This document shows positions 1 to 64,000 of a stretch of DNA of 64,000 nucleotides, one piece after another. The stretch lies in contig NZ_FNCS01000003.1 in assembly GCF_900100665.1 (NCBI RefSeq), positions 310,001-374,000 on the forward strand, in the 5' to 3' direction. The translations under genes were made by a program, and so were the position numbers. The notes under the pieces are model-generated. The model saw only the letters and a list, made by a program, of their open reading frames with translations, did no database searches and was not told the DNA's origin. Every line of letters begins with the position of its first letter. Positions within the stretch are counted from its first letter, which is position 1. This stretch comes from Pelagibacterium luteolum (GTDB lineage: Bacteria > Pseudomonadota > Alphaproteobacteria > Rhizobiales > Devosiaceae).

Positions 1-222
1 CCCCTGGATCGTCCCGTCCTCACCAAACCGCCCATGCAGCGCATTGAAGACCACGTCGGGTTTCAGCCGCGTCAAAACATCGGCAATATCGCGCCCGACA
101 TCGATCTCGGTCACCTCATACCCGGCATTGCGCAATGCCTGCGCGCACTCCGCGCCAGAATTGAGCGAAACCTCCCGCTCATGCGACCATCCGCCCTTGA
201 GCACCGCTACATGTTTCGCCAT
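1..222 (-). CDS. ddl: D-alanine--D-alanine ligase, N-terminal part (runs off the window)
   Basis: The enzyme joins two D-alanines with ATP to make the dipeptide for peptidoglycan precursors in the cytoplasm. Only the first 74 codons are visible. They begin [11 protein letters not shown] and contain the [11 protein letters not shown] segment and the [11 protein letters not shown] segment, both typical of the N-terminal fold of Ddl. The gene follows murB on the same strand after about 100 bases, which is the usual order in alphaproteobacterial cell-wall clusters. The rest lies to the left of base 1. Confidence 0.9.
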
Positions 223-264
223 CGGTTCCGCCTTCTTGTTCTCTTAAACGCCAGCCAAATGAGC

Positions 265-304
265 CCCCCTCGCCCCTTGTGAGGGGAGAGGGCCCGGGTG
301 TGAA
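265..304. repeat. intergenic palindromic repeat, 'agaggg' type (type C)
   Basis: Short C-rich and G-rich arms (CCCCTCGCCCC and GAGGGGAGAGGG) form an imperfect inverted repeat between murB and ddl. Related copies lie at 14494-14534, 15752-15799, 19631-19678 and 26512-26552. It may form a hairpin in the mRNA between the two cell-wall genes. Its function is unknown. Confidence 0.5.
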
Positions 305-322
305 CGGTGCGCAGCCGCTCGG

Positions 323-1300
323 CTATTTCACCCCAGCAAACACATCCCCATCGAGAAATTCCCGCACCTCACGCCCGTCCGCAAAATGCCCCATCCGCCG
401 GATTTCCCAGACGAGATCGATGCCGTGCTTTTCCCGCACCTTGGCCCGAACCGTCTCACCCAACGTCTCGATATCGAACGCACTGGCCGCATCGAGATTG
501 ATCAGGAAATTTGTGTGCATCTCAGAGACCTGCGCATCCCCGATCCGCAAAGCCCGGCATCCAGCCTCATCGACAAGCTTCCAGGCGGAGTACCCGTCCG
601 GGTTCTTGAACGTCGATCCGCCTGTGCGCGTATTGGTCGGCTGCGTCGATTCCCGCTGCTCGGTGATAGCCCGCATCTTGGCCAAAATCTCGTCGCTGTC
701 CCCGGCCACGCCCTCAAACACCGCCGAGGTGAACACCACCCCTTTTGGCCCGTTCGACTTGCGATACTCATAGGCCATATCGGTATTGGAAAGCTCGATG
801 ATCTCGCCCTCGCGCGTCACCCCGCGCAGAGAAACCACCCGCTCCTTGGTCTCGGTACCATAGCACCCCGCATTCATATAAAGCGCCCCGCCGACCGCAC
901 CGGGTATACCGCGCATGAAAGACAAGCCGTCGATCCCGGCCTTGGCCGCAGCCGTCGCGATCTTGACGTCCGGCAGTCCCGCCCCGGCCCGTACCCGATT
1001 GCCATCGAGCACCTCGACCCCGCCAAAAGCCTTGGCGGGCAATTTGATCACCACCCCGTCGATCCCGCCATCGCGGATCAGAAGGTTCGATCCCAGCCCG
1101 ATCACCGTCACCCGTATATCGGCCGGCAAATTTTTCAGAAAATACGCAAGGTCCGCCTCATCGGCCGGCTCGAAATAGAGCTGCGCCGGGCCGCCCACGC
1201 GAAACCAGACGACCTTGGCGATCGAATAATCGGCAATGAGCTTGCCACGCACGCCCCCGATCCAGCCGGAGAACTGCGGCAGGAGATCGGGAAAACTCAT
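323..1300 (-). CDS. murB: UDP-N-acetylenolpyruvoylglucosamine reductase
   Basis: This FAD- and NADPH-dependent enzyme reduces UDP-GlcNAc-enolpyruvate to UDP-MurNAc in the cytoplasm. The 325-residue protein has the usual length. It shows the FAD-binding signatures [10 protein letters not shown] and [10 protein letters not shown], then [24 protein letters not shown], and the GSTFKNP segment that carries the catalytic serine. Its start overlaps the end of murC by four bases, so the two are translationally coupled. Known family role; the match is clear. Confidence 0.97.
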
Positions 1301-2730
1301 GCGCTGGCCCGGTCCCTGCCGGCAAATTCCGTTTCGAGCTCACCCGGCAACGCCGCCGCCCAGAGCGTGATGTTGCCCGCTCCAAGGCAGACGACATAAT
1401 CGCCTTCCCCGGCCCGCTCGGCGATGATCCCGGCCAGCTCTTCCGGCCCGGCAATCACCCGCGCATCGCGATGCCCGCGCGCCCGGATACGGTCCACCAA
1501 TTCACTATGCGAAACGCCATCGATCGGTGCTTCACCCGCCGCATAGACCGGCGCCACCAGCACCGTATCGGCTTCGTTGAAACACGCCGAGAAATCGTCG
1601 AACAGATCATGCAGGCGCGAATAGCGGTGCGGCTGCACCACCGCGATCACGTCGCGCTTGGTCGATTGCCGCGCCGCGCGCAGCACCGAGGAAATCTCCA
1701 CCGGGTGATGCCCGTAATCGTCGATCACCGTAATCCCATTGACCTCACCGGTCTTGGTAAACCGGCGCTTCACACCGCCAAAGCCTTTCAGCCCAGCCCG
1801 GATCTGGTCGTCGGTAATTTTTAGCTCCTGCGCCACGGCAATCGCCGCCGTCGCATTGAGCACGTTGTGCATGCCCGGCATCGGCAATTCCAGATCGGCC
1901 ACCGTACGCGTCTGCTCGCTCACCCGATCCCGGATCACCACCGAAAACCGGCTCGTGCCATTCTCGTTGGTCACATCGATCAACCGCACATCGGCCTGCG
2001 GGTTGCGACCATAGGTGATCATCCGCCGGTCCTCGATCTCACCCACCAGCGCCTGCACGGTCGGGTGGTCGAGGCACATCACGGCGAACCCGTAGAACGG
2101 CACGTTCTCGACGAAATTCCTGAACGCCTTCTTGACCCCATCGAAGTCGTGATAGTGATCGAGATGCTCGGGATCGATGTTGGTCACCACGGCCACATCG
2201 GCCGGCAGTTTGACAAAAGTCCCGTCGCTCTCGTCCGCCTCGACGACCATCCAGTCGCCCTGCCCCAAGCGCGCATTGGTCCCATAGGCATTGATGATCC
2301 CGCCATTGATCACTGTCGGATCGAACTGCCCCGCATCGAGCAGCGCCGCGACCATCGAGGTCGTCGTCGTCTTGCCATGCGTGCCGCCAATGGCGATAGC
2401 GTTCTTGAACCGCATGATTTCGGCCAGCATTTCGGCCCGCCGCACGATCGGCAACCCGCGCGCACGGGCTTCCTTGAGCTCGGGATTGTCCTTCTTGATG
2501 GCGGAAGAGACAACGACCACAGCGGCATCGCGGATGTTCTCGCCCGTCTGCCCGATCATCACCTCGATGCCCATGGCCTGGAGCCGCTGCACATTGGCAT
2601 TGGTCGCCTGATCAGACCCGCGCACCGTATAGCGCTGCGTGTGCAGCACTTCGGCGATGCCGCTCATCCCGATCCCACCGATCCCGATGAAGTGCACGGG
2701 GCCGATATCGCGTGGCATCTTGGTGTTCAT
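1297..2730 (-). CDS. murC: UDP-N-acetylmuramate--L-alanine ligase
   Basis: MurC adds L-alanine to UDP-MurNAc with ATP, the first step of the peptide stem. The 477-residue protein has the N-terminal Rossmann motif [14 protein letters not shown] (about residues 16-29), the ATP-binding [10 protein letters not shown] loop, and the YGHHPVE segment of the Mur ligase C-terminal region. An AAAGGAC ribosome site precedes the ATG. It overlaps murB by four bases at its end and murG by four bases at its start, which indicates one operon. Confidence 0.97.
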
Positions 2731-3821
2731 GATTGTCCTTTGGCGGTTTGCTCGACGAGATCGGCCAGACGCTCGACGGCGTCTGCAACCCCCACTTTGC
2801 GGGCGGCGTCCGCCGCCGCGGTGAGTCGATCCGGAGCGTTCAAGAGTTCGTGAAGCTGGCTCGCAAGAGATTGCGGTGAAAGCGTGGCTTGGTCCGCCAG
2901 CCAGGCGCCCCCGGCCCGCTCCATCACCATGGCATTGGCCCGCTGGTCCTGATCGAGCGATCCGGGCAGCGGCACCAGAATAGCGGGCCGTCCAAGCACG
3001 CCCAGTTCGGCAACCGTGGACGCCCCCGCGCGCCCGATCACCAGATGGCTCTTGGCGATGCGTTCGGGCAGATCGGAAAAGAACGTCGCCAGTTCCACAT
3101 TCACCCGCGCCGTCCGGTAAGCGTCGGTGACCCGCTCAAGGTCCTCTTCCCGACACTGCTGCACGACGTTCAACCGCCGGCGCAAAGGCTCATCGAGAAG
3201 CGCGATCGCCTCTGGCACCAGATCGGAAAAAACCTTGGCGCCCTGGCTGCCGCCAAACACCAAAAGATCGACGGACCCATTCTCAACCAGCGCCGGATAA
3301 GGCGTCCCCGCCACAGCCCGCACGCGATCGCGCACCGGGTTGCCCGTCAGGACCTTCTTGAGCTTGAAACCGTCCGCATGATTGGTCTCGGCAAAGCTCA
3401 TCGCCAGAACGCTCGCAAACCGCGCCAACGCCCGATTGGCACGACCCATAACCGCATTCTGCTCATGCAGAACGCCTGGAATGCGGAGCAGCGAGGCCGC
3501 AAGAAACGGCGGAAAACACGGATAGCCCCCGAACCCCACGACCGCATCGGGCTCGATCCTCTTGAGGACCCTCATCGCCGAACCGACACCGCCCAGGATC
3601 GTGAACCCGGCCCTTAGGAACTTGACCGGATTTCTGATCGACGGCGTCGCCGCCGGCACCACATGGGTCGCAGTTGCAGGAAAGTCCGCGCCATACGACG
3701 TCACGCGCTCGTCGGTCAAAAGGTGAATCTCATGTCCACGCCGGCGCAATTCCTGCGCGAGCGCCATGGCCGGAAACAGGTGCCCCCCGGTCCCCCCGGC
3801 CATCAATGCGAATGTGCTCAT
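2727..3821 (-). CDS. murG: undecaprenyldiphospho-muramoylpentapeptide beta-N-acetylglucosaminyltransferase
   Basis: MurG transfers GlcNAc to lipid I, making lipid II at the inner face of the membrane. The 364-residue GT28 protein starts with [16 protein letters not shown], the glycine-rich acceptor-lipid loop, and has [26 protein letters not shown] and the C-terminal donor-site region [18 protein letters not shown]. It lies 12 bases downstream of ftsW and overlaps murC by four bases. Order and spacing are those of the standard division and cell-wall cluster. Confidence 0.97.
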
Positions 3822-3833
3822 ACTATCTCTTTA

Positions 3834-5018
3834 TCAGCGGGCCTTGAGGCCCGAATTGTCCAGCGCGCTGCGGATCGGCAGCCCGGTGGCGAATGTTTCC
3901 TCGGGTTTACGGCGGGTGAGCCCCAGCAGCAACCCCATGCCCAGCCCGATCGCGATCATCGACGTGCCGCCATAGGAAACGAACGGCAGCGTCATCCCCT
4001 TGGGCGGCACCAGATTAAGGTTCACGAACAGATTGATGGCCGATTGCACGCCGAACTGGATGGCCAGCGCACTGGCCGCCAGCCGGTTGAACAGGCTGTG
4101 CTGCCCCAGCGCCTGCGTCAGCGCCCGGATCACGACAAAGCAGATCAGGCCCACAAGCATCAGCGAAAAGAGGATACCGAATTCCGATGCCCCTGCTGCG
4201 AAGACAAAGTCGGCATGGGCGTCAGGCAGATAGCGCTTGGCGATCCCCTCGCCCGGCCCCTTGCCGAACCATCCGCCCTCGAGCAGCGATTCCAGCGCCC
4301 GTTCGGCCTGATAATTGTCGCCCGTCTCGGGATTGATGAACGCATCGATACGTCGCGCAACGTGCGGGAAGAACAGATAGGCCAACCCGCCCATGGCCAA
4401 CGCCGCGCCGCCCAGCGCGCCGATCACCCACCATGAAATGCCCGACAAAAACAGCAGCGCGCCATAGGTGATGACCATCAGCGCCGTCTGTCCCACGTCC
4501 GGTTGCAGCAACAACAACCCCACGATCAAGAGCGTCGTCGCCATGGCGAGGATGTGCCCCGGCATGTCCTTGCGTTTCATCTGCTCGGAGATGAACCACG
4601 CCGACATCACGGCATAGGCGGGCTTCACGAATTCGGACGGCTGCAGCGACTGCCCCATAAAGGAGATCCACCGCCGCGCACCCTTGACCTCGACGCCGAA
4701 CCGCAGCGTCATCGCCAGCAGCACAAGCCCCCCGATCAGCGTCACGATACCCACGACCCGCGCCCATCGCGCATTGAGCAGCGAGGCGAGGAACATCACC
4801 GCAAGCGCTGGGATGCAAAACAGCACATGGCGCTGCGTAAAATGCCACGGCCCCAGCCCGATCCGCTCGGCCACCGGCGGGCTTGCAGCAAAGCTTAGCA
4901 GCACCCCGAACCCCATCAGCGCAACCAGCGCAAACAGCAATTCACGGTCGACGGTCCACCACCATTCGGCGATAGGCGTCTTACGTTCGCGGGAAAACCA
5001 GGCGGAAATGGCGGTCAC
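3834..5018 (-). CDS. ftsW: peptidoglycan glycosyltransferase FtsW
   Basis: FtsW is the polytopic SEDS-family glycan polymerase of the divisome. The protein has about ten hydrophobic segments, the QPDVGQT motif, the long periplasmic loop ending in the DAHADFVFAAGASEFG region, and the C-terminal YGGTSM motif. I chose the GTG at 5018 because a GGAG site lies seven bases upstream and because this gives 394 residues, a usual length. An in-frame start at 5111 would add an unlikely N-terminal tail and has no good ribosome site. murD, often upstream of ftsW, is absent here. Confidence 0.95.
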   Translation of the reverse strand: MTAISAWFSRERKTPIAEWWWTVDRELLFALVALMGFGVLLSFAASPPVAERIGLGPWHFTQRHVLFCIPALAVMFLASLLNARWARVVGIVTLIGGLVLLAMTLRFGVEVKGARRWISFMGQSLQPSEFVKPAYAVMSAWFISEQMKRKDMPGHILAMATTLLIVGLLLLQPDVGQTALMVITYGALLFLSGISWWVIGALGGAALAMGGLAYLFFPHVARRIDAFINPETGDNYQAERALESLLEGGWFGKGPGEGIAKRYLPDAHADFVFAAGASEFGILFSLMLVGLICFVVIRALTQALGQHSLFNRLAASALAIQFGVQSAINLFVNLNLVPPKGMTLPFVSYGGTSMIAIGLGMGLLLGLTRRKPEETFATGLPIRSALDNSGLKAR

Positions 5019-5333
5019 AGATAGGCTCCGATACGCAGGCAAGAGACTCGCAGAATGCGAAATTACCACCCCAGTGGTTACCATTTCGCAACCATCCCAA
5101 AATCCCACCAAGAAACCTCAGCACCACCTACTCCCACTCACCGACCGTCATCCTGGGATATATTGCCGGGATCCAGCGCCAGCCCCTCCGCACACGTCCG
5201 CGCCTCGAAGACCCCATTCACCTCAACGCCCCGCCTCTTTTCCCCACCAAGACTAAACACCTCCCCGATCCGCCATGGACCCACCGGCGCCGGCGCCCCG
5301 AAAAACAGTACCGCAACGACGCGAACATTGAGC
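5019..5333. repeat. gap between ftsW and a membrane protein: hairpin plus one palindromic repeat
   Basis: No gene is visible in this 315-base gap. At 5056-5090 the arms TGCGAAAT and ATTTCGCA enclose a second partial arm pair (ACCAC with GTGGT), giving an imperfect hairpin 38 to 72 bases upstream of the ftsW start codon. At 5145-5180 there is a divergent copy of the GTCATCC...GATCCAG intergenic repeat. The ftsW promoter must lie here if the gene is not read through from the membrane protein upstream. Confidence 0.55.
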
Positions 5334-5912
5334 CTAAGCATCCGCCACACTCCCGTCCCGCGCGGCCTGAAAAAACAGCCAGCCAGACCCCAGCCAGAGC
5401 GAGATAAAGAACGTGTTGATGAAAATCAGTTCCATCGGCTCCCGGTAGGGCGCGTTAAATTCGAGCCCTATGGCAATCACCGTCACCAGCGCCTGCGCGC
5501 CCGCCGTTGCCATCATGGCCCGGCCCAGCCCGTCGGCCCCAAACCGCGCCACATACGCCCCGCTCGCCGCAATCGCCAGAACCGCGACATACATTCCGTT
5601 GGCCAGATTATCCTCCGACCCGATGATCCCGACCGCGAGGTTGATCCACACGAGCAGCATCGTTGCCAGAAGCGCCACCGCCGCCCCCGCGCGATACTGG
5701 CTCTTGTGCGACCGCCGGACCGCCAATTCGTACCCGAACAGCGGCCCGGCCAGCAGCAATCCGATCAGCACGAAATCGAGCACGCCCCAATCGGGCATGC
5801 CGGTCAGGATTTTAGACACCCCCGCCATGATCAGCAGCACCCCCGCCAGCCCCCACGCCGCCAGCCGCAACTGGCTACCCCGCTCGGCGCCATATTCTTC
5901 TCGTTCGCTCAT
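5334..5912 (-). CDS. hypothetical integral membrane protein (192 aa)
   Basis: I do not recognise a named family. The protein starts MSEREEYGAERG and has about five or six hydrophobic segments, beginning with LAAWGLAGVLLIMAGVSKIL and ending with a helix near FINTFFISLWLGSGWLFF. There is no signal peptide and no catalytic motif that I can see. The start at 5912 has GGAG eight bases upstream; two further in-frame ATG codons lie just before it. It stands alone between ftsW and the divergent regulator gene at 6000 and could share control with that regulator. Confidence 0.7.
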   Translation of the reverse strand: MSEREEYGAERGSQLRLAAWGLAGVLLIMAGVSKILTGMPDWGVLDFVLIGLLLAGPLFGYELAVRRSHKSQYRAGAAVALLATMLLVWINLAVGIIGSEDNLANGMYVAVLAIAASGAYVARFGADGLGRAMMATAGAQALVTVIAIGLEFNAPYREPMELIFINTFFISLWLGSGWLFFQAARDGSVADA

Positions 5913-5999
5913 TGGCATCGCTCCACGCATAAGTATGATGGGCCGACCATGGCCGAGGCGGACATGAGCGCCATGAGCAAGTCGTGAGGTTTTCCTGAA

Positions 6000-7082
6000 A
6001 TGAGTGCCGAAAGCTTCGTTTTCGAACGCTATCGCCTCGACGTTACCAATCGCCTGCTGACCCGCGACGACGAAACCATCGATTTAAGCCCACGCTATCT
6101 CGACGCCCTGACCCTTTTGGTACGCGAGCAGGGCAATCTCGTCCCCAAGACCCGCTTCCTCGACGAGGTCTGGAAAGGCGTCCCCGTCACCGACGAGGCC
6201 CTGACCCAGGCCATCCGCACCCTTCGCCGCCAGCTCGGCGACGACGCATCGACACCGCGCTTTATCGAAACCGTCCCCAAACACGGCTATCGTTTCATCG
6301 CCCCCGTCACCCGGCCATCCGACCGGCGCCCCACGACAAAAACGCGTTCCGACCACTGGCCCGACATCATCGACCTTACCCGCACCGGCACGATCGGCGC
6401 CGGCATCGCGGGCATAATCGGCGGTCTGATCTACGGCCTTGCCGAAGCCTCGAACCCCCTCGGTTCGGGCAGCGGCGCCATCTCGGTCCTGCTGGTCTTT
6501 ATGTGCATCACGACCATCGTCGCTTCGCTGGGCGGCGCTGGCGTCACCTTCGGCATGGCCACCGCCCAACGCTTCCTCACCCCCAGCGCGGTCGCCTCCA
6601 TCCTCGGCGGCACGCTGGGTGGCCTTTTGGTCGGCGCCCTCGTCAAACTCATCGGCGTCGATGCCTTCAATCTTCTCGTCGGCCAATCCCCCGGCGACGT
6701 GACCGGCGCTTTCGAGGGCGCACTGCTCGGTGCCGCAATCGGCCTCAGCGCCTGGGCGTCCCGCGTAATCGCTACCGATTCCATCCGTAAATCCGCCCTC
6801 ATCGCCGCAGCAATCACCGGCCTCACCGGCATGCTCATTCCCCTCTTGGGCGGGCGAATGCTCGGCGGCAGTCTCGAACTCCTTGCCGAGAGTTTTCCGA
6901 ATTCCCGTCTCCAGTTCGGGCAGATGGGCCGTCTGTTCGGCGAAGACGGCTTTGGGCCAATAACCGAACTCGCTACCGGCGGCTTGGAGGGCGCCCTGTT
7001 CGGTAGCTGCCTCGTCATCGCCCTCACCCTCCATGCCCGCCGCCGCCCGAAACAGGCTGTCCCTGCCGAAGATCTGCGCTAG
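6000..7082 (+). CDS. membrane-anchored winged-helix transcriptional regulator (CadC/ToxR-like architecture)
   Basis: Residues 1 to about 103 form an OmpR/PhoB-type winged helix: FVFERYRLD, DLSPRYLDALTLLV, DEVWKGVPVTDEALTQAIRTLRRQLGDD and the closing IETVPKHGYRF motif. There is no receiver domain. Residues from about 128 onward are six or so glycine-rich membrane helices, among them IGAGIAGIIGGLIYGL and ILGGTLGGLLVGALV, with a short charged tail. CadC and ToxR have one helix and a periplasmic domain, so this multi-helix sensor is different. The stop lies 28 bases before allE, which suggests that it controls or is co-transcribed with the ureide genes; this is an inference. Confidence 0.85.
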   Translation: MSAESFVFERYRLDVTNRLLTRDDETIDLSPRYLDALTLLVREQGNLVPKTRFLDEVWKGVPVTDEALTQAIRTLRRQLGDDASTPRFIETVPKHGYRFIAPVTRPSDRRPTTKTRSDHWPDIIDLTRTGTIGAGIAGIIGGLIYGLAEASNPLGSGSGAISVLLVFMCITTIVASLGGAGVTFGMATAQRFLTPSAVASILGGTLGGLLVGALVKLIGVDAFNLLVGQSPGDVTGAFEGALLGAAIGLSAWASRVIATDSIRKSALIAAAITGLTGMLIPLLGGRMLGGSLELLAESFPNSRLQFGQMGRLFGEDGFGPITELATGGLEGALFGSCLVIALTLHARRRPKQAVPAEDLR

Positions 7083-7110
7083 GCTGCGCCAACCACATCC
7101 GGAATCAATA

Positions 7111-7938
7111 ATGACCGACCGCACCTACGCCACGCCCCCCGCCGGCCTCCCGCCCCAGACCCAGCCTCTCACCGACCGCGCCGTCTTCACCACAGCCTAT
7201 GCCGTGATCCCCAAAGGCGTGATGCGCGACATCGTCACGAGTTATCTCCCCTTCTGGGACAAGACCCGCGCCTGGATCATCTCGCGCCCCTTGTCAGGCT
7301 TCGCTGAAACCTTCGCCCAATACATAATGGAAGTTGCCCCCAGCGGCGGCAGCGAAAAACCCGAGCCCGACGCCACCGCCCAAGCCGTCCTCTTCGTCGT
7401 GTCCGGCACGTTCAGCCTTACCATCGCCGGCCAAACTCACGCGATGGCGCCGGGCGGCTATGCCTACATCCCCCCCGCCACCTCATGGTCGGTCAAAAAC
7501 GACAGCGATGTCCCCGCGACCTTCCACTGGATCCGCAAAGCCTACGAAACCGTCGACGGCATCGACACCCCCGAGCCCTTCGTCACCTCCGATGCCGCGG
7601 TCGAACCCATCGAAATGCCCGACACCAACGGCGCCTGGGCCACGACGCGCTTTGTAGACCCCACCGATCTTCGCCATGACATGCACGTCAATATCGTGAG
7701 CTTCCAGCCTGGGGCCGTCATTCCCTTTGCCGAAACCCACGTCATGGAACACGGCCTCTATGTGCTGGAAGGCAAGGCCGTCTATCGGCTCAATGCCGAT
7801 TGGGTGGAAGTGGAAGCAGGCGATTACATGTGGCTGCGCGCCTTCTGCCCCCAGGCGTGTTACGCCAGCGGCCCCGGCCCATTCCGCTATCTGCTCTATA
7901 AAGACGTCAACCGGCACCCAAAGCTTACACGCCCATGA
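7111..7938 (+). CDS. allE: (S)-ureidoglycine aminohydrolase
   Basis: This bicupin enzyme releases ammonia from (S)-ureidoglycine to give (S)-ureidoglycolate in allantoin breakdown. The 275-residue protein has two cupin halves. In the C-terminal half E208, H210, H214 (ETHVMEH) and Q248 match the metal ligands known for the E. coli enzyme YlbA. I chose the ATG at 7111, which gives an N-terminus MTDRTYATPP; an upstream in-frame ATG at 7033 lies within the regulator gene. Its stop overlaps the start of allA by four bases, so the two consecutive steps of the pathway are coupled. Confidence 0.9.
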   Translation: MTDRTYATPPAGLPPQTQPLTDRAVFTTAYAVIPKGVMRDIVTSYLPFWDKTRAWIISRPLSGFAETFAQYIMEVAPSGGSEKPEPDATAQAVLFVVSGTFSLTIAGQTHAMAPGGYAYIPPATSWSVKNDSDVPATFHWIRKAYETVDGIDTPEPFVTSDAAVEPIEMPDTNGAWATTRFVDPTDLRHDMHVNIVSFQPGAVIPFAETHVMEHGLYVLEGKAVYRLNADWVEVEAGDYMWLRAFCPQACYASGPGPFRYLLYKDVNRHPKLTRP

Positions 7939-8432
7939 CCACCATCATCGCCCAGCCCCTCACCAAAGAGGCGTTCGCCCCCTTTGGCCAGATCCTCACC
8001 ACCGAGGGCGCGCATCACTATCCCATCAACAACGGCATGACCGAGCGCTTTCACGACCTCGCCAATGTCGAACTCGGCGGTGAAAACCCCCGCCCGTTGA
8101 TCTCGATCTTTCGCGGCCAGCCCTATGCCCTGCCGCTCGCTCTCACCATGGTCGAGCGCCATCCGCTGGGCTCGCAAGCCTTCATGCCGCTCCACCCCCG
8201 CCCCTTCCTCGTCATTGTCGCCCCCGACCAAAACGGCGTCCCCGGCACCCCCCTCGCCTTCCTCACCGAGCCCGGCATCGGCATCAACATCGCCCGCAAT
8301 ACCTGGCACGGCGTCCTCACCACGCTCGAACAGCAAGGCGATTTCCTCATCGTCGACCGCGGCGGCGACGGCAACAATTTACAAGAGCATTTTTTCGATA
8401 CGCCTTTCAGCGTCGAGCTTCCCAAGCGGTAA
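7935..8432 (+). CDS. allA: ureidoglycolate lyase
   Basis: AllA splits (S)-ureidoglycolate into glyoxylate and urea, the step after AllE. The 165-residue protein has the family's start region (LTKEAFAPFGQIL), the central FRGQPYALPL and MVERHPLGSQAFMPL segments and the WHGVLTTL motif near the end. It overlaps allE by four bases. No allantoinase, allantoate hydrolase or urease lies next to it, so the supply of substrate must come from genes elsewhere. Confidence 0.93.
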   Translation: MTTIIAQPLTKEAFAPFGQILTTEGAHHYPINNGMTERFHDLANVELGGENPRPLISIFRGQPYALPLALTMVERHPLGSQAFMPLHPRPFLVIVAPDQNGVPGTPLAFLTEPGIGINIARNTWHGVLTTLEQQGDFLIVDRGGDGNNLQEHFFDTPFSVELPKR

Positions 8433-8490
8433 TCCCGGCGATCCTCCTCGCGGACCGCATCCTACTCGCGTGGCCTCCACGCAGCCCCCA

Positions 8491-8600
8491 CCGTCATCCC
8501 GGCCTTGCGCCGGGACCCAGTATCCTCCGCACCTGATGGGATCTCCCCCGCTCCTGCTCCCCCACCCGTCACCCTCGGGCGAGACCCGAGGGTCCACGCC
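8491..8600. repeat. two intergenic palindromic repeats (types A and B)
   Basis: Positions 8491-8530 hold the type A element (CCGTCATCCCGGC...GCCGGGACCCAGTAT) and 8567-8600 the type B element (CGTCACCCTCGGG...CCCGAGGGTCCAC). Each has inner arms that can form a hairpin. They sit between the convergent ends of allA and the oxidoreductase gene. Similar pairs recur in at least five other gaps of this window. Confidence 0.75.
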
Positions 8601-8631
8601 GCACCACCCAGCCCCCAGGCGCCTCTATCCC

Positions 8632-9423
8632 TCAAATCCCCGCATACCAGTCATACCCGTGGTCTTCCCAATACCCGCCTTTGCCCCCGTGTATCTGGGC
8701 AAAGCTCTCCACGAGTTTGATCCGCTGGATATATTTGGCCATCTTGTACCCAAGCTGCCGCTCGACCCGCACGCGCAGCGGTGCGCCATTGGCCACCGGC
8801 AGCGCCGCATCATTCATGCCATAGGCCAAAATCGTCTGCGGATGCCGCGCATCGAGCATGTCGATGCTCTCGTAATAAGGCACGCCGCCGCTCAAGCCGC
8901 CCGAATAGATGTCGTAGCAGTGAAACACGCAGTACCGCGCATTGGACTGCACCCCGACTTCATCGAGGATCGCCGCCAAGGGCACGCCCGTCCATTTGGC
9001 GATGCAACTCCATCCCTCAACGCAATCATGCCGCGTGATCTGCGTCCGCGCCGGCATGTTGCGCAATTGCTCGAGCGAATAGCTCGTGGGCGTATCCACC
9101 AGCCCATCCACCTGCAGCCGATAGAGGACAAAATCGGCCTGCCGCAGAAACATGTATTCGACATTGTTGGGATCGGTGGACCCGTTAGGCCGCATCCCCT
9201 GCCGGATTTCGCTCTCGGAAAATTCCTTGGCCAGCGCCTCGCGCCCGATCAACGCCCGCTGCGCCGAATAGGTCAGCTCATTGGCGCTCGACATTGCGTT
9301 GCGCACCGGATGGTTGGGCCGCAACAGCGGATCGAAGACATCGCACCCCGCCAGCGTCAACCCGGCCGCCCCCGCGGCGCCCGCTGTCAAAAATCTCCGC
9401 CGCCCCGCCGAAAACCTTTTCAT
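8632..9423 (-). CDS. Tat-exported molybdopterin-dependent oxidoreductase (sulfite oxidase/MsrP fold)
   Basis: The 263-residue protein starts with a twin-arginine signal (RRRFLTAG, residues 8-15). The signal ends in a lipobox-like LAGC at residues 24-27, so it may be a Tat-exported lipoprotein. The segment HDCVEGWSC (132-140) carries C134, which matches the molybdenum-ligand cysteine of the sulfite-oxidase fold. The substrate is unknown; sulfite and sulfoxides are possibilities in the family. The ATG at 9423 overlaps the cytochrome b gene by four bases, which implies that electrons pass to or from that partner. Confidence 0.88.
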   Translation of the reverse strand: MKRFSAGRRRFLTAGAAGAAGLTLAGCDVFDPLLRPNHPVRNAMSSANELTYSAQRALIGREALAKEFSESEIRQGMRPNGSTDPNNVEYMFLRQADFVLYRLQVDGLVDTPTSYSLEQLRNMPARTQITRHDCVEGWSCIAKWTGVPLAAILDEVGVQSNARYCVFHCYDIYSGGLSGGVPYYESIDMLDARHPQTILAYGMNDAALPVANGAPLRVRVERQLGYKMAKYIQRIKLVESFAQIHGGKGGYWEDHGYDWYAGI

Positions 9424-10277
9424 GACCTGTCTCCCGTCTCGGCGTCGATCCTGTATTTTCCCGTAATCATCGAGCGCATCGTGTTGAGCGGCCCCGCCAG
9501 CAGCACCATCGCAATGTGAATGACAAAGAACCCCACCAGCAGCACCATCACACCGAAATGGATGGTCCGCGCCGTCTGCCGGCCCCCGAACACCTCGATC
9601 AGCCACGGCCAGGCCGTATTCATCCCCGGAGACATCGACAGCCCCGTCAGAACGATCAGCGGAAACAGCACAAGCAGCACCACGCCATAGCTGATCTTCT
9701 GCAAGACGTTGTAGTGCCGCGTATGCGTAAACCTCAGCCGCGCATGATCGGCCACATCTTTGGGCAGCGATTTCAGATCACGCCCCGTCGGCACGATATC
9801 ACGCCGCAAATGCCCGTTGATCAGGCTGGCGAGGAACCAGACGAACATGGTCCCCACCAAGATCCAGCCGAAAAAGAAATGCACCACCCGGCCCGTCGCG
9901 AGATCCTGATAGGACGGAATCGTGGTCCACGCTGGAAACGCCCTTGGCCGCTCCTGCCCCTCGGGACCCGACCATCCAAGCACCCCGGTCGTATCGAACT
10001 GCTGCCCGAAAATCCGCGTGATCCCGCTGACCGAGCCGTCCTCGTTGCGGATCGCTCCGATCGAAAGCACCGAATTATCGAACTCGAACCCTGATTGCTG
10101 CCCGATATAAAGGCTCGGATGCGCGTTGAATATCTGCAGCCCGGTCAGCAGCAGGAAAAACAGGCACACCACCCACACCCAGTGCGTCAGCCGCGTCCAG
10201 ATCGACTGCCGCTTGATCACCGGTCCTTTCGCCTTGTGCGTCTGGACGTCGTCGGGCTCGCCCGCTGCCACGCTCAT
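9420..10277 (-). CDS. cytochrome b/b6-type membrane subunit
   Basis: The 285-residue protein has at least four long hydrophobic helices with histidines suited to haem binding: RLTHWVWVV near residue 30, VVHFFFGWILVG near 130, HTRHYNVLQ near 185, and IHFGVMVLLVGFFVIH near 245. It resembles b-type subunits of formate dehydrogenases and thiosulfate reductases (cytochrome b561 group). It likely links the exported molybdoenzyme to the quinone pool. A GGGGAGG ribosome site precedes the ATG. The pairing is seen directly; the direction of electron flow is not. Confidence 0.88.
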   Translation of the reverse strand: MSVAAGEPDDVQTHKAKGPVIKRQSIWTRLTHWVWVVCLFFLLLTGLQIFNAHPSLYIGQQSGFEFDNSVLSIGAIRNEDGSVSGITRIFGQQFDTTGVLGWSGPEGQERPRAFPAWTTIPSYQDLATGRVVHFFFGWILVGTMFVWFLASLINGHLRRDIVPTGRDLKSLPKDVADHARLRFTHTRHYNVLQKISYGVVLLVLFPLIVLTGLSMSPGMNTAWPWLIEVFGGRQTARTIHFGVMVLLVGFFVIHIAMVLLAGPLNTMRSMITGKYRIDAETGDRS

Positions 10278-10371
10278 CGATCTGCCTCCCCGGCCTTGTG
10301 TATTGCGATTGGATACGAAGCGCCTTGCCGGTCAGTTTCGCCAAAAGCGCTTCTATCGCAATCCAATCACG

Positions 10372-11013
10372 TCATCGTGCGGCCCAGTTGAGCCCTCGCT
10401 GCAGGATGGTTTTCATCTCGGGCACGTCGAACTCGCTCGCCACATGCCCCAGTGCCGAATAAAACACGCGCCCCTGCCCGTGCCTGCGTTTCCACACCAC
10501 CGGCATCACGGTGCCCTTGAGCCATTCGGCATGTGTTCCGTCAAATGTGGTCGTCGCCAGCACTTCATTGCCCGGGTCGACATGCATGAAATACTGCTCG
10601 GAACGATAATCGAAGCTTTCGATCCCCGCCATGATCGGGTCGTCGCCCCGTGTCACGTCCACGCGGTAATCGATGATGTTCCCCGGATGGGCCACCCACT
10701 GCCCGCCAACCATGAAGTGGTAGTCGATCTGGTCGCGAAACGAATCTCCCATGCCCCCGTGAAACCCACCGAGCCCCACGCCCCCGGCCACCGCCGCGAC
10801 GAGATTGGCCAGCTCTGCCTTTTCAATTGTCGATTGCGTGATGATCGGCACGATCAGCGACAGATCTTTGAGCCCCGGGTCGGCAAAGCCTTGCGTGCCC
10901 TGCACGATCTCGACCGAAAATCCGTCCGCCTCGAGCATGGCGCCCACGATCTCGGAGCACTTTTCCGGCTCGTGCCCTTCCCATCCGCCCCATGCAATCA
11001 ATGCCTTACGCAT
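10372..11013 (-). CDS. ThuA-like domain protein
   Basis: The 213-residue protein has the class I glutamine amidotransferase-like fold of the ThuA family: MRKALIAWGGWEGHEPE at the start, GLGGFHGGMGDS in the middle and a GQGRVFYSALGHV segment near the end. The family is named for a trehalose-utilisation gene of rhizobia, and its reaction is not settled in general. It is the first of two ThuA-like genes in the window. No sugar transporter is adjacent. About 95 bases separate it from the cytochrome gene downstream. Confidence 0.85.
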   Translation of the reverse strand: MRKALIAWGGWEGHEPEKCSEIVGAMLEADGFSVEIVQGTQGFADPGLKDLSLIVPIITQSTIEKAELANLVAAVAGGVGLGGFHGGMGDSFRDQIDYHFMVGGQWVAHPGNIIDYRVDVTRGDDPIMAGIESFDYRSEQYFMHVDPGNEVLATTTFDGTHAEWLKGTVMPVVWKRRHGQGRVFYSALGHVASEFDVPEMKTILQRGLNWAAR

Positions 11014-11088
11014 ACTGTGTCCTCTCCCTGGTCAAATGCGCGCGCAAGGTGCACGCCCCAACCGCCGATGGCAAGCGCCGACGGGAAC

Positions 11089-11115
11089 ATGACAAGCCTG
11101 TCATAAATTGACCAC
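11089..11115 (+). promoter_or_regulatory. Pho-box-like site upstream of the 5'-nucleotidase
   Basis: CTGTCAT AAAT TGACCAC (11098-11115) resembles the PhoB box, in which two CTGTCAT-like heptamers flank an A/T-rich tetramer; the first half and the spacer fit well, the second half poorly. It overlaps a perfect inverted repeat ATGACA AGCC TGTCAT (11089-11104). The site is about 140 bases upstream of a secreted 5'-nucleotidase, a typical phosphate-scavenging enzyme. The assignment is tentative. Confidence 0.35.
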
Positions 11116-11252
11116 CCGGTAAAAATTATAGCTTTCCCCAGCGTCGCAAAAATGGTTGACTTCGCCCTAATGCACGGCGCGACGCTGTAACATCAGCGTC
11201 GTAAATGCATGAAATAGAGGCAACGCACCTCGAACCAAAGGGAACAAGGGAC

Positions 11253-12866
11253 ATGAAACATCTGCTGCTGGGCGCCTCTGCGCTGGCGCTGACGGTGGGG
11301 CTTACCGGCCCCGTGGCTGCACAGGACGGCGAATTTACGCTCAATATCCTGCACCTCAATGATTTCCACTCACGCTTCGGCCCTATCGACGGCTCCGACG
11401 CCAACTGCGCCCCTGAAACAGACGCGGCCGGCGAGTGCTTCGGCGGCATCGCCCGCGTCAAGACCGCCATCGACGACCGCCGCGCTGCGCTCGAAGGCGA
11501 GAACGTCATCCTGCTCGACGCCGGCGACTGGTTCCAGGGCTCGCTGTTTTACACCCAGTATCGCAGCGAGATCGTTGCGGAATTCTCCAATGAGCTTGGC
11601 ATCGACGCCATGGCCGTGGGCAACCACGAATTCGACGACGGCCCGGAAGAACTCGCTGCCTTCCTCGACGCCATCGATTATCCTCTGCTCTCGGGCAACA
11701 CCAATGTGGAAAACGAGCCGCTCCTGGCCGACCGCATTCCCGGCACGCACATTCTCGAAATCGGCGGCGAACAGATCGGCATCATCTCGGCCCTCGCCGA
11801 AGACACCGATGAAACCTCTTCGCCCGGCGACAATGTCACCTTCGAAGATGTCATCGAAAGCCTGATGGCCCAGGCCGAAGCCCTGACCGCCGAAGGCGTC
11901 AACAAGATCATCGCGCTGACCCATGTCGGCTACAATCAGGACATGGAAATCGCAGCCAACGTGCCCGGCGTCGACGTCGTCGTCGGCGGCCACAGCCACA
12001 CCCTGCTGTCCAACACCGAGGAAGGCGCCGCCGGCGGCTATCCCACTATGATCGACGGCGTCGACGGCAATGAAGTGCCCGTCGTCACTGCCTACTCCTA
12101 CGGCAAATATCTTGGCGACCTCGCCGTCACCTTCGATGCCGAAGGCAATGTGATTTCCGCCGAGGGCGATCCGATCCTCATCGACGCCTCGGTCACCCCC
12201 AACGAGGAATACGTCACCCGCCTCGCCACGCTCGAAGAGCCGATTGCCGACCTGATGGCTGAAGTCATCGGCGTCGCCACCGGCCCGATCGATGGTGCCC
12301 GCGAAACCTGCCGCGTCGTCGAATGCTCCATGGGCAACCTGGTCGCCGACGCCATCCTCGACCGCGCCTCGTCTCAGGGTGCAACCATCGCCATCCAGAA
12401 CGGCGGCGGCCTGCGTTCGTCGATCGACGAAGGCGAAATCACCATGGGCGAAGTCCTCACGGTCCTCCCCTTCTCGAACACTTTGGCCACCGTTGAAATC
12501 TCGGGTGCCGACGTGATCGACGCACTCGAAAACGGCGTCTCCGACATCGAAAACGGCGCCGGCCGCTTCCCGCAGGTCGCCGGCCTGCAATACGCCTACA
12601 CCCTCGCCAACCCCGCCGGTGAACGCATCAGCGACGTCATGGTCGACGTGGACGGCGAATGGGCCCCCATCGACGAGGAAGCCTCCTACATCATCGTCAC
12701 CAACAACTACATGCGTGGCGGCGGCGATGGCTACGGCACCTTTGCCGAAGGCGACAACCCCTACGATTTCGGCCCCCCGCTTGAGCAGGTCCTGGCCGAC
12801 TACATCGCAGCCCAGGGCGGCGAATACACCCCCTACACCGACGGCCGCATTACCGTCATCGAATAA
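11253..12866 (+). CDS. secreted bifunctional metallophosphatase/5'-nucleotidase
   Basis: The 537-residue protein has a clear signal peptide (MKHLLLGASALALTVGLTG, cleavage near PVAAQD). The metallophosphatase domain shows LHLNDFH, LDAGDWFQG, GNHEFDDG, THVGYNQD and GGHSHT, the dimetal ligands of the UshA family. The C-terminal 5'-nucleotidase domain has NGGGLRSSIDEG and later NNYMRGGGDGY. It likely hydrolyses nucleotides in the periplasm to free phosphate and nucleosides. AAGGG lies just upstream of the ATG. The gene stands alone and ends in a strong terminator. Confidence 0.95.
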   Translation: MKHLLLGASALALTVGLTGPVAAQDGEFTLNILHLNDFHSRFGPIDGSDANCAPETDAAGECFGGIARVKTAIDDRRAALEGENVILLDAGDWFQGSLFYTQYRSEIVAEFSNELGIDAMAVGNHEFDDGPEELAAFLDAIDYPLLSGNTNVENEPLLADRIPGTHILEIGGEQIGIISALAEDTDETSSPGDNVTFEDVIESLMAQAEALTAEGVNKIIALTHVGYNQDMEIAANVPGVDVVVGGHSHTLLSNTEEGAAGGYPTMIDGVDGNEVPVVTAYSYGKYLGDLAVTFDAEGNVISAEGDPILIDASVTPNEEYVTRLATLEEPIADLMAEVIGVATGPIDGARETCRVVECSMGNLVADAILDRASSQGATIAIQNGGGLRSSIDEGEITMGEVLTVLPFSNTLATVEISGADVIDALENGVSDIENGAGRFPQVAGLQYAYTLANPAGERISDVMVDVDGEWAPIDEEASYIIVTNNYMRGGGDGYGTFAEGDNPYDFGPPLEQVLADYIAAQGGEYTPYTDGRITVIE

Positions 12867-12890
12867 GGTCTAAACACTCAACAAACCCCA

Positions 12891-12923
12891 AGGGCGCGTC
12901 CCCGACGCGCCCTTTTTCTTTTT
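12891..12923 (+). terminator. rho-independent terminator after the 5'-nucleotidase
   Basis: AGGGCGCGTC and GACGCGCCCT form a perfect ten-base stem with a CCC loop (12891-12913), followed by a T-rich run. It starts 25 bases after the stop codon. Confidence 0.93.
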
Positions 12924-13026
12924 GTGAGCGCGGGCCAACCGCAGCCAGCCACGCGCCCCACCTCACCCTCTGCGCAACATCGCCTCCACGCCGCCCGCCG
13001 CCAAATACGCCTGTGCCGCCCCCAAC

Positions 13027-13222
13027 GTCATCCCGACCTTGAGCCGGGACCCAGTATCCTCCGAAGACGATACGATCCCCAAAAACCCCATCCCGCGCCG
13101 AGCATACTGGATCCCGGGTCTCCGCCCGGGACGACACCATTGCTGAAAATTCGCTCGCCAAGACGCAAAGCCGGCGCGCCCATCCCCCAATTGTCACCCT
13201 CGGGCTTGACCCGAGGGCCCAG
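13027..13222. repeat. repeat cluster in the gap 12924-13282 (A, inverted A, B)
   Basis: A type A element (13027-13063), a type A element in the opposite orientation (13100-13135, GAGCATACTGG...GGGACGAC) and a type B element (13193-13222) lie in a row. I see no gene in the rest of this gap. The head-to-head order of the two A copies recurs at 26652-26764 and 36837-36945. Confidence 0.8.
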
Positions 13223-13282
13223 CCACCCGACGTCCGGCGGGTGAAAAAACCCCTCCGCCCTCAGGCTTCAGCGCTCAGCCCC

Positions 13283-14329
13283 TCACCCCAGCGCAATCTC
13301 CCGCCGCTTTTCTTCCGATACGAACCCAAGATCCAGCACCCGCTGCAGATCCGCCGCGTGCCGGAAACTCGGCTCGCCATTCACCCCCGCCGCAACGGCC
13401 TCGGCGAACCGGTGATAATTGGTCGGCACCGGCTCGACCTGCACATTCTCCCACTGGGCGATCTCGACATTGTCGCCAGCGCACATCTGCAGCGACGACC
13501 CGCCCATGCCGTGCTGGATTTCCAGCCCGCCCTTGTCGCCATAGGCCCGCAGCCGCAGGGTATTGAGATAACCCGGCGCCCAGCGCGTCGCATGCACGAC
13601 CCCCAGCGCCCCCGAGCCGAATTCGAGGCTCATCGTAAAACTGTCGTTCGCATCGAGCGTATAGTCCCCGATCTTCCCGTCCGGCGCCTTGTCGAATGCT
13701 CGCAAGCGGCAGAACGCATGCGAAATCGGCGCGTTGATGCCATAGACGGCGAAATCGAGAATATGGATTCCGATATCGCCCAGCGTCCCGTTCGACCCGT
13801 GATCCTTCGACAATCGCCACAGCCATGTCGGCTCCGTCCGCCAGTCGCCCCAGGCTTTCGATACCAGCCAGCTCTGGAGATAGCTGGCCTCCACATGCTT
13901 GATCTCGCCGATCGTCCCCTCGTCGACAAGCTGCCGGAATTTCTGCAGCTCGGCGACGTTGCGATAGGTCAGATTGACCATATTGATCAGCCCGGCCTTC
14001 TCCGCCGCATCGGCCATTTCAACAGCATGATCGTGATGGGTCGCCAGCGGCTTTTCGCAAAACACATGCTTGCCCGCAGCGATAGCCTTCATCGAGGTCT
14101 CATAGTGAAACCGATCGGGCGTCACATTGGCGATGGCGTCGAACGCGCCCCAATCGAGCGCATCCTCCAGCGACGAGAACGTGCGCGGAATATCGTAAGT
14201 GTGCGCGAACCGCGACGCCCGGTCATGGCTCACGTCCACCGCCCCCACGAGAGAAACCCCCTCGATCGCCGCAAAATGGGCAGCATGGCTCGACGCCATG
14301 TTCCCAGTCCCCAAAATCACAAGCCGCAT
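13283..14329 (-). CDS. Gfo/Idh/MocA family oxidoreductase
   Basis: The 348-residue protein has the N-terminal NAD(P)-binding motif LGTGNMASSH, the CEKPLATHHDHA motif with the conserved EKP, and a C-terminal substrate domain with DIGIHILDFA. It likely oxidises or reduces a sugar, inositol or related polyol; the substrate cannot be read from the sequence. The next gene upstream on the same strand is a ThuA-like protein, an association also found in the rhizobial thuAB genes. The 233-base gap between the two holds repeats, so co-transcription is uncertain. Confidence 0.9.
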   Translation of the reverse strand: MRLVILGTGNMASSHAAHFAAIEGVSLVGAVDVSHDRASRFAHTYDIPRTFSSLEDALDWGAFDAIANVTPDRFHYETSMKAIAAGKHVFCEKPLATHHDHAVEMADAAEKAGLINMVNLTYRNVAELQKFRQLVDEGTIGEIKHVEASYLQSWLVSKAWGDWRTEPTWLWRLSKDHGSNGTLGDIGIHILDFAVYGINAPISHAFCRLRAFDKAPDGKIGDYTLDANDSFTMSLEFGSGALGVVHATRWAPGYLNTLRLRAYGDKGGLEIQHGMGGSSLQMCAGDNVEIAQWENVQVEPVPTNYHRFAEAVAAGVNGEPSFRHAADLQRVLDLGFVSEEKRREIALG

Positions 14330-14393
14330 CCTGGCTCTCCGAAATCTTTAATTCTGAGGAAGACCCGGCCATCTGGCCCGTCCACCCCACCAC

Positions 14394-14534
14394 CGTGATC
14401 CCGGGCGAAGCGCGGGGCCCGGTATGCTCCGTGTCAGTTGCTCAACCGAAGGACGAGCACAATAGCTCCCGGCACGGCACCTCCCCCCGCCTGCCCCCTC
14501 TCCCTGGAAGAGAGGGTTGGGGTGAGGGGCCTTG
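14394..14534. repeat. palindromic repeats between ThuA-like and Gfo/Idh genes (types A and C)
   Basis: A divergent type A copy (14394-14432) is followed by a type C copy (14494-14534, CCCCCTCTCCC...AGAGAGGGTTGGGGTGAGGGG). Both can fold. They lie inside the putative thuA-Gfo transcript. Confidence 0.65.
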
Positions 14535-14562
14535 CTGAGCCAGATCAGCCAGCCCGGCCGAA

Positions 14563-15348
14563 CTACCGGAACCCCTCTTCCCCATCCTTGTGCAACTTCC
14601 CGCCCCGCTCGACGATCGGCTCCAGCGCCTTGTCCACCGGCACGTTTGGCGCATCGTGCACCGCCTCATAGCGTCCCTGCGGGTTGTAGGCCCAGTTCAC
14701 CGCATTGCGCAGAACTTTGCCCACGGTCTCGTCGTGATAGGTCGGATAGGTCTCGTGCCCCGGCCGGAAATAAAAGATGTTCCCCGCCCCGCGCCGATAG
14801 GTCAGCCCCGACCGGAACACCTCCCCGCCCTGGAACCAAGAAATGAACACGGTCTCGAGCGGCTCGGGCACCGAGAACGGCTCGCCATACATTTCTTCGT
14901 TTTCAAGTTCGAAATATTCGCCCAGCCCCGCCGCGATCGGGTGGCGCGGGTTGACCACCCACAGCCGTTCGCGCTCGCCCGCCTCACGCCATTTCAGCGC
15001 ACAGGGCGTGCCCATCAGCCGCTTGAAAATCTTGGAAAAATGCGCGGAATGCAAAAGGATCAGCCCCATGCCTTCCCAAACGCGCTTGGCCACGCGCTCG
15101 ACGATCTCGTCCTCGACATCGCCATGCGCCGCATGCCCCCACCACAAGAGGACGTCCGTATCGGCCAAGACAGCATCGGTCAGCCCATGCTCGGGGTCCT
15201 GCAGCACCACCGTATCGACCGAAATCCCGGCATCTTCGCGCAGCAGCTTGGCAATCTGCGCATGCATGCCCTCGGGATAAAGCTCGGCCACAACCGTGCT
15301 TTTCTGCTCGTGGACGTTCTCGCCCCAGACAAGCGCCTTGATCGTCAT
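14563..15348 (-). CDS. ThuA-like domain protein (second copy)
   Basis: The 261-residue protein begins [15 protein letters not shown] and has the central [12 protein letters not shown] and [13 protein letters not shown] segments and [20 protein letters not shown] near the C-terminus, all seen in ThuA-like proteins. It is longer than and clearly different from the copy at 10372-11013. A GGAGAG ribosome site precedes the ATG. It lies upstream of the Gfo/Idh gene on the same strand, and together they may act on a keto-sugar; that role is an inference from the thuAB precedent. Confidence 0.87.
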
Positions 15349-15867
15349 CAGTCTCTCCTATGGCCGCCCACGGCGAACCAAAACGTTTTGGATTTCCAAA
15401 TTCCGCCGAGCCCGCCACCAATCCGGCGCCACCCTGCTCATCTCTTAAGTGATTGCCGCATCCCCCGCGCCCACCGACACGGCCCGTCATCTCACCGCTC
15501 TATCGCGTTTGATTGCGGATTTGGAGTGGCAACATTGAAAAACCCAACAAAAAAACCGCCAGATCGTTCCCCCCGTCCATGATGGCCCCGACGCGTCACC
15601 GTTGCGCGCCGTTCTCGCCGCGCGCTACGCCACCTCCGCAGGGCCCTCTCTCCCCAGTCCTCGCCCCACTCACCACCGTCATCCCGGCCCCCGCGCCGGG
15701 ACCCAGTATGCTCCGACAGGTTGGATCAACAGGCCCCACATCAAGATTAAACCCTCTCCCTTGGGGAAGAGGGTAGCCGGCAGGCCGGTGAGGGACCTTG
15801 AGCGCCAGCCCAAGTCCCCCCCGAAGTCGAAAAGCGGCGGAACCCCAAAAGCCCCGCCGCCGGTCCC
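15349..15867. repeat. 519-base gap with palindromic repeats, no gene
   Basis: This gap separates the start of the ThuA-like gene from the end of the pyrimidine transporter gene. It holds a type A repeat (15676-15716) and a type C repeat (15752-15799). The half next to the ThuA-like start must contain that gene's promoter, but I cannot pick out clear -35 and -10 boxes. Short reading frames here have the low-complexity composition of repeats and no convincing ribosome sites. Confidence 0.65.
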
Positions 15868-16866
15868 CTACTCGATCGCGTCGGTCACAACCGTCGTATA
15901 TGCCCCTTCAGGCTCCGCGGTGATCGCCGGATTGTCCGGGGACACCGCCGACAACAGCGTCGCCACTGTCTGCTCATACGCCTCGACGTCCAGCGCCGGG
16001 CTATCCCCCACCAGCGCCGCAGCTTCGTTCACCTGATAGACCTGGCTCTCCAGCGTCAGCGCACCCGACATGTCGTTGGCCAGAACGATCTCGGCCGCCT
16101 CTTCCGGGTTGGCCTCGGCATAGGCCCAGCCTTCCATCGACGCAGCAACGAACCGCGCCATCGCATCGACGAACTCAGGATCTTCGAGCCGGTCTTCCAT
16201 CACATAGAGACCGTCCTCGAGCATACCCACGCCTTCGTCCGCGAAGTTGAACAGCGTCAGACTGTCCTCGGGAATCCCGGCATCGAGCACCTGCTTGTAC
16301 TCATTATACCGCATGACCGAGATGCAATCGGCCTGGTTCTGGAGCAACGGATCGGCGGAGAACGCCTGCCGCAGCACTTCGACGCCGTCGTCCCCGCCAT
16401 CGGTCGAAAGTCCGAGCTGCGCCATCCATGCATAGAACGGATATTCATTGCCGAAGAACCAGACGCCAAGCGTCTTGCCCGGGAAGTCGGCGGTGGTTTC
16501 CACCCCGCTTTCCTCCGAACAGACCATTTCCAGCGCCGTCGTGGCAAATGGCTGGGCGATATTGACCAGCGGCACCCCACGCTCGCGCGCTGCCAACGCC
16601 GCCGCCATCCAGGTCGTGATGACGTCGGCGCCCCCGCCCGCGATCACCTGTTCGGGCGCAATGTCCGGCCCGCCCGGATTGATCGTCACATCGAGGCCGG
16701 CCTCTTCGTAGTAGCCCAGATCCTGAGCCACCAGATAGCCGGCGAACTGCCCCTGATTGACCCATTTGAGCTGAAAGGTCAGCGGATACATGTCCTGAGC
16801 AAAGACAGGCGAAGCCGATGCCATCAGCATTCCGGCCAGCGCCGCCACTTTAAGCGATTTCGTCAT
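15868..16866 (-). CDS. ABC transporter substrate-binding protein, NMT1/THI5 type
   Basis: The 332-residue protein has a signal peptide (MTKSLKVAALAGMLMASASP, cleavage near VFAQD) and the NMT1/THI5-like start of the mature protein, LTFQLKWVNQGQFAGYLVAQ. This family binds pyrimidine precursors of thiamine, pyrimidines and related compounds. As last gene of a block that encodes pyrimidine-ring breakdown, it likely binds uracil, thymine or a dihydro or N-carbamoyl derivative. The ATG at 16866 has AGGGG upstream. The ligand is inferred from context only. Confidence 0.92.
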   Translation of the reverse strand: MTKSLKVAALAGMLMASASPVFAQDMYPLTFQLKWVNQGQFAGYLVAQDLGYYEEAGLDVTINPGGPDIAPEQVIAGGGADVITTWMAAALAARERGVPLVNIAQPFATTALEMVCSEESGVETTADFPGKTLGVWFFGNEYPFYAWMAQLGLSTDGGDDGVEVLRQAFSADPLLQNQADCISVMRYNEYKQVLDAGIPEDSLTLFNFADEGVGMLEDGLYVMEDRLEDPEFVDAMARFVAASMEGWAYAEANPEEAAEIVLANDMSGALTLESQVYQVNEAAALVGDSPALDVEAYEQTVATLLSAVSPDNPAITAEPEGAYTTVVTDAIE

Positions 16867-16935
16867 GATGTTCCCCTTGGTTTGATGATGATCCCCGCCC
16901 CGCCGTTTTGCCACGGCGGATCGGAACATTTTGGC

Positions 16936-17808
16936 CTAGCGTCCTCGCTCCCCACGAACGGATGGATGCCAGAAGGTGATGGCACGCTCTATCAGCGCGA
17001 TCACCCCGTAGAACAGCGAACCTGCGAGCGCGGCAACCGCGATCTCGGCCCAGACCATGTCGACTTGCAGTCGTCCGATGGCCGCGGATATCCGGAACCC
17101 CATTCCCACCACGGGCGTCCCGAAAAACTCGGCGACGATGGCCCCGATCAGCGCCAGCGTCGAATTGATCTTGAGAGCATTGAAGATGAAAGGCCACGCC
17201 ATCGGCAAGCGCAATTTTGCGAGCGTCTGCCAATAGCTGGCCGCATAGGTCCGCATCAGATCCTTTTCGATGGCCCCCGTCGCGTTCAACCCCGCCACCG
17301 TGTTCACCAGCATGGGGAAAAACGTCATCACCACCACCACGGCGGCCTTCGATTGCCAGTCGAACCCGAACCACATCACCATGATTGGCGCGATACCCAC
17401 TAGGGGAAGCGCGGAGACGAAATTGCCCACCGGCAACAGCCCGCATTTCAAAAACGGCGAGCGATCGATCGCCACCGCCACGATGAACGCCGACCCGCAC
17501 CCGATCGCATAGCCGACCAGGACCGATTTCAAGAATGTCTGCTGGAAATCCGCCCAGATCGGGTTGGGAATGGACGCCACCAGCCGCGCCCAGATCACCG
17601 ATGGTGGCGGCAGCAACACGCCCGGCACGGAAAACCCGCGCACCAGCGCTTCCCAGATAAACAGCAACGTCACCCCGAACAGCACGGGCACCAAAAGGTT
17701 GATCGCCATCGCCGCGCCGCGATCCCTGGTCCGCACGCGCACCAGAAACTCGTTGATGCCCCAGGCGCCCAGCCACACAAGAACTGCGGTCAAAATCCAC
17801 CCGTTCAT
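16936..17808 (-). CDS. ABC transporter permease (pyrimidine-type importer)
   Basis: The 290-residue BPD-type permease has about six membrane helices and the coupling-loop region near LMRTYAASYWQTLAKLRLP, with conserved spacing to the C-terminal helices. The ATG at 17808 overlaps the upstream permease by four bases. It forms a heterodimeric channel with that protein and works with the ATPase at 18676 and the binding protein at 15868. Confidence 0.93.
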   Translation of the reverse strand: MNGWILTAVLVWLGAWGINEFLVRVRTRDRGAAMAINLLVPVLFGVTLLFIWEALVRGFSVPGVLLPPPSVIWARLVASIPNPIWADFQQTFLKSVLVGYAIGCGSAFIVAVAIDRSPFLKCGLLPVGNFVSALPLVGIAPIMVMWFGFDWQSKAAVVVVMTFFPMLVNTVAGLNATGAIEKDLMRTYAASYWQTLAKLRLPMAWPFIFNALKINSTLALIGAIVAEFFGTPVVGMGFRISAAIGRLQVDMVWAEIAVAALAGSLFYGVIALIERAITFWHPSVRGERGR

Positions 17809-18686
17809 GCCGCCGCCCCCATGGCTTTCTGCGTGATCTTTTGCAGCCCGCCGATCGCGAATATCAACGCCGCCGATAGCGCCGCCGCCATCAGCAACGC
17901 CGCCCATATCTGCGTCGTCTGCCCGTAATACGATCCTGCCAAAAGCCGCGAACCCAATCCGCCCGCCGCCCCGGTCGGTAATTCACCAACGATCGCCCCG
18001 ACCAGCGAGGCCGCCACGCCCACCTTCATCGATGTGAACAAAAACGGGATCGCCGCCGGCCAGCGCAGTTTCCAGAACACCTGCGCACCGGACGCATTAT
18101 AGGTCCGCATCAGATCGAGATGGATCGCTTCAGGGCTCCGGAACCCCTTCACCATCCCCACCACTACGGGGAAAAACGATAGATACGTCGAAATCAGCGC
18201 CTTGGGCACCAGCCCCGTCAGCCCGATGGAGGCCAGAACCACGACCACCATCGGCGCAATCGCCAAAATCGGAATGGTCTGGCTGGCAATGATCCATGGC
18301 ATCAGCGAGCGGTCCATGGCCCGATTGTGGACGATCAGCACTGCCAGCCCGATCCCGAGCAGCGTTCCGAAAATAAACCCAAGCCCCGTCGCAGAGAGCG
18401 TAATCCACGCATGAAACAACAGGCTTCTCGGCGTCCCAGGATCGGCATTGACCACCGAATTCCAGAACTCCACGGCCACCTGATGCGGCGCCGGCAACAC
18501 CGGCCTTTGCTGCGCAAACACATCGGCCAGAAACTGGCTGACCGGCACATCCACCTGATCCGCCCGGGCATAGACACTCTGCTGCCACGGCGTATTGAGA
18601 ATGACGGTAAACACATACCAGAGCGCGATGATGGCCAAGACCACCACGGTGACAGGAAGTATGCTGTCCCGCGCCCTACTCCTCAT
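17805..18686 (-). CDS. ABC transporter permease (pyrimidine-type importer)
   Basis: The 293-residue permease has an extra N-terminal helix followed by a periplasmic stretch (residues about 30-70), then the usual five to six helices with the coupling-loop segment LMRTYNASGAQVFWKLRWP. Its start lies inside the end of the ATPase gene (11-base overlap), and its stop overlaps the next permease by four bases. This tight packing indicates a single transport operon. Confidence 0.93.
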   Translation of the reverse strand: MRSRARDSILPVTVVVLAIIALWYVFTVILNTPWQQSVYARADQVDVPVSQFLADVFAQQRPVLPAPHQVAVEFWNSVVNADPGTPRSLLFHAWITLSATGLGFIFGTLLGIGLAVLIVHNRAMDRSLMPWIIASQTIPILAIAPMVVVVLASIGLTGLVPKALISTYLSFFPVVVGMVKGFRSPEAIHLDLMRTYNASGAQVFWKLRWPAAIPFLFTSMKVGVAASLVGAIVGELPTGAAGGLGSRLLAGSYYGQTTQIWAALLMAAALSAALIFAIGGLQKITQKAMGAAA

Positions 18687-19503
18687 AGGAATGCCCCGCC
18701 CTCAAGCCCTCGCGCACCCGCGCCGCAATCGCAAGAAACTCCGGCGTTTCGCGAATATCGAGCGGCCGTTCGCGCGGCAGCGTCGACTCGATCACATCGG
18801 TCACCCGCCCCGGCCTCGGGCTCATCACAACGATCTTGGTCGAAAGATACACAGCCTCGGGGATCGAGTGCGTGACGAAACAGATGGTCTTTTCCGTCTT
18901 GGCCCAAAGGTCCAGCAATTGCTCGTTGAGATGATCGCGGACGATCTCGTCCAGCGCCCCGAACGGCTCGTCCATCAGCAAGAGGTCAGCATCGAACGCC
19001 AGCGCCCGCGCAATAGAAGCCCGCTGCTGCATCCCGCCCGATAGTTGCCAGGGATATTTCTTTTCGAACCCCGAAAGGTTCACCATTTCGAGCGTCCGCG
19101 CGATCCGCTCTGTCTGCTGGGCTTTGGAATACCCCATGATCTCGAGCGGCAATCCCACATTGCGCTCGATGGTCCGCCACGGATAAAGCGCTGCCGCCTG
19201 GAACACATAGCCATACGCCCTGTCCCGCCGCGCATGCTCGGGGCTGTGCCCATTGACCGTAATCGTCCCCGAAGTCGGCTGCTCCAGATCGGCAATCACC
19301 CGCAAAAACGTCGTCTTCCCGCACCCCGAAGGCCCGATAAACGAAACGAACTCACCCTTGGAAATGGACAAATCCACATCCGATAACGCATGCACCGGCC
19401 CATCCGCCGTCTCAAACGTCAGCCCAAGCCCCTTGGCCTCGACCACCTTGGTCCCTGTCGTCAAACGCTTGCACCCCTTTGCCCGACGTCTCTCATTAAT
19501 CAC
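18676..19503 (-). CDS. ABC transporter ATP-binding protein (nitrate/taurine/pyrimidine group)
   Basis: The 275-residue ATPase has Walker A GPSGCGKTT, the LSGGMQQR signature, Walker B LLLMDEPFGALD and the switch histidine in FVTHSIPEA. The subgroup is the one that pairs with NMT1/THI5-like binding proteins. The ATG at 19503 has AGGG eight bases upstream. A TTG fourteen codons further in, preceded by AAGGGG, is also a reasonable start. It energises the importer encoded by the following three genes. Confidence 0.94.
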   Translation of the reverse strand: MINERRRAKGCKRLTTGTKVVEAKGLGLTFETADGPVHALSDVDLSISKGEFVSFIGPSGCGKTTFLRVIADLEQPTSGTITVNGHSPEHARRDRAYGYVFQAAALYPWRTIERNVGLPLEIMGYSKAQQTERIARTLEMVNLSGFEKKYPWQLSGGMQQRASIARALAFDADLLLMDEPFGALDEIVRDHLNEQLLDLWAKTEKTICFVTHSIPEAVYLSTKIVVMSPRPGRVTDVIESTLPRERPLDIRETPEFLAIAARVREGLRAGHSYEE

Positions 19504-19515
19504 ACCCTGCCGCCC

Positions 19516-19678
19516 TTGGCTCCCGGGAATAAATCCCGGAATGAACCGTGGCTTTATCGGCTCCCGACAACCCCACCACCGTCACCCTGAGATTTATTCC
19601 CGGGGTCCAGCCACGGCTTCTCCCACGCCCCACCCTCTCCGCATTCGCCCGTTGAGGGAGAGGGTCGGAGTGAGGGGG
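19516..19678. repeat. repeats between dihydropyrimidinase and the transporter operon
   Basis: CCCGGGAATAAATC (19522-19535) and GATTTATTCCCGGG (19591-19604) are perfect 14-base inverted arms. CCGTGGCT (19547-19554) and AGCCACGG (19609-19616) form a second inverted pair that is not nested in the first, so these are two oppositely oriented repeat copies rather than one hairpin. A type C repeat follows at 19631-19678. The gap lies inside the catabolic-transport block and may lower or uncouple expression of the transporter. Confidence 0.7.
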
Positions 19679-19701
19679 AGCCAAAAGAACCACGCTCTCG
19701 C

Positions 19702-21156
19702 TCAAACCCCACTCGCCGGAATCCCCGTCCGCTCCACCTTCCGCGGCGCGGTCAATTCCTTCCACGTCGACAGCGCCTTGCCCACAGCCTGGAACGGCTC
19801 CCGCGCCACAAACTTCCCGTGCCCTTCCTCGGACACCATATCCCCATCGCTCACCGCCACTTTCCCACGGCTCAGCGTAAACCGCGGCAGCCCTTTGACC
19901 TTTTTCCCCTCGAACACATTGTAATCGATAGCCGATTGCTGCGTTTTCGCCGAAATGGTCTTCTCTTTCTCCGGGTCCCACACGACGATATCGGCATCCG
20001 CCCCCACGAGGATCGCGCCCTTCTTGGGATAGACATTCAATATCTTGGCGATATTGGTCGAAGTCACCGCAACGAACTCGTTCATGGTCAGCCGCCCTGT
20101 CGCCACGCCATAGGTCCACAGCATGGGCATCCGATCTTCCAGCCCGCCGGTCCCGTTCGGGATTTTGGTGAAATCACCCATTCCCGTCCGCTTCTGGTCG
20201 GTCGTAAACGCACAATGGTCCGTCGCCACCACCTGCAGCGACCCGGCCTGCAGCCCGGCCCACAGCGAATCCTGATGCGCTTTGTTGCGGAACGGCGGGC
20301 TCATCACCCGGCGCGCCGCATGGTCCCAATCCTTGTCGAAATACTCGGATTCATCGAGCGTCAAATGCTGGATCAGCGGCTCGCCATAGACCCGCTTGCC
20401 CTGTTGCCGCGCGCGCCGGATTGCCTCATGGCTGTCCTCGCACGAGGTATGCACCACATAGAGAGGCACCCCGGCCATATCGGCAATCATGATCGCCCGA
20501 TTGGTCGCCTCGCCCTCCACCTGCGGCGGCCGCGAATAAGCATGCGCCTCCGGCCCATTATTCCCCGCCGCCAGAAGCTTGGCCGAAAGATCGGCGACGA
20601 CGTCGCCATTTTCCGCATGCACCATCGGCATGGCGCCAAGTTCGGCGCAGCGCTGGAACGAGGCATACATCTCGTCGTCCTGCACCATCAGCGCGCCCTT
20701 GTAGGCCATGAAGTGCTTGAAGGTGTTGATCCCCTTTTCTTTGACGACGGTCTCCATTTCATCGAAAACCTGCTCGCCCCACCAGGTGATCGCCATGTGG
20801 TAGGAATAATCGCAATGCGCGCGCCCGGACTTGTTGTCCCACATCGACAGCGCCTCGATCAGCGACTGCCCAGGGCTCGGCAGGCAGAAATCGACAACCA
20901 TCGTCGTCCCGCCCGAGAGCGCCGCCCGCGTCCCGCTCTCGAAATCATCGCTGGAATACGTCCCCATAAATGGCATCTCCAGATGCACATGCGGATCGAT
21001 CCCCCCCGGCATCACAAAACACTCTGCAGCATCGAGCACAGTATCGCCGGAAAGATCGGGCCCGATCTCGGCAATCCTCTCCCCCTCGATTTTGACGTCC
21101 GCCTTATACGTCAGATCCGCCGTAACTATCGTCCCACCCTTGATCACAGTGCTCAT
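19702..21156 (-). CDS. hydA: dihydropyrimidinase (D-hydantoinase family)
   Basis: This zinc amidohydrolase opens 5,6-dihydrouracil or dihydrothymine to N-carbamoyl-beta-amino acids, the second step of the reductive pyrimidine pathway. The 484-residue protein has GGIDPHVHLEMPF (metal HxH), the THKHF-like segment INTFKHFMAYKG with the lysine that is carboxylated in the family, and the PPFRNK region typical of dihydropyrimidinases. The ATG at 21156 has AGAGGG upstream. Its neighbours encode the next three steps, which supports a pyrimidine rather than a hydantoin role. Confidence 0.94.
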   Translation of the reverse strand: MSTVIKGGTIVTADLTYKADVKIEGERIAEIGPDLSGDTVLDAAECFVMPGGIDPHVHLEMPFMGTYSSDDFESGTRAALSGGTTMVVDFCLPSPGQSLIEALSMWDNKSGRAHCDYSYHMAITWWGEQVFDEMETVVKEKGINTFKHFMAYKGALMVQDDEMYASFQRCAELGAMPMVHAENGDVVADLSAKLLAAGNNGPEAHAYSRPPQVEGEATNRAIMIADMAGVPLYVVHTSCEDSHEAIRRARQQGKRVYGEPLIQHLTLDESEYFDKDWDHAARRVMSPPFRNKAHQDSLWAGLQAGSLQVVATDHCAFTTDQKRTGMGDFTKIPNGTGGLEDRMPMLWTYGVATGRLTMNEFVAVTSTNIAKILNVYPKKGAILVGADADIVVWDPEKEKTISAKTQQSAIDYNVFEGKKVKGLPRFTLSRGKVAVSDGDMVSEEGHGKFVAREPFQAVGKALSTWKELTAPRKVERTGIPASGV

Positions 21157-21248
21157 GATATTTTCCCTCTGATTTTCAGACAGCCTCACACACTCCGTGC
21201 ATCGAAAATGCACGCAGCAAGGCCATTTCAGAATTCGAGTTGGTGAAA

Positions 21249-21446
21249 TTACGCCTCGACCAGATCGAGCCGTTTTTCGATGGTCGATAGCCTGTCGTCG
21301 ATCCGGTCGACTCGGGTCGACAGGCTTGCATATTGATGTTCGATGATGCCCAGCCGGCTTTTGATCTCGCGGAGATCGTCGCCATGCCGATCCTGCGTCG
21401 CCCGGATGGCCCGAAGATGCTCAAGAATGATATTCTCGGTCGACAT
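21249..21446 (-). CDS. small coiled-coil protein (65 aa)
   Basis: The protein begins MSTENIILEHLRAIRATQD and continues with heptad-like repeats (LREIKSRLGIIE, LSTRVDRIDDRLSTIEKRLDLVE), so nearly all of it should be one coiled coil. I know similar short proteins from rhizobial genomes but no function for them. It lies between the amidase and dihydropyrimidinase genes on the same strand, hence inside the pyrimidine block. Its codon usage looks normal for the region. Confidence 0.75.
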   Translation of the reverse strand: MSTENIILEHLRAIRATQDRHGDDLREIKSRLGIIEHQYASLSTRVDRIDDRLSTIEKRLDLVEA

Positions 21447-21495
21447 GATGCCAGCCTCGCTTCCCGCGGTTGACCACAATATAGGGCCAACCCCC

Positions 21496-22746
21496 TCACT
21501 CCACAATCTCCGCCGTCTCAACCACCGCGTGCAGCAGCACATCCGCCCCCGCGCCTGCCCATTCCTTGGAAATATCCTCCGCCTCGTTGTGGCTCAGCCC
21601 ATCCACGCACGGGCACATCACCATCGCGGTCGGATACAGCCGGTTGATCCAGCACGCATCATGCCCCGCCCCCGAAACGATATCCCGGTGCGAATACCCC
21701 AGCCGCTCCGCAGCTCCCCGCACCGCCGCAACGCATTCCTCATCGAACGTCACCGGATCAAAATGCCCCGACACCTCGATTTCCATTTCCAGCCCCAGCG
21801 CCTCGGCAATCTTTGGCGCTTCCGCCTCGAACCGCCCCTTCATTGAGTCGAGCGTCGATTGATGCGGTGAGCGGAAATCGATCGTGAACACCACCTTCCC
21901 GGGGATCACATTGCGCGAATTGGGATAGACATCCACATGCCCGATCGCCCCCACCGCCTCGGGCTGATGGCTCATGGCGATCTCGTGGACAAGCTCGGTC
22001 ATCCGCGCCATGCCGAGCCCGGCATTCTTCCGCATCGGCATCGGTGTGGACCCCGTATGCGCGTCCTTGCCGGTCAGTGTCACCTGCAACCACCAGAGCC
22101 CCTGCCCGTGGGTCACAACCCCGATATCCTTGCCCTCGGCCTCCAAAATCGGCCCCTGCTCGATATGCAGCTCGAAGAACGCCTTCATCTTGCGCCCGCC
22201 GACCTCTTCGTCGCCCACCCAGCCGATGCGCTTGAGTTCATCGCCGAATTTCAGCCCCTTGGCATCGGTCCGGTCATAGGCCCACTCAAGCTCATGCATC
22301 CCGGCAAACACCCCCGACGCCAGCATGGCCGGCGCAAACCGCGTGCCTTCCTCATTAGTCCAGTTCGTGACAACGATCGGGTGTTTCGTCTTGATGTCGA
22401 GATCATTGAGCGTCCGCACCAGCTCCAGCCCGCCGAGCACCCCAAGCACCCCGTCATATTTTCCGCCGGTCGGCTGTGTATCGAGATGGCTCCCCACATA
22501 AACTGGCAGCGCGTCGGGGTCTGTTCCCTCGCGCCGCGCAAACATCGTGCCCATCTTGTCGACGCCCAGCGTCAGCCCGGCCTCCTCGCACCAACGCTGA
22601 AACAGCGCCCTGCCCTCGGCATCGGCGTCGGTCAGTGTCTGCCGATTGTTCCCCCCAGCCACCCCCGGCCCGATCTTGGCCATCTCCATAAGCGAGTCCC
22701 ACAGCCGGTCCCCGTTGATCTTGAGGTTGTCACCGAGTGTGGCCAT
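21496..22746 (-). CDS. Zn-dependent amidase, probable beta-ureidopropionase (N-carbamoyl-beta-alanine amidohydrolase)
   Basis: The 416-residue M20-family protein has the metal-binding motifs GSHLDTQPTGGKYDG (about residues 85-99), NEEGTRFAPAM with the catalytic and metal glutamates, and HIEQGP, and ends with a conserved histidine in DGLSHNEAE. Members hydrolyse N-carbamoyl-beta-alanine, N-carbamoyl-L-amino acids or allantoate. Between dihydropyrimidinase and beta-alanine-using enzymes, the first is most likely. Allantoate hydrolysis cannot be excluded, since allE and allA are also in the window. Confidence 0.9.
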   Translation of the reverse strand: MATLGDNLKINGDRLWDSLMEMAKIGPGVAGGNNRQTLTDADAEGRALFQRWCEEAGLTLGVDKMGTMFARREGTDPDALPVYVGSHLDTQPTGGKYDGVLGVLGGLELVRTLNDLDIKTKHPIVVTNWTNEEGTRFAPAMLASGVFAGMHELEWAYDRTDAKGLKFGDELKRIGWVGDEEVGGRKMKAFFELHIEQGPILEAEGKDIGVVTHGQGLWWLQVTLTGKDAHTGSTPMPMRKNAGLGMARMTELVHEIAMSHQPEAVGAIGHVDVYPNSRNVIPGKVVFTIDFRSPHQSTLDSMKGRFEAEAPKIAEALGLEMEIEVSGHFDPVTFDEECVAAVRGAAERLGYSHRDIVSGAGHDACWINRLYPTAMVMCPCVDGLSHNEAEDISKEWAGAGADVLLHAVVETAEIVE

Positions 22747-22764
22747 GGGAAACTCCTTAAGTCT

Positions 22765-24258
22765 CTATAGGGTCGGAAACGTGAACTGCGCGCCCGACTT
22801 GATGCCCGCCGGCCACCGCGTCGTCACGGTTTTGAGCCGCGTATAAAAATGCACGCCCTCGGGCCCATAGATCGAATGATCCCCGAACAGCGAGCGCTTC
22901 CACCCGCCAAACGAGTGATACGCCACCGGCACCGGAATGGGCACGTTGACCCCCACCATCCCCACTTCGATCTTGTCGGCAAAGTCGCGCGCCGCATCCC
23001 CGTCACGGGTGAAGATCGCCACCCCGTTTCCATATTCATGATCGTTGATCATCTTGACCGCCTCGGCGTATTCCCCGGCCCGCACCACAGAGAGCACCGG
23101 CCCGAAGATTTCCTCCTTGTAGATGGTCATCTCCGGCGTCACGCGATCGAACAGCGTACCCCCGACATAGTACCCGTTCTCGTAGCCCTGCAGCTTGAAC
23201 CCGCGCCCGTCGACCACAAGTTCGGCGCCCTCTTCGACACCCTTGTCGATATAGCCCACCACCTTGTCGCGATGCATCGCGGTCACCAACGGCCCCATCT
23301 CGGCGTCTTTATCGCTCGCCGGCCCGATCTTGAGCTTTTCGATCCGCGGCTTCAGTCGTTCAACGAGCGCGTCTGCGGTTTTCTCGCCCACCGGCACCGC
23401 CACCGAAATCGCCATGCAGCGCTCCCCAGCGGACCCGTACCCGGCGCCCATAAGAGCATCGGCCGCCTGGTCCAGGTCCGCGTCGGGGAGGATCACCATG
23501 TGGTTTTTGGCCCCGCCCAGCGCCTGCACGCGCTTTCCGGCGGTGGTCCCACGTCGATAGACATATTCGGCAATCGGGGTCGATCCCACAAAGCTCACAG
23601 CCTTGATATCGGGATGATCGAGAATGTGGTCCACGGCTTCCTTGTCGCCATGCACCACGTTCAAGATTCCCTCGGGCAACCCCGCCTCCATGATCAAATT
23701 CCACGCCAGCATCGGCGCCGACGGATCGCGCTCGGAGGGTTTCAGGATAAACGCATTCCCGCACGCGATCGCGCCCGGATACATCCACATCGGCACCATG
23801 GCCGGAAAGTTGAACGGCGTGATCCCCGCCACGACGCCCAACGGCTGGCGGTCGGCATAGCTGTCGATCGCCGGCCCCACATTGCGCGAGAACGTCCCCT
23901 TCAAAAGCTCAGGAATCCCGCACGCATATTCCACGCACTCGATGCCGCGCTGCACTTCGCCCAGCGCATCGTCATGGGTTTTGCCATGCTCGCGCGAAAT
24001 TTCCCGCGCGATATCGGCAGCGTGCTTGTCGAGCAATTCCTTGAACCGAAACATCACCCGCGCCCGCTTGAGCGGCGGCGTCGCACCCCAGCTCACCTGC
24101 GCTGCCTTGGCACTGGCCACGGCCTGATCGATCTCCGCGTTCGTCGACAGCGGCAGTTCGGCGATCTGCTCCCCGGTCGCCGGATTATAGACCGCGGACC
24201 GGCGCGTGCTCGCGCTTCTTACCCGCTTGCCCCCAATGGCATTCTCGATGACGTCCAT
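22765..24258 (-). CDS. mmsA: CoA-acylating methylmalonate-semialdehyde dehydrogenase
   Basis: The enzyme turns malonate semialdehyde into acetyl-CoA, and methylmalonate semialdehyde into propionyl-CoA, with NAD and CoA. The 497-residue aldehyde dehydrogenase-fold protein has the FNFPAMVPMWM segment, GGAKNHMVILPDAD and the catalytic cysteine C281 in AGERCMAI, all diagnostic for MmsA. GGGAG precedes the ATG. It takes the products of the aminotransferase encoded just upstream and so ends the uracil and thymine pathways. Confidence 0.95.
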   Translation of the reverse strand: MDVIENAIGGKRVRSASTRRSAVYNPATGEQIAELPLSTNAEIDQAVASAKAAQVSWGATPPLKRARVMFRFKELLDKHAADIAREISREHGKTHDDALGEVQRGIECVEYACGIPELLKGTFSRNVGPAIDSYADRQPLGVVAGITPFNFPAMVPMWMYPGAIACGNAFILKPSERDPSAPMLAWNLIMEAGLPEGILNVVHGDKEAVDHILDHPDIKAVSFVGSTPIAEYVYRRGTTAGKRVQALGGAKNHMVILPDADLDQAADALMGAGYGSAGERCMAISVAVPVGEKTADALVERLKPRIEKLKIGPASDKDAEMGPLVTAMHRDKVVGYIDKGVEEGAELVVDGRGFKLQGYENGYYVGGTLFDRVTPEMTIYKEEIFGPVLSVVRAGEYAEAVKMINDHEYGNGVAIFTRDGDAARDFADKIEVGMVGVNVPIPVPVAYHSFGGWKRSLFGDHSIYGPEGVHFYTRLKTVTTRWPAGIKSGAQFTFPTL

Positions 24259-24275
24259 TGCTACTCTCCCAGGCT

Positions 24276-24321
24276 ATGGAACAAATATTTCATTCGCTTA
24301 TCCATAGAATGTTTGTTCCAT
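24276..24321. promoter_or_regulatory. 10-base perfect inverted repeat between the aminotransferase and mmsA
   Basis: ATGGAACAAA (24276-24285) and TTTGTTCCAT (24312-24321) are perfect inverted arms 26 bases apart; inside them CATTC and GAATG form a second, offset pair. The element ends two bases before the aminotransferase stop codon and starts 17 bases before the mmsA start. It could be an operator for a dimeric regulator acting on mmsA and the genes after it, or an intercistronic hairpin. I do not recognise the half-site. Confidence 0.55.
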
Positions 24322-24322
24322 G

Positions 24323-25651
24323 CTACTCAAGGCTTTTGAGGATATCCGCGAGTGTTTCGACGATCGTATCGATATGCTCTTTTTCCACGATCAGCGGCGG
24401 CGACAGCGCGATGATATCCCCCGTCGTTCGGATCAAAACCCCCATTTCATAGGCCTTGACGAACGCCGCAAACGCACGCTTGGTCGGCGCCCCGGCAATC
24501 GGCTCCAGCTCGATCGCCCCCACGAGCCCGATATTGCGCACGTCGATCACGTGCCGCGTACCCTTGAGCGAATGCAGCGCATCCTCCCAATAGCGGCCCA
24601 TCTCCGCCCCGCGCGTCAGAAGCCCTTCCTCTTTGTAGGTCTCCAGCGTCGCCAGCCCGGCCGCCGCGGCAATCGGGTTGCCCGAATAGGTATAGCCGTG
24701 GAAAAATTCGATGAGATGCTCCGGCCCGCTCATGAACGCGTCGTGGATTTTGCCGCTGGTGAACACAGCGCCCATGGGGATCACCCCATTGGTCAGCCCC
24801 TTGGCCGTGATCATGATATCCGGGGTCACCCCGAAATAATCGGCTCCGAATGGCGTCCCCAGCCGTCCGAACCCGGTGATCACCTCATCGAAAATCAGCA
24901 GGATCCCGTGCTTGTCGCAAATCTCGCGCAGGCGCTTTAAATACCCCGGTGGCGGGATCAGAACCCCCGTCGACCCCGCCACCGGCTCGACGATCACAGC
25001 GGCGATCGTCGAAGCATCATGGAGCGTAACGATCCGCTCCAACTCGTCGGCCAGTTCCACCCCATGCTGCGGTTCCCCGCGCGAAAAGGCGTTCTTGGCC
25101 AGATTATGCGTATGCGGCATGTGATCGACGCCGGTCAAAAGCGTCCCGAACATCTTCCGGTTCGCCACGATCCCGCCCACCGAAATCCCGCCGAAATTGA
25201 CCCCGTGATATCCGCGCTCACGCCCGATCAGCCGCGTGCGCGATCCCTGCCCGATCGCCTTCTGATACGCCAGCGCCACTTTCAGCGCCGTCTCCACCGA
25301 CTCAGAGCCCGAATTGGTGAACATCACATGGTCCAGCCCTTCGGGCGCCAGGTCCACCAGCCTATTGGCCAGCTCGAACACCTTGGGATGCCCCATCTGG
25401 AAGGCCGGCGCGTAGTCGAGTTCCCCCGCCTGTTTCGCAATCGCCTCGGTGATCAGCGGCCGACAATGCCCGGCATTGACGCACCACAGGCCCGCCGTTC
25501 CGTCCAGCACCTGCCGCCCGTCACTGGTCGTATAGTGCATGTCCTTGGCGCCCACGAACATGCGGGGATTTTTCTTGAACTGGCGATTGGCCGTAAACGG
25601 CATCCAGAATGCATTAAGGTCGTTCGGAATGGACGACGAACCTTCAACCAT
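24323..25651 (-). CDS. omega-amino acid (beta-alanine)--pyruvate aminotransferase
   Basis: This class III PLP aminotransferase moves the amino group of beta-alanine or beta-aminoisobutyrate to pyruvate, giving malonate or methylmalonate semialdehyde. The 442-residue protein has NSGSESVETALK for phosphate binding, LLIFDEVITGFGR with the ring-contacting aspartate, and the PLP lysine K284 in MITAKGLTNG. GGAGAGGG precedes the ATG. It is the first gene of the minus-strand block and faces the rutR-like regulator across a 200-base promoter region. Confidence 0.93.
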   Translation of the reverse strand: MVEGSSSIPNDLNAFWMPFTANRQFKKNPRMFVGAKDMHYTTSDGRQVLDGTAGLWCVNAGHCRPLITEAIAKQAGELDYAPAFQMGHPKVFELANRLVDLAPEGLDHVMFTNSGSESVETALKVALAYQKAIGQGSRTRLIGRERGYHGVNFGGISVGGIVANRKMFGTLLTGVDHMPHTHNLAKNAFSRGEPQHGVELADELERIVTLHDASTIAAVIVEPVAGSTGVLIPPPGYLKRLREICDKHGILLIFDEVITGFGRLGTPFGADYFGVTPDIMITAKGLTNGVIPMGAVFTSGKIHDAFMSGPEHLIEFFHGYTYSGNPIAAAAGLATLETYKEEGLLTRGAEMGRYWEDALHSLKGTRHVIDVRNIGLVGAIELEPIAGAPTKRAFAAFVKAYEMGVLIRTTGDIIALSPPLIVEKEHIDTIVETLADILKSLE

Positions 25652-25710
25652 CGATGTTCCCTCTCCGGTGCGTGTCGGAATTTTCCGCCGCCCGGCTGTT
25701 GATTCCGGCC

Positions 25711-25740
25711 AGAATTTTTTTGACCGATTGGAAAAATTCT
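25711..25740. promoter_or_regulatory. palindromic operator candidate between the aminotransferase and rutR
   Basis: AGAATTTTT (25711-25719) and AAAAATTCT (25732-25740) are perfect nine-base inverted arms. The centre and right arm contain TTGACCGATTGGAAAA, which keeps the left half (TTGACC) and the TGG of the E. coli RutR box TTGACCA-N2-TGGTCAA but lacks a perfect right half. It lies 60 bases upstream of the aminotransferase and just upstream of the rutR promoter, where a regulator of both genes would bind. Confidence 0.5.
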
Positions 25741-25767
25741 AGCACTCTCCATTCAACGTTCAAGGGG

Positions 25768-25773
25768 TATAAT
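25768..25773 (+). promoter_or_regulatory. -10 box (TATAAT) for rutR
   Basis: A perfect TATAAT lies 78 bases before the rutR start codon in an otherwise GC-rich region. No good -35 box stands 16 to 18 bases upstream, which would fit a promoter that depends on a regulator. Confidence 0.45.
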
Positions 25774-25851
25774 TCCGCCTCATGAACTGACGACACACAC
25801 ACGGGCATCAACCGGCAGGGCCTTCCCCGCCGGTCCTGGGAGGCATGCCGA

Positions 25852-26493
25852 ATGACCACTGACGAGGCCGAGGCCACCCGCCCGGTGACGCGCATCCAGC
25901 GTGAAAAGCAGGAAGTGATTCTCGAAGCCGCGCTCGACGTCTTCTCCAAATTCGGCTTCCGCGGCTCGACCATCGACCAGATCGCCGAGGCCGCCGGCAT
26001 GTCCAAACCGAACCTGCTCTATTATTTCAAATCGAAAGAGGACATCCACGCCCCGCTCCTCGCCCGCATCCTCGATACCTGGCTCGAACCCCTGCGCGAG
26101 ATGGACCCGGCCGGCGACCCCCTGCCCGAAATTCAGTCCTATATCCGCCGCAAGCTCGAAATGAGCCGCGACTTCCCGCGCGAAAGCCGCCTGTTCGCCA
26201 ACGAAATGCTCCGCGGCGCCCCCGGCTTTTACGATATCCTGCACACCGATCTGAAAAACCTGGTCGATGAAAAGGCCAAGATCATCAAGGGCTGGATGGC
26301 CCAGGGCAAACTCGCCAAGACCGATCCGTATCATCTGATCTTTTCAATCTGGGCCACCACCCAGCACTACGCCGATTTCGACATTCAGGTCCGCGCCGTC
26401 CTCGGCCGCGAACGCGGCGCCGAAGGCCGCTTCGAAGACGCCGCCCGCTTCCTCGACCAACTCTTCCTCCACGGCCTGAGCCCTAAGAAATAA
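25852..26493 (+). CDS. rutR: TetR-family regulator of pyrimidine use, RutR-like
   Basis: The 213-residue protein has an N-terminal TetR helix-turn-helix (about residues 17-65: ILEAALDVFSKFGFRGSTID, PNLLYYFKSKE) and the RutR-type C-terminal domain, including RKLEMSRDFPRESRLFANEM and HLIFSIWATTQHYADF, which match E. coli RutR closely. RutR is released from DNA by uracil or thymine. GGGAGG stands eight bases before the ATG. It is divergent from the pyrimidine block and very likely controls it and itself. Confidence 0.93.
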   Translation: MTTDEAEATRPVTRIQREKQEVILEAALDVFSKFGFRGSTIDQIAEAAGMSKPNLLYYFKSKEDIHAPLLARILDTWLEPLREMDPAGDPLPEIQSYIRRKLEMSRDFPRESRLFANEMLRGAPGFYDILHTDLKNLVDEKAKIIKGWMAQGKLAKTDPYHLIFSIWATTQHYADFDIQVRAVLGRERGAEGRFEDAARFLDQLFLHGLSPKK

Positions 26494-26969
26494 AGCTGCA
26501 ACCGGGACGAACCCTCTCCCTTTGGAAGAGGGTGTCCGGCAGTCCGATGAGCGGCCACGCCCCCAACCGTCATCCTCGGGCTCGACCCGAGGACCCATCT
26601 CTCCGCAACCACACCCCACGCCATCTTCCAAACCGCCAACCCCACCCCCACCGGTCATCCCGGCCTTGAGCCGGGACCCAGTATGCTCCGCATCAATTGG
26701 TAGCCACCAACGCCCAATCTCCGCCCCCGAGCATACTGGATCCCAGGTCTCCGCCCGGGACGACAGATGGTAGCTACTCTCTCCCCGTACCCTGAACTCC
26801 GCCCGGGACGACAACGGCGGCCACGCCCCCAACCGTCATCCTCGGGCTCGACCCTAGGACCCATCTCTCCACATCCCCAACCTAAATTATCTCCCAACCA
26901 CCTCTACCCTCACGCCCACGCGCAAACCCGCCCCCCTCTAGGAGCGCCCCAAAACACATCAGCGAAAAC

Positions 26970-27014
26970 AGAAAAAGGTCCTGCAAGCGGCTTTGGCGCT
27001 CCGCCTGCAGGACC
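26970..27014 (-). terminator. minus-strand rho-independent terminator-like hairpin
   Basis: GGTCCTGCAAGCGG (26977-26990) and CCGCCTGCAGGACC (27001-27014) pair over 14 positions, 13 as Watson-Crick pairs and one as a wobble, around a ten-base loop. On the minus strand the stem is followed by TTTTT (26972-26976), the classic terminator order. On the plus strand no T run follows. No minus-strand gene ends here, so it would terminate an unannotated transcript. Confidence 0.6.
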
Positions 27015-27050
27015 AAGGGGCAGGCCTCACTCCTGCACGCTTTTCCTAGC
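26970..27050 (-). ncRNA. candidate small RNA ending at the minus-strand terminator
   Basis: The terminator needs an RNA that begins somewhere between here and the kaiC start. A weak promoter (TTGTGA at 27074-27079 and TATGTG at 27052-27057, 16 bases apart, minus strand) would give an RNA of about 80 bases containing the stretch AGGAGTGAGGCCTGCCCC and then the hairpin. I recognise no known RNA family. Boundaries are guesses. Confidence 0.25.
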
Positions 27051-27219
27051 GCACATAAACATGACTGTAAAGGTCACAATTAAAATTTCTGGCGTCATGG
27101 ACGCCCCGTTCATCCGCCGGATGCAACATTGCCCTGACCGCCTGTTTCTTGGGCAAAATACTATTCGCGCTTGCGTCGGACCGGTGTTAGCAATGGGCGG
27201 AACAGACGAGGCGTTGCAT

Positions 27220-28656
27220 ATGACCAAGCAAAAGAAGGCCAAGCCTATATCCACCGGCGTGGTTGGCTTGGATACGATCCTAAGAGGTGGTCTGCCCCCC
27301 TCCAATCTTTACATGCTCCAGGGTGCGCCCGGCGCGGGCAAGACCACGGCAGCGCTGCAGTTCCTGCTCGCAGGCGTCGAAGCCGGCGAGCGCTGCATCT
27401 ATGTCAGCCTTTCCCAGACCGCGAACGAACTCGCCCTCATCGCCGCGTCCCATGGCTGGTCGATGGATGGCATCCGGATCGAGGAACTCTCGGCCTCCGA
27501 CGCCGTCAATGGCTCGTCGGACCAGACGATCTTCCAGACCTCCGAACTCCGGCTCGATGAAACCCGCCAGGCTATCGAAAAGGCCATCGACGAGTACAAG
27601 CCCAGTCGCCTGGTCTATGACTCCCTTCTCGAAATTCGCCTCATCACCGGCGACTCCCCCCGCTTCCGGCGCGAATTGATCGGGTTCAAAGCCTTCCTCG
27701 CCAAGCGCAACGTCGTCGCACTTCTGCTCGATACCCAGGATGGCGACGGCCGCAATGGCGAAGAGGTCGAAGGCATTGCCCATGGCGTCATCCGCTTCGA
27801 CAAATCGCTCGAGGACTACGGCGCCGTCCGCCGCCGCGTTGAAGTTTCCAAGATGCGCGGCGTGCCCGTTGCCGATGGCTATCATGACATGGCCATTCGC
27901 GAGGGCCAGGGCGTCGTCGTCTTCCCACGCATCGTCGCGGACGCCGCTGTGGAAGCCAAGCCCACCGAATTGATCAAATCGGGCGTTGATACGCTCGACT
28001 CCATGTTCGGGGGCGGTCAGGAAGCGGGCACCATAACGCTGGTCATCGGCCAGTCGGGCACCGGCAAATCAACCATGGCGTCGCTCTATTCCTGCGCCGC
28101 ACTCGAGCGCGGGGAAAGCGTTGCGCTGTTCCTGTTCGAAGAGCGCCTGGAGACCTTCTTCCGCCGCTCGGAAGGCCTGGGCATGAACCTCAGGCCCTAT
28201 CACGAGTCCGGCCAGCTCATCATTCGCGACTTCAACCCCAACGAAATCTCGCCGGGCGAATTCGCCCAGATCGTCCAGACCATCGTCACCAACGACGACA
28301 GTCGCGTCGTGGTGATCGACAGCTTTACCGGCTACCTCAACTCGCTGCCGCACCGCGAAAAGGCAGTGCGCGATATCCAGTCGCTGCTGAAATATCTGGC
28401 GCGCGCCGGCGTTCTCACCATGCTCATCGTCGCTCAGCACGGCTTGCTCGGCCAGAATGTCGGCCTCGACGTCGATGTGAGCTTTTTGGGCGATACGGTC
28501 TTGCTGCTGCGTCTGACCGAGCACGACGGCCGGCTACGCCGCAACATCACCGTCGTCAAGAAACGCCACGGCCCGCACGATCTCGAAGTCCACGAACTGC
28601 TGATCGCCGGCTCGGGCATCAAGGTCGTCCCCTACAACCCGCTGCCGGAGCCGTGA
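27220..28656 (+). CDS. two-domain KaiC-like ATPase
   Basis: The 478-residue protein contains two RecA-like KaiC domains in tandem, with Walker A loops GAPGAGKT (35-42) and GQSGTGKS (277-284). The second domain has the FEER glutamate pair (E307, E308), the catalytic pair of KaiC CII. In the first domain the equivalent place reads YVSLSQTANE, so the pair is missing. S421 lies where KaiC has its first phosphosite; the adjacent threonine is phenylalanine here. I chose the ATG at 27220, which has GAGG eight bases upstream. No kaiA or kaiB is nearby. Its stop overlaps the kinase start (GTGA). Confidence 0.9.
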   Translation: MTKQKKAKPISTGVVGLDTILRGGLPPSNLYMLQGAPGAGKTTAALQFLLAGVEAGERCIYVSLSQTANELALIAASHGWSMDGIRIEELSASDAVNGSSDQTIFQTSELRLDETRQAIEKAIDEYKPSRLVYDSLLEIRLITGDSPRFRRELIGFKAFLAKRNVVALLLDTQDGDGRNGEEVEGIAHGVIRFDKSLEDYGAVRRRVEVSKMRGVPVADGYHDMAIREGQGVVVFPRIVADAAVEAKPTELIKSGVDTLDSMFGGGQEAGTITLVIGQSGTGKSTMASLYSCAALERGESVALFLFEERLETFFRRSEGLGMNLRPYHESGQLIIRDFNPNEISPGEFAQIVQTIVTNDDSRVVVIDSFTGYLNSLPHREKAVRDIQSLLKYLARAGVLTMLIVAQHGLLGQNVGLDVDVSFLGDTVLLLRLTEHDGRLRRNITVVKKRHGPHDLEVHELLIAGSGIKVVPYNPLPEP

Positions 28657-29693
28657 CCAAGAACACCGCGTCCTTATTCGACCACGTTCTCATCCTGGCA
28701 CCCTATCGCCGGGATGCGGAATATTTGGCTCATCTGTTGGGCCAATACGAGGTGCATTGCGAAATCGGTTCGAGCACGGACGACCTCAGCGGTCTTCTGG
28801 CGAACGCGCCTGCCGTGCTCATGGCCACCCATGAAGCGCTCACACCCGTCGTGATTTCCAGCGTCGCCGAGCACGTGCGATCCCAGCCCGACTGGTCTGA
28901 AATCCCAATCGTCGTCCTGCTCGATCGCGCCTCCAATGACGGCCGCGTCCGCACGCAATTGGAACGCGCCTGGCCCCGCTCCCGCCTGCTCTTTTACCGC
29001 CGCCCGGTCACTACCGTCGAACTGCTTAGCGGCGTGCAGTCCGCCCTTCTCGCCCGTCACCGCCAGCGCGATGTGCGCGATCATATCGAACGCGAAGTCG
29101 AGCTGCGGCGCGAACTCAACCACCGCGTTAAGAACATCCTGGCCAGCGTTTCGTCGATCTTTGAAATGACGCGCCGCAACGCGACCTCCGTCGAAGCGCT
29201 CGCCGACGATTTCAGGGGTCGCCTCAACGCCCTCGACAAGGTGCACTCAGCGGTCTTCAAGGCGGAAACCGACAACATTTCCCTCGAGGACGTCGCAACG
29301 ATCACCCTCGAGCCCTATCGCAGCACCATGGGCCACCGCATCGTTTTCGGCGGCCCTCCCGTCATGCTGATGGCCGAAACCGGCACGTCGCTCGCCCTCT
29401 GTCTGCATGAACTCGCGACCAATGCCAGTAAGTATGGAGCCCTCTCGGCCCCGGGCGGAAGCGTATCGTTTGTCTGGTCGACGACCGGCGGTCCCCTACC
29501 CGAACTTGCGCTGGAATGGCAGGAGAGTGGCGGCCCATTGGTCGAGACGCCGGCCCAGGCCGGATACGGCACCCGCTACGTGCGCGCGGCCCTTGGCGGA
29601 ATCCTCGGCACCAAGCCGGTTTTCCACTTCGAACCGCAAGGATTGCGGGTCACGGCAGAGGGACCACTTTCGCGAATATCGGCAGCAACTTAA
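28653..29693 (+). CDS. HWE/HisKA_2-type sensor histidine kinase with degenerate receiver domain
   Basis: The 346-residue protein has no membrane helix. Residues 8 to about 135 look like a receiver fold that lost its acidic pocket (APYRRD where paired acids are expected, LMATHE where the phospho-aspartate should be). Residues 150-175 hold the phosphoacceptor box, with H157 in ELNHRVKNILASVSSI, and the ATPase domain has N257 in HELATNASKYGAL, both typical of HWE-group kinases. The GTG start overlaps the KaiC-like gene by four bases. It likely takes input from that protein and phosphorylates the next gene's product. Confidence 0.9.
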   Translation: MTKNTASLFDHVLILAPYRRDAEYLAHLLGQYEVHCEIGSSTDDLSGLLANAPAVLMATHEALTPVVISSVAEHVRSQPDWSEIPIVVLLDRASNDGRVRTQLERAWPRSRLLFYRRPVTTVELLSGVQSALLARHRQRDVRDHIEREVELRRELNHRVKNILASVSSIFEMTRRNATSVEALADDFRGRLNALDKVHSAVFKAETDNISLEDVATITLEPYRSTMGHRIVFGGPPVMLMAETGTSLALCLHELATNASKYGALSAPGGSVSFVWSTTGGPLPELALEWQESGGPLVETPAQAGYGTRYVRAALGGILGTKPVFHFEPQGLRVTAEGPLSRISAAT

Positions 29694-29711
29694 ATCGATC
29701 GACGACGTTAG

Positions 29712-30098
29712 ATGCCTATGCAAGACCCCACGCCGTCCCGGCTCTCCAGACCGCTCCGTATTTTCTATCTGGAGGACAATCCCTTGATTGTCTTCCATGT
29801 CGAGCAGATGGTCGAGGATCTGGGCCATATATTCGTCGGTTCGGCCGACAGTTTCACCCAGTTGCAGGACATCTTCAAGGACCTCGAAGTCGACGGCGTC
29901 CTCGTCGATATCGACCTCAAGGATGGCCCGACCGGTCCCCAAGCCGCCGCCTGGCTCAAGGAGCGCGGCATCGACAGCGTCTTCGTCACCGGTCAGGAAC
30001 AGGTTGCCGCCGCGCACGGAAATGTCTCGCTTGCCACCTTGGGCAAGCCTGTTCTTGAGGCCCAGCTTGGCGAAAAGCTGGAACTCTTCCGCACCTGA
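29712..30098 (+). CDS. single-domain response regulator
   Basis: The 128-residue protein is a lone receiver domain: acidic pair E21 and D22 (YLEDN), phospho-aspartate D66 in LVDIDLKDG, T93 in FVTG and K112 in GKP. There is no output domain, so it must act by protein contact or phosphotransfer. It lies 18 bases after the HWE kinase and is its probable partner, as is common for this kinase group. The receiver resembles those of the short regulators encoded beside HWE kinases in rhizobia. Confidence 0.9.
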   Translation: MPMQDPTPSRLSRPLRIFYLEDNPLIVFHVEQMVEDLGHIFVGSADSFTQLQDIFKDLEVDGVLVDIDLKDGPTGPQAAAWLKERGIDSVFVTGQEQVAAAHGNVSLATLGKPVLEAQLGEKLELFRT

Positions 30099-30123
30099 TT
30101 TAGGGCCGCCGCCCGCTCTTTTT

Positions 30124-30261
30124 CTATTTCTTGCCGCGCGGGCTCCCCGCGTCGATGGCGCGCTTGAACTGGTCGGCGGGCGTTGACGCCTCGACCTTGC
30201 CTGTCTTTTCCTGCTTGGGCTTTTTGACTTCCCGATTGCTGCGTTTCTGACCCTTGGCCAT
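30124..30261 (-). CDS. small basic protein (45 aa)
   Basis: The reading frame from the ATG at 30261 gives MAKGQKRSNREVKKPKQEKT followed by a short segment ending AIDAGSPRGKK. About one third of the residues are lysine or arginine. I recall similar uncharacterised proteins from rhizobial genomes. It is convergent with the response regulator gene, whose stop is 25 bases away. The strongly basic composition suggests nucleic acid or ribosome contact, but this is only an inference. Confidence 0.6.
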   Translation of the reverse strand: MAKGQKRSNREVKKPKQEKTGKVEASTPADQFKRAIDAGSPRGKK

Positions 30262-30348
30262 GTCGGTTGTATCCTCGGTTTGAATGAAATTGCAGGAACC
30301 AGATGGTCCCCGCCAGATGACGTCATCGCCGCGAAGCCTGCGTCGTGC

Positions 30349-30546
30349 CTAAAGATGCACGCCCGCCCGGCCCGCTTCGTCGAGCACCACGGTCTCGATG
30401 TCGTGGAACGCGATATGATCGAACCGATCGGCATAGGTCTTGATGATCTTGTAGCGATCGACCTGTTCGCGATTGTGTCGCTGCCGCTCGGCGAACTGCC
30501 GCATGTCGGACCGCACCACATCGCGCAGATTGTCGTTATCGTTCAT
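30349..30546 (-). CDS. small hypothetical protein (65 aa)
   Basis: The frame starts MNDNDNLRDVVRSDMRQF and ends HDIETVVLDEAGRAGVHL. GGAGG lies ten bases before the ATG at 30546. Composition is charged and not repeat-like, which supports a real gene. No family or function is recognised. It is 87 bases upstream of the small basic protein on the same strand and could be transcribed with it. Confidence 0.5.
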   Translation of the reverse strand: MNDNDNLRDVVRSDMRQFAERQRHNREQVDRYKIIKTYADRFDHIAFHDIETVVLDEAGRAGVHL

Positions 30547-30803
30547 TGAGAGCACCGCCTCCTCCGGGCACCCGGCGCGGCCACACTATGCGCCTCAAGA
30601 CCGGCAATTGCCACTGCCCTTGCTATTTGTCCGGGTAGGGCGCATAAAGAGTTACGTTTTCAGCCATCTTTGGCAGACTGATCACCGGCTCAGCCGGATT
30701 GCTTGGCGACCCCACGATTTTTGCGAACGCGCCTAACCTGCAATCATGCGGGCGGCAATTGCGCTCGCGTCTTTCGTCCGAGCCAACCGAAAAAGATATT
30801 TCC

Positions 30804-31013
30804 ATGACCAATGGCACAGTAAAGTTCTTCAATTCCGCCAAGGGCTTCGGCTTCATTTCGCCGACCGACGGATCCAAGGATGCCTTCGTCCACATCAGCG
30901 CCGTCGAACGCGCTGGCATGTCGACCCTCAATGAAGGCCAGAAGGTCTCCTACGATCTCGAATCCGGTCGCGACGGCAAGGTCTCGGCCACCAACCTGCA
31001 GTCTGCAGACTGA
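30804..31013 (+). CDS. cspA: cold-shock protein, CspA family
   Basis: The 69-residue protein is a single cold-shock domain with both RNA-binding motifs, KGFGFISP (RNP1) and DAFVHIS (RNP2). It binds single-stranded nucleic acid and keeps RNA unfolded. The gap of 257 bases before the start codon includes a likely long leader, as is common for csp genes. A terminator lies ten bases after its stop. The ATG at 30804 was chosen because the cold-shock domain begins directly there. Confidence 0.96.
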
Positions 31014-31022
31014 TAATTATGA

Positions 31023-31048
31023 GGGTCGCCGGATCGGCGGCCCTTTTT
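31023..31048 (+). terminator. terminator or attenuator after cspA
   Basis: GGGTCGCCG and CGGCGGCCC form a nine-pair stem (one G-T pair) with a GAT loop, followed by TTTTT. The next small gene starts 16 bases later, so partial read-through may feed that gene. Confidence 0.85.
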
Positions 31049-31063
31049 CGACAGGATACCACC

Positions 31064-31276
31064 ATGACAAGCAACCTCCGTTCGGTCGCCGAAACCCGCT
31101 TTGCCGCCCTTGTGCGCCGTGAAGATGCGGCCATGACGACCCTTGAGGACGAACAGCGCGCCGTTCGCGAGAAAACCGCACGGCTCAAGGCCCTGCGCCT
31201 CGCCACCGAAGCGCGCACCATTGCCGAGCGTACGGCCCAGCTCAAATCGCGCCGCCGCGCCAAAGCCGCGACCTGA
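31064..31276 (+). CDS. small helical protein downstream of cspA (70 aa)
   Basis: The protein begins MTSNLRSVAETRFAALVRRE and is rich in alanine, arginine, glutamate and leucine throughout, so it should be almost fully helical and charged. No known domain is recognised. It follows the cspA terminator directly; expression probably depends on read-through from the cspA promoter. Short proteins of this kind occur next to csp genes in related bacteria, to my memory, but no function is established. Confidence 0.65.
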   Translation: MTSNLRSVAETRFAALVRREDAAMTTLEDEQRAVREKTARLKALRLATEARTIAERTAQLKSRRRAKAAT

Positions 31277-31396
31277 TACGAAAAGACCCTGTGCCAAGTG
31301 TGGACGAACTTCGCCCACTTGCCTCGGTCACCCCTTGAGCCAACCGGCCCGAGATACGCGTTCCGGCCCTGCGCCGGACAATTCGAGGACGATACA

Positions 31397-31570
31397 ATGC
31401 GCCTCCCCCTCGCCCCTTCGGCATCCAAGATCATTGCGTTTCCGCACGCCATTCCCACAAGGCTCGGCTCGGATTTCGACCACGCGCAATATCCAAGGCT
31501 CGCCCGTGCGCTGGCCCCGCTCGCTCCCGTCCTGACACCCCTCGCTCTCGCCCCCACGCTCCATCCGTGA
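31397..31570 (+). CDS. possible small protein (57 aa)
   Basis: The frame starts MRLPLAPSASKIIAFPHAI with GAGG eight bases upstream of the ATG, and ends in a proline- and alanine-rich stretch. No family is recognised. Its stop overlaps the GTG of the next short frame by four bases (GTGA), the arrangement used by coupled genes elsewhere in this window. It could still be a chance frame. Confidence 0.35.
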   Translation: MRLPLAPSASKIIAFPHAIPTRLGSDFDHAQYPRLARALAPLAPVLTPLALAPTLHP

Positions 31571-31689
31571 GCCGCCCGATCGCCGCGCGCATCGGTCTGC
31601 ACTGGCACCAGAAAGCCGCCAATTGGCTGGCCCTCACCGGTGCACTGTCCATCGTCACATACGTCGTCGCGGTTCATGGCCTGACCTGA
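31567..31689 (+). CDS. possible one-helix membrane peptide (40 aa)
   Basis: From the GTG at 31567 the frame encodes MSRPIAARIGLHWHQKAANW followed by one hydrophobic segment (LALTGALSIVTYVVAVHGL). This looks like a small protein with a basic cytoplasmic head and one membrane helix. It has no ribosome site of its own and would rely on coupling to the preceding short frame. Support is limited to these features. Confidence 0.35.
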   Translation: MSRPIAARIGLHWHQKAANWLALTGALSIVTYVVAVHGLT

Positions 31690-31770
31690 CCGCACACCGA
31701 CAGCGCACCGTTGTTGGATCGAAATCGCGTCTGTGTCGTTAGCCAGTTCCCGGCCAACAGCGAGAGCGTC

Positions 31771-32184
31771 ATGTCAGATCAGTTTACCCCCTACGCCTTG
31801 GTCGCGGACGATGATGCCCTCATCCGCCTCGACGCCGTATCCATCCTCGAGGACGCCGGCTTTCGTGTTCACGAAGCCAACAATGTCGAGGAAGCGCTGG
31901 CCATCCTGGACGCAGCGCCAGCGTCGATCCAGTTGCTCTTTACCGATGTCCATATGCCCCCCGGGGCCCGCACCGGGTTCGATCTCGCCCGCGAATGCGC
32001 GGAAAAATGGCCCCATGTGGGCATCCTCGTCGCCTCCGGCATGGCCAAGCCGCGCCCCGGCGACCTCCCCGACGGCGCGGTTTTCATCCAGAAGCCCTTC
32101 AGCGCCGACGTCGTCATCGAACACCTCCAGAATATCCTCCCCGACGGCAGAAAGCCCGAACGCCTCCTCAAACGCGCCACATAG
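31771..32184 (+). CDS. single-domain response regulator (second)
   Basis: The 137-residue protein is a receiver domain with the acidic triad D13-D15 (VADDDALIR), phospho-aspartate D59 in LLFTDVHMPPG and K108 in FIQKPF. It has a short C-terminal tail and no DNA-binding domain. It belongs to the CheY-like group that partners HWE kinases in alphaproteobacteria. No kinase gene is adjacent, so the HWE kinase at 28653 is a possible partner. Confidence 0.88.
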   Translation: MSDQFTPYALVADDDALIRLDAVSILEDAGFRVHEANNVEEALAILDAAPASIQLLFTDVHMPPGARTGFDLARECAEKWPHVGILVASGMAKPRPGDLPDGAVFIQKPFSADVVIEHLQNILPDGRKPERLLKRAT

Positions 32185-32262
32185 AGCCGGCAACCCGATA
32201 CGTGACACGCCGCCCGGCAGCCCCTAACCTCCCCAGCGACTCCAAATCTCAAGGTTTGCTCA

Positions 32263-33390
32263 GTGCCGGCTGCAGACTCTTTCACGCTCAAAACCGCGCG
32301 CACATCCGCGACCTTCGGCTATGGCCCCGCCGGCGCGATCGTCGAAATCGCCGATCCGCTCCCCGAGTCCTATTGGGCCCATCCGGCCAACGCATGGTCT
32401 CAGCTCATGGCGTCCCGCATCCCGGGTCTCGAAAACATCTGGCTCAAATATGAAGGCAGCCATCTCAGCGGCTCGTTCAAGGACCGCATCATGGCCGCCA
32501 GCCTCGGCGAACTTTTAGCCCGCCAGCCCGATTGCCCCGGAATCGTCGTCCCATCGAGCGGCAATGCCGCCATATCGGCCGCCGCCCTTTGCGCCCGACG
32601 CGGCCTGCCCATGGTCGCAATCGTGCCGACCACCGTTCCCATCGAGCGCCTCCGCCCGGTCACCAGCCGCGGCGCTATCCTCATTCGCGCTGGAGAAGGG
32701 CCGAGCCAGTCCTACGCCCTTGCCGACCGCCTGTCCGAAGCCCTCGGTTTTTTCAAGCTTTACTCGACCTTCGCCTCGCCATGGGCGGAATGGGGGTGCC
32801 GCGCCATCGGCCGCGAACTCGCTGGCCAGATGACCCAACCCATCGCTCGCATTCTTGCCCCGGTCAGCGCCGGCCCGGTCCTCATCGGCACCGCCAACGG
32901 CCTTGCCGAAGCCGGCCTGCCGCTGCCCCAGCTTGTCGCCGTCCAGGCCGCCGGCTGCGCGCCCATCGCCCGCGCCTTCGCCCTCGGCCATGATGATGTC
33001 GCACCGTGGGACGATTCCGTCGAGACCAAAGCCGCCGCCATCGCCGATCGCCTCGCGGGCTACCCCCAGGACGGCACGCGCGTCCTCAACGCCGTCCGCG
33101 CCAGCAACGGCTCTGCCGAAGCCGTCACCGACCTCGAGCTCGCCTCCGCCCGCGCCGCCCTCCTCAAATACGACGGCCTCGATGCTGAATTTTCCGCCTG
33201 CGCCGCAATCGCCCTTTTGATGCGCGAACCCCATCTCGCCACCCCCGGCACCGTCGCCATCATCACCGCATCGGGCTTTAAACACACCTACGCCGGAGAC
33301 GCGCCCACCCCGTCCCCGGACCTCGCAATCCTTGACACCCTCAAGACGATCCTCGCCACCCTCGCCCCCGAGGCCAGCATCGGCGCCTGA
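32263..33390 (+). CDS. PLP-dependent enzyme, threonine synthase/diaminopropionate ammonia-lyase fold
   Basis: The 375-residue protein has the fold-type II signature: PLP lysine K73 in LSGSFKDRIMAA and the phosphate-side motif PSSGNAAISAA. The spacing fits threonine synthase, threonine dehydratase or cysteine synthase relatives, but it lacks features that would name one reaction. A cofactor-glycine loop of the usual type (near VSAGPVLIG) is present. The GTG start has AAGG eight bases upstream. No amino-acid biosynthesis genes are adjacent, so the substrate is unknown. Confidence 0.8.
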   Translation: MPAADSFTLKTARTSATFGYGPAGAIVEIADPLPESYWAHPANAWSQLMASRIPGLENIWLKYEGSHLSGSFKDRIMAASLGELLARQPDCPGIVVPSSGNAAISAAALCARRGLPMVAIVPTTVPIERLRPVTSRGAILIRAGEGPSQSYALADRLSEALGFFKLYSTFASPWAEWGCRAIGRELAGQMTQPIARILAPVSAGPVLIGTANGLAEAGLPLPQLVAVQAAGCAPIARAFALGHDDVAPWDDSVETKAAAIADRLAGYPQDGTRVLNAVRASNGSAEAVTDLELASARAALLKYDGLDAEFSACAAIALLMREPHLATPGTVAIITASGFKHTYAGDAPTPSPDLAILDTLKTILATLAPEASIGA

Positions 33391-33393
33391 ACT

Positions 33394-33897
33394 CTAACTC
33401 CGAGGCCGCGTAAAATTGTCCTCGAAATGCTCGACCAGGGCTTCGAAGCGCGGCTTGTCTCGTGCCGGGAAGGTGATTTCGAAAGCCGCGAAGGTCTCGT
33501 GATCGGGCGAGAACAGAACTTTTGTGTAAAAGATCGTGTCGTCCAACGCGCCATCGTCATAATAGCCCGACAAAACGAACCAGGACTCCCCTCCAGCGCG
33601 ATACGTCGTCGTCGCTGCGCGCGCAGCCGTTTCCAGCTGGGCCTCCAACGCCGCGCGCGTCATGCCCTGCGCCGACCCACCATTGAGGTTGATGGTAGCC
33701 ACCCCGCCGATCTCGCTGAGCGCAAGTCCCGGCGTCCCCTCCGCATCGACGACCTCAAAAGCCCCCAATGGCAAATCCGCCGAAAAGCCATAGACGGGGT
33801 CGATATAAGGCTCCCACCCATACCCACTCTGCGCCAGCGCAGACGGTGTTCCGGCCATCAACCCAACGACAACCCCCAGTGCAGCCAGTCTCAACAT
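33394..33897 (-). CDS. exported hypothetical protein (167 aa)
   Basis: A signal peptide is clear (MLRLAALGVVVGLMAGTPSA, cleavage after ALA before QSGYGWEPY). The mature part of about 145 residues has mixed composition, including YIDPVYGFSADLPLGAFE and FAAFEITFPARDKPRFEALV, and no cysteine pair. I recognise no family beyond a general resemblance to small periplasmic alpha/beta proteins. It is convergent with the PLP enzyme (three bases apart) and lies downstream of the beta-lactamase-like gene on the same strand. Confidence 0.75.
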   Translation of the reverse strand: MLRLAALGVVVGLMAGTPSALAQSGYGWEPYIDPVYGFSADLPLGAFEVVDAEGTPGLALSEIGGVATINLNGGSAQGMTRAALEAQLETAARAATTTYRAGGESWFVLSGYYDDGALDDTIFYTKVLFSPDHETFAAFEITFPARDKPRFEALVEHFEDNFTRPRS

Positions 33898-34011
33898 CTC
33901 TCACTCCAGAACAGTGGGACCTAATTCCCAATGTCCCGGGTCCGGGAATGTTCCTGTAAGCATCGAGACATACGTCCGATGATATGGCGGCTTTGGGGTG
34001 GCAAACGGACG

Positions 34012-34045
34012 GTCTGCTTTCCGGCAGACACCTCGGAAAGCAGAC
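34012..34045. other. perfect 12-base inverted repeat downstream of the beta-lactamase-like gene
   Basis: GTCTGCTTTCCG (34012-34023) and CGGAAAGCAGAC (34034-34045) are perfect inverted arms around ten bases. The loop contains another GCAGAC, so a shorter alternative stem (34012-34017 with 34024-34029) is possible. No T run follows on either strand, so it is not a canonical terminator. It may end the ampC-like transcript or lie in the leader of the exported protein gene. Confidence 0.7.
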
Positions 34046-34112
34046 GCCTCACGGAATGCGTCACCGGCCCCAGCCGGATGGCCGGCGGGGCAAATCACTC
34101 ACAGCGTCAAGG

Positions 34113-35270
34113 TCAATCCATGGCAGTGAGTGCTTCAAGCACCGTGTGCACGGCATTAATCCGTGCTGGCATGAACACGTTCTTGTTAGCGAGCATAACG
34201 ACGCCGATAGCTTCCTCTGGAACAAAGGCCACGTACGCGCCAAAACCGTTAGTTGACCCGGTCTTGCCAAAGAGGGTGGCTCCTGACGCTCCCTCATCTG
34301 CTGCCAATGCCGCAGCTGGGTTGGGCTCCATCGCCATAGTTCTGGAATTGCCCGCCAGAAGTTCCTCCGCCGTCAGCGGATATGGCATCTGCTCCCACCC
34401 CAGGCCCTGGGTCATAGGGCCAACCTTGAAGTAGCCTACGTGCGTGGCTTCGATGGCAGGCTGCAAATCTGGATCAAGCACTTCGGGATGGATGTTTGCA
34501 TCCACAAAGGCGATCATATCCTCGGCGCTGGACTTCACCCCATAAGCCTCGTCGTCAAAAGGGCCGGGATTGACCCGGATGGGTTGATTGTTGGCGTCAT
34601 AGCCCCAGGCGTACGAGGCAATGTGGCTTTCCGGCACCCGAACGAACGTGTGATCTAGGTCCAAACCCGCCAAGATCTTTTCTTCCAGCAGTTTGGAAAA
34701 TTCGTCGTCCAACGCGCGTGCTGCCAGATGGCCAAAAAACCCGATGCTGGGATTGGAATAGCGCCGGACTTCACCCGGGGCCGCATCGGGCTGCCACCCG
34801 GCGAGATAGGACAAAGCTTCTTCGTCCGTGGCGATGCCATCAGGGAACTGGAGTGGCAGCCCGCCGGCGGTATAGGTTGCCAGATGCGCCAGTGTGGCTT
34901 TGTCGATAGGCGATCCCTTAAGTTCAGGGATGTAGCGCGATGCCGTCTCATCGAGTGTGAGCTCGCCTCGCGCCAGAGCATAGCCGCCCAGTGCTGCCGT
35001 GAAAGTCTTGCTCACCGAACCAAGCTCGAAAATCGTGTGCTCGGTGACCGGGTCTCCGCTCTCCAATGAGGAGACCCCATAGTTAAAGAAGTGGTGCTGG
35101 CCGTCGATGGTTATGGCTATTGCCATGCCGGGGACGTCGTACTCTTCCATGAGCGGCGCGAACGCGTGATCGACGGCAACAGCAAGTTCGGGGTGATCAG
35201 CCGCATTTACCAGAACAGGGCAGAAGACGAGGCACGCTGGCAACGCCAGATTGATGAAGTGACGCATCAT
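34113..35270 (-). CDS. ampC: class C beta-lactamase-like serine hydrolase
   Basis: The 385-residue protein has a signal peptide (MMRHFINLALPACLVFCPVL, cleavage near VNA-ADH). It shows the three class C motifs: nucleophile S85 with K88 (SVSK), Y171-S-N173 (YSN) and K336-T-G338 (KTG). Length and motif spacing fit AmpC beta-lactamases; esterases of the same fold are less likely given the YSN and FGKTGSTNGFG regions. No divergent ampR is present. A palindromic site stands just upstream. Base use looks less C-biased than in neighbouring genes, so acquisition by transfer is possible. Confidence 0.88.
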   Translation of the reverse strand: MMRHFINLALPACLVFCPVLVNAADHPELAVAVDHAFAPLMEEYDVPGMAIAITIDGQHHFFNYGVSSLESGDPVTEHTIFELGSVSKTFTAALGGYALARGELTLDETASRYIPELKGSPIDKATLAHLATYTAGGLPLQFPDGIATDEEALSYLAGWQPDAAPGEVRRYSNPSIGFFGHLAARALDDEFSKLLEEKILAGLDLDHTFVRVPESHIASYAWGYDANNQPIRVNPGPFDDEAYGVKSSAEDMIAFVDANIHPEVLDPDLQPAIEATHVGYFKVGPMTQGLGWEQMPYPLTAEELLAGNSRTMAMEPNPAAALAADEGASGATLFGKTGSTNGFGAYVAFVPEEAIGVVMLANKNVFMPARINAVHTVLEALTAMD

Positions 35271-35612
35271 TTTTCTCTTTCCAGTTTGTGTAAATTTACA
35301 CGCGGCGGAAAAGACCGCGGCTGCGTGACACCATTGGGGCAGCGCAAAAGGCTGTCACTCATGATGGTTTATGGTGGGTAAATATCAACACGCTGTCCCC
35401 ACCTGCATCTCATAGCCTAAAGTCTTCCAAATTCAGAGACTGTCTGGTGGTGCCTGCGATCTGCGCCCCCCCACCCGCCTCACAGGCTTGAAGCCGCACT
35501 GGGAGAGGACCACGCGGAACCCAATCCATTTTGCCTCAGTTGATACTGCTGGCAGCTTCGAGGATTTCACAGATTGGCTGCTAAAGACCGCTTTGGGGTC
35601 GAAACCAGCCCC
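35271..35612. other. 342-base gap upstream of the beta-lactamase-like gene, no gene seen
   Basis: The first 130 bases are relatively AT-rich and contain the palindrome at 35288-35301. The rest, up to the acetyltransferase stop codon, shows no convincing reading frame, terminator or palindromic repeat. Confidence 0.6.
35288..35301. promoter_or_regulatory. perfect 14-base palindrome, operator candidate for the beta-lactamase-like gene
   Basis: GTGTAAATTTACAC reads the same on both strands and ends 18 bases before the start codon, where a repressor would block initiation. It does not match the AmpR or BlaI operators that I know. The binding protein is unknown. Confidence 0.6.
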
Positions 35613-36107
35613 CTACCCCGCCCACCGCTCCATCAACAAACACCGCCCCCAGTCCGTCTGCCGCACGTCCTTGCGCACGAACCCCAACTTCTCATAGGTC
35701 CGGATAGCGCGGGCGTTGTCGGGATGCGGGTCGGTGCCGATGGCCGGGGCGCCGGCGGCAAAGAGCTGATCGATACGGGCGCGGATAAAACCAGTGCCAT
35801 GCCCCCGCCCGAGCATGTCGGGCTCGCCGATAAACTGGTCGATGCCGCGCGACCCCGGCGGCAGATGAAAAAAATGATGCCCCTCGACCGCGTGCGGATC
35901 GTAATCCTGCATATAGGCAAAGGACCGCCCCTCGAACGAGACGATCCACCTCTCGACATCCGGTTCATCGAGATCGTCGGCCATGATCGGATCGGCGGGA
36001 TTGCCCTCGGCATCGATCCACCATTGGCGCACCGCCGGCGTCTCCAGCCAGCGATGGATCATCGGAAGATCGGAAACCGTAACAGGGCGAAAACGATAGG
36101 CCTGCAT
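35613..36107 (-). CDS. GNAT acetyltransferase, aminoglycoside 6'-N-acetyltransferase-like
   Basis: The 164-residue protein has the start typical of AAC(6')-like GNAT enzymes (YRFRPVTVSDLPMIHRWLET), a central SFEGRSFAYMQDYDP strand region, the acetyl-CoA loop GRGHGTGF and the C-terminal HPDNARAIRTYEKLGF. The family includes aminoglycoside-resistance and siderophore-acetylating members; the substrate here is unknown. It lies 43 bases downstream of the rirA stop codon on the same strand. With the ampC-like gene nearby it may form a small resistance region. Confidence 0.85.
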   Translation of the reverse strand: MQAYRFRPVTVSDLPMIHRWLETPAVRQWWIDAEGNPADPIMADDLDEPDVERWIVSFEGRSFAYMQDYDPHAVEGHHFFHLPPGSRGIDQFIGEPDMLGRGHGTGFIRARIDQLFAAGAPAIGTDPHPDNARAIRTYEKLGFVRKDVRQTDWGRCLLMERWAG

Positions 36108-36149
36108 GGCGCGCGCTCTCCCTGCGCTTGCCGCCGGGGCGCCTGAACT

Positions 36150-36605
36150 CTAGTTCAGCTCCAGCCCAAGCATCTCGATCCCCAGCCGCGAGCGCATGGC
36201 GCGGCGTTTGTCGGTGAGGTCGGCAATCGTATAGGAGCGCAGAACGGCAAAGAACGCTTCGAGCGCTTCGTGCAGCGCGGCGTTCAACTCACACCCGCCA
36301 ACCAGCGGACAGCTCGTCTCACCACCTTCGAAACATTCCGCCAGCGCGAAATTTTCCTCGGTGAGCTTGATGACGTCGAGCAGCGTGATTTCCGACGCCG
36401 CCCGCCCCAGCCGAATGCCGCCATGCCGACCACGCACCGTGTCCAGCAGATGGTTCTCGACAAGCGGCTTGATCAGCTTGAACAAAAACAGCTCGGATAT
36501 GCCATAGGCCTTGGCGATGTCGCTGACGCGCGAAAGATCGGGCGAATTGATCGCGCAATACATGAGCGTGCGAACGGCATAGCTCGATTGGCGTGTCAGT
36601 CTCAT
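36150..36605 (-). CDS. rirA: Rrf2-family iron-responsive regulator RirA
   Basis: RirA is the iron-sulfur-sensing repressor of iron uptake genes in rhizobia and relatives. The 151-residue protein begins MRLTRQSSYAVRTLMYCA, has the Rrf2 winged helix with RGRHGGIRLG, and three cysteines C91, C99 and C105, the same numbers and spacing as the cluster ligands reported for RirA. I chose the ATG at 36605, which has AAGGG seven bases upstream and matches the family start. IscR would have a different cysteine spacing. Confidence 0.93.
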   Translation of the reverse strand: MRLTRQSSYAVRTLMYCAINSPDLSRVSDIAKAYGISELFLFKLIKPLVENHLLDTVRGRHGGIRLGRAASEITLLDVIKLTEENFALAECFEGGETSCPLVGGCELNAALHEALEAFFAVLRSYTIADLTDKRRAMRSRLGIEMLGLELN

Positions 36606-36684
36606 GGATAGACCCTTGCTCGACGCGGCGCACCGCATTCATCTCTTGAATCGCACCATAACCCCAGACGCGATCCGCGCAAAC

Positions 36685-36712
36685 ATTATAACAATTCTAA
36701 AGTAAGTCAATT
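36685..36712 (-). promoter_or_regulatory. promoter region of rirA
   Basis: On the minus strand TATAAT (36685-36690) forms a perfect -10 box 80 bases before the rirA start. Upstream of it lie TTTAGAA (36695-36701), which resembles a half-site of the rhizobial Irr iron control element, and TTGACT (36705-36710), only 14 bases from the -10 box. The region is AT-rich against the GC-rich background. Confidence 0.5.
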
Positions 36713-36780
36713 AAACCTGACGCCGCTGTTCAGGTTTGAGTGGCGCAGCACCCCCACCCCACCTGTTGGTCCTCCCCCTC

Positions 36781-37032
36781 CCGTCACCCTCGGGCTCGAC
36801 CCGAGGGCCCAGCAAGCACCCGCCCCAACCAACACCTGTCATCCCGGCCTTGCGCCGGGACCCAGTATCCTCCGCGACAAATGGCGCCCCCAGCATCCCA
36901 CCAACCTCGAGCATACTGGATCCCGGGTCTCCGCCCGGGATGACACCTGTGGGCTTGCCCCCACACAGCCACCAGCCACCCGTCACCCCACCCCCACCCG
37001 TCACCCTAGGGCCCGACCCGAGGGCCCACGCA
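36781..37032. repeat. repeat cluster between rirA and the nucleoside hydrolase (B, A, inverted A, B)
   Basis: In the 512-base gap 36606-37117, a type B element (36781-36813), a type A element (36837-36875), an inverted A element (36909-36945) and another type B element (36998-37032) lie in a row. This B-A-A'-B order resembles the cluster before the kaiC operon. No gene is seen. The elements are within 90 to 340 bases of the nucleoside hydrolase start and may be in its leader. Confidence 0.85.
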
Positions 37033-37117
37033 GCGCCAACCCCAACCACCGCGCCCGCCCCTTCCCTTTCCCTCACGCTTGGCTACGATCCCCACCGCGA
37101 ATCGTAAGGAGCAGAAT

Positions 37118-38059
37118 TTGGCCCGCAAGATCATCATCGATACCGACCCTGGACAGGACGACGCCGTCGCCATCCTCCTGGCACTTGCCTCCCCTCAAGA
37201 GCTTGACGTCCTGGGCATCGTCGCCGTCGCCGGCAATGTGGGTCTTGCCCAGAATGCGAAAAACGCGCTCAAGATCGTCGAACTCGCCGGTCGCCCCGAA
37301 GTCCCCGTCTTCGCCGGCTGCGCCCGCCCCCTGACGCGAAAACTGATCACCGCCGAACACGTCCACGGCCAGACCGGCCTTGACGGCCCCGATCTGCCCG
37401 AGCCGACGATCGCGCTCGAGGACCAGCACGGCGTCGATTTCATCATCGACACCATCCGCGCCGAACCCGAAGGCACCGTCACCCTCTGCGCCCTCGGCCC
37501 GCTCACCAATATCGCCATGGCACTCATCAAGGCGCCCGACATCGCTCCGCGCATCGCAGAGATCGTCCTGATGGGCGGCGCCTATTTCGAGGTCGGCAAC
37601 ATCACCCCTGCCGCCGAATTCAATATCTATGTCGATCCCGAAGCCGCCAAGACCGTGATGGCCTCGGGCGCACCCATCACCATCATGCCGCTCGATGTCA
37701 CCCATCAGATGCTCGGCACCCCGGAGCGCATCGCGGCCTTCACATCGGCGGGCAACGCATCGGGTGCCGCCGTCGCCGCCATGCTCGGATTTTCCGAACG
37801 CTTCGATCTGAAAAAATACGGCTGGCCCGGCGCGCCCCTGCACGACCCCTGCGTCATCGCATGGCTGCTGGCGCCCGAAATTTTCGAAGGCCGCTTGTGC
37901 AATGTCGAAATCGAATGCGCGAGCGAATTGACCCGCGGGATGACCGTCGCCGACTACTGGCACGTCACCGATCGTCCCCGCAACGCGACCTTCATTCGCA
38001 GCGGAAATTCGGATGCGTTTTACGCCCTTCTGGCCGAAAAAATCGCCTCGCTCCCATAA
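37118..38059 (+). CDS. inosine-uridine preferring nucleoside hydrolase (TTG start)
   Basis: The enzyme cleaves nucleosides to base and ribose. The 313-residue protein opens with the family signature DTDPGQDDA (residues 8-16), which binds calcium through the aspartates, and has LCALGPLTNIA and LMGGAYFEVGN in the middle and HDPCVIAWLL near the end. No ATG lies close to the signature; a strong AAGGAG site stands six bases before a TTG at 37118, which I take as the start. The product could supply uracil to the pyrimidine pathway encoded in the window. Confidence 0.92.
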   Translation: MARKIIIDTDPGQDDAVAILLALASPQELDVLGIVAVAGNVGLAQNAKNALKIVELAGRPEVPVFAGCARPLTRKLITAEHVHGQTGLDGPDLPEPTIALEDQHGVDFIIDTIRAEPEGTVTLCALGPLTNIAMALIKAPDIAPRIAEIVLMGGAYFEVGNITPAAEFNIYVDPEAAKTVMASGAPITIMPLDVTHQMLGTPERIAAFTSAGNASGAAVAAMLGFSERFDLKKYGWPGAPLHDPCVIAWLLAPEIFEGRLCNVEIECASELTRGMTVADYWHVTDRPRNATFIRSGNSDAFYALLAEKIASLP

Positions 38060-38132
38060 TTTCCGCATTGGGGGCCACAAACTCAAGAATTGGAACACCG
38101 CACATAGCCGGGCTTCTCCGATCTCGAGCCAT

Positions 38133-38159
38133 ATATGCGGGGTTGTGCGCCCCGCATAT
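38133..38159. other. perfect ten-base hairpin after the nucleoside hydrolase
   Basis: ATATGCGGGG (38133-38142) and CCCCGCATAT (38150-38159) are perfect arms with a seven-base loop, 74 bases after the stop codon. No T run follows. It may end or protect the nucleoside hydrolase mRNA. Confidence 0.6.
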
Positions 38160-38353
38160 GCATCTGCGCTGCCCATGCTGGGCGGCGCGGAATTTTTACC
38201 GTTTGGTCGGGAAAAGTCGCCCCTTGGTTGCTTTTCGCTTTGTAAAGCGCCCGCTTTCTGGTTTTCTGTCGCGATCAACCGGCCGCGCCAGTTGCGCGGG
38301 GCATGACGGCCGGACACGAAGCACGCGTTACAACAATGGGTTAAGCCGCATTT

Positions 38354-39121
38354 ATGGTGCATATTCTTGAGCTGAGGGACATCCATAAATCCTTCGGCAA
38401 TCTTGAAGTCCTCAAGGGCGTTTCCATTACGGCGAACGCCGGCGACGTCGTGACATTGATCGGGTCGTCAGGATCGGGCAAATCCACACTGCTGCGCTGC
38501 ATAAACATGCTTGAAGTGCCCAATCAGGGCCATGTGCTGGTTGATGGCGAGGAAGTTGCCCTTTCAAGCGAAGGCCCCGACCGCCACCCAACCGACGCCG
38601 CCCAGCTGCGCCGCGTGCGGTCCGAATTAGGCATGGTTTTTCAATCCTTTAACCTCTGGTCGCACCTGACGATCCTTGAAAATGTCATGGAAGCGCCGCT
38701 GCGCGTTCAAAAGCGCAACGCCGACGAAGTCAAAAGCCAGGCGCTCGAACTCCTTGAAAAGGTTGGCATTTCCGCCAAGGCCGATGCCTTCCCAGCCCAA
38801 CTCTCAGGCGGCCAGCAACAGCGCGCCGCCATCGCCCGCGCCCTCTGCGTCAACCCCAAGATCATGCTGTTCGACGAGCCCACATCGGCCCTCGACCCCG
38901 AACTCGAAGTGGAAGTTCTCCGCGTCATCAAGATGCTTGCCGACGAAGGCCGCACAATGATGCTGGTGACCCATGACATGAAATTTGCCCGCGAAGTCTC
39001 CGATAAGATTGTCTTTCTCCACCTCGGCAAGATCGAGGAACAAGGGACGGTCGAAGAGATTTTCGGGGCCACCAAATCCGACCGGCTGCGCCAGTTTCTG
39101 AGCGCCGCAGGACACGCCTGA
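38354..39121 (+). CDS. polar amino-acid ABC transporter ATP-binding protein
   Basis: The 255-residue HisP/GlnQ-type ATPase has Walker [10 protein letters not shown], the signature LSGGQQQR, Walker [15 protein letters not shown] and the switch histidine in LVTHDM. It energises import of a polar or basic amino acid. It is the first gene of a five-gene unit that continues with the binding protein, two permeases and a hydrolase. The ribosome site is weak, so the exact start is less certain than the gene itself. Confidence 0.95.
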
Positions 39122-39191
39122 CCGGGGCGTCAACCATCATGCAAAGGGACCCGGTCGCAAACGCCAACCAACCAATTGAGGGAACTCGATA

Positions 39192-39944
39192 ATGAAAAAG
39201 GCACTTATCGCCGCCGCTGCACTTGCAGCTCTCACATCCGCCGCACATGCCCAGGACACCCTGCGCGTCGGCACGGAAGGTGCATATGCACCCTGGAATT
39301 TCGTCAATGATTCCGGCGAGTTGGCCGGCTACGAAATCGACCTCGCCAATGCGCTCTGCGAGCACACCGGCATGACCTGCGAGATCGTCCAGAACGATTG
39401 GGATTCGATCATCCCCAACCTCGTCGCAGGCAACTACGATGTGATCATGGCCGGCATGTCGATCACCGACGAACGCCTCGAGACCATCAACTTCACCCAG
39501 GATTACTTTCCGGTCGACCCCTCCAAATACATCGTTACCGCAGGCACTGAAGTCGACTTCGACAACATGAGCGGCATGCGCATCGGCGTTCAGGGAAACA
39601 CCATCCAGGCCGCCTTCGTTGAAGAAAACTTCGCTGACGGGAACACCGTTGTGTCCTTTGCCACCTTCGACCAGTCGATCGCCGATCTGGCTGCAGGCAA
39701 TGTGGACGTGGTGCTCGCCGACGGCTCCTCGCTCGAGCCCGTCGTTGAAAATTCCGGTGGTGCCCTTGAATTTGTTGGCGAAGATGTCGCCGTCGGTGGT
39801 GGCGTCGGCGGTGGCGTCCGCAAGGAAGACACAGAACTTCTCGCAACGCTCGACGAAGCCCTGACCGCGCTCAAGGCCGATGGCACAGTCGACGCCCTGC
39901 GCGCCGAGTGGTTCGACGGCGTCGAAGCCGCTTACACCGAGTAA
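39192..39944 (+). CDS. amino-acid ABC transporter substrate-binding protein (family 3)
   Basis: The 250-residue protein has a signal peptide (MKKALIAAAALAALTSAAHA, then QDTLRVG) and the family 3 start GTEGAYAPWNFVNDSGELAGYEIDL, as in lysine/arginine/ornithine, histidine and octopine binding proteins. Further on is MAGMSITDERLETINFTQDY. The ligand is probably a basic or N-acylated amino acid, given the desuccinylase-like gene at the end of the unit. GAGGG stands before the ATG. Confidence 0.94.
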   Translation: MKKALIAAAALAALTSAAHAQDTLRVGTEGAYAPWNFVNDSGELAGYEIDLANALCEHTGMTCEIVQNDWDSIIPNLVAGNYDVIMAGMSITDERLETINFTQDYFPVDPSKYIVTAGTEVDFDNMSGMRIGVQGNTIQAAFVEENFADGNTVVSFATFDQSIADLAAGNVDVVLADGSSLEPVVENSGGALEFVGEDVAVGGGVGGGVRKEDTELLATLDEALTALKADGTVDALRAEWFDGVEAAYTE

Positions 39945-39965
39945 TCTCAATCACGTTCCCGGCGG

Positions 39966-39982
39966 CGGCGACGCTGTCGCCG
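39966..39982 (+). other. intercistronic hairpin after the binding-protein gene
   Basis: CGGCGAC GCT GTCGCCG is a perfect seven-pair stem with a three-base loop, 22 bases after the binding-protein stop. Such stems often keep binding-protein mRNA more abundant than permease mRNA. Confidence 0.6.
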
Positions 39983-40007
39983 GGCACATCTCGCAAGGGG
40001 CATGGGC

Positions 40008-40847
40008 GTGGAATCGGAAGCCTTCTGGCTTTACGATCTTGTGGGCGAAGACATCGCCTTCTGGATCGGCTACCTCACGAACGGCAAGCACCTCAACTGG
40101 TACGCCAGTTTTCGCTTCACCATCATGGCCGCGGTCTTTGGCGCCATACTGGCGCTTGTGTTCGGTCTATTGGGTGCGATGGCCAAGGCCTCGCGCTTTG
40201 CGCCCCTGCGCGCCGTAGGATCGGTCTATGTCGGTATGGTGCGCGGCATACCGGACGTATTGTTCTTTCTGTTCTTCCCCCTCGCATTCGAGCAGGCTGT
40301 CGAATGGGTCTTGGCGATGCAGGTCTGCACACCTGAATCCATTGCCGCAACCCAGGCAAAGTGGCCGCCCTGCCGCGAAGCGAACTGGCTGCTGACGACC
40401 AATCAGTACCTGATCCTCGCCTGCGTTTCGCTCGGCATCATCTACGGCGCCTTCACCGCCAACGTCATTCACGGCGCGATGCGCGCGGTGCCCAAGGGGC
40501 AGCTGGAAGCAGCCCGCGCCTATGGCATGAGCGACTTTCAGGTCCTTACACGCATCCATGTACGCCAGATGTGGGTCTATGCCCTTCCCGGCCTCTCAAA
40601 CGTCTGGATGCTGCTGATCAAGGCAACGTCGCTCCTGTCACTGCTCCAGGTGGCCGATATCGTCTGGTGGGCGGGCCAACTGGGCTCTCCAAACTTCCTT
40701 CCTCAAGCCGGCCTCGTGCATGGCGACTGGCGCTGGGCTTATTACATCGCCCTTTTCGTCTTCTATATCCTTGTGACCCTGCTCTCGGAAAAGGCCTTCA
40801 ACAGGCTCAATCTCTGGGCGCGTCGCGGCATGCCGGAGGAGGGCTAG
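40008..40847 (+). CDS. amino-acid ABC transporter permease (HisQ/M type, first)
   Basis: The 279-residue permease has about five membrane helices and the EAA coupling loop QLEAARAYGMSDFQVLTRI. An ATG at 40002 is in frame, but AAGGGG lies only one base before it; the GTG at 40008 has this site at the proper distance of seven bases, so I prefer it. A periplasmic insertion with two cysteines (near QVCTPESIAATQAKWPPCRE) sits between helices and is unusual for the family but known in octopine/histidine-type permeases. Confidence 0.92.
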   Translation: MESEAFWLYDLVGEDIAFWIGYLTNGKHLNWYASFRFTIMAAVFGAILALVFGLLGAMAKASRFAPLRAVGSVYVGMVRGIPDVLFFLFFPLAFEQAVEWVLAMQVCTPESIAATQAKWPPCREANWLLTTNQYLILACVSLGIIYGAFTANVIHGAMRAVPKGQLEAARAYGMSDFQVLTRIHVRQMWVYALPGLSNVWMLLIKATSLLSLLQVADIVWWAGQLGSPNFLPQAGLVHGDWRWAYYIALFVFYILVTLLSEKAFNRLNLWARRGMPEEG

Positions 40848-40850
40848 GCG

Positions 40851-41609
40851 ATGACCATCATCGAAACGCTGCTCCGCGAAATCCCGAAATACGCCGAGCC
40901 GGCCCTCTTCAACCTTTACTTTGCTGCCGTTTCGCTTCCGATCGGCTTTGCGTTCGCGCTGCTGTTTGCGCTGGGCAAAACGTCGAAGAACCCGATCATA
41001 CGCGGCCTGGCATCGGCCTATGTATACGCCTTCCGGGGCTCGCCGCTGTTTATCCAGTTCTTCATGTTCTATTCGATCATGCTGGCCCTCAACGCCGTTT
41101 GGTGGCGCCCGATGGGCATTTCATGGCTCATGATGAACCCGCTGTTTATCGGGCCCCTGGCACTGGTGATGAACACCACAGCCTACACCGCCGAAATCAT
41201 CTATGGTGCCCTGCGCACCGTCCCGCGTGGTGAGCTTGAGGCGGCCCGCGCTTACGGCATGACGCCTTATCAAGTGTTTCGGACCGTCACTTGGCCCAAT
41301 ACGATCCGCATTGCGTGGCCCGCCTATACCAATGAGGTGGTGTTTCTCTTCCATGCGACGGCGCTGGTCTATTTCACCTTGCCCGTGATCGATGGCCAGC
41401 GTGACATCATGAATACCGCCCGCAATTTCTTCGAACGTGACTACAACGCGTTTCTGCATTTTTCCGTCGCTGCGCTATGGTTCCTGGCCATCTCGATGGT
41501 GATCTTTTTCATCTTCGGGCTGGTCTATGAGCGCCTGATGCGCCACATGCCCAAGGAGAGGACGGCAAGCCGCCCCCGTCTCCGCTTCGGTCCCAAATAC
41601 ATCCGGTAG
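40851..41609 (+). CDS. amino-acid ABC transporter permease (HisQ/M type, second)
   Basis: The 252-residue permease has the family's helices and the coupling loop ELEAARAYGMTPYQVFRTV. GGAGGG precedes its ATG, three bases after the first permease ends. It forms the channel with that protein. A charged C-terminal tail (KERTASRPRLRFGPKYIR) faces the cytoplasm. Confidence 0.94.
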   Translation: MTIIETLLREIPKYAEPALFNLYFAAVSLPIGFAFALLFALGKTSKNPIIRGLASAYVYAFRGSPLFIQFFMFYSIMLALNAVWWRPMGISWLMMNPLFIGPLALVMNTTAYTAEIIYGALRTVPRGELEAARAYGMTPYQVFRTVTWPNTIRIAWPAYTNEVVFLFHATALVYFTLPVIDGQRDIMNTARNFFERDYNAFLHFSVAALWFLAISMVIFFIFGLVYERLMRHMPKERTASRPRLRFGPKYIR

Positions 41610-41612
41610 CCC

Positions 41613-42749
41613 ATGACTTTCGAACGCATCACCCGCCGCATCGACGCCGATGCACCCGGCACCACGACCGAGTTGACGATCTTCCGCATTGGGCCGGCGG
41701 ACGCCAAAACCAAAATCTACATGCAGGCCGCGCTCCACGCCGACGAACAGCCTGGCATCATGGCGCTCCACCATTTGCTGCCTCTGCTTCAGGCCGCCGA
41801 TGAAAAGGGCGATCTCTCCGCGCGGTTTTCGGTCCTGCCCATGGTCAACCCGCTGGGCATGGGGCAGCACCTGTTCCATAGCCATATCGGCCGCTACGAT
41901 TTCCGGTCGGGCACAAATTTCAACCGCCGCTGGCCGGATTTGTTTGCTGCAATCGGGGACAGCGTTGGACGACGGCTTGGAGACGATGCGGAGGCCAATG
42001 TCGGTTTGATCCGCGATGCTATTCGTGACTGGCTGGAGGCACAGACGCCAGTCACAGCAATGCAAAAACTACGGCATCTGGTGATGACCGAAGCCCATGA
42101 CGCCGACTACGTCCTCGATCTCCATTGTGACAACGAAGCGCTGGTCCATCTGTTTGTTACGCCGGATTCAATGGCCGAATTGCAGGAACTGGCGGACCAT
42201 ATGGGGTCGGTCGCGCAATTGACTGCGGAAGATTCCGGTGGCGGTTCCTTCGACGAAGTCTGGCCATCCCTCTGGACGCGCCTGCGGGCCGCCCACCCAG
42301 ACACGCCCATCCCGTTTTCCGCACGCGCGGCCACACTCGAATATCGTGGCCAGCCCGATGTTTATGACGACATGGGCCGCGACGACGCGCGGCGGCTATT
42401 CAATTTCCTTATCGCCAAGGGATTTGTCTCCGGCACGGCACCGAAAGTGGCCCCGGCGCCCGCGCCGCTGCCGCTCAGCGCAACTGAAATGTTGCGCGTC
42501 GAACAAGCCGGGCTTTTGGCCTACCGCGTCGAACTCGGCGACGTTGTCGAAAAGGGTCAAGCCATTGCCGATCTCATCGCGCTCGACGGCCCCCACGCCT
42601 TCACAAAGCGCACACCCGTCGTGGCCAACACCGCTGGTCGGGTTATTTCGCGCAATGTCGCGAAATATGTCGTTCCCGGCAATTCCATCGCCAAGATTGT
42701 CGGTACAGAGCCCATCCCCGGTCGCGAAGGTTATCTCTTGGAGGATTGA
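41613..42749 (+). CDS. succinylglutamate desuccinylase/aspartoacylase family hydrolase
   Basis: The 378-residue zinc hydrolase has the metal motif of the M14-like AstE/ASPA family: H43 and E46 in ALHADEQPG, N-R in NFNRRWPD, and the third ligand in VLDLHCDNEA. A C-terminal beta-rich domain contains RVELGDVVEKGQAIADL. The family removes acyl groups from amino acids. Three bases from the transporter genes, it likely deacylates the imported compound. The exact substrate is unknown. Its last 19 bases overlap the convergent channel gene. Confidence 0.85.
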   Translation: MTFERITRRIDADAPGTTTELTIFRIGPADAKTKIYMQAALHADEQPGIMALHHLLPLLQAADEKGDLSARFSVLPMVNPLGMGQHLFHSHIGRYDFRSGTNFNRRWPDLFAAIGDSVGRRLGDDAEANVGLIRDAIRDWLEAQTPVTAMQKLRHLVMTEAHDADYVLDLHCDNEALVHLFVTPDSMAELQELADHMGSVAQLTAEDSGGGSFDEVWPSLWTRLRAAHPDTPIPFSARAATLEYRGQPDVYDDMGRDDARRLFNFLIAKGFVSGTAPKVAPAPAPLPLSATEMLRVEQAGLLAYRVELGDVVEKGQAIADLIALDGPHAFTKRTPVVANTAGRVISRNVAKYVVPGNSIAKIVGTEPIPGREGYLLED

Positions 42750-43363
42750 TCCCGGACGGGCGAATAGACAAACCGCGGCATCTCGATCTTGAAGACGATC
42801 GCCAGCGTCCGGAGCGTGAACCCGATACCCATGGCGATAAGCGCGATCAGATCGATGGGCACACCCGCCTGCAGGCCAAAATAGAATACGCAAGCGGTGA
42901 TCGCCGATACCGTGGCGTAAAGCTCGCCCGAAAAGAGCAGCGGCACGTCATTGCAGAGGACATCGCGCAAGACGCCACCGACGCAGCCAGTGATCATCCC
43001 CGCAACGATCACGATCAGGACCGGTTGTCCCATCTCCATGGCGACGATGCAGCCGGTGATCGTGAAAACCACCAGCCCCAGGGCGTCAAGCAGCAGGAAG
43101 ATCAGCTTCAGCCTCTCCATCACGCGTGCTACGGCGATGGTGAATAGGGCCGCCGCGATGGTCACGAGCAAATAGGCGGGCTGCTCGACCCAGAGCAATG
43201 GATAATGGCCCAGCAGGAGATCGCGCGTCGTGCCGCCACCCAGGGCCGTGACGCAGCCCAGGACGCACACACCGAACCAGTCCATGTTGCGGCGTCCCGC
43301 CGCCAGTGCCGCTGTCATCGATTCCGCGGCTAGCGCGATGACAAATATGGTATGAAGCAGCAT
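42731..43363 (-). CDS. TRIC-type cation channel protein (UPF0126)
   Basis: The 210-residue protein has seven hydrophobic segments in two similar halves, each with the glycine-rich kink motif of prokaryotic TRIC channels (GGGTTRDLL in the first, GGVLRDVL in the second). These proteins form trimeric potassium-permeable channels. The ATG at 43363 was chosen for its GGAGGG site. Its 3' end overlaps the desuccinylase-like gene by 19 bases, and its 5' end is divergent from the transglutaminase unit. Confidence 0.9.
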   Translation of the reverse strand: MLLHTIFVIALAAESMTAALAAGRRNMDWFGVCVLGCVTALGGGTTRDLLLGHYPLLWVEQPAYLLVTIAAALFTIAVARVMERLKLIFLLLDALGLVVFTITGCIVAMEMGQPVLIVIVAGMITGCVGGVLRDVLCNDVPLLFSGELYATVSAITACVFYFGLQAGVPIDLIALIAMGIGFTLRTLAIVFKIEMPRFVYSPVRDQSSKR

Positions 43364-43507
43364 GGTGCCCTCCGACAATCTGGACTGGTGCCTTAATGAC
43401 ACCGACCATGGCCGCTAACACATTGCCCGTAAAGCACGATTGCGTTCGTCCGTGCTTTGCCGCTATCGTTGTGGCGCGAGCGTGGGAATCTCTTGGAAGG
43501 TCTGCCG

Positions 43508-46500
43508 ATGGCGATCAAAGCCGCGATCTATCATCTCACGCACTACAAGTATGATCGGCCCGTAACGCTTGGACCACAGATCATACGCCTACAGCCCGCG
43601 CCCCATTCGCGCACCAAGGTGCTGAGCCACTCGCTCAAGGTCTCGCCGTCCAATCATTTCGTGAACGTCCAGCAAGACCCCTACGGAAACTTTCAGGCCC
43701 GCTACGTCTTCCCCGAACCGGTGACCGAGCTCAAGATCGAAGTCGATCTCGTCGCCGACATGACTGTCTATAATCCGTTCGATTTCTTCGTCGAGCCGGA
43801 AGCCGAGATCTGGCCGTTCGACTATCCCGAAGCGATTGCGCCCGATCTCGAAATCTATCGTAAGCCCGACCCGAGCTTTGGTCCGCTGTTCAAGGATTTG
43901 CTCGCGTCGATCGACCGGACGCCGCGCAATACGGTCAATTTCGTTGTCGACCTCAACGCGCGGCTGCAGAGCCAGATCGGCTATATCGTTCGGCTGGAAC
44001 CGGGCGTCCAAACGCCTGAAGAGACACTGGAAAAGTCCAAGGGCAGTTGTCGCGATACCGGGTGGCTGCTGGTCAATTTGTTGCGGCATCTCGGGTTCGC
44101 GGCCCGTTTCGTTTCAGGCTATTTGATCCAGCTCAAGCCCGATCTCAAGGCGCTTGATGGCCCTTCGGGGACGGAAAAGGATTTCACCGACCTGCACGCC
44201 TGGTGTGAGGTTTTCCTTCCCGGCGCCGGCTGGGTGGGGCTCGATCCGACGTCGGGCCTTCTGACCGGCGAGAGCCACATCCCGCTTGCCGCAACGCCTC
44301 ATTACTCCAATGCCGCGCCAATTTCAGGCCTCGCGAGCTTTGCCAATGTCGAGTTCGACTTCGACATGCAAGTCACGCGTGTCGCCGAGCACCCGCGCAT
44401 TACCAAGCCCTTTTCAGATGCCTCATGGTCCGATCTGACCGCGCTGGGGACACGGATCGACCAACAGCTTGCCGATATGGACGTCAGGCTCACCATGGGC
44501 GGCGAACCGACTTTCGTTTCAATAGACGATTTCGAAGCGGCTGAATGGAACGCCGATGCGGTGGGGCCGACCAAGCGCGAAAAGGCCGATATCCTGATCC
44601 GCCGCCTGCAGCAGCGCTTTGCGCCGGGCGGGTTTCTCCATTATGGGCAGGGCAAATGGTATCCCGGCGAAACGCTGCCACGCTGGACTTTTTCGCTTTA
44701 TTGGCGCAAGGACGGCGAGCCCGTCTGGTCCAATCCCGACCTTATCGCACGCGAAAAATCCGAGGCAACACCCACCCCTGAACAAGCAGAAGCCTTTATT
44801 CACGAGTTCGCGCACGCAATCGGACTGGATGGCTCGACGATCCAACCAGCCTATGAAGACCCCGCGGACTGGATTTTGAAGGAAGGCAATCTTCCCGAAA
44901 ACGTCGATCCGTCCAATCCAAAGCTCAAGGACCCCGAAGAGCGTCAGCGCATGACGCGGGTGTTCGAACGGGGCCTGACCGAGCCCAGCGGATACGTTCT
45001 GCCGGTCCAGAAATGGAACGCTCCGGCCCAGCCGTCCAAATGGCTCAGTGAGGTCTGGAAGACGCGTCGCGGCAAGCTCTATCTGGCGCCAGGCGATTCG
45101 CCAGTCGGCTATCGCCTGCCCCTCGGTGCGCTTCCACACGTGCCCGAGAGCGAATACCCCCATATCGTGCCGGAAGACCCTTTCGTTACGCGCGCGCCCT
45201 TGCCACCCCGCGAGGCGATGCTGCCAGAGCCCGACGAACGCGATCTTCCTACCGCGAGCCTAGCTATCGACGATGTGATCGTTCAACCCCGCGTCGAGCA
45301 GGAAATCACCGATATCGAGGGCAAGGTACGGACGGCGCTTTCGGTCGAGCCGCGCGATGGTCGGCTGACCGTCTTTATGCCGCCCACAGAGCGCCTGGAG
45401 GACTATCTCGAGTTGATCGCAGCCGCCGAAACGGCTGCGGCAAAGCTCGGATTGCCTGTGCATATCGAGGGCTACTCGCCGCCGTCAGACCCGCGCATGA
45501 ACGTCATGCGCGTCGCGCCTGATCCCGGTGTGATAGAAGTTAACGTCCATCCCGCATCCAACTGGGCGGAATGCGTCGCGATCACCGAAGCGGTCTATGA
45601 AGAGGCCCGACAGGCGCGGCTTGGTGCAGATAAATTCATGATCGATGGCAAGCACACCGGCACCGGCGGCGGCAACCATGTGGTCGTTGGCGGCGCGACG
45701 CCAAACGACAGCCCGTTCCTGCGTCGGCCCGATCTGCTGAAATCCTTCATCCTCCATTGGCAGCGCCATCCGTCGTTGTCCTACTTTTTTTCCGGGCTGT
45801 TCATCGGCCCGACCAGCCAGGCGCCGCGGATCGACGAAGCGCGGCATGACAGTCTCTACGAGCTCGAAATCGCGCTCGCGCAAGTCCCAAAGCGCGGCGA
45901 GGGCACGCCGCCCCTGCCCTGGGTCGTCGATCGGCTGTTCCGCAATCTGCTGGTCGATGTCGCGGGCAACACCCATCGCTCCGAGATTTGTATCGACAAA
46001 CTGTTCTCGCCCGATGGACCGACTGGGCGCTTGGGACTAGTCGAGTTTCGTGGCTTTGAAATGCCACCCAACGCCCGCATGAGCCTGGCGCAACAACTCC
46101 TGATGCGCGCGCTGGTCGCCCGTTTCTGGAAGGCCCCGATCACCGGCAAGCTGGTGCGCTGGGGCACGCGCCTGCATGACCGCTTCATGCTGTCCCATTA
46201 TGTGTGGGCCGACTTCCTCGATGTGCTCGACGATCTACGCGAGCACGGGTTCGATATCCATCCCGAATGGTTCGAAGCCCAGCTTGAGTTCCGCTTTCCC
46301 TTCTGTGGCGAGGTCACAGTGGCGGGACATACGCTCGAACTGCGCCAGGCGCTCGAGCCCTGGCACGTCATGGGCGAAACCGGCGCCATCGGCGGCACGG
46401 TGCGGTATGTTGATTCTTCGGTCGAGCGGATCGAAGTCAAGTTCTCGGGGCTCGAACCTGAACGCTATCGCGTAGCATGCAACCAACGCCCTGTGCCGCT

Positions 46501-46846
46501 GACGCCTACCGACAGTTCCGGCGTTTCGGTTGCCGGCGTGCGGTACAAGGCTTGGCAGCCCGCATCTGGTCTTCATCCGACCCGACCGGTCGATGCACCG
46601 CTGCATTTCGACGTCTATGACACCTGGACCGGGCGCGCGGTCGGCGGTTGCGTCTATCATGTCGCTCATCCGGCGGGCCGCAATTACGAAACGTTTCCTG
46701 TGAATGCCAACGAGGCCGAAGCAAGACGTCTTGCGCGGTTCGTGGCGTCCGGACATAGTGCCGGCTCTTATGATTTGCCGGCCGAAGCGCCCGCGCCCGA
46801 GTTTCCTCTGACGCTGGATCTAAGGCGACCTCACGAGTGGCTTTAG
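43508..46846 (+). CDS. large transglutaminase-like protein with DUF2126 domain
   Basis: The 1112-residue protein begins with the bacterial transglutaminase-associated domain ([18 protein letters not shown]). A transglutaminase core follows with a complete triad C181 (GSCRD), H230 (LHAWCE) and D246 (GLDPTSG). From about residue 300 to the end runs DUF2126, with [13 protein letters not shown] and [15 protein letters not shown], a glycine-rich segment like a nucleotide or amide-handling site. No signal peptide is seen. It is the first gene of a tightly linked triad (next gene starts at once). A peptide-bond or isopeptide chemistry is likely; the substrate is unknown. Confidence 0.92.
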
Positions 46847-49249
46847 ATGGATTCCCGCCTCTCCCGCGCCAGGCCGCGCAAGATGCCTGATCTGATCGGC
46901 GCTTATCGGCCGATTTCGGGCGTGTCCGATGAAATGGTCGCCCCCGATGGCACCGTCAAACCCGGCTGGCTGAAATTCATGACGGCGCTCGATGCTCTGG
47001 GCCATGAAGAACTGACCGACCGCTTCCAGCACGCCGACCAATACCTCCGAGACGCCGGCGTTTTCTACCGAATGTATGACGGGCTGGAACAGGGCGAACG
47101 AGACTGGCCGTTGGCCCATATTCCGCTGCTGATCGCCGAAACCGAATGGCGCCATATCGAAGCCGGTCTCGCCCAGCGCGCAGATCTTTTGGAGGACGTG
47201 CTCAGCGATATTTATGGCGACAACCAACTGGTGCGAGAAGGATTACTCCCGCCCGAGCTGATCGCGGGCAACCCGGAATTCTTGCGCCCCATGGTCGGTG
47301 TTCACCCAATGGGCGGACATCATCTGCACTTTTGCGCCTTCGAGCTGGGCCGTGGCCCTGACGGGCGCTGGTGGGTTCTGGGCGACCGCACCCAGGCTCC
47401 ATCGGGCGCGGGATTTGCACTGGAAAACCGCGTAGCGACCACGCGCGCCCTTGCCGACATCTATGCAGATCTCAACGTGCACCGCCTGGCCGGCTTCTTC
47501 CGCGATTTCCGCAATTCGCTGACCGACATGGCAGGCAATGGGTCGGGCCGCGTAGCTATTCTGACGCCCGGACCGCTCAACGAAACCTATTTCGAACACG
47601 CCTATATCGCGCGCTATCTCGGTTTCTTGCTGGTGCAGGGGGAAGATCTCGTTGTCGTCAATGGCGAAGTGATGGTGCGCACGGTATCGGGGCTCAAGCC
47701 GATAACCGTGCTATGGCGCCGGCTCGATGGCAGCTTTACCGATCCACTCGAACTCAATCAGGATAGCCACATCGGCACGCCCGGCATCACTGAAGCGGTA
47801 CGGCAAGGCTCGGTCGGCTTCGTCAATTCGCTGGGCGCGGGCATTCTCGAAACGCGAGCGCTTGGGGCATTTCTACCGGCCATTGCCCGGTCGCGGTTGG
47901 GGTCGGATCTCGCGCTGCCCAATATCGCCACATGGTGGTGCGGCGGAACGGCTGCGCGGGACTATGTGCGCGATAATATCGAGGACATGCTGGTCGGACC
48001 CGCGCTTTCGACGCTGCTCGCTATCGACGACGCAGGCGAGACATTGGCTGCAGCCGAACTCGACACGAAGGCGCGCGCGGACCTTCTAGCCCGCATCGAA
48101 GCCGATCCCAAGGCATTTGCAGCTCAGGAAGCCGTCAAGCTCTCGACAGCCCCCGTCTACGTCGGAGACGCGCTAGAGCCGCGCCCAGTGACCCTCAGGG
48201 TCTATGCCGCCCGCACAGCTAATGGATGGTCGATCATGCCCGGCGGATTTGCGCGGGTTGGCTATTCGCTCGATACCGCGGCCATCGCCATGCAGCGCGG
48301 CGGACAGGCAGCGGATGTCTGGGTGGTGAGCGACAGCGAGGTCGAACAGGTTTCGCTGCTGACAGGCTCCCAGCGCGCCATCGAACGCAATCCTTCAGGC
48401 AATCTGCCTTCGCGTGCGGGCGACAATCTGATTTGGTTAGGGCGTTATGCCGAGCGTTGCGAAGCCTCGGTGCGAATCTTGCGCTCCTGGCATCTGCGCC
48501 TTGCCGAACTCGGCCGAGAAGATAACCCGCTTCTGGTCGCCACGACCGAATACCTTGAACCTCTGGGCATCGATACCGCCGAGCCTGTGCCGGCGGGACT
48601 GCTGGCCGTCATCGACGGATCGGTGCGGTCGGCGAGCCAGATCCGCGACCGGTTCTCGCCCGATGGTTGGCTGGCGCTCACCGATCTTCAGAAGACGTCA
48701 CGCCGATTTGCGCGTGCAATCAAGCCCGGCGACGACGCCACGCGAGCCATGACCGTGCTTTTGCGCAAGCTGGCAGGCTTTTCCGGCCTTGTGCATGAAA
48801 ACATGTATCGGTTTGCAGGTTGGCGCTTCCTCGAAATTGGACGGCGCCTCGAACGGGGCATCCAGATCGCCGATATCGCCACCTGGCTTTGCGATCCCGA
48901 CGCACCCGAGGGCGCCACAGAAATGCTGCTCGAGATCGGTGACAGCGTCATGACGCACCGCCGTCGATACGGGTATGGCCATGGCAATCTCGGCGCCATC
49001 GAGCTCTTGATCACCGACCCACTCAATCCGCGCTCGGTCATGTTCCAGCTGACCGAACTTCTGGCACAGCTCAAGGAATTGCCGCGCGGCTATGTCGATG
49101 GGCAATTGTCTCCGGCGGCAAAAGCTGCGCTCAAGCTCCAGACCGAGTTGGCGGTAATCGATGCGAGCGACGTCAGCGTCGAAACGCTCAATGCCATCAG
49201 CGCGGGTCTCGCCCATATCTCCGATCTCATCGCGGAGATGTACTTTTAG
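46847..49249 (+). CDS. circularly permuted ATP-grasp protein fused to an alpha-E domain
   Basis: Residues 1 to about 470 form the circularly permuted type 2 ATP-grasp region (DUF404/DUF407), with GVHPMGGHHLHFCAFELGR and the GDRTQAPSGAGFALENR segment. Residues about 495-800 form the helical alpha-E domain (DUF403), starting LPSRAGDNLIWLGRYAERCE. ATP-grasp enzymes join an amine to a carboxylate with ATP. The fusion of the two parts is a known form in alphaproteobacteria. The ATG follows the stop of the previous gene without a gap. Confidence 0.93.
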   Translation: MDSRLSRARPRKMPDLIGAYRPISGVSDEMVAPDGTVKPGWLKFMTALDALGHEELTDRFQHADQYLRDAGVFYRMYDGLEQGERDWPLAHIPLLIAETEWRHIEAGLAQRADLLEDVLSDIYGDNQLVREGLLPPELIAGNPEFLRPMVGVHPMGGHHLHFCAFELGRGPDGRWWVLGDRTQAPSGAGFALENRVATTRALADIYADLNVHRLAGFFRDFRNSLTDMAGNGSGRVAILTPGPLNETYFEHAYIARYLGFLLVQGEDLVVVNGEVMVRTVSGLKPITVLWRRLDGSFTDPLELNQDSHIGTPGITEAVRQGSVGFVNSLGAGILETRALGAFLPAIARSRLGSDLALPNIATWWCGGTAARDYVRDNIEDMLVGPALSTLLAIDDAGETLAAAELDTKARADLLARIEADPKAFAAQEAVKLSTAPVYVGDALEPRPVTLRVYAARTANGWSIMPGGFARVGYSLDTAAIAMQRGGQAADVWVVSDSEVEQVSLLTGSQRAIERNPSGNLPSRAGDNLIWLGRYAERCEASVRILRSWHLRLAELGREDNPLLVATTEYLEPLGIDTAEPVPAGLLAVIDGSVRSASQIRDRFSPDGWLALTDLQKTSRRFARAIKPGDDATRAMTVLLRKLAGFSGLVHENMYRFAGWRFLEIGRRLERGIQIADIATWLCDPDAPEGATEMLLEIGDSVMTHRRRYGYGHGNLGAIELLITDPLNPRSVMFQLTELLAQLKELPRGYVDGQLSPAAKAALKLQTELAVIDASDVSVETLNAISAGLAHISDLIAEMYF

Positions 49250-49251
49250 GC

Positions 49252-50130
49252 ATGCTGTACGACATCAGGCTCAAACTCGAATACGCCTATGACGCCCCGG
49301 TTTCGGGCGGACGGCATCTGGCGCGGGTGTTTCCCGCCAACCTGCCCGGCATTCAGCGGGTCGTCGCGGCGGGGCTGACGCTATTGCCACAGCCGAGCGA
49401 ACAGACCGAGTTTACGGACTTTTTTGGCACCCGTGTCGCATCGCTGACCTATCGCAGCCAGCACGATGCCCTCGAAATTGCGGTGGCCGCCAGAGTCGAA
49501 GTGCTGCGGAAATCGCCGGGCATCGATTTCTCTCCATCCCCGGAAAAGCTGGGCGACGAACTCGCCGCCACCTGGGACATGAGTGCGTTGTCGCCCCACC
49601 ATTTTGTTGCTGCGAGCCCACGGGTGGATCTCGCCCCCGCAATCACCGAATATGCGCGCGAAAACATCGGCAAAGCGGTGACTGTCCACCAATTGGCCAA
49701 CGATCTGTGCCTCCGCATTCATGCCGATTTCGCCTATGACGGCGAAGCAACCCTTGTCGATACGCCTGTTTCCGAAGCATTCGCCCTTAAACGTGGGGTG
49801 TGCCAGGATTTTGCGCACATCATGATCGCCGGACTGCGTGGACTCGGTGTGCCGGCCGGTTATGTTTCAGGCTTTCTGCGCACCATGCCGCCCGAGGGTG
49901 AACAGCGCCTGGAAGGCGCAGACGCTATGCATGCCTGGGTCAAGGTCTGGTGCGGCAGAGAGATGGGGTGGATCGAATTCGACCCCACCAACGCAATGCG
50001 GGCGGGACAGGACCACATCGTCATTGGCTATGGCCGTGACTATTCCGACGTAGCTCCGATCGTTGGCATGCTGCGTTCGGCGGGTGGACAGGAAACCACT
50101 CAGGCCGTCGACGTTCTAGAAGTCGCTTAA
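49252..50130 (+). CDS. transglutaminase-like protein
   Basis: The 292-residue protein has an N-terminal beta domain (YDIRLKLEYAYDAPVSGGRH) and the transglutaminase core with triad C184 (RGVCQDFAH), H227 (AMHAWVKV) and D244 (EFDPTNAM). It is the compact partner of the large transglutaminase protein, two bases after the ATP-grasp/alpha-E gene. Such enzymes either cleave or form amide links. Its end overlaps the convergent permease gene by four bases. Confidence 0.93.
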   Translation: MLYDIRLKLEYAYDAPVSGGRHLARVFPANLPGIQRVVAAGLTLLPQPSEQTEFTDFFGTRVASLTYRSQHDALEIAVAARVEVLRKSPGIDFSPSPEKLGDELAATWDMSALSPHHFVAASPRVDLAPAITEYARENIGKAVTVHQLANDLCLRIHADFAYDGEATLVDTPVSEAFALKRGVCQDFAHIMIAGLRGLGVPAGYVSGFLRTMPPEGEQRLEGADAMHAWVKVWCGREMGWIEFDPTNAMRAGQDHIVIGYGRDYSDVAPIVGMLRSAGGQETTQAVDVLEVA

Positions 50131-50864
50131 GCCCGCCCCATGCGGCGAGCCGCAAGCTTTTCCAATGCCACGAAGCCGTCATAGATCAAGACCGCCAGTG
50201 CGCCCACGATCAGGCCCCCCTGCAGGACGAACGCGGTGTTCCCCGACAGGAGGCCGGCGATAATCACCTCGCCCAAAGTGCGCGCTGCAACGGTCGAACC
50301 GATGGTGGCGGTCGAAAGCGAAATGACCACCGATAGACGAATGCCGGCTAGGATCACTGGGAACGCCAACGGCAACTCAACACCGATCAGTCGCTGCCAG
50401 CCGGTCATCCCCGTGCCCCGCGCAGCTTCACGGACCGATGGGGAAATGCCCGTAAGGCCCGTCAGCGCATTCTCAAAGATCGGCAGTAGGCCATAAAGAA
50501 ACAGCGCCACGAGCGTAGGGCCCGTCCCAAAACCAAGCATGGGCACGGCGAGCGCCAGCACGGCGACGGGGGGAAAGGTCTGCCCGATATTGGCGACTGC
50601 ACGAGAAAGCGGCAGGAATTCTTCACCGAACGGACGCGTGACCAGAATGGCAAAGCCGACGGCGATCACGGTTGCCAAAGCGGTGGCCACCGCGACGATG
50701 GCCAGATGGCTGAGGGTAAGCGAGAGGATCGAAGTCTGCGTGTAGATCGCGGGCGCATTGAACCGGGTCAGCGGCGCAAAGACCGGAGAAAATACCTGCG
50801 GCATGACGATGAACGTCGCCAGCAGAACAAGGACCAACACCCTTATGATCGTTGATATCTTCAT
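50127..50864 (-). CDS. yehW: osmoprotectant ABC transporter permease, YehW-like
   Basis: The 245-residue permease has six hydrophobic segments and the coupling loop SVREAARGTGMTGWQRLIGVELPL, typical of glycine betaine/choline importers. It is the last gene of a four-gene unit that matches E. coli yehZYXW (binding protein, long permease, ATPase, short permease) in order and sizes. The ATG at 50864 overlaps the ATPase stop codon (TAATG). Confidence 0.9.
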   Translation of the reverse strand: MKISTIIRVLVLVLLATFIVMPQVFSPVFAPLTRFNAPAIYTQTSILSLTLSHLAIVAVATALATVIAVGFAILVTRPFGEEFLPLSRAVANIGQTFPPVAVLALAVPMLGFGTGPTLVALFLYGLLPIFENALTGLTGISPSVREAARGTGMTGWQRLIGVELPLAFPVILAGIRLSVVISLSTATIGSTVAARTLGEVIIAGLLSGNTAFVLQGGLIVGALAVLIYDGFVALEKLAARRMGRA

Positions 50865-51796
50865 TATGGCCGCGTGGCCTCTGCTTCGCATGCGGCGCGT
50901 GTGACCCGACCCACAATGGCCCCGTCGCGCTCCACAGGCAGTGCCTCGCGCCGTGACCAGAGCATTTCCGCATAGGCTTCACGTAGGGATGCAGCAGCGG
51001 TGATGGGCTTGCCGTCGGCAGGTCCGGGCCCAACCGCCTGCCCCGCGGTCTTGAGCGATAAAAGGCGAAATGCCCGATCACCCGATCCCAGCATGGCAAG
51101 GACAAAATCGTCGGCGGGCGCCGCGATGATCTCTTCCGGCGCGGCGTATTGGCGGACCTTGCCGTCGCTCATGACGGCGATCTTGTTACCCAGCTTGATT
51201 GCCTCGTCCATGTCATGGGTGACGAGGACTATCGTGGTGCCGAGCCGGCGCTGGATATCGAGAAGGTCTTCCTGCGCTTTGGCGCGGATTATGGGATCAA
51301 GTGCCCCGAAGGGCTCGTCCATGAGCAACACTGCGGGACCGGCCGCAAGGGCGCGCGCAACGCCGACCCGCTGCTTTTGTCCGCCGGACAGTTCATGCGG
51401 CATGCGGTGGCGATACGCTTCGGGTTCGAGCTGAAATAGCGTAAGCAATTCATCGACACGCGCGGCGATCTTTGCCTTATCCCAGCCCAGGAGGCGAGGA
51501 ACGGTAGCGATATTGCGGGCAACATCGTGGTGCGGGAAGAGCCCGTGGCCCTGGATGGCGTAGCCGATCTGCCGGCGCAATTGATAGGGCGGCTGGTCGA
51601 GGATGTCCCTGCCGTCTATGCGGACGGTGCCCGATGTTGGCTCGACCAAGCGGTTGATCATGCGCAAAAGCGTGGTCTTGCCCGACCCGGAGGTGCCCAC
51701 GATCGCAGCGATTTCACCATCGGCGACGGCCAAGGTCACGTCATCGACGACAGCCCGTCCATCATAGTGCTTGGAGAGATTTTCGATTTCGATCAT
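50864..51796 (-). CDS. yehX: osmoprotectant ABC transporter ATP-binding protein, YehX-like
   Basis: The 310-residue ATPase has Walker A GTSGSGKTT, LSGGQKQR, Walker B VLLMDEPFGALD and the switch histidine in VTHDMDEA. The C-terminal 70 residues after the ATPase core resemble the single regulatory domain of OpuA/YehX-type proteins and end in a CBS-like segment (ALPVERDGAIVGRVTR). It works with the permeases on either side. Start and stop overlap both neighbours. Confidence 0.93.
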   Translation of the reverse strand: MIEIENLSKHYDGRAVVDDVTLAVADGEIAAIVGTSGSGKTTLLRMINRLVEPTSGTVRIDGRDILDQPPYQLRRQIGYAIQGHGLFPHHDVARNIATVPRLLGWDKAKIAARVDELLTLFQLEPEAYRHRMPHELSGGQKQRVGVARALAAGPAVLLMDEPFGALDPIIRAKAQEDLLDIQRRLGTTIVLVTHDMDEAIKLGNKIAVMSDGKVRQYAAPEEIIAAPADDFVLAMLGSGDRAFRLLSLKTAGQAVGPGPADGKPITAAASLREAYAEMLWSRREALPVERDGAIVGRVTRAACEAEATRP

Positions 51797-52980
51797 CGGC
51801 TCGTGCTCTTTCGGCCCTGACTGAGTTCGACCCCGGCGTCGAGTATGATTGCCGCAGCAAACGCCATAACCACGGCGGGAATGGCACCGAGTAATACGAG
51901 CGGCATGGCTGTCTGGGTGATGCCCTGGAAGACGAAGGTACCGAGCCCGCCGCCACCGATCAGACCGGCGATAACGGCAAGGCCTATATTTTGAACCAAT
52001 ACGATGCGGATGCCGGTGAGGATGACTGGAAAGGCGAGCGGCAACAGGATTTGCGTAAGTCTCTGGCCGTTCGTCATGCCCATGCCTCTAGCCGCCTCGT
52101 TGGCATCGCGCGGCACGCCATCCAGCCCTACGACCGTATTGGACACCATGGGCAACAGCGAATAGGCAAAGAGAGCAACAAACGCCGGCGCATAACCAAT
52201 ACCCGCAATGCCCAGTGCGGCGGCCCCCGGAATATTGGCGCCTATCCATGCCATCGGCGCGATGAGCAGCCCAAACAGTGCAATGGACGGCACTGTCTGA
52301 ACGACATTGAGGGTGCCCAGGATTCCGGCTCGCACGCGGGGGATGCGATAGCAGACAATGCCGAGGGGCACACCAATGGCGATGGCAGCCCCCACTGCGC
52401 CAAACGCGAGGAAAAGATGCACCTGCAATTCGCGCCAGAACGCGCCGGCGCGGCTCTGGTATTCTCGCAAGACATCGATATCGTCCCAAAGGCCGGACAT
52501 CAGAATACCCGCGAGCCCTGCGAGCACCGATGCGAGAACGCCGATACGGGCGAGTGGTCGAAGCCCTAATCGCGCCAAAGCATCGGCACCGGCCAGCGCG
52601 AAAGCGAAGGCCATCAGCCAGAAGCCGGAACCGGCGGAAACGCGCGCGAAATTATCGCCTTCCGGGATGAGAGCGCTCGCGGCCAGGCCTACGAATATCG
52701 ACAGCCCCAAAAGCGCTCCACCGCAGATGGCAAGTCGGACAGACAGACGCGTTCGGATCACAAGGGACGCTAACGCAATTCCTAAGACCGCTACCAGCGC
52801 TATACCTGAGTCCCCCAGCGCCTCCCATGCCCTGAGCGGTTCGCCCTGGACGATACGATTCGCGCGAAACAGCACGAAGGGCAGGACGACTAGGCCGACC
52901 AGCCCGATAAGCGCCACGACCATCCCGAGTTTATCGAGATGGACGCGCCGTGATGCTTGCGATTGCGCCAAGGCACTCAA
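51793..52980 (-). CDS. yehY: osmoprotectant ABC transporter permease, YehY-like (long form)
   Basis: The 395-residue permease has an N-terminal extension of about five helices (from LGMVVALIGLVGLVVLPF) in front of the usual permease core with coupling loop DANEAARGMGMTNGQRLTQI. YehY of E. coli has the same long form. The start is uncertain: the TTG at 52980 lacks a clear ribosome site, and an ATG nineteen codons in (LGMVVA) has none either. The core is beyond doubt. Confidence 0.9.
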   Translation of the reverse strand: MSALAQSQASRRVHLDKLGMVVALIGLVGLVVLPFVLFRANRIVQGEPLRAWEALGDSGIALVAVLGIALASLVIRTRLSVRLAICGGALLGLSIFVGLAASALIPEGDNFARVSAGSGFWLMAFAFALAGADALARLGLRPLARIGVLASVLAGLAGILMSGLWDDIDVLREYQSRAGAFWRELQVHLFLAFGAVGAAIAIGVPLGIVCYRIPRVRAGILGTLNVVQTVPSIALFGLLIAPMAWIGANIPGAAALGIAGIGYAPAFVALFAYSLLPMVSNTVVGLDGVPRDANEAARGMGMTNGQRLTQILLPLAFPVILTGIRIVLVQNIGLAVIAGLIGGGGLGTFVFQGITQTAMPLVLLGAIPAVVMAFAAAIILDAGVELSQGRKSTSR

Positions 52981-53028
52981 AGTGAGGCGATCCGGCGCGA
53001 CAGCTTTCGGCCGTCGCGCCCTTGATGG

Positions 53029-53934
53029 CTAGAGCAGACCGTTTTCGGAGAGGTAGCTCTGCGCCACCGCATCGGCAGGCTCACCGCCCAGTTGCACACG
53101 ACCATTGAGCTCCTGAAGCACTTCAAGGGTCAAGCCCTCAAATACCGGCGCGAGAAGATCCGCAATTTGCGGATATTCTTCCAAAACATCCTGCCGGATA
53201 ATCGGCGAAGGATTATAGACCGGCTGAACACCAAGGTCGTCTTCCAGAACCACCAAGCCGGCCGAGGCGATGCCGCCATCGGTGCCATAGACCATCGCGG
53301 CATTGGCGCCCGAGGTCTGGTTGGCTGCAGCCGCAATTGTCGCTGCGGTGTCACCGCCAGAGAGCTGGATCAGCTGATCCGAGGACAATTCAAACCCGTA
53401 GGTTTCCTGGAAGGCCGGCAGAGCGGGCGCCGACGTCACGAATTCGCTTGATGCCGCAAGGACGATCTCGCCGCCGCCAGCGATGTACTCACCGAAATCG
53501 GAAAGGGTCGAAAGCCCGTTTTCCTCGGCAATTTCCGAGCGCACGGCGATGCCCCAAGTGTTGTTGGCGGGCGATGGTTGCAGCCAGACGATGCCGTTTT
53601 CCTCAAGATCGAGTTCGGCAACGCGCTGATAGGCGGCCTCAGCATCGTTCCAGATCGGATCTTCGCCCTCGTTGAAAAAGAACGCACCGTTGCCGGTGTA
53701 TTCTGGATAAATATCGATCTGGCCGGCCGTGATGGCCTCGCGAACGATGGGCGTGCCGCCCAATTGGATGCGGCTTTCAACGGCGATGTCGTTGGCCTCG
53801 AGCACCTGGTAGATGATGCTGCCCAGCACCCCGCCTTCAGTATCGATCTTGGACGCAACGACGACTTGTGCGGATGCCGAAGAGGTCAGCGCAGCGAAAA
53901 CGGCCGCGCCTGCGATGGTAGATAGCAATTTCAC
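53029..53934 (-). CDS. osmF: osmoprotectant-binding protein, OsmF/YehZ-like
   Basis: The 301-residue binding protein has a signal peptide (MKLLSTIAGAAVFAALTSSA-like, then SAQVVVASK) and the OsmF/OpuCC motifs KIDTEGGVLGSIIYQVLE, IDIYPEYTGNGAFFF and PSPIIRQDVLEEYP. It binds betaine-like solutes. I chose the GTG at 53934, which has GGGAG seven bases upstream; longer in-frame starts would place residues before the signal peptide. First gene of the yehZYXW-like unit. Confidence 0.93.
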   Translation of the reverse strand: MKLLSTIAGAAVFAALTSSASAQVVVASKIDTEGGVLGSIIYQVLEANDIAVESRIQLGGTPIVREAITAGQIDIYPEYTGNGAFFFNEGEDPIWNDAEAAYQRVAELDLEENGIVWLQPSPANNTWGIAVRSEIAEENGLSTLSDFGEYIAGGGEIVLAASSEFVTSAPALPAFQETYGFELSSDQLIQLSGGDTAATIAAAANQTSGANAAMVYGTDGGIASAGLVVLEDDLGVQPVYNPSPIIRQDVLEEYPQIADLLAPVFEGLTLEVLQELNGRVQLGGEPADAVAQSYLSENGLL

Positions 53935-54051
53935 GGATTTTCTCCCGGTCTGGCTCTGGTCAATTTTGGGGTTGCCCAGCCTACAGACTGAGAGCGGGAT
54001 GACCACCCCTCGACCGGAAATAATCGTGAACGAATTTTGTTCCCTACAGGA

Positions 54052-54540
54052 TTAGCCCATAGGATATGGCAGATAACCTATGAAACCTGTGAGCTTCCAT
54101 TCGCCGTCAATGCGGGCCAGCGTATAGACCGATTGCCAATTGAGAATGTCGATGTCTCCGCCGGCCATTTCGACCTGACCGTCGAATTTCTTATGCGCCA
54201 GGGCACGATCCCCCGTCACCTCGATGTCCGTGAGGGTGGTTGCATTAAAGACCGCCTGTTTCGCCGTAGCCGCGATTGCGCGGGCGCGAAAATCGATGGC
54301 CCCGGCCACCCAGGAATCGCGATAGGCTGCAAGGCCGGGAAAGCTGATGCGCCAATCATCGGGGTTGGCCGAAGCCTTCCCGTCAATGCCCATGAACCGA
54401 TCAGCGGCAAAGTCACCTTCCACCATGCTCCAGTCGCATGCGATGAAGGCATCGATATCGCGAGCGACGAGCATGTCCCATATGACATGACGATCCGACC
54501 CCGCCGGGAACGGGTTCAGCTTTACGAGGTCTGATGGCAT
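54052..54540 (-). CDS. NTF2/SnoaL-like hypothetical protein (162 aa)
   Basis: The protein has the look of a small cone-shaped NTF2-like fold: DRHVIWDMLVARDIDAFIACDW at the start and the closing WQSVYTLARIDGEWKLTGFIGYLPY strands. No catalytic motif is obvious. Its ATG overlaps the stop of the peptide-transport ATPase gene (TGATG), so it is the last gene of that operon. It may bind or modify the imported compound; this is a guess from context. Confidence 0.75.
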   Translation of the reverse strand: MPSDLVKLNPFPAGSDRHVIWDMLVARDIDAFIACDWSMVEGDFAADRFMGIDGKASANPDDWRISFPGLAAYRDSWVAGAIDFRARAIAATAKQAVFNATTLTDIEVTGDRALAHKKFDGQVEMAGGDIDILNWQSVYTLARIDGEWKLTGFIGYLPYPMG

Positions 54541-55481
54541 CAGGCGGCATCTCGTTTCTCGAAACGATGGCGGACAAAGTGACCCGGCTCGACCTCTACG
54601 GGCAAGCCCGCCGGTTTACGCGCCAATTCACGTACGGCTTCGACCCCTTGCGCGAATTCACGGCTCTCGGCATCGGCATGTGTCAGCCGCACGCACGGAT
54701 TGGGCACGGCATCGAGCAAAACCTTGGTATAGGGATGCTGGGGGTTGGAAACTATCATCTGCGACGGCCCCCACTCCACCACTTGCCCTGCAAACATCAC
54801 GGCCGTCTCCTCGGCCAGATAATGAGCAGTTGCGATATCGTGCGTTATGTAGAGAAAGGTGATCCCGCGCTGGGTCTTCATGCGCTCCATGAGACCCAGC
54901 ACGGACTTCCGAATGGAAACGTCCAGCATCGACGTTGGTTCGTCGGCGACAATCAGATCGGCGCCCACTGCGATAGCCCGGGCAAGATTGACACGCTGGC
55001 GTTGGCCGCCCGACAGTTCGTGAGGATATTTATCGAGCGCCACGTCCGAATCCAGCTCTACATCGGCAAGCACCTGACGCACCGCATCAACCAACGCCGC
55101 GCCAGAAAGCCCGGAATGGAGGCGCAGGGGGCGCTCGATATGATGGCGGATCGTATGCGCTGGATTAAGGGCGGCGAAAGGGTCTTGGAAGACCATCTGC
55201 ACCGAACGCGCATAGTCCAGCTTTTCCGCGCGGCTCTTGAAGGCAGAGATGTCGTTGCCCTTGAACCGAATACTGCCCTCTGAGAGCCGAAACAGCCGGG
55301 TCACCGCCCGCCCGATGGTCGATTTTCCCGACCCGGATTCGCCAACGATGGCCAATGCCTTGCCCTTCTGGATGGATAGCGAAATATTTCGCATGGCGAC
55401 CACTTCCTTGGTCGCCCCGAACATGGGCTTGAGGTGGAAGATTTTCGAGGCGTTCTCGATCTCAAGTAGTGGCGTGCCCAT
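54540..55481 (-). CDS. peptide-type ABC transporter ATP-binding protein (OppF/DppF-like)
   Basis: The 313-residue ATPase has Walker [18 protein letters not shown], Walker B LIVADEPTSMLD and the OppF-type C-terminal region with NPQHPYTKVLLDAVP. The ATG at 55481 has GAGG seven bases upstream. A GTG five codons earlier overlaps the previous stop (GTGA) and is an alternative start. It forms the ATPase pair with the next gene upstream. Confidence 0.94.
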   Translation of the reverse strand: MGTPLLEIENASKIFHLKPMFGATKEVVAMRNISLSIQKGKALAIVGESGSGKSTIGRAVTRLFRLSEGSIRFKGNDISAFKSRAEKLDYARSVQMVFQDPFAALNPAHTIRHHIERPLRLHSGLSGAALVDAVRQVLADVELDSDVALDKYPHELSGGQRQRVNLARAIAVGADLIVADEPTSMLDVSIRKSVLGLMERMKTQRGITFLYITHDIATAHYLAEETAVMFAGQVVEWGPSQMIVSNPQHPYTKVLLDAVPNPCVRLTHADAESREFAQGVEAVRELARKPAGLPVEVEPGHFVRHRFEKRDAA

Positions 55482-55492
55482 CGACTTTCCTC

Positions 55493-56281
55493 TCACGCTG
55501 CACCGAGACGCGGCATCGCATCCCAGAGTTTTCTTGTGTAAGCATGCTTGGGGCTGTCGACGATCTCGGCGGTCGGCGCGACCTCGACGATCTTGCCTTC
55601 GAGCATCACCGCGATCCGATCGGCGAACTGGCTCATCAGCGCCAGATCGTGCGTGATGAACAGGATCGAAAACCCAAATTGCGCCTTGAGCGTCATGATC
55701 TCTTGCAATATCTCGCGCTGCACGACGACGTCCAGGGCCGTAGTGGGTTCGTCCATGACGATGAGCTTGGGATTGAGGGCCAGGGCCATGGTGAGCACCA
55801 CGCGCTGGCGCATACCGCCCGAGAGTTGATGCGGATAATCATCGAGCCGTGCCGACGGGATGCCGACAAGCGTAAGCAGTTCTTCAGCCCGGGCGCGAAT
55901 TTCCGTCCGGTTCATCGATGTATGCTTAGCCAGCATGTCACGGAACTGTTCGAAAATGGTCAGGACGGGATTGAGCGAGTTCATGGCGCTTTGGAACACC
56001 ATCGAGACATTCGACCATCGCCATTTTTCGAGCCTGTCGGCCGGCATGGCCAGCACGTCGGTCCCGTCGATAACGATCGACCCTTCGGAGATGATCGCTG
56101 GCGGGCGATGCAATCGCATCAGCGAAAAGGCGATCGTCGACTTCCCGCAGCCCGATTCCCCGGCCAGCCCCATGACTTCGCCATGTCCGATATCGAGATC
56201 GACGCCCTTGACGGCGGTGAAGAGGCCTTTGCCGGTGAGAAAATCGACCTTGAGGCCTTTGACGTCGACAAGTTGGCTCAT
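55493..56281 (-). CDS. peptide-type ABC transporter ATP-binding protein (OppD/DppD-like)
   Basis: The 262-residue ATPase has Walker A GESGCGKST, the OppD-type NSLNPVLTI region, LSGGMRQR, Walker B LIVMDEPTTALD and THDLALMSQFADR. It is shorter than many DppD proteins because the C-terminal cysteine-containing extension, which binds an iron-sulfur cluster in some members, is absent. The ATG overlaps the permease stop by four bases. Confidence 0.94.
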   Translation of the reverse strand: MSQLVDVKGLKVDFLTGKGLFTAVKGVDLDIGHGEVMGLAGESGCGKSTIAFSLMRLHRPPAIISEGSIVIDGTDVLAMPADRLEKWRWSNVSMVFQSAMNSLNPVLTIFEQFRDMLAKHTSMNRTEIRARAEELLTLVGIPSARLDDYPHQLSGGMRQRVVLTMALALNPKLIVMDEPTTALDVVVQREILQEIMTLKAQFGFSILFITHDLALMSQFADRIAVMLEGKIVEVAPTAEIVDSPKHAYTRKLWDAMPRLGAA

Positions 56282-57198
56282 TGGGCGGCCCCCTGAAGTT
56301 TGCCGGCGGCGCGCTGGCGATCGATCTTTTCCTGCGCCTTTGCAGCCGCTGCTATGGTGCCCAACGTCCGAAGGCGAGGGTTGGAAATTTCGTCTACTCC
56401 GAAATTGAGCAGCGACAACCCGATGCCGATCCCGGCGACGGCGACGGCAGGCGCAAGCACCTCCCACCACGCCCCGACGGTAATCGCTGACGAGTTTTGC
56501 GCGTGATAGAGCATCGTACCCCAGGAGACCGACATGGGATTGCCGAGGCCAAGAAATTCGAGCGTTGCCTGGGTGATGATGGTGTAGGTCACCGAACCGA
56601 TGAAATTGAACCCGATGATCGAGAGCAGGTTAGGCAGCAACTCGACAAATATCATTCGGTGCGCAGGTTCGCCGATCAACTCGGAGGCTTGAATATACTC
56701 CCGTTGCCGCAAGGTCATGGTTTGCGCCCGTGTAACCCGCGCACCCCAGGCCCATGAGGTAACCCCGATGATGATGGCGATAACGACAGGTGAGGTCTGC
56801 CCCACGAATGCAGCGATCACCAGCAGCAGCGGCAATTGTGGGATGACGAGCACGATGTTGGTGCAGAAATTGATGATCTCATCGACCACGCCACCGAAAT
56901 AGCCTGCCGTGATGCCGAGAACCGTGCCGATCAATACGACAAGAAGCCCGGCAAAGAATCCAACCGCCAGCGACGTGCGCGTCCCATAGATCAGCTGGGC
57001 AAAGACATCGCGCCCCATGCGGGTGGTGCCAAGGAGGGCCTCTCCATCTGGCGCAACATGGGGACGCCCGACCCGCGCCATGGGATCGGCTCCCAATAGC
57101 ATCGGCCCAAAGATGGCGACGGCGACATAGGCGAGAACGATGGCAAGGCCAATTGCCGCCTTGCGATTTCGTAAAAAGACCTTGAGCGTTTCAAACAT
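56278..57198 (-). CDS. peptide-type ABC transporter permease (OppC/DppC-like)
   Basis: The 306-residue permease begins with the OppC N-terminal segment (RNRKAAIGLAIVLAYVAVAIF), followed by the GTTRMGRDVFAQLIYGTRTSLAVG motif region and the coupling loop around YIQASELIGEPAHRMIFVELLP. GGAGGG precedes the ATG. It lies three bases after the DppB-like gene and pairs with it. Confidence 0.94.
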   Translation of the reverse strand: MFETLKVFLRNRKAAIGLAIVLAYVAVAIFGPMLLGADPMARVGRPHVAPDGEALLGTTRMGRDVFAQLIYGTRTSLAVGFFAGLLVVLIGTVLGITAGYFGGVVDEIINFCTNIVLVIPQLPLLLVIAAFVGQTSPVVIAIIIGVTSWAWGARVTRAQTMTLRQREYIQASELIGEPAHRMIFVELLPNLLSIIGFNFIGSVTYTIITQATLEFLGLGNPMSVSWGTMLYHAQNSSAITVGAWWEVLAPAVAVAGIGIGLSLLNFGVDEISNPRLRTLGTIAAAAKAQEKIDRQRAAGKLQGAAQ

Positions 57199-57201
57199 CG
57201 A

Positions 57202-58179
57202 TCAGGCCCTCCGCAGCCGTGGGTCGAGCAGCACATAGATGAGATCGACGATGAGATTGGCGGTGAGGATGGCGAGCGTCATGATCAGGAGCTGGCCCTG
57301 GATCAGCGGATAGTCGCGCGTGACGATGCCGATATAAAGCGTCTGTCCCAGACCCGGATAGTTGAACACAACTTCCGTAACCAGGGAACCGCCCAGAATG
57401 GCGCCGAGCGTCAGACCAAGCGACGTGACCGAGGGCAGCAGCGCGTTGCGCGCAGCATAATTGAACTTCACCCGGCGCTCGGACAATCCTTTGGCGAGCC
57501 CCATGATAACATGGTCTTCGCCCAATTGGCCGATCATGTTGTTGCGCATGGTGACGAGATAGCCGCCGACAAAAACGATCATCAGCGAACAGACGGGCAT
57601 CAGCGCATGGATGAAGACGCTTGAGATGTACGCCCAGGTAAAGCCAGGGTCGAGGCGGGGATTGAAGGCATAGCCGGTGGGGAGCCAGCGCAACGCGACC
57701 CCGAATGTAAACAGCGCCACGAGCGCGATCACCACTGGCGGGATAGCCTGAAGTGCGAGCGAGGTGGGCGTGACGATGGCATCAAACGCCCCACCGCGCT
57801 TCCAGGCTGCAAAAACGCCGAGCAATGAGCCGATGGCAAAAGCCATGAGCGTTGCGCAACCCGCGAGTAGGAGCGTCCAAGGCAGAGCGTATCCCAGCCG
57901 CTCATTGACGGTTTGGGGATAGAAGCGGATGGAATAGCCAAGATCGCCGGTAAATACTGATTTTAAATAGGAGAAATACTGCTCGTGCAGCGGACCGGTG
58001 GCAAAGCCGAAGGTCTCGATCAACGCTGCCCGCGCTTCTGGCGGAATCGTCGTTTGCGACTGGGCAAACATGATGTCGATGGGATTGCCGGGCATCAGCC
58101 GCGGCAGAATGAAATTGATCGTCGCGGCAACAAAGAACGCAACGATATAAAAGCCCAGACGGCGCAGGACGAAGGCCAT
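57202..58179 (-). CDS. peptide-type ABC transporter permease (OppB/DppB-like)
   Basis: The 325-residue permease starts FVLRRLGFYIVAFFVAATIN and has FILPRLMPGNPID, the GDLGYSIRF segment and the coupling loop near HVIMGLAKGLSERRVKFNYAARNALLP. The ATG at 58179 has GGAGAG upstream; longer in-frame extensions are not supported. It is separated from the binding-protein gene by a terminator-like hairpin. Confidence 0.94.
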   Translation of the reverse strand: MAFVLRRLGFYIVAFFVAATINFILPRLMPGNPIDIMFAQSQTTIPPEARAALIETFGFATGPLHEQYFSYLKSVFTGDLGYSIRFYPQTVNERLGYALPWTLLLAGCATLMAFAIGSLLGVFAAWKRGGAFDAIVTPTSLALQAIPPVVIALVALFTFGVALRWLPTGYAFNPRLDPGFTWAYISSVFIHALMPVCSLMIVFVGGYLVTMRNNMIGQLGEDHVIMGLAKGLSERRVKFNYAARNALLPSVTSLGLTLGAILGGSLVTEVVFNYPGLGQTLYIGIVTRDYPLIQGQLLIMTLAILTANLIVDLIYVLLDPRLRRA

Positions 58180-58197
58180 GGTCTCTCTCCGCTCTGA

Positions 58198-58232
58198 AGA
58201 AAAAGGACCGGCGCAGAGCGATGCTGCGCCGG
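58198..58232 (-). terminator. hairpin with T run between binding-protein and permease genes
   Basis: CCGGCGCAG (58208-58216) and CTGCGCCGG (58224-58232) form a perfect nine-pair stem; on the minus strand the stem is followed by TCC and TTTTT. It lies 18 bases after the binding-protein stop. It probably acts as a partial terminator, so that more binding protein than permease is made. Confidence 0.75.
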
Positions 58233-58250
58233 CCGGTGTCGAAGGGAGGA

Positions 58251-59921
58251 CTAGTCTTCGACGGGTCGCAGAGCGAGAAGGTGCAGGAGCCGCTCGGGGA
58301 CACCTGCATAAACCACCGGGCGCGCAACCGGGTTGTCGGCGTTGAAAAAGCCGGTGAAGCGGGCTGTGTTGTATTCGTACCAAAGCGGGTTGTCGAAGAC
58401 GAAGACCAGCGGCATGTCCTCGGCGATCAGCATCTGGATCTCGTTCATGTACTCGGTCTGCTCATCGGGATCGACCGTGGTATTGAAGGCATCAAGCGCC
58501 TCATCGAGAGCCGGGTTGGAATAGCGAGCCGACTGGAACCGCGACTGGCCGATATGGCGGCTGTGGAGGGCCTGATCCATAAAGTAGTGCGGCGTCACAC
58601 CAGTCGTCACCGAGTTAATGGCCGCGTCGAAGTCCCCGGCGATCAGTTGATCGGTCCAGGCTGGGCTTTCCGGGGTCTGCATCGTGGCGTTGATGCCCAA
58701 CTCGTTGAGCCCTTCGACGGCCAGTTGGACGGTGTTCACCCAATCCGTCCAGCCATTGGGCACGATGATATCGAATGCGATGGGCGCACCGCTTGGGGTT
58801 TCGATAAACCCATCCCCGTCACTATCGGAATACCCGGCCTCTTCGAGAAGCGCACGGGCAGCCTCGATATCGAATTCGGTAAACTGACCATACTCGGCCT
58901 CAACTTCCGGATTGTTCCAGGAGTGATAGGCGCGCCCTAGGCCCGACGGGTAGTCATTCGCGGTCGGATAGCCATAACCGGCGATGTCGACCATCGCCTC
59001 GCGGTCCATGGCCATCGAGAAGGCCCGACGGAAGGCGACGTCGTTAAAGGCTTCGCTGAGCCCGGCGTCGTCGGTTTCAAGGTTGAGCGAGAAAAACACC
59101 GGCGAACCCGATGGGAACCAGTAGCCGTGATTGTCCGGGTCGGTACCAACATAGGTGCGCTCGATGTCGGGCAGGAATGAGCCAAACCAGTCAAGCTCAC
59201 CATTGGCTGCAGCGGACAGGACCTGGTCGTTGTTGGCGAGCTGCGGCAAGCGCATGCAATCAACATGCAGGCTCTCGGCATCCCAATAATTGGGGTTGCG
59301 GCACTGGATGTATTCCTGGGGCGTAAACCGATCGATCTCCGTCAGAGGACCAGAGCCTACGGTTTCGGGATTGGTGTAGGTAACGGGATCCTCCACCTCT
59401 GCCCAAACATGTTCGGGCACAGGGTAGACTTGAACCAGCTGATAGATGAGGCCCGCATCCACCTCGGTCATGTCGATGCGCACAGTGCGCTCGTCAACGG
59501 CCTCGACCCCGACCAGCTTCGGCCAGACGGCGCGAATGTCGAGGGCCGGAAATTCCTTGATGAGATCGAATGTGAAGACGACGTCCTCAGCGGTGATCGG
59601 CTCACCATCCGACCAGGTCAGTCCTTCGCGCAAAACGAACGTCAGCGACAAAAGGTCGTCGGAATATTCGTACGATTCAGCGAGCCGATATTCGGCTTCT
59701 CCGCCATGCATGGCGTTGAAGACAACCAGCGGCTCATACATGAAATCAAGAACGGTGGGCAGTACGGTAGTTGAATTGAATGGGTTGTAGTTTTCGACCC
59801 ATGAAGTCAATTGCTGTGGAACTGCCGTCAGGATGGCGCGGTCGTCCTGTGCGAAGGCGGCACCCGCGGGCAGAACCAGCGCGCTGGCCATAAGCGCGCC
59901 TGTGATCAATTTGATGGACAT
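58251..59921 (-). CDS. peptide-type ABC transporter substrate-binding protein (family 5)
   Basis: The 556-residue protein has a signal peptide (MSIKLITGALMASALVLPAG, cleavage near AFAQDD) and family 5 motifs: LRAGLTWSDGEPITAEDVVFT-like region (FVLREGLTWSDGEPITAEDV), VGSGPLTEID, and RRAFSMAMDREAMV. Family 5 proteins bind peptides, but many take up oligosaccharides or other solutes, so the ligand is open. A probable hexosaminidase gene lies beyond the histidine kinase. GGAGGG stands ten bases before the ATG. Confidence 0.93.
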   Translation of the reverse strand: MSIKLITGALMASALVLPAGAAFAQDDRAILTAVPQQLTSWVENYNPFNSTTVLPTVLDFMYEPLVVFNAMHGGEAEYRLAESYEYSDDLLSLTFVLREGLTWSDGEPITAEDVVFTFDLIKEFPALDIRAVWPKLVGVEAVDERTVRIDMTEVDAGLIYQLVQVYPVPEHVWAEVEDPVTYTNPETVGSGPLTEIDRFTPQEYIQCRNPNYWDAESLHVDCMRLPQLANNDQVLSAAANGELDWFGSFLPDIERTYVGTDPDNHGYWFPSGSPVFFSLNLETDDAGLSEAFNDVAFRRAFSMAMDREAMVDIAGYGYPTANDYPSGLGRAYHSWNNPEVEAEYGQFTEFDIEAARALLEEAGYSDSDGDGFIETPSGAPIAFDIIVPNGWTDWVNTVQLAVEGLNELGINATMQTPESPAWTDQLIAGDFDAAINSVTTGVTPHYFMDQALHSRHIGQSRFQSARYSNPALDEALDAFNTTVDPDEQTEYMNEIQMLIAEDMPLVFVFDNPLWYEYNTARFTGFFNADNPVARPVVYAGVPERLLHLLALRPVED

Positions 59922-60193
59922 CGGTTGGTTTCCCTCCAGTTTGGCGCAGCCCCTTCGCTGCGTATTTCCGATCCGCCGTGTGGCGAACGCACCTTTGTGC
60001 AGGGCATATTGTGGGGGTAACCAGGGGCTCAGTGTCACGGGTGCTTTTTCGTCAATAGCGCTCTCAAAACCGGCAAATCCGTCAAAATCGCCGATATGAC
60101 AGGAGACGGGCTTTATCTCTTTCGCTATCGCCATAAGAATGTCCTGTGTCATAGGCGGCGCGAGGGGCGCTGCGTGGCAACAGGGAGAGCGCG
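59922..60193. promoter_or_regulatory. divergent promoter region, binding protein versus histidine kinase
   Basis: This 272-base region must hold promoters for both directions. I find no strong palindrome and no clear -35/-10 pair. Open frames through it in the reading frame of the binding protein lack a ribosome site and are not taken as its N-terminus. Confidence 0.5.
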
Positions 60194-63100
60194 ATGCTGC
60201 CGTCATGGCTTGCACCAAAGGGGTTTCGGGGACGATTGTTCCTGATCCTCATGGCGATCACCACGCTCCCCCTGGTCCTGACCGCTTCGGTCTTTTTTTC
60301 GATCCTCAACGCGAATGTGGAAGACGAAACCTTCGCACGGCTGTCGTTTGTTCGTGATGCCAAGCGCTCCGAGATCGACCAATACCTGACCTTTGCGTTT
60401 CGGCAAGCGGACTCGCTGGCGAAATCCAACGCCGTCCGATATTCGATCGGCGACTTCTACGGGTTCTCCTACGCCTTCCGTCAGATCGATCCTGACCCCG
60501 AGCAGGCGCGCGACACCTTGCAGCGCATCTTCGGCATCCAAAGCGAAGCATCTGTAAGCGATGGAAATTTTTCGCCCGACCCTGATGCCATGCTGCGCAA
60601 TGCGCTGGAATATTCCAACGCCCATCAGCGGTTTCAGGAGGAGTATGCCAGCTTCATCCGGTCGGCCGAGTTTGACAATCTCTATCTCGCCAACACCGAC
60701 GGCCGCATCGTCTATTCGGTCGAAAAGGACGCCTATCTCGGTGGCGATCTGGATGGCGGTCTGGCTGACTCGCGGCTCGGTCAACTCGCAGCGACTGCAA
60801 TTGCCACAAACGAGCCCATCACCATCAGCGATTTCGCACTGGATCCATTGACCGGGATTTTTTCGGCCTACATCGCTGTTCGCGTCGAATTCTACCAACG
60901 GCCGCGCGGGCTAGCGATATTCCGTCTGCCCGCGGTCGGACTGGATGCGATTGTCCAGCAACAGGAAGAAGAAACGTCCAACTTCTATCTGATTGCCGGA
61001 AATCGTGCGCTGGTCTCTGCGCCGGACACCTATGGCTCACCGATTGGCAGTACCGTTCCCCTGCCCGAAGGCGGCGCCTTTGCAGTTGCCGACACCGCGC
61101 TCGTCGCGAACGGCATGTCCGGCGGCGCAGCACTGACGGCCTGGACCCCGGTCAGTTTCGGTGACAGCAGATGGTCTCTGGTCGCAGAGGTCCCGTCCCG
61201 CGTTGCGTTTGCCAATTCCGAGGAATTGACGCGTTTCGTCCTGATGATTGCGGCGTTTGCCCTGCCGATCCTTTTTTGGGTCGCGTATATGTTGTCGCGC
61301 ACGATGACTGCACCGCTCAACAAACTGACCGATGTCGCCGAGTCCATTGCCGCCGGCGATCTCGAGCGCACGATGCCAAGCATCGAGCGGCCCACCGAAC
61401 TGGGGCGGCTTGCGGAAAGCTTCAAGCGCATGCGTGACGCCGTGCGCGAGCAATTGTCCCTGATCAGCCAAAAGAACGTAGAGCTCGAGAGCCACGTTCG
61501 CTTGATCGAGGAGAAAAACGCAGCGCTGGAGGAAGCGGACAGGCTCAAGGATACGTTCGTGGCCAATACCAGCCATGAACTGCGCACTCCACTGAATGGC
61601 ATTATCGGTATTTCCGAGACGCTTTCTGCGGGGGCAGTAGGCGAATTGACAGCCCCCCAGCGCAGCCAACTCGACCTCATCGCCTTTTCAGCGAGACGGC
61701 TCTCGCGGCTCGTTGATGACCTCATCGACATCTACCGCATCCGGCAGGGCCGCATGCGACTCGACATTCACCCGGTGCATGTCGCGACCTCGATCCGCAA
61801 TGTCATGCAACTTGCCGAACCATTGTTGCGCGGCGAACCTGTGACACTCGATGTCGATATCCCGGAAAGCCTGCCTTACGTGATGGCCGATCCAGTTCGC
61901 TTCGAGCAGATTCTCTACAACCTGCTCGGCAACGCCATCAAATATACCGACCAGGGTTCGATCGCCATCACGGCATGGCGCGCTGGAGACGTCGTCGCTG
62001 TGGCCGTTACCGATACCGGGGTTGGCATACCGTCCGACAGCCTCGAGCGCATCTTTCAACCCCTTGAGCGCGGCGACAGCCCGGAAGTGATCGCCAAGCC
62101 CGGCGGGGCAGGCCTCGGCTTGACCATAGCGCGCCAATTGGCTGCTGCCATGCATGGCAAGCTCGCGGCACAATCGAAGCTCGGAGAAGGCTCTCGTTTC
62201 GCCCTTAAACTGCCCGTGGCTGCCGCAGAAGCGACCCAGGCGGAAATCCTTACCTATGGCGATCGTCAGGACGGGCTGCAGGCGTCCCTTGGAATGCTGT
62301 TGGCCGACGCCGCCGAACTGGCGCCGCAAGCGGGCAACGATGCGCCAGTGATTCTGGTCGTTGATGACGAACCGATCAACATTCAGGTCCTGCGCAATGT
62401 TCTCGCCCCGCAGGGTTATATCGTCCGCGCCGCTGAGAACGGCATGGATGCGCTGGCGAGCGTCGAGCAACACAAACCAGACCTCATCGTCCTTGACGTC
62501 ATGATGCCACAGATGGGTGGCCTGGAAGTCGCCAAGCGCCTGCGCGACCGGCACGGCCTTCTCGATCTGCCCATCATCATGGTCACCGCACGCTCGCGGA
62601 CCCGCGACGTGATCGCAGGGTTCGAGCATGGTGCCAACGACTATGTGGTCAAGCCCTTCGTTAAGGACGAGCTTCTGGCCCGCATCGCTACCTTGCTCGA
62701 AGCCGGGCGCGCACGCGGCACCGCCCGCGAAAACCTGGAACTGAAATCCGAGATCGAACGGCGCGTTCAAGTCGAAGATGCCCTGCGCCTCTCGCAACAG
62801 CGCATGACGCGTCTGCTCGATACGCTGGAGGCCGGGCTCGTCTGCGTGAGCGACACCGGACGGATTACTTACGCCAATCAGGCAGCCTCGGTGCTGGCCG
62901 GGAGGGTCATCGACCCCGGGACAACATTGCTGTCGGACCTGCTCACGCCCACAATTGTCGATTCAGCTATGCGAACCATCGCTGAAGACGGGCGGCTTTC
63001 GTTCGATGATGTCCCGTTGGGGCGCATCGGCGCGCCGGTGTTGCTCAATGCTTTCGAACTCGATGCCGATGCGGGGGGTGGTTTTGCCATGATCATCACG

Positions 63101-63631
63101 CCCGATACTGCTCAGACCCGTCAATCGAGCGATCATCTGGTGCGCTCTGTCCGTGGCGTTATCGACACTGTGGGGCTGGCGCTCGTTGCGCAGCGCGCCT
63201 CTAACGCCTCTGCGCAAACCGAGGCCGCCGCTTCGACGCCCGATAAACTCGACTACCGTGAGGCAATCGTCGCCGTAATGACTCAGTCGATCGCACTGTG
63301 GAGAAAGGCGAAGGGCGGATCGAAGATCGACTTTGCCGAGCAGAGCGGTGTCTGGCGGGTCAATCTGGACCGATCCTCGCTGCAGGCCCGAACGCTCGAC
63401 AAATATCTGCTGATCGAAACCCTGCCCGCCAACCCCCGCTGGCGCGACGTCATCCAGACGGCCGAGTTCGTTTTGGGCGACATCGAGGATCGGTTCAGAA
63501 CCGACCCAGATATATATCAGCTCTATACCGAACTGCGTGTCGCAACCCAGCGGCTCCGCGACCACGTGCGCGAGCACGTGCTGCCCAAAACCAAGGGCGA
63601 AACCGAACCTCAGAACGCTCCCAGCGTCTGA
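60194..63631 (+). CDS. hybrid sensor histidine kinase with receiver and PAS-like domain
   Basis: The 1145-residue protein has a first membrane helix (about 15-36), a large periplasmic sensor (about 37-340, Cache-like with the strand YLANTDGRIVYS), a second helix (about 345-365) and a HAMP domain. A coiled coil leads into HisKA, with H461 in ANTSHELRTPLNG. The ATPase domain has NLLGNAIKYTD and GAGLGL. A receiver follows, with DDEP and phospho-aspartate D768 in VLDVMMPQMGG, then a PAS-like region (about 865-960) and a C-terminal helical part of no known family. GGGAG precedes the ATG. It is divergent from the peptide-type importer and may sense its solute. Confidence 0.92.
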   Translation: MLPSWLAPKGFRGRLFLILMAITTLPLVLTASVFFSILNANVEDETFARLSFVRDAKRSEIDQYLTFAFRQADSLAKSNAVRYSIGDFYGFSYAFRQIDPDPEQARDTLQRIFGIQSEASVSDGNFSPDPDAMLRNALEYSNAHQRFQEEYASFIRSAEFDNLYLANTDGRIVYSVEKDAYLGGDLDGGLADSRLGQLAATAIATNEPITISDFALDPLTGIFSAYIAVRVEFYQRPRGLAIFRLPAVGLDAIVQQQEEETSNFYLIAGNRALVSAPDTYGSPIGSTVPLPEGGAFAVADTALVANGMSGGAALTAWTPVSFGDSRWSLVAEVPSRVAFANSEELTRFVLMIAAFALPILFWVAYMLSRTMTAPLNKLTDVAESIAAGDLERTMPSIERPTELGRLAESFKRMRDAVREQLSLISQKNVELESHVRLIEEKNAALEEADRLKDTFVANTSHELRTPLNGIIGISETLSAGAVGELTAPQRSQLDLIAFSARRLSRLVDDLIDIYRIRQGRMRLDIHPVHVATSIRNVMQLAEPLLRGEPVTLDVDIPESLPYVMADPVRFEQILYNLLGNAIKYTDQGSIAITAWRAGDVVAVAVTDTGVGIPSDSLERIFQPLERGDSPEVIAKPGGAGLGLTIARQLAAAMHGKLAAQSKLGEGSRFALKLPVAAAEATQAEILTYGDRQDGLQASLGMLLADAAELAPQAGNDAPVILVVDDEPINIQVLRNVLAPQGYIVRAAENGMDALASVEQHKPDLIVLDVMMPQMGGLEVAKRLRDRHGLLDLPIIMVTARSRTRDVIAGFEHGANDYVVKPFVKDELLARIATLLEAGRARGTARENLELKSEIERRVQVEDALRLSQQRMTRLLDTLEAGLVCVSDTGRITYANQAASVLAGRVIDPGTTLLSDLLTPTIVDSAMRTIAEDGRLSFDDVPLGRIGAPVLLNAFELDADAGGGFAMIITPDTAQTRQSSDHLVRSVRGVIDTVGLALVAQRASNASAQTEAAASTPDKLDYREAIVAVMTQSIALWRKAKGGSKIDFAEQSGVWRVNLDRSSLQARTLDKYLLIETLPANPRWRDVIQTAEFVLGDIEDRFRTDPDIYQLYTELRVATQRLRDHVREHVLPKTKGETEPQNAPSV

Positions 63632-63648
63632 ATTTTCAACGCAAGACC

Positions 63649-64000
63649 ATGTCAGGCCCGATTATGCCCACGCCCTCGTTCCGCCTCGAAGCGGACTGGA
63701 ACCCAGAAATCTCGACCCCAGGCCAGCTCGCGATCACCCTGATCAACACCGGAGACAGCGCCGTGTCGGGCTTTAAGCTCGCCGTCACTTCGCTGTTCCG
63801 CATCAAGCCCGACGCCCCCATAGAGGGCGCGCGCCTCGTGGATCAATTGTCGAATTACCACGTTCTGGCGCCCGAGGACGGGTTCGTTCTGGAGCCCGGA
63901 GCACGGTGGAACATCATTGCACGGCAGATCAGCCACACGCTTCGGCACTACACATATGGCCCGAAATCGGCAGCGGTCACGATGGAAGACGGAACCCTGG
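63649..64000 (+). CDS. probable beta-N-acetylhexosaminidase, N-terminal part (runs off the window)
   Basis: The visible 117 codons encode a beta-rich domain with RLEADWNPEISTPGQLAITL, LAPEDGFVLEPGARWNI and the closing RHYTYGPKSAAVTMEDGTL. I recall this pattern from the N-terminal domain of GH20 hexosaminidases of alphaproteobacteria; the catalytic domain is outside the window, so the call is provisional. Two in-frame ATG codons (63649 and 63664) are possible starts; the second has AGG seven bases upstream. It begins 18 bases after the kinase gene and may be co-transcribed with it. Confidence 0.6.
   Translation, partial: MSGPIMPTPSFRLEADWNPEISTPGQLAITLINTGDSAVSGFKLAVTSLFRIKPDAPIEGARLVDQLSNYHVLAPEDGFVLEPGARWNIIARQISHTLRHYTYGPKSAAVTMEDGTL

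Follow-up and report, generated by a model that had tools for sequence, protein, structure and literature searches.

Genes at the locus

The stretch of DNA analysed here (the window) comprises 64,000 nucleotides of a Pelagibacterium luteolum contig (NZ_FNCS01000003.1, positions 310,001 to 374,000). Three adjoining genes on its forward strand encode a KaiC-like protein, a histidine kinase, and a receiver, as the original prediction had it. The kaiC-like gene (27220–28656) encodes 478 residues with two KaiC domains, CI (about 27247–27927) and CII (about 27973–28632), and lacks a C-terminal tail (gene call, Pfam, and alignment). The Pfam KaiC ATPase profile matches the protein in two stretches (248.5 bits); the DnaB_C and RecA profiles match it too. 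The kinase gene (28653–29693) starts with GTG and overlaps the kaiC-like gene by 4 bases. Its product is a soluble HWE kinase of 346 residues (HWE_HK scores 81 bits; cut-off 22.8). The HRxxN motif of HWE kinases is present as HRVKN, with H157 as the phospho-acceptor (Pfam and predicted structure), and HisKA (PF00512) gave no match in this kinase up to an E-value of 0.01. The lone receiver gene (29712–30098) begins 18 bases past the kinase gene and encodes 128 residues (Response_reg, 32 bits against a cut-off of 30.2). Its likely acceptor, D66, was assigned by eye, and it carries an FVTG motif akin to that of FATGUY receivers. A second lone receiver (31711–32184, forward strand; Pfam and clade comparison) is of the type found behind the kinase in the other six members of the clade described below, and its tie to the module is uncertain.

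Profile searches of the genome gave 0 matches each for KaiB (PF07689) and KaiA (PF07688). The predicted lack of kaiA and kaiB near these genes is thus borne out genome-wide.

Catalytic sites, phosphosite, and tail of the KaiC-like protein

Residues were counted in a single alignment of 101 proteins, 13 from the window's clade and 88 relatives. Loci L077 and L092 were left out of alignments, this one included, and L122 was left out of the residue counts. Offsets and an alignment with a solved KaiC place S65-Q66, E307-E308, and S421-F422 at E77/E78, E318/E319, and S431/T432, respectively.

Both tandem domains of the window's protein have a Walker A motif (Pfam and alignment). The position of the CI catalytic pair (27412–27417, codons TCC CAG) reads S65-Q66. 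Residue 66 is Gln in 13/13 clade members and Glu in 88/88 relatives. The original claim that a glutamate pair had been replaced by SQ therefore stands for the Gln but not for the pair: the first place is already Ser in 82/88 relatives and Ala in 6/88, so that what sets the clade apart is that it has lost the one Glu still left there. A CI glutamate at a shifted place is ruled out, as the Glu of the relatives and the Gln of the clade share the same column.

The residues that bind nucleotide in CI are kept, namely Walker A, D134 (the Walker B Asp), K211, and R213 (101/101). CI is under purifying selection (pN/pS 0.02–0.19 in 8 pairs). Besides Q66, there are 15 CI columns, at least 85% conserved in the relatives, at which the clade is uniform for a different residue; next to Q66 the clade has not fixed any new acidic residue. 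When Gln stands in for the catalytic carboxylate, RecA-type ATPases usually hydrolyze slowly or not at all. On these residues, hydrolysis by CI has probably been lost in the clade, and CI looks like a structural domain that does not hydrolyze ATP. The earlier view of CI as structural or slow gains from the exchange of Glu for Gln in 13/13 members that all preserve Walker A, the Walker B Asp, and K211/R213. In the accessible text on cyanobacterial KaiC, E77 is named as a catalytic glutamate (PMC6549140). The subfamily already carries Ser where E77 would be, so the further effect of Q66 on hydrolysis may be large or small.

CII retains its glutamates (28138–28143), as predicted: E307-E308 align opposite the second-domain pair, with E308 in 101/101 proteins. 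E307 occurs in 13/13 clade members and, because 87/88 relatives read Asp-Glu, is a mark of the clade itself. S421-F422 (28480–28485) align opposite the two KaiC phosphosites. Position 421 is Ser or Thr in 101/101, and position 422 is Phe in the clade and Tyr in 86/88 relatives. The window's protein thus lacks two adjacent phosphorylatable residues of the clock type, and S421 is the one site left, in agreement with the original reading. The C-terminal A-loop and the tail for KaiA are absent from all 13 clade members, in which merely 10–12 residues follow from column 469 onward.

A pseudo-receiver at the N terminus of the kinase

The kinase opens with a degenerate receiver of around 130 residues that Pfam does not recognize (residues 11–139, 28683–29069; profiles, fold prediction, and alignment). 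The acceptor Asp and the conserved Lys of a phosphorylatable receiver are replaced by H60 and R117. An Asp is kept at the acceptor place in 7 of 82 aligned N-domains. The predicted structure is a (beta-alpha)5 fold (pLDDT mostly 93–97) that continues into a helix spanning residues 121–176. A structure search with this model found the PleD receiver (Z-score 15.9; rmsd 2.3 across 135 residues), and a profile search of the PDB with the N-domain gave receivers (best 6.6e-5). The 60 of 75 profile matches that are listed include neither KaiB nor SasA. Kinases of the SasA type have a KaiB-like N-domain with a thioredoxin-type fold; such a fold is rejected here on the predicted receiver fold and the receivers at the top of the profile matches. 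The pseudo-receivers of KaiA and CikA are not among the structure matches listed, which excludes nothing. Our first N-domain HMM also matched the C-terminal receivers of the same proteins; its training set could include receivers, so it was set aside. The HMM built from N-domains alone did not match those C-terminal receivers. This domain was missed in the original prediction. It is the mark of a wide family of kaiC–kinase operons and the feature by which kinases of more than one class are tied to KaiC.

The kaiC–kinase partnership across genomes

We fetched 80 loci by similarity to an alignment of four KaiC proteins whose operons all carry the N-domain. An N-domain gene lies directly downstream of kaiC on the same strand in 79 of them, across several phyla (the exception is L077); given how the loci were chosen, this figure holds for this subfamily only. 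Among 337 genomes of the class, the N-domain scores above 100 bits in 21 copies. All 21 immediately follow, on the 3' side, a kaiC belonging to this subfamily, whereas the 15 other kaiC-like matches have no such neighbor. These two surveys bear out the prediction that KaiC and the kinase belong together. In all 13 clade members, a soil Rhizobium among them, kaiC, an HWE kinase, and a lone receiver occur together, with the receiver being of one of two types. A cluster restricted to this strain is excluded by this clade and by the 80-locus survey.

The N-domain is constant while the kinase cores vary: 67 scanned operons of relatives contain 65 HisKA cores and 2 HWE cores, and the kinase bears its own receiver in 60 of the 67. 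HWE cores are present throughout the clade and also in L118 and L121. Co-divergence was assessed from pairwise distances over 63 of the 67 kinases (L072, L083, L095, and L092 were left out). The correlation between KaiC and the N-domain is 0.85, and 0.75 when the kinase core is held constant; that between KaiC and the core given the N-domain is 0.11. The N-domain tracks CI (partial correlation 0.53) above CII (0.17). Such co-divergence can also stem from shared operon inheritance with exchange of kinase cores, and is not proof of contact. In a quick KaiC tree L121 stands beside the window's clade, which may be a long-branch effect. In the HWE-core tree, a single origin of the KaiC-linked cores, the least number, is compatible with the starred branches, yet it appears in 0% of 200 bootstrap trees.

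Within the genus the island is strain-specific. None of 12 congeners has a kaiC match, and the module is therefore accessory; of 8 fetched, 4 show a closed-up site. No tRNA was found within 15000–45000 of the window, and a scan of viral contigs gave no relative of the kinase.

Relation to known systems

A kaiC paired with a specific kinase in the absence of kaiB is not new. Operons of kaiC and Nt_HK without kaiB (the 'dark-blue group') were described in 2011, when KaiC-interacting kinases were proposed and the N-terminal domain, RtaNt, was matched to a receiver domain and also compared with SasA and KaiB (PMC3164672). In the window, too, kaiC is followed by a kinase whose N-terminal domain is conserved, the genome lacks kaiB, and the SF of the KaiC-like protein is among the SY, TY, and SF phosphosites of that group (PMC3164672). 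Our N-domain is equated with RtaNt on the strength of the published description of the latter (PMC3164672). The 2011 kinase is drawn as HisKA plus HATPase_c, whereas the window's is HWE, and the accessible text of that paper has no mention that we found of a CI Gln, loss of the tail, or an HWE core (PMC3164672). What is new is the clade of 13, in which HWE replaces the HisKA kinase, CI carries the Gln, the C-terminal tail is missing, and the kinase gene is followed by that of a lone receiver. No KaiC–HWE operon was found in the literature searched, in the accessible text of a body that lies mostly outside subscription journals. The N-domain previously likened both to a receiver and to KaiB/SasA has a predicted receiver fold, which offers a correction to the printed record.

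A known kinase close in build is ExsG, which is soluble, of similar size, has an N-terminal receiver joined to an HWE core, and is partnered with stand-alone receivers (PMC3899027). The native protein is a homohexamer of 226 kDa assembled through the HWE core, which gives about 38 kDa per subunit (PMC3899027). The ExsG receiver is phosphorylated on Asp62 and acts as an inhibitor of the kinase (PMC3899027); the window's domain instead has His at the acceptor place and Arg at the Lys place, and kaiC precedes its gene.

A laboratory variant of cyanobacterial KaiC, E77Q/E78Q, likewise is a two-domain KaiC with CI glutamine and intact CII glutamates. It retains 22% of ATPase activity and is still phosphorylated, but remains in the ground state and fails to bind KaiB (PMC5007536). 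This last property is in keeping with a genome that has no KaiB match. In contrast to this variant, the window's protein carries a change that is natural and clade-fixed, has no KaiA or KaiB match in its genome, has lost the second phosphosite and the tail, and its CI pair starts with Ser.

Proposed mechanism and alternatives

From the observed gene order, residues, predicted fold, conservation, and co-divergence, the reading that we favor, at slightly better than even chances, is a kinase module that reads out KaiC and is not a clock, with CI as platform, CII as the seat of the state, and an HWE relay to the receiver. By analogy with its family, the KaiC-like protein would form a two-tier ATPase ring. 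The CI tier, with Gln in place of its only catalytic carboxylate, would bind ATP without cycling, and would therefore be a fixed docking platform. The kinase may dock on CI through its pseudo-receiver, for which ordinary receiver phosphorylation is presumably impossible and whose final helix is predicted to continue into the kinase dimerization helix. CII, with its Glu pair and a site of the Ser-431 type, could hold a variable state, either nucleotide or phosphorylation. By way of the ring and then the helix, this state would reach the HWE core, which would autophosphorylate on H157 and pass the phosphate to D66 of the lone receiver encoded by the next gene. The original interpretation is thus partly supported, with phosphorylation of S421, timekeeping, and an energy-state read-out as putative properties.

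Q66 and other clade-specific residues (such as E34Q, E111R, D172T, and D180G) could make up a different, slower, or redirected active site, an option that the 15 refixed columns and the strong purifying selection speak for; the usual effect of Gln at this place and the lack of a newly fixed neighboring acid make it rather doubtful. An hourglass timer, in which slow phosphorylation and dephosphorylation of S421 measure hours without KaiA and KaiB and the kinase reads the result, agrees with the invariant Ser/Thr at 421, with the 2011 proposal for a HisKA relative in Ramlibacter (PMC3164672), and with the phosphorylation retained by E77Q/E78Q (PMC5007536). We nevertheless regard it as unlikely, given Phe at the second phosphosite, the missing tail, a genome that matches neither KaiA nor KaiB, and the probable loss of CI hydrolysis. 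It is CI hydrolysis that sets the pace of the cyanobacterial clock.

The signal could also run the other way, the kinase and receiver setting the state of a KaiC that acts as effector, for example as a RecA-class ATPase that remodels nucleic acid or protein. An output is what receivers commonly act on, kaiC comes first in the gene order, and the DnaB_C and RecA profiles do match its product. The kinases of most relatives, however, have a receiver of their own, as if handing the phosphate on, and the pseudo-receiver sits at the input end of the kinase, a placement typical of a sensor; we judge reversal improbable. Chance co-transfer of functionally unrelated genes on mobile DNA would suit a strain-specific island, but is contradicted by the co-location in both surveys, the first across several phyla, by the gene overlap, and by the co-divergence of KaiC with the N-domain, and has very little to recommend it.

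Returning to the read-out module, we tentatively suggest a wider version, which we hold to be possible but the less probable outcome. The worn-down receiver would be a KaiC-docking adaptor, the read-out part for a whole non-clock KaiC subfamily, repeatedly paired with different kinase cores. In one clade, with a naturally fixed hydrolysis-dead CI, KaiC would have become a permanent ATP-bound scaffold with CII alone signaling, possibly with its ring seated on an HWE kinase that forms a ring as well. If this somewhat speculative picture is true, evolution has made CI hydrolysis-dead, as clock biologists do by hand, and turned KaiC from timer to scaffold. The module suggests a signaling switch that dispenses with the customary partners of the clock. 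For KaiC signaling outside cyanobacteria, a concrete candidate interface is offered by the defined domain of 130 residues that lies beside nearly every kaiC seen of the subfamily and co-diverges with CI, and the clade with its natural Glu-to-Gln exchange lends itself to asking whether such signaling needs CI hydrolysis.

Lone receivers and a possible link to the general stress response

A lone receiver follows the kinase in every clade member, of the window's type in 7/13 and of another type in 6/13; in L026, which has the other type, it is a short open stretch only. Neither type was found within 3 kb of four other HWE-linked operons (0/4). The kind of receiver, together with an HWE kinase, suggests the alphaproteobacterial general stress response as the likely output. 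A search of the window for the general-stress promoter at one spacing gave 0 matches against 0.97 expected. BLASTP of the lone receiver against the PhyR locus (E 0.48) is uninformative, as strand and frame of the locus are unchecked. The Sigma70_r4_2 profile search was too broad. PhyR itself is present in the genome, scoring 375.9 bits (cut-off 240). The FATGUY motif PFxFATG(G/Y) compares with DSVFVTGQ in the window and IPVLFVTGQ in L025, a partial likeness. MrrA and SdrG are FATGUY receivers with a part in the general stress response (PMC5964349, PMC5898713). The window resembles them in having a lone receiver beside an HWE kinase in a genome with PhyR, with FVTG for FATG; it differs in that the motif is only partly matched and that 6 of the 13 clade members have the other receiver type.

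Gene content of the module

The module consists of three + strand genes, as originally predicted: a kaiC-like gene (27220-28656; Pfam KaiC in two stretches), an HWE kinase gene (28653-29693; HWE_HK) and a lone receiver gene (29712-30098; Response_reg). All of these Pfam matches are above cut-off. The kaiC start at 27220 agrees with the starts in close relatives (e.g., locus L021, 480 aa). Alignment with solved KaiC placed S65-Q66 opposite the glutamate pair of the first KaiC domain (CI), E307-E308 opposite that of the second (CII), and S421-F422 opposite the two phosphosites. The predicted SQ in CI, E307/E308 in CII and S421 as the remaining phosphosite were thus confirmed. The genome contains one match to the window KaiC at 1e-20, and the broad KaiC Pfam model gave weak, short matches at three further places (21-41 bits). 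The original prediction noted no kaiA or kaiB nearby, and in the whole genome neither the KaiB nor the KaiA model found a match. As a control on 14 known genomes, the KaiB model had matches in 6 of them, the KaiA model in one.

A pseudo-receiver at the kinase N-terminus

The original prediction overlooked an N-terminal domain in the kinase. In loci L013, L014 and L015, relatives with 41-43% identity first found with the same gene order, the gene directly 3' of kaiC encodes a HisKA hybrid kinase instead of an HWE kinase. The first 130 residues of these kinases are nevertheless similar to those of the window HWE kinase. Pfam returned nothing for the window N-domain at E up to 1, a limit within which Response_reg matched 5 of 82 copies (best E 0.02). 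A profile built from the 82 N-domains matched solved receiver structures (best 6.6e-5; PhoB 7e-5). The place of PhoB Asp53 is occupied by Glu (57 copies), His (13, the window clade), Asp (7), Ala (4) or Gly (1), and the receiver Lys is replaced by Arg in all 82. Residues Q78, W81, P85, R117, P118, R135 and Q138 (window numbering) are invariant across the 82. In the AlphaFold model, residues 12-116 form five strands alternating with helices, and a single helix (121-176) completes the receiver and at the same time opens the dimerisation domain bearing H157. Structure comparison matched the N-domain part to receivers (PleD, Z 15.9, rmsd 2.3 over 135 residues) and the remainder to the kinase core of Brucella LOV-HK (Z 22.1). 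As judged from the profile and the predicted fold, the kinase N-domain is a pseudo-receiver.

The genome collection was scanned with a KaiC alignment, and the best 80 of 232 confirmed loci were taken. An N-domain gene lies directly downstream on the same strand in 79 of these best 80. The set was ranked by similarity to four KaiC that all come from operons with the N-domain, and so samples one subfamily. The sole exception, L077, has no N-domain in the ~820 bases remaining on its contig. In a Pseudomonas locus (L095:7492-9153) the N-domain gene 3' of kaiC is frame-shifted, with the domain start in another frame. Outside the window clade, the kinase cores are HisKA in 65 of 67 and HWE in two (L072, Methylobacterium; L083, Chelativorans); 60 of the 67 kinases have a receiver of their own. 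The reverse survey covered 337 whole genomes of the class, with first-pass scoring limited to 12 candidates per genome for the N-domain and 4 for KaiC, so that weak copies may be missed. All 21 N-domain copies above 100 bits were directly 3' of a subfamily kaiC (20 intact and one truncated at the end of its contig). Seven further N-domain matches, each at most 41 bits, are outside this count. One further kaiC piece (contig G131:C458) runs into the contig edge and shows nothing of its downstream side, and none of 15 other kaiC-like matches in the 337 genomes adjoins an N-domain match.

The HWE clade

Identity to the window KaiC separates the best 80 of 232 loci into 12 at 79-89% and 68 at 40-46%. 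Together with the window, the 12 form a clade of 13, mainly Hyphomicrobiales but also Sphingopyxis. One clade contig (L024) is filed under a metagenome genome of the cyanobacterium Kaiparowitsia implicata and is possibly a contaminant. A quick KaiC tree recovers the 13 as a single group (SH-aLRT 100), with a stem of 2.78 changes per column and short inner branches; on its starred branches the HWE label has to change three times or more. The HWE-core tree again unites the 13 (99/99), with L083 and L118 forming a separate pair and L072 and L121 placed elsewhere; its starred branches are compatible with a single origin of KaiC-linked cores. L015, from the window genome's family, carries a free PAS-HWE kinase directly after its HisKA-type kaiC kinase (L015:1794-3677), a possible source for kinase-core exchange.

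All 13 clade KaiC carry Q66, E307 and F422, as against Glu in 88/88, Asp in 87/88 and Tyr in 86/88 relatives, respectively. From column 469 onward they have only 10-12 residues, compared with 26-46 in 87/88 relatives; the C-terminal stretch holds a GxLxGxP-type motif in 83/88 relatives. The Walker A Lys of both domains, D134, D367, K211, R213, K447 and R449 are kept in 101/101 KaiC. Over eight pairs, pN/pS was 0.02-0.19 for CI and 0.02-0.21 for CII, and the clade Gln codon at position 66 is CAG or CAA. The low pN/pS, the kept residues and these codons argue that CI of the clade is not decaying but is held in an altered state.

A same-strand lone receiver follows the kinase in 13/13 clade loci, seven of the window type and six of a second type; the three-gene grouping is not confined to this strain. 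In L026 the second type is represented only by an open stretch as short as 222 bases. The window also encodes a lone receiver at 31711-32184 that matches the type found 3' of the kinase in six other clade members. No other locus of the 13 shows lone receivers of both types in the 3 kb around its kinase.

Co-divergence and proposed mechanism

Contact between the pseudo-receiver and KaiC would predict that these two diverge together and that the kinase core does not follow. Over 63 loci, KaiC correlated with the N-domain at r = 0.847 and with the core at 0.611; the partial correlations were 0.745 and 0.113. The partial correlation of the N-domain was higher with CI (0.531) than with CII (0.169). 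Both differences stayed clear of zero in 200 subsamples (70% of loci), with 5-95% ranges of 0.532 to 0.734 and -0.455 to -0.273. This co-divergence supports contact between pseudo-receiver and KaiC but falls short of proof, because shared operon history and core exchange would yield part of it.

Glu77 has been named as a catalytic glutamate of CI in cyanobacterial KaiC (PMC6549140). Cyanobacterial KaiC E77Q/E78Q is reported to retain 22% of ATPase and still be phosphorylated, in a ground state and without KaiB binding (PMC5007536). The window CI resembles a natural version of this variant, in a genome without a KaiB match. We infer that CI would act as a platform and CII as carrier of the state, and that the kinase would read KaiC by docking, since the usual phosphorylation of its receiver is not possible. 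The receiver-HWE order of the window kinase is shared by ExsG, which is described as a hexamer controlled by receiver phosphorylation (PMC3899027). By analogy, the natural reading would be that KaiC docking replaces this control, possibly with a KaiC ring stacked on a kinase ring.

As for output, HWE and HisKA2 kinases in Caulobacter and Sphingomonas are described as feeding lone FATGUY receivers and PhyR (PMC5964349, PMC5898713). PhyR is present in the window genome and, like the nearest relatives, points to an alphaproteobacterial host. Against the PhyR model, the window receiver scores 40.4 bits in the receiver portion, and many further receivers encoded in the genome score similarly. In Methylobacterium extorquens, resistance to UV and temperature is reported to involve KaiC proteins (PMC8069551).

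Relation to earlier work

The family itself is already known, since a 2011 genome paper described kaiC-kinase operons (PMC3164672). It distinguished a group, without kaiB and with SY/TY/SF sites, in which kaiC precedes the gene of a specific kinase whose N-terminal region is conserved. It also reported co-transcription in Ramlibacter and suggested a family of KaiC-interacting kinases. For the Ramlibacter N-terminal region, RtaNt, that account gives a receiver match and also likens it to SasA and KaiB. We take RtaNt to be the window-type N-domain by description, not by alignment of the Ramlibacter protein. No report of a KaiC-HWE operon was found in the literature searched, and the HWE clade with Gln in CI, absent from the literature consulted on KaiC-kinase operons, appears new. 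So do the assignment of a receiver fold rather than KaiB likeness to the N-domain and its co-divergence with CI, for which those sources yielded no earlier statement.

Genomic island

The whole module lies in an island of ~9.6 kb (26498-36150) between tetR (25852-26493) and an Rrf2-like gene, the latter assigned by eye. None of 12 other Pelagibacterium genomes has a kaiC match at 1e-20. In four of eight such genomes fetched, tetR is followed after ~180-220 bases by a stretch matching window position 36150; in the other four, a gap of 0.9-4.9 kb lies there, none of it matching the window by blastn. Related direct intergenic repeats (26551-26897 and 36765-37062) stand at both island ends, ~10.2 kb apart, and are alike over 72 nt at 81% and 41 nt at 93%. 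The closed-up site and the flanking repeats suggest that the module was probably acquired recently by this strain. A further related copy of the repeat lies near 13194.
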